Positions 1 to 8,093 of a DNA stretch of 8,093 bases are shown in pieces. Below the pieces are notes generated by a model. That model was not told the DNA's origin and did no database searches. It saw nothing but the letters and a program-made list of their open reading frames with translations. The translations under genes and the position numbers were made by a program. This DNA comes from Pseudomonadota bacterium (GTDB lineage: Bacteria; Pseudomonadota; Alphaproteobacteria; Rhizobiales; Xanthobacteraceae). Position 1 is the stretch's first letter; every line of letters starts with the position of its first letter. The stretch lies in the NCBI GenBank assembly GCA_023405565.1, contig JAEXXW010000690.1, positions 1-8,093 on the forward strand, written 5' to 3'.

Positions 1-391
1 GACCCGAGATGACCGGACTGACCGAGAAGGGCAAATCGATCAGCGTGATCAGCAGGCTCTTGCCAGGAAATTCGAATTTCGCGATCGACCAGGCGGCGAC
101 CAGTCCAAAGAGAAGATTGAGTATGACCGATATCGCCGCAACGATGATCGTCAGCTTGATCGCCGACACGGCGTCCGGGTCCGTCAGCGCGCCGAGATAG
201 GGACCGACGCCGCGCGCGAAAGCCTGCACGAACACAGTGACAAGCGGCAGCACAAGGAAAACGAAAAGAAACAGCAGCGAAACGCCAATGATCAGCCAAC
301 GCACCAGGAATGGCTCGGTCCGCGCAGGACGGGGTTGAACATTGCCGTTCGAGCGGGTTCGTTGTGCGAAACCTGTTGCGGGTCCAGCCAT
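1..391 (-). CDS. cysW: Sulfate/thiosulfate ABC transporter permease CysW (partial, N-terminal part)
   Basis: One of the two membrane subunits of the CysTWA-Sbp sulfate/thiosulfate importer in the inner membrane. The ATG is at 389-391 and the frame stays open to the left edge, giving about 130 N-terminal residues of a protein usually near 280-290. After a polar N-terminus of about 26 residues comes a strongly hydrophobic helix (LLFLFVFLVLPLVTVFV). A second hydrophobic stretch is followed by the segment KFEFPGKSLLITLIDLPFSV and then SPVISG, which matches the conserved permease core of CysW and parallels [20 protein letters not shown] in the neighbouring CysT. The start lies seven bases after the cysT stop, so translation is probably coupled; the ribosome binding site is weak. 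The EAA loop that contacts CysA lies outside the window. The family call is firm, and the order cysT then cysW is the usual one. The cysA gene is expected further left, but this is inference. Confidence 0.93.
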   Translation of the reverse strand, partial: MAGPATGFAQRTRSNGNVQPRPARTEPFLVRWLIIGVSLLFLFVFLVLPLVTVFVQAFARGVGPYLGALTDPDAVSAIKLTIIVAAISVILNLLFGLVAAWSIAKFEFPGKSLLITLIDLPFSVSPVISG

Positions 392-398
392 GGCGATC

Positions 399-1298
399 TC
401 ACGCGTGACTGGTGCGGTTCGTCGACCACCGTTGCAGCCGGTTAATCGCGAACAGAATGACGAACGACGCCAGCAGCATCACCACCGCAATGGCGGTTGC
501 GTCGGCATATTTGAATTCCTCGAGCCGGATCACGATCAACAATGGCGCGATTTCCGAAATATTCGGCAGATTGCCCGCAATGAAGATCACCGAACCGTAT
601 TCACCGACGGCACGCGCGAAGGCGAGCGCAAAGCCCGTCAGCAGGCTCGGCAGAATGATCGGTGCAATGACTTTCGTGATCGTCTGCCAGCGGTTGGCGC
701 CGAGCGTCGCAGCAGCCTCCTCGATTTCAGTATCGAGATCCTCAAGCACCGGCTGCAGCGTGCGAACGACGAACGGCAACCCGATGAAAATCAAGGCAAT
801 GAGAATACCGAGCGGCGTGAAGGCCACCTTGATGCCGAGCGGGCTGAGCAGCCCGCCGAGCCAGCCGTTCTCCGCAAACAGTGTGGTCAGCGCGATGCCG
901 GCGACCGCTGTTGGCAGCGCGAACGGAATATCGATGATCGCATCGATGAGACGCTTGCCGGGGAACTCGTAGCGCACCAGAGCCCAGCCCACTAAAGCGC
1001 CGAAAAAGAGATTCACGAAGGCTGCAACGAGCGACAATCCGAAACTGATTTTCAAGGCATTGAGCGCGCGCGTTCCGGTGACGATCGACCAGAACTGCGA
1101 CGGCGAAAGCTCGGCGGTCTTGAGGAACAGACCACCGAGCGGAATGAGCACAATCAAGGCAAGCCAAGTCAGCGTCAGCCCGAGTGTGATGCCAAAGCCT
1201 GGTATCACACTCCGGCGGTGCCGGATGCGACGGCGATCCAAGGATGTCGTCCCCCGACTGTCCAGATGATCGCCGATTGTATGGGCGACAACGCTCAT
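399..1298 (-). CDS. cysT: Sulfate/thiosulfate ABC transporter permease CysT (CysU)
   Basis: Inner-membrane permease that forms the sulfate/thiosulfate channel with CysW and takes substrate from Sbp. The 299-residue protein has a basic, polar N-terminus of about 30 residues, which makes it somewhat longer than the enterobacterial protein. About six hydrophobic segments follow (roughly 34-57, 82-108, 120-142, 160-178, 212-240, 268-287). The cytoplasmic EAA loop that docks on the ATPase is visible at about 194-213 ([12 protein letters not shown], then a Pro at 213). The segment [20 protein letters not shown] and then [10 protein letters not shown] is typical of CysT. The ATG overlaps the sbp stop in an ATGA arrangement (1295-1298), which supports this start and suggests translational coupling. 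The stop is at 399-401 and cysW begins seven bases on. Molybdate permeases (ModB) are related but shorter, and the neighbouring Sbp argues for sulfate. Confidence 0.95.
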
Positions 1299-2284
1299 TG
1301 GCTATAGATTTCGTCGAAGACACCCTTATCGTCGAAATGCTTCTTCTGCGCGGCACGCCAGCCGCCGAAATCATCGTCGATCGTCAGCAGGCTCAGCTTC
1401 GGAAACACTTTCTCGAATTTCTTCGCCACTTCGGGATCGCGCGGACGATAATAATGTTTGCCGGCGATCTCCTGTCCTTCCTTGCTGTAAAGATGATTCA
1501 GGTAGGCTTCGGCAGTGGCGCGCGTGCCCTTCTTGTCGACGACCTTGTCGACGACCGCAACCGGCGGCTCGGCGAGGATCGAGACGGACGGAATGACGAT
1601 CTCGAACTTGTCCTTGCCGAGTTCGTTGATGGCGAGGAAAGCTTCATTCTCCCACGAGATGAACACATCGCCAACGCCACGTTCGACAAAGGTGATGGTC
1701 GAACCGCGCGCGCCCGTGTCGAGCACCGGCACATTCTTGAAGATGTTTTTCACGAACTCCTTGGCCTTCTCCTCGGAGCCGTATTTTTTCTGCGCATAGC
1801 CCCAGGCGGCGAGATAATTCCAGCGTGCACCACCCGACGTCTTCGGATTTGGTGTGACCACCTTGACATCGGAACGGACCAGATCGTCCCAATCCTTGAT
1901 CTTTTTGGGATTACCCGCGCGCACAAGGAGCACGATGGTGGACGTATAAGGCGATGAATTCTGTGGCAGCTTCTTCTGCCAGTCGAGGGCGAGGAAGCCC
2001 TTGTCGGCGATGGCATCGATGTCGTAGGCGAGCGCCAGCGTCACCACATCGGCGCTGAGGCCATCGATCACAGATCGCGCCTGCCGCCCCGAGCCGCCAT
2101 GCGAGGCCTTGACGGCCACTGACTTGCCGGTATCGGCCTTGTATTTTGCGGCGAAGGCCTTGTTGAAATCGGCATACAACTCGCGTGTCGGATCATAGGA
2201 CACATTGAGCAGCGAGATGTCCTGCGCGGCGGCGGATGTGATCCAGCCTGCGATGGCAAGAACGGAAACGAGAAGTCGCATCAT
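1295..2284 (-). CDS. sbp: Periplasmic sulfate-binding protein
   Basis: Periplasmic receptor that captures sulfate (possibly thiosulfate) and delivers it to the CysT-CysW permease. The 329-residue product begins with a Sec signal peptide: Met-Met-Arg, a hydrophobic core at about 4-16, and a probable signal peptidase I site after Ala-Ala-Ala at residue 20. Conserved features of the family are [12 protein letters not shown] (25-36), the anion-binding loop ASHGGSG (60-66), [11 protein letters not shown] (78-88), [16 protein letters not shown] (146-161) and [11 protein letters not shown] (205-215). The length is normal. Two ATG codons lie side by side (2284 and 2281). GGAGG at 2288-2292 is three bases from the first and six from the second, so the second ATG is an equally good start. 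The gene is first of the transporter genes and overlaps cysT by four bases. CysP, the thiosulfate-binding paralogue, cannot be fully excluded by eye. Confidence 0.95.
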
Positions 2285-2296
2285 GATCCTCCATTG

Positions 2297-2314
2297 GCCG
2301 GAATAACGTCCGGC
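2297..2314 (-). other. Small hairpin just before the sbp ribosome binding site
   Basis: Inverted repeat GCCGGA / TCCGGC with a six-base loop, ending five bases before the GGAGG of sbp. In the mRNA it would form a short stem next to the ribosome binding site and could affect access to it. There is no U-run, so it is not a terminator. Any regulatory role is inference. Confidence 0.4.
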
Positions 2315-2488
2315 TCAAGTCGCGGGTTTCGACAGACCTTCCAGCCCGCCGTTCTTCGACCTCCCAGTCGGTATCAGCGATACGCCTTGGCAACGCGGCG
2401 GCCAGACCGGTGACAGCGAGCCCGGCCCGCGACGGCAAGACGCAGGGATCGTTGGCTTCCCCCGAACCCGCCCGGATCAGGCCACACA

Positions 2489-2511
2489 ATTCTGACCAAA
2501 TCAATCAGAAT
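2489..2511. promoter_or_regulatory. Perfect 7+7 inverted repeat, candidate operator
   Basis: ATTCTGA and TCAGAAT form a perfect dyad with a nine-base centre, in an AT-rich island eight bases after the Rrf2-type regulator stop codon and about 205 bases before sbp. Dyads of this size fit dimeric winged-helix regulators such as Rrf2 proteins. The regulator gene next to it is the obvious candidate binder, but that link is inference. The repeat does not match an FNR-type box closely. Confidence 0.5.
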
Positions 2512-2519
2512 AGTTTTAT

Positions 2520-2957
2520 TTATCCAGAGCCTTTTCGAGACGGATTTTCTGCGGCTGCCTGCGCGAGCGTTGTTTTTTCTAGAACTTTTGCCGTCGCATC
2601 ACGGGCGGCAATGAGCGCGGGCCGCAGGGTGCAGATGTTCAAATCGACGCAGTCCGGGCATTGCCGAAACGCCGTCTGGCTCGCGCACGGGGCAAGGGCC
2701 AGCGGACCGTCAATGTGGCGGATGATTTCGGCCAAATTGATGTCCTTGGGCGTGCGGCTCAACAGGAAACCGCCCTGATTTCCGCGTGTGGACACCAAAA
2801 GATTCGATCGCTTCAGCTCGGAGAAAATCTGCTCGAGAAACGGGCGCGGTATTTTCAGGTCCTGCGCAATATCGCGAACCGAGACAGGGGCCGCACCGCG
2901 ATGGCCGGCAAGATAGATCATGGCCCGGAGAGCGTATTTGGCGCGGCGTGAGAGCAT
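2520..2957 (-). CDS. Rrf2-family transcriptional regulator with a four-cysteine cluster
   Basis: A 145-residue DNA-binding protein of the Rrf2 family (the IscR, NsrR, RirA and CymR group). The N-terminal winged helix-turn-helix is clear: LSRRAKYALRAMIYLA (2-17), VSVRDIAQDLKIPRPFLEQIFSELKRS (25-51), and the wing RGNQGGFLLSR (58-68). The effector region carries Cys91, Cys100, Cys103 and Cys109, spaced C-X8-C-X2-C-X5-C. The last pair has the X5 spacing found in iron-sulfur Rrf2 proteins, and the extra cysteine gives a pattern seen in many uncharacterised members. This suggests a cluster or thiol sensor but does not prove it. It sits directly upstream of, and on the same strand as, the sulfate uptake operon, so control of sulfur acquisition is the best guess, similar in idea to CymR of Firmicutes. 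A link to the metal ATPase on the other side, 104 bases away, is the alternative. Confidence 0.9.
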   Translation of the reverse strand: MLSRRAKYALRAMIYLAGHRGAAPVSVRDIAQDLKIPRPFLEQIFSELKRSNLLVSTRGNQGGFLLSRTPKDINLAEIIRHIDGPLALAPCASQTAFRQCPDCVDLNICTLRPALIAARDATAKVLEKTTLAQAAAENPSRKGSG

Positions 2958-2976
2958 CGGTTTTCAGGTCCGTCAG

Positions 2977-2989
2977 GCGGTGTAACCGC
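2977..2989. promoter_or_regulatory. Short inverted repeat before the Rrf2-type gene
   Basis: GCGGT and ACCGC with a three-base centre lie about 20-32 bases before the ATG of the regulator. It could be an operator half-structure or a weak hairpin; GC-rich DNA makes such short repeats common, so support is low. The surrounding 104-base gap (2958-3061) shows no clear terminator for the upstream ATPase gene and no clear promoter. Confidence 0.2.
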
Positions 2990-3061
2990 AGCTTCAGCGC
3001 GCGGGATTGCAGGCCATGATGTCGCACTTATCCGCCCGAATGCCGGTACCGCGCAAGATCG

Positions 3062-4936
3062 TCAAGGCTTCGCGGTTGCCGGTTCTCCTCCAAGCGCACG
3101 CAGCGCGTTCATAATAACGGCAATGTCGATGGCCTCCTGCAAGACTGCGCCCTGCACCGGTGGCAAGTGACCGAATGCAGCGGCAATCATGGCCAGGCCC
3201 GAAAGTGCAAGCCCGGCAACCACGCTCTGCAACGCGATACGGCGTGAGCGTCGCGCAATCTGCATGGCCGGACCGATCCGGCCCAGTTCGTCAACAAGCA
3301 GAACGACATCGGCTGCCTGAGCCGAGGCGGCCGCCCCGCGCGCGCCCATCGCAACGCCGACATCGGCGGCGGCAAGCGCGGGGGCATCGTTCACGCCATC
3401 CCCGGCCATCATGACCGGACCATTCTTGCGCTCCGACAGAACGACCAGAACCTTCTGATCCGCAGACAATTCGGCCCGAACGGAATCGATATCCAGACCG
3501 GCCGTCACCGCTTTCGCCACGTCGACACGGTCGCCCGTCGCAAGCACGATGCGCGTCACGCCGATATCGCGCAGCGTCTTCAGGAGACGGCTCGTCCCAT
3601 CCCGCAGCCGGTCTGCCAGCACAATCTCCCCGGCATGCACGCCGTTGATCCCGACAGAGACCGTAATCGTGCCAGGCGCGACCTCCGGACGACGCGCAAT
3701 CGCACGTCCAATTCTGGAAGCGACATATTGCCGACCGCCCACGGCAATATTGCGCCCATCGACGATGCCCGTGACGCCCTCACCCGGCGTCTCGGCAACA
3801 TCCGACGGGATGCTCAATACGAGGCCCCGCTTGCGCGCATCTGCCACGATGGATTCCGCCACGACATGTTTCGAAGCCTGGTCGAGCGACGCGGCAAGGC
3901 GAAACAGCTCGTCTGCGGATGTACCGTCCACCGTCAGGATCGTCCTCACTTCGGGCTTGCCAACCGTCAGCGTGCCGGTCTTGTCGATCACGAGAGCCCG
4001 AATACGCCCCATGGTTTCGAGCGCCGCACCGCTCTTGATCAGGATACCGTTTCTGGCCGCGCGCGACATTCCCGAGACCCATGCGATCGGCACGGCGAGA
4101 ATAAGCGGGCACGGCGTCGCCACGACCAGCACCGCAACGGCACGGATCGGATCGTTGCTGAGGAAGCAGGCGCCGGCGGCAAATACGACTGTGACAGCCA
4201 GGAAAACGAGAGCAAACCGGTCCGTCAGCCGCGTCATTGGCGCGCGCGACTGCTGCGCCTGTTCCACGAGGCGCACGATCGCCGCATAAGTGCTCTCCAG
4301 CGCATGACGCGACGCGATGAGATCGAAGGATTCGCCGGCGTTGGTCGAACCACTCATGACCTCTTCGCTGGTGCGCAGGCGCACCGGAACGGCTTCTCCG
4401 GTCAATGCCGCCTGATCGAGGATCGCTGTGCCTGCCGCGACTGTGCCATCCACAGGCACGATGTCGCCGCGGCGGATCAGCAACCGGTCTCCTGGTTCGA
4501 TCGTGTCGATCGAAACCTCTTCCAGCTCGCCGTTGCGATGGCGCATGGCGAAACGTGGCACGCGGGCCAGCAACATCGACATGTCGCGACGCGCCCGTTG
4601 CTCGGCGAAGCGCTCGAGATATTGGCCGCCCGAATACATCAGCGCGACGATCGCAGCAGCGAGATATTCCCCAACGGCCAGCGCGGCACTCATCGACAGC
4701 ACGGCGACGATATCGAGACCAACCTTGCCGGCGCGCAGACTGCGCCAGATATCGAGGATCAGCGCGGCAAGAACCGGAACGACCGATACGGCCCAGATCG
4801 GACCGGACCATGCGTCGTATCCGCCGAGCCTGGCAACGAGTCCTGCGGCAAGGCCACTCAATGGAACGAGCACGAGCCCCGGAAAAGCCGGTGACGCTGC
4901 TTTGGTCGGCGACGTTGTCTTAAGGGACCGGCCCAT
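3062..4936 (-). CDS. P1B-type heavy-metal-transporting ATPase, TPCPL motif, no N-terminal metal-binding domain
   Basis: Membrane ATPase that moves transition-metal ions out of the cytoplasm, driven by ATP. The 624 residues contain the actuator motif LTGEAVPV (TGE at 179-181), the membrane metal-site motif ATPCPLILAVP (TPC at 274-276), the phosphorylated aspartate in DKTGTLT (Asp318), TGD (467-469) and the hinge GDGVNDAPA (512-520). The last helix carries LQEAIDIAVIMNALRAL. The N-terminus starts almost directly with membrane helices and has no CXXC or His-rich metal-binding domain. The usual His-Pro pair of the nucleotide domain is His-Val (357-358, in SKHVVAES). TPC is the signature used for the P1B-5 class, whose members have been linked to nickel and iron; CPC (Cu, Zn/Cd) and SPC (Co) are absent. 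The substrate is therefore not assignable with confidence. The gene starts 35 bases after the ilvH stop with no terminator visible, so co-transcription with ilvBH is likely. The ATG has only a weak AAGG upstream. Confidence 0.9.
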   Translation of the reverse strand: MGRSLKTTSPTKAASPAFPGLVLVPLSGLAAGLVARLGGYDAWSGPIWAVSVVPVLAALILDIWRSLRAGKVGLDIVAVLSMSAALAVGEYLAAAIVALMYSGGQYLERFAEQRARRDMSMLLARVPRFAMRHRNGELEEVSIDTIEPGDRLLIRRGDIVPVDGTVAAGTAILDQAALTGEAVPVRLRTSEEVMSGSTNAGESFDLIASRHALESTYAAIVRLVEQAQQSRAPMTRLTDRFALVFLAVTVVFAAGACFLSNDPIRAVAVLVVATPCPLILAVPIAWVSGMSRAARNGILIKSGAALETMGRIRALVIDKTGTLTVGKPEVRTILTVDGTSADELFRLAASLDQASKHVVAESIVADARKRGLVLSIPSDVAETPGEGVTGIVDGRNIAVGGRQYVASRIGRAIARRPEVAPGTITVSVGINGVHAGEIVLADRLRDGTSRLLKTLRDIGVTRIVLATGDRVDVAKAVTAGLDIDSVRAELSADQKVLVVLSERKNGPVMMAGDGVNDAPALAAADVGVAMGARGAAASAQAADVVLLVDELGRIGPAMQIARRSRRIALQSVVAGLALSGLAMIAAAFGHLPPVQGAVLQEAIDIAVIMNALRALGGEPATAKP

Positions 4937-4971
4937 CGCCTTGCCGACCGCGCTTCCGGCGCCGTCGCCTC

Positions 4972-5523
4972 CTACATCGCCTCTGGACCGCGACTGATGG
5001 CGACCACGCCGGTGCGCGACACTTCGACAAGGCCGAGCGGCAGCATCAATTCGACGAACTGGTCGATCTTGTCGCTCTTGCCGGTGATCTCGAACACGAA
5101 GCTTTCGGTCGTCGCATCGATCACGCGCGCCCGGAAAGCATCGGCAAGACGCAAAGCCTCGACGCGATGCTCACCCTTGCCGCGCACCTTCACCATCGCG
5201 AGTTCGCGTTCGAGCGACGGACCGGCCACGGTGAGATCGATGACGCGATGGATCGGCACGAGACGCTCGAGCTGATTCTTGATCTGCTCGATCACCATCG
5301 GCGTGCCGCTGGTAACGATGGTGATGCGCGAGATGTGCTTCTGATGTTCGGTCTCCGACACCGTCAGCGAATCGATATTGTAGCCGCGGCCGGAGAACAG
5401 CCCGATCACGCGGGCAAGAACGCCTGGTTCGTTGTCGACGAGCACGGACAAAGTGTGGCGCTCGATGCGCTGCTCGACGGGCGCTGCAGGATAATGGGAC
5501 GTGGTGGGAATGGTGGCGTTCAC
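4972..5523 (-). CDS. ilvH: Acetohydroxyacid synthase small (regulatory) subunit
   Basis: Regulatory partner of IlvB in the first common step of valine, leucine and isoleucine synthesis; it raises activity of the catalytic subunit and gives valine feedback inhibition. The start chosen is GTG at 5521-5523, preceded by AAGGA (5533-5537) nine bases away, giving 183 residues. The frame is open to a TTG at 5569-5571 (199 residues), but that codon has no visible ribosome binding site. The N-terminal ACT domain is clear (HTLSVLVDNEPGVLARVIGL, then FSGRGYNIDSLTVSE, from about residue 23), with the NEPG loop that binds valine in this family. The C-terminal domain includes LERELAMVKVRGKGEHRVEA and ends in VEVSRTGVVAISRG. 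An N-terminal tail of about 20 residues before the ACT domain is longer than in E. coli IlvH but common in alphaproteobacteria. It follows ilvB by 135 bases (5524-5658) holding an inverted repeat cluster. The symbol ilvN is equally used. Confidence 0.95.
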   Translation of the reverse strand: MNATIPTTSHYPAAPVEQRIERHTLSVLVDNEPGVLARVIGLFSGRGYNIDSLTVSETEHQKHISRITIVTSGTPMVIEQIKNQLERLVPIHRVIDLTVAGPSLERELAMVKVRGKGEHRVEALRLADAFRARVIDATTESFVFEITGKSDKIDQFVELMLPLGLVEVSRTGVVAISRGPEAM

Positions 5524-5564
5524 GATTGTCAATCCTTGCTCTGTTCCATCATGCGCGGGCTTAG

Positions 5565-5650
5565 CCGTCAAAGACGGCGTCTTGACGCCTTATGACCCGC
5601 GCATCCATCTTCTTACGAAAATGATGGATTGCCGGGTCAAGCCCGGCAAT
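5565..5650. repeat. Cluster of nested inverted repeats between ilvB and ilvH
   Basis: Three overlapping palindromic units fill the intercistronic gap. ATTGCCGGG / CCCGGCAAT (5628-5636 and 5642-5650) is a perfect 9-bp stem with a five-base loop. A larger alternative pairs 5594-5609 with 5623-5638, 13 of 16 positions matching. Near the ilvH side, GGCGTC / GACGCC (5576-5581 and 5584-5589) lies inside a wider dyad. The GCCGGG-tcaag-CCCGGC core followed by AATGAC resembles short intergenic palindromes that are widespread in Rhizobiales. No U-run follows on the minus strand, so it is unlikely to be a full terminator, but it may stabilise the ilvB mRNA end or reduce ilvH expression. Confidence 0.6.
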
Positions 5651-5658
5651 GACACCAG

Positions 5659-7419
5659 TTAAACCAGCATCTTGCCTTCTTCGGTGATCGCGTCCTCGAG
5701 GCTTTCCGCGGCATCGCCGAGGATCATCTCGTTGTGAGCGCGGCCGGACGGGATCATCGGGAAGCAGTTTTCCTTCTGATCGACGATGCAGTCGAAGATC
5801 ACCGGCTTGTCGATGGCGATCATTTCCTTGATCGCGTCATCGAGATCGGCCGGATTCTTGCAGCGGATGCCATGCGCATGCATCGCCTCTGCCAGCTTCA
5901 CGAAGTCGGGCAGCGCCTCCGAATAGCTTTCCGAATAGCGGTTGCCGTGCAGCAATTCCTGCCACTGGCGCACCATGCCCATATACTGGTTGTTCAGCAC
6001 GAACACCTTGATCGGCAGCCGGTACTGAACCGCGGTCGAGATTTCCTGCATCGTCATCTGCACCGAGGCCTCGCCGGCAATGTCGATGACCAGCGACTTC
6101 GGATGCGCCATCTGCACGCCGACGGCGGCGGGAAGACCGTAACCCATCGTGCCGAGGCCGCCCGATGTCATCCAGCGGTTCGGCTCCTGGAAGTGATAGA
6201 ACTGCGCCGCCCACATCTGATGCTGACCGACTTCGGTCGTGATGTAGGTGTCCCTGTCCTTGGTCAGTTCGAACAGGCGTTCGATCGCATATTGCGGCTT
6301 GATGATGTCCTTCGACGGCCGATAGCTGAGCGACTTGCGGGCACGCCACTTGTCGATCTGCTTCCACCACTCGGCCATCGCCTTCTTGTCCGCCTGCAGC
6401 GAGGAGGAGCGCCACAGCCGGATCATGTCTTCCAGCACATGCGCGCAATCGCCGATGATCGGAAGATCCACCTTCACCGTCTTGTTGATCGATGATGGAT
6501 CGATATCGATGTGGATCTTGCGCGAGTTCGGCGCGAATGCATCGAGCCGGCCGGTGATACGGTCATCGAAGCGCGCGCCGATCGCGATCATCACGTCGCA
6601 ATCATGCATCGCCCAGTTGGCTTCGTAGGTGCCGTGCATGCCGAGCATGCCAAGCCATTGCGGATCGGCCGCCGGAAAAGCGCCCAGCCCCATCAGCGTC
6701 GAGGTGATCGGGAAGCCGGTCAGCTTCACGAGTTCGCGCAGCAGATGGCTTGCTTCCTTGCCGGAATTGATGACGCCGCCGCCGGTATAGAACAGCGGCT
6801 TCTTCGCGCTCGCCATCAGCTCGACCGCCGCCTTGATCTTGTCGAGGTCGCCCTTGACCTTCGGCGTATATGTCTTGTGCTTGATATTCTGCGGGCCCGA
6901 ATAGGTGCCCTTGGCGAACTGAATGTCTTTCGGAATGTCGATCACGACAGGTCCCGGCCGGCCGCTGGCGGCGACATAGAACGCCTCATGCAGCACGCGC
7001 GGCAGATCCTCGATCCGCTTCACGAGATAATTGTGCTTGGTGCAGGGCCGCGTGATGCCGACCGTGTCGCATTCCTGGAACGCGTCGTTGCCGATCAGAT
7101 GCGTCGGCACCTGGCCGGTGATGCAGACGATCGGGATCGAATCCATCAGCGCATCGGCCAGACCGGTCACCGCATTGGTCGCACCGGGGCCGGACGTCAC
7201 CAGCACGCAACCGACCTTGCCGGTCGAGCGGGCATAGCCCTCCGCCATATGGACCGCGCCCTGTTCATGGCGCACGAGCACGTGCCTGACCCGCTCCTGC
7301 TGGAAGATCGCGTCATAGATCGGCAGCACCGCCCCGCCCGGATACCCGAAAATGTGGGTGACGCCCTGATCCGCGAGCGCCTCGATCACCATTTCGGCGC
7401 CGGTCATTTCCTTGCTCAT
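5659..7419 (-). CDS. ilvB: Acetohydroxyacid synthase large (catalytic) subunit
   Basis: Thiamine diphosphate enzyme that condenses two pyruvates to acetolactate, or pyruvate with 2-ketobutyrate to acetohydroxybutyrate, opening the branched-chain amino acid pathway in the cytoplasm. The 586 residues have the three expected domains. The N-terminal pyrimidine-binding domain has IFGYPGGAVLPIYD (23-36) and the catalytic Glu52 in RHEQGAVHMAEGYAR. The central domain has the cofactor-contact stretch GARFDDRITG (281-290). The C-terminal diphosphate-binding domain starts with GLGTMGYGLPAAVG and ends its motif at Asn-Asn (476-477). The usual Gly-Asp-Gly of that motif reads Gly-Glu-Ala (449-451). GGAG at 7427-7430, seven bases before the ATG, supports the start. 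The gene is first in its operon, is followed by ilvH, and is preceded by a leader-peptide attenuator. The symbol ilvI is used for the same protein in some relatives. Confidence 0.97.
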   Translation of the reverse strand: MSKEMTGAEMVIEALADQGVTHIFGYPGGAVLPIYDAIFQQERVRHVLVRHEQGAVHMAEGYARSTGKVGCVLVTSGPGATNAVTGLADALMDSIPIVCITGQVPTHLIGNDAFQECDTVGITRPCTKHNYLVKRIEDLPRVLHEAFYVAASGRPGPVVIDIPKDIQFAKGTYSGPQNIKHKTYTPKVKGDLDKIKAAVELMASAKKPLFYTGGGVINSGKEASHLLRELVKLTGFPITSTLMGLGAFPAADPQWLGMLGMHGTYEANWAMHDCDVMIAIGARFDDRITGRLDAFAPNSRKIHIDIDPSSINKTVKVDLPIIGDCAHVLEDMIRLWRSSSLQADKKAMAEWWKQIDKWRARKSLSYRPSKDIIKPQYAIERLFELTKDRDTYITTEVGQHQMWAAQFYHFQEPNRWMTSGGLGTMGYGLPAAVGVQMAHPKSLVIDIAGEASVQMTMQEISTAVQYRLPIKVFVLNNQYMGMVRQWQELLHGNRYSESYSEALPDFVKLAEAMHAHGIRCKNPADLDDAIKEMIAIDKPVIFDCIVDQKENCFPMIPSGRAHNEMILGDAAESLEDAITEEGKMLV

Positions 7420-7435
7420 GTCCTAACTCCACATA

Positions 7436-7483
7436 GATCACGACGACTTTGGATCGACGCGATCCAAAGTCGTAAACGTGATC
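7436..7483. repeat. Long near-perfect palindrome in the ilvB leader
   Basis: ACGACTTTGGATCG (7443-7456) and CGATCCAAAGTCGT (7460-7473) form a perfect 14-bp stem with a three-base loop. A further seven paired bases lie outside it (7436-7442 with 7477-7483), interrupted on one side only by three A. This gives 21 paired positions. It ends six bases before the GGAG of ilvB. In the mRNA it would be a very stable hairpin next to the ribosome binding site. It is probably a dispersed intergenic palindrome, although a role in ilvB translation is possible. Confidence 0.75.
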
Positions 7484-7497
7484 GTTCCCTCATTCAT

Positions 7498-7549
7498 CAG
7501 AGCATGATGTCGTCCGAAAACCGATTTGCGCTTTCGGCATCATGCTCTG
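7498..7549. repeat. Interrupted palindrome of a Rhizobiales intergenic repeat type
   Basis: CAGAGCATGATG (7498-7509) and CATCATGCTCTG (7538-7549) are perfect 12-bp arms. Inside them CCGAAA (7514-7519) pairs with TTTCGG (7532-7537), leaving a four-base bulge and a 12-base loop. The combination of AGCATGAT ends with an inner CCGAAAACCG stretch strongly resembles a palindromic repeat that recurs in many copies in Bradyrhizobium-like genomes; this is from memory, not a search. It lies between the ilvB attenuator terminator and ilvB and would be transcribed as a hairpin. Confidence 0.7.
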
Positions 7550-7585
7550 CTGTCGCGTCTTGTGGTCTCGTGCCGTTCCGGAACG

Positions 7586-7608
7586 AAAAAAGGGCCCGTA
7601 AGGCCCCC
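7586..7608 (-). terminator. Intrinsic terminator of the ilvB attenuator
   Basis: On the minus strand GGGCC (7602-7606), loop TTACG, and GGCCC (7592-7596) are followed at once by six T (7586-7591). Two further G (7607-7608) can wobble-pair with the first U residues. It stands about 30 bases after the leader peptide stop and 167 bases before ilvB, so it would end transcription before the structural genes unless prevented from forming. Confidence 0.85.
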
Positions 7609-7615
7609 GAAACAG

Positions 7616-7659
7616 CGCATCGCCCGGCATGGGTGGTTTCAATCACCCCCAGCGATGCG
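7616..7659 (-). promoter_or_regulatory. Leader hairpin (pause or anti-antiterminator stem) of the ilvB attenuator
   Basis: CGCATCGC (7652-7659) pairs perfectly with GCGATGCG (7616-7623), enclosing a second stem GGGTG (7644-7648) with CACCC (7631-7635). The 5' arm covers leader codons 16-18, so a ribosome stalled on the Leu-Val-Ile-Val codons just before it would melt the stem. A candidate antiterminator pairs CCC and CCG in 7625-7633 with CGGGGG at 7604-7609, taking the left arm of the terminator; this pairing is bulged and less certain. Confidence 0.6.
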
Positions 7660-7704
7660 TCTTCCTACGATTACGAGCGTCCACGAAATAAAATTGCGCG
7701 ACAT
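7639..7704 (-). CDS. Branched-chain amino acid leader peptide (attenuator)
   Basis: A 21-codon open frame (ATG at 7702-7704, TGA at 7639-7641) whose centre reads FISWTLVIVGRRI. Codons 10-13 are Leu-Val-Ile-Val, with further Ile codons at 6 and 17, so the peptide samples exactly the three end products of the pathway encoded downstream. Both valines use GTA, which appears uncommon in the neighbouring GC-rich genes, as is typical of control codons. A weak TGGA lies eight bases before the ATG. It sits about 23 bases after the predicted transcription start and is followed by a hairpin and an intrinsic terminator. By analogy with known ilv leaders, ribosome stalling under shortage of charged Leu, Val or Ile tRNA should allow read-through into ilvB. 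It is too short for normal gene calling. Function is inferred from position and codon content. Confidence 0.8.
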   Translation of the reverse strand: MSRNFISWTLVIVGRRIAGGD

Positions 7705-7733
7705 AGCCAAGTCCAGTACGAACGTTGCGCGGT

Positions 7734-7762
7734 TCTATAGGGTTTTATACCAGATCGGTCAA
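7734..7762 (-). promoter_or_regulatory. Sigma70-type promoter of the ilvB leader
   Basis: On the minus strand TTGACC (7757-7762) and TATAGA (7734-7739) are separated by exactly 17 bases, each five of six to the consensus boxes. Transcription would begin near 7727, about 23 bases before the leader peptide ATG and about 142 bases before the end of the terminator, as expected for an attenuated operon. Confidence 0.75.
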
Positions 7763-7831
7763 GCGGGCCCTTCACACTGCCGGAGTCGGCTCCGTCTATG
7801 ATAAGCCGTGCCCATAGCGTGGGAGGCAGGA

Positions 7832-8093
7832 ATGACGAATTCAAGAATTCTGGCGGCGATTTTTGCCGGGACCATGGCGGCGGCTGCCGTGCCCGGCATT
7901 TCGTGCGCCCAGACCCCGGCCGCACCGGCCAAGGAGGCCCCGGCGAAGCCGGCTCCGGCTAAGGAAAGCTTCCGCACCTGGAGCTGGAACAAGGTGTCCG
8001 GCAACTGGAAACGCATGGCCGGCGCGGTCAAGCAGCGCTGGGGCAAGCTCACCCACAATGAGATCCGGGAATCGCAGGGTCGCCGCGAAACCC
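7832..8093 (+). CDS. CsbD-like stress protein with signal peptide (partial, 3' end missing)
   Basis: The only plus-strand gene, open to the right edge with 87 codons visible. GGGAGG (7821-7826), five bases before the ATG, is a strong ribosome binding site and fixes the start. Residues 1 to about 25 look like a Sec signal peptide (ILAAIFAGTMAAAAVPGIS, then Cys-Ala-Gln), with a likely signal peptidase I cut after Ser-Cys-Ala. The cysteine lacks a good lipobox, so a lipoprotein is less likely. Next comes an Ala/Pro/Lys-rich linker (about 27-45), and then WNKVSGNWKRMAGAVKQRWG and KLTHNEIRESQGRRE. That last part matches the N-terminal pattern of the CsbD (YjbJ) domain, a small helical domain of stress-induced proteins with unclear molecular function. 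Most CsbD proteins are cytoplasmic and begin directly with this domain, so an exported form is notable. Function beyond the domain name is unknown. Confidence 0.8.
   Translation, partial: MTNSRILAAIFAGTMAAAAVPGISCAQTPAAPAKEAPAKPAPAKESFRTWSWNKVSGNWKRMAGAVKQRWGKLTHNEIRESQGRRET

What the first reader, a model, noticed from the sequence alone, without database searches (positions are those of the whole stretch)
7586..7762. Complete leader-peptide attenuator before ilvBH
The sequence shows a promoter with 17-base spacing, a 21-codon frame with a Leu-Val-Ile-Val run, a strong hairpin overlapping the end of that frame, and a GC stem with six T. The pathway downstream makes these same three amino acids. 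Attenuation of ilv operons by leader peptides is established in enterobacteria, and comparative work has proposed it for other proteobacteria. The short terminated RNA and peptide could also act in trans, as reported for the trp leader of Sinorhizobium; that part is speculation.
Basis: partly seen in the sequence, partly recalled or inferred. Interest (0 to 1): 0.75.

Follow-up and report, generated by a model that had tools for sequence, protein, structure and literature searches.

The report
Starvation switch, copied onto efflux pumps
The DNA just before a bacterium's leucine/isoleucine/valine genes holds a 21-codon mini-gene with a Leu-Val-Ile-Val run, a hairpin and a transcription stop signal, and is predicted to switch those genes on when these amino acids run short; this is a known kind of switch, but copies of it also sit before efflux-pump-type genes in some related bacteria, where they would likely do the same job for a pump.

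Summary
On the minus strand, window 7762-7586 holds a promoter-like pair, a 21-codon frame (MSRNFISWTLVIVGRRIAGGD), a hairpin around its stop codon and a terminator with six T, 166 nt before ilvI and ilvH. A leader frame of this kind precedes ilvB/ilvI in 60 of 76 evaluable related loci and in 40 of 40 genomes I sampled from RF02502 hits. Such attenuators of ilvIH in alphaproteobacteria are already in print: a new member of a known kind.

Added here: (1) Rfam's 'sRNA' Atu_C8 (RF02502) is this leader (18 of 18 loci tested; the window itself scores 37.4, below the cut-off of 50). (2) GTA is 62% of control Val codons against 1.4% in the same ilvB genes; 70% against 1.8% in a second sample. (3) Rhizobiaceae-type leaders look leaderless, the window's does not. 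(4) The E. coli pattern of antitermination was not seen. (5) In 14 genomes a second copy precedes a Bcr/CflA-type MFS gene, in one an ABC exporter-type gene. Regulation is inferred throughout; nothing was measured.

The parts
7757..7762 (-). -35 hexamer TTGACC of the predicted promoter
   Evidence: sequence; a TTGAC-type -35 was picked by script in most relatives; not called by the simple scan
7734..7739 (-). -10 hexamer TATAGA, 17-nt spacer; predicted transcription start near 7727
   Evidence: start site inferred, not mapped
7639..7704 (-). leader ORF, 21 codons MSRNFISWTLVIVGRRIAGGD plus TGA; predicted 5' UTR about 23 nt
   Evidence: similar leader frames in 60 of 76 evaluable ilvB loci
7666..7677 (-). 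control codons CTC GTA ATC GTA (Leu Val Ile Val)
   Evidence: the window's own ilvI has no GTA among 40 Val codons
7609..7665 (-). stem A: hairpin that starts right after the control codons, with the leader stop codon inside it
   Evidence: dG -28.1; stop codon inside in 60 of 60 leaders folded; pair changes in relatives
7590..7608 (-). terminator stem-loop GGGGGCCT TAC GGGCCCTT
7586..7591 (-). run of six T of the terminator
7576..7693 (-). match to Rfam RF02502 Atu_C8 (37.4 bits, E 7.8e-5, cut-off 50)
5659..7419 (-). ilvI (ilvB), acetolactate synthase large subunit, 586 aa
4972..5523 (-). ilvH, acetolactate synthase small subunit (start GTG at 5523 predicted)

Best explanation
Window 7762-7586 (minus strand) carries a 21-codon leader frame with a Leu-Val-Ile-Val run, a hairpin (stem A) around its stop codon and a terminator before ilvIH, and it likely works as a ribosome-mediated transcription attenuator that would let RNA polymerase read on into ilvIH when charged Val, Leu or Ile tRNA runs short. 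Shown: the parts, their order, their conservation, the codon bias. Inferred: with no ribosome, or after release at the stop codon, stem A folds and leaves the terminator's 5' arm free, so transcription stops. A ribosome held at the last control codon (Val in 56 of 60 leaders of the first sample, 29 of 40 of the second) would open the base of stem A, whose freed 3' strand would compete for the terminator's 5' arm and allow read-through. GTA for Val and CTT/CTC for Leu would make the stall depend on particular tRNA isoacceptors. The terminated RNA of about 140 nt would be what Rfam lists as the sRNA Atu_C8.
For: Leader frame in 60 of 76 evaluable ilvB loci, and ilvB directly after 40 of 40 RF02502 hits that I picked from the listed single-hit rows. 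RF02502 at E <= 0.001 in 161 of 297 genomes of the order and 381 of 394 of the family Rhizobiaceae, 0 of 14 control genomes. Stop codon inside stem A in 60 of 60. Pair changes: 27 cells changed on both sides, shuffled mean 10.1, 0 of 500 as high, 0 to 4 when the partner is slid; 6 of 13 pairs in the 17-row alignment that includes the window. Control codons: GTA 68 of 110 Val against 37 of 2695 in the ilvB genes, CTG 1 of 75 Leu against 1575 of 2717 (61 leaders); second sample GTA 51 of 73 against 33 of 1827, CTG 2 of 57 against 994 of 1785 (40 leaders). Terminator 5' arm sequestered 0.06 with stem A intact against 0.61 for shuffled upstream RNA, and 0.47 with the ribosome at the last control codon; in the window 0.01 at Leu, 0.49 at the last Val. 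Literature passages: PMC1273637, PMC4117421, PMC2573895.
Against: No specific antiterminator is seen: with stem A opened, pairing of the terminator arm is at or below the shuffled level (0.47 against 0.60 at the last control codon; 0.50 against 0.51 at stop). In 6 of 7 E. coli attenuators the test gives high values at the first control codon and 0 to 0.15 at stop (hisL 0.56 at both); here it is 0.17 and 0.50, so the model needs fast ribosome release at the stop codon. The value at the last control codon depends on the assumed footprint (0.17, 0.47, 0.56 for edges 9, 12, 15). In the full-length RNA the terminator stays the main fold in all states (means 0.88 to 0.95). Two of five covariation measures do not exceed shuffles clearly (pairs with a change on both sides 39 of 500 as high, further pair types 471 of 500). 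L007, L009 and L013 lack a proper T run. 16 of 76 related loci lack the unit. At the looser E <= 1, RF02502 also rings in 8 of 14 control genomes, none over the cut-off. Codon counts come from related sequences and are not independent. No expression data.
Confidence: 0.82

Rival explanations
1. A textbook E. coli-type attenuator with a specific, mutually exclusive antiterminator (region 2 pairing with region 3) that equilibrium folding misses.
For: The outward parts match. A G-U wobble is kept in the terminator of 43 of 60 leaders and at one pair in 22 of 24, as if the 5' arm had a second partner. The shuffle test has little power: at the first control codon only ilvL and thrL of 7 E. coli leaders exceed all but 5% of their shuffles. 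For this last reason I raised this rival from 0.30 to 0.35 on rechecking.
Against: The contrast between control codons and stop that 6 of 7 E. coli leaders show is absent or reversed here; no upstream partner is better than shuffled sequence.
Confidence: 0.35
2. A stand-alone small RNA (Rfam's label for Atu_C8) whose main work is in trans on other mRNAs, by the RNA or by the peptide.
For: Rfam types RF02502 as 'Gene; sRNA'; the trp leader of Sinorhizobium yields a leaderless sRNA and a peptide that act in trans (passages of PMC7298713 and PMC10117765).
Against: 40 of 40 sampled hits lie directly before ilvB; the frame codes for Leu/Val/Ile with biased codons, which a pure sRNA would not need; the peptide's N-terminus varies.
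Confidence: 0.1
3. A plain partial terminator; ilvIH is controlled elsewhere (for example by a protein regulator), and the leader frame is idle.
For: The terminator is the main fold in every simulated state; 16 of 76 loci do without the unit.
Against: Leu/Val/Ile run with strong codon bias in two samples; pair changes in stem A.
Confidence: 0.08

Closest known systems
ilvIH/ilvB leader-peptide attenuators of alphaproteobacteria (Vitreschak et al. 2004, cited in PMC1273637; Caulobacter ilv leader, PMC4117421; 'ilvIH cis regulatory' element of S. meliloti, PMC2573895)
   Same: Position before acetolactate synthase genes; a leader peptide (PMC1273637), tandem Ile and Val codons and a terminator (PMC4117421). 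Seen in passages only; the 2004 paper and Tarleton et al. 1994 are not held, and what I know of them beyond the citing passages is recalled.
   Different: New genome. The codon bias against the ilvB gene, the missing antiterminator pattern, the led/leaderless split and the pump copies were not in the passages read.
Rfam RF02502 Atu_C8
   Same: Covers the same RNA: 18 of 18 loci that I picked from the 60 match at or above the cut-off, at the leader; its consensus can be read as MIILVVGPRMGRAV (alignment, by eye).
   Different: Rfam types it as an sRNA gene, not as a cis-regulator; the window scores 37.4, under the cut-off of 50, as do four other leaders outside the Rhizobiaceae type (32.5 to 41.3).
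E. coli leuL, trpL, ilvL, thrL, pheL, ivbL and hisL attenuators
   Same: Leader codons for the end product, a hairpin over the leader frame, a terminator.
   Different: In 6 of 7, sequestering of the terminator arm is high at the first control codon and low at stop; here the reverse.
Sinorhizobium meliloti trpL / rnTrpL / peTrpL
   Same: Attenuator with a terminated short RNA; leaderless start, as predicted here for Rhizobiaceae-type ilv leaders (passages).
   Different: Trp, not Leu/Val/Ile; trans functions were shown there and not here; the window's leader has a predicted 5' UTR of about 23 nt.

Membership tests
Ribosome-mediated amino acid attenuator | short frame before the operon, rich in codons for its end products | tested here: met
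   CTC GTA ATC GTA at 7677-7666; leader frame in 60 of 76 evaluable loci
Ribosome-mediated amino acid attenuator | intrinsic terminator between leader and first gene | tested here: met
   7608-7586
Ribosome-mediated amino acid attenuator | downstream genes make those amino acids | tested here: met
   ilvI and ilvH by NCBIfam and Pfam
Ribosome-mediated amino acid attenuator | hairpin overlapping the leader frame that affects access to the terminator | tested here: met
   stem A, stop codon inside in 60 of 60; terminator arm 0.06 sequestered with it against 0.61 for shuffled upstream RNA; by computation only
Ribosome-mediated amino acid attenuator | specific antiterminator formed only when the ribosome stalls at control codons | tested here: inconclusive
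   not above shuffled sequence and no drop at stop; E. coli leaders show the drop in 6 of 7, but only 2 of 7 clearly beat their own shuffles; equilibrium folding only
Ribosome-mediated amino acid attenuator | expression rises on starvation for the amino acid, dependent on leader translation | not testable with these tools
   needs reporter fusions
Rfam RF02502 Atu_C8 | score at or above the curated cut-off of 50 bits | tested here: not met
   window 37.4 bits, E 7.8e-5; 57.2 to 124 bits in 18 Rhizobiaceae-like and related loci. So the window corresponds by position and parts, but is not a called member
Independent trans-acting sRNA / peptide | regulates RNAs elsewhere in the genome | not testable with these tools
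   no target data

The most novel reading that the evidence does not exclude
This BCAA-tRNA-sensing attenuator has been copied as a ready-made module onto export genes: full leaders (codon run, stem A, terminator) sit before one clade of Bcr/CflA-type MFS efflux genes in 14 genomes and before an ABC exporter-type gene in one, so that the pumps would be induced whenever charging of Val/Leu tRNA fails, for instance by natural inhibitors of acetolactate synthase or of the branched-chain tRNA synthetases. The cell would thus read a poison by its effect on translation and not by binding it.
Probability: 0.45. Interest if true: 0.78.

Novelty: new member of a known kind. Interest (0 to 1): 0.5.

Why it matters
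The window's own element is an expected one, and its confirmation mainly corrects a label: an RNA family catalogued as an sRNA is the leader of ilvIH. What reaches further is that the family offers a natural test of two open points. The codon bias (GTA; CTT/CTC in place of CTG) could be held against the theory that attenuators use codons whose tRNA isoacceptors lose charge first (PMC1183508, passages), in GC-rich alphaproteobacteria. And the copies before efflux-type genes suggest that tRNA-charge sensing has been reused for pump control; if so, the inducing starvation points to the substrate of the pump.

Tried and rejected
Leader as a whole against shuffles: not more stable (z -0.88). The MAFFT alignment of 59 leaders gave no consensus base pair (A1, model R1), probably because the apical part of stem A varies in length; the structural claims rest on the 24-row alignment A2, on A3 (17 rows) and on single folds. 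Model R2 was built and not used. A stall-dependent antiterminator was sought by masking the ribosome footprint, with seven E. coli leaders as controls and shuffled upstream RNA as null; not seen, with the limit that only ilvL and thrL of the seven E. coli leaders clearly beat their own shuffles at the first control codon, and that leuL and ilvL are near zero at their last control codon. Pairing of the conserved TTGCC after the T run with stem A was looked at by eye and dropped. A relation to Rfam ilvB-OMG was rejected: its only weak hit lies at 3216-3281, inside another gene. L137 counts as a leader by regular expression only (no RF02502 hit at E 0.01); L097 was missed by that expression and counts by RF02502; a match of the expression in L143 was judged spurious and counted as no leader; L142 is a variant leader outside the clade; G578's leader scores 30.5 bits, under the cut-off. 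In the first MFS tree L138 had dropped out through a script fault; the tree was rebuilt with it.

Rows dropped before counts: 4 of 80 loci (L005, L034, L046, L079) have no usable upstream stretch. Presence or absence was judged from the scan (900 nt, Leu/Ile/Val-rich frame and a T run) and then by eye on 420 nt for those it left. L041 has a leader frame but no 3' half of the hairpin, so structure counts use 60 sequences (59 loci and the window); L064 was left out of A1. The 18 loci were picked by me from the 60, and the 40 genomes from the listed single-hit rows, whose list is cut off.

Full report
WHAT IS THERE. The window's minus strand reads, from 7762 down: TTGACC, 17 nt, TATAGA (7739-7734), a predicted start near 7727, ATG at 7704, 21 codons MSRNFISWTLVIVGRRIAGGD, TGA; a hairpin at 7665-7609; a terminator stem at 7608-7590 and six T at 7591-7586; then 166 nt to the ATG of ilvI at 7419, with ilvH behind it. 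The two genes are called by NCBIfam as acetolactate synthase 3 large subunit (1154.9 bits, cut-off 974) and small subunit (233.9, cut-off 119). The promoter is plausible but not called by the simple scan, and the leader as a whole folds no better than shuffles.

IT IS CONSERVED. One scan with the ilvI protein gave 80 loci with record titles. Upstream stretches could be judged in 76. In 60 there is a short Leu/Ile/Val-rich frame before ilvB, in 59 of these followed by a hairpin and a terminator-like stem (three, L007, L009 and L013, without a proper T run); 16 have no such frame. The titles of the 16 include Hyphomicrobium, Parvibaculum, Methyloligella, Rhodobiaceae and Rhodospirillales, and some broader names; many have a miaA-like frame ahead of ilvB, by eye. 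In 60 of 60 folded leaders (window included) the widest hairpin between control run and terminator, stem A, starts 0 to 8 nt after the run, encloses the stop codon, and ends at most 7 nt before the terminator. In 24 Rhizobiaceae/Phyllobacteriaceae-type leaders the helices have 98.8% standard pairs and 27 cells changed on both sides (shuffled mean 10.1, 0 of 500 as high; 0 to 4 when the partner is slid); the number of pairs with such a change (4, shuffled 2.6) and of pair types (14, shuffled 14.3) do not stand out. In a 17-row alignment with the window, 6 of 13 predicted pairs have a change on both sides.

RFAM'S sRNA Atu_C8 IS THIS LEADER. The window matches RF02502 with 37.4 bits. All 18 loci that I picked for a second search match it at or above the cut-off, at the leader. 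In seven whole genomes the best hit is the ilvB leader, over the cut-off in three. At E <= 0.001 it rings in 161 of 297 genomes of the order (48 over the cut-off) and 381 of 394 of the family Rhizobiaceae (374 over), in 0 of 14 control genomes; at the looser E <= 1 it rings in 8 of the 14, never over the cut-off. Of 40 single-hit genomes that I picked, 40 have ilvB directly downstream and a leader frame. The family consensus itself can be read as a leader with Ile-Ile-Leu-Val-Val (by eye).

CONTROL CODONS. In 61 leaders the longest Leu/Ile/Val run uses GTA for 68 of 110 Val codons, against 37 of 2695 in the same organisms' ilvB genes; CTG for 1 of 75 Leu against 1575 of 2717; CTT for 38 of 75 against 145 of 2717; ATT for 45 of 79 Ile against 308 of 2405. 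The second sample repeats it: GTA 51 of 73 against 33 of 1827, CTG 2 of 57 against 994 of 1785. The window uses GTA for both control Val codons and not once among 40 Val codons of its ilvI. A need for A/T at the third base alone would not favour GTA over GTT (68 to 5) or CTT over CTA (38 to 1). The last control codon is Val in 56 of 60 leaders of the first sample and 29 of 40 of the second. The leaders are related, so the counts are not independent. The bias recalls selective charging of isoacceptors (PMC1183508, passages); which tRNAs read these codons here is recalled, not tested.

LED AND LEADERLESS. The distance from the best -10 to the leader start falls into two sets: 7 to 8 nt in 24 leaders of the Rhizobiaceae/Phyllobacteriaceae type; 11, 12 and 17 nt in L053, L063 and L064; and 24 to 46 nt in the other 34, 29 in the window (some promoters, such as those of L036, L039, L047 and L052, score poorly). 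The first set would start transcription at or next to the ATG, as known for S. meliloti trpL (passages of PMC10117765 and PMC7298713). In L060 and L076 the RF02502 match begins at the G of the ATG, which agrees but may be only the model's edge.

HOW IT WORKS. For each leader the upstream RNA was masked to the front edge of a ribosome, the transcript cut before the terminator's 3' arm, and the chance computed that the terminator's 5' arm is paired upstream. In E. coli leuL, trpL, ilvL, thrL, pheL and ivbL it is 0.46 to 0.84 at the first control codon and 0 to 0.15 at stop; hisL has 0.56 at both. In this family it is 0.17 at the first control codon, 0.47 at the last and 0.50 at stop; with stem A intact 0.06, where shuffled upstream RNA gives 0.61. 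So stem A keeps the terminator arm free, and once its base is opened by 4 to 6 nt the arm is sequestered about as often as by shuffled RNA. The shuffle test alone is weak: of the E. coli leaders only ilvL and thrL beat 95% of their shuffles at the first control codon; the contrast between control codons and stop is the better yardstick. The best reading is that stem A is a protector hairpin: the default is termination, a ribosome held at the last control codon opens the base of stem A and favours read-through, and a ribosome that finishes releases quickly and lets stem A close again. This last step is needed because a ribosome resting at the stop codon looks like a stalled one in this test. 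The estimate depends on the footprint chosen and on equilibrium folding; in full-length RNA the terminator prevails (means 0.88 to 0.95).

COPIES ON OTHER GENES. Of the 394 Rhizobiaceae genomes, 19 have two copies. The second copy lies before a Bcr/CflA-type MFS gene in 12, before a second ilvI in 5, before an ABC exporter-type gene in 1 (L125) and at a contig end in 1. The order sample has 7 two-copy genomes, of which three are also in the family sample; the other four add two MFS cases (G134, G266) and two genomes with tandem ilvB copies (G230, G267). All 14 MFS genomes also keep a leader before ilvB. The two MFS proteins scanned score 175.1 and 163.4 bits against TIGR00710 (cut-off 200.9), their best NCBIfam match, so the family name is a near-member label. 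Their leaders keep codon run, stem A and terminator, for example MNTALVLVVVGRRMGRMV. MFS relatives at E <= 1e-60 are in 129 of 297 Rhizobiaceae genomes; of the 30 nearest, 9 have the leader, one a variant (L142), 20 none. In a tree of 36 MFS proteins the 15 with a leader (L137 by regular expression only) fall with L138 in one well-supported group (100/97), apart from the 20 others; the root is drawn at the midpoint, and L127 and L124 have long branches. L138 carries a TPP riboswitch upstream instead (74.4 bits, cut-off 54.3). What the pump carries is unknown. Two searches for such an attenuator in print listed nothing of the kind, in an open-access library only.

KNOWN OR NEW. An ilvB leader peptide of alphaproteobacteria was already described (PMC1273637, passage, citing Vitreschak et al. 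2004), an 'ilvIH cis regulatory' element is listed for S. meliloti (PMC2573895, passage), and attenuation through a leader frame is drawn for Caulobacter ilvIH (PMC4117421, passages). The window is therefore a new member of a known kind. None has been tested at the bench.

Noticed in passing
L088, L092, L094, L095, L097, L116, L117, L118, L123, L124, L126, L127, L128, L130: A second ilv-type leader lies before a Bcr/CflA-type MFS efflux gene in 14 genomes.
   Followed up: yes
L125 1136-1260, gene from about 1309: An ilv-type leader before an ABC exporter-type gene (G564), a single case.
   Followed up: partly
L138 1244-1359: A TPP riboswitch stands before the MFS relative of G437, where its relatives have the ilv-type leader.
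   Followed up: partly
L099 and L100: Two ilvB copies in tandem, 2.7 kb apart, each with its own leader; one leader of each pair has a shorter control run (MPSFFVVLDW and MPSFCVVLDW, read by eye).
   Followed up: no
window 7443-7473 and 7495-7552: Two palindromes between the terminator and ilvI: 14-nt arms fully complementary, and 18-nt arms 89% complementary. The second one's core was found in 1 of 200 fetched loci (L041).
   Followed up: partly
terminators of the family, pair 85-96: A U-G wobble inside the terminator stem is kept in 22 of 24 Rhizobiaceae/Phyllobacteriaceae-type leaders, and some G-U wobble in 43 of 60 leaders.
   Followed up: partly
just after the T run in many leaders, e.g. 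L032, L004, L014: A recurring TTGCC or ATGCC follows the T run, beyond the end of the terminated RNA (by eye).
   Followed up: no
L034, L064: Records titled Rhodanobacteraceae and Mucilaginibacter hold alphaproteobacterial-type ilvB stretches, perhaps misbinned contigs.
   Followed up: no
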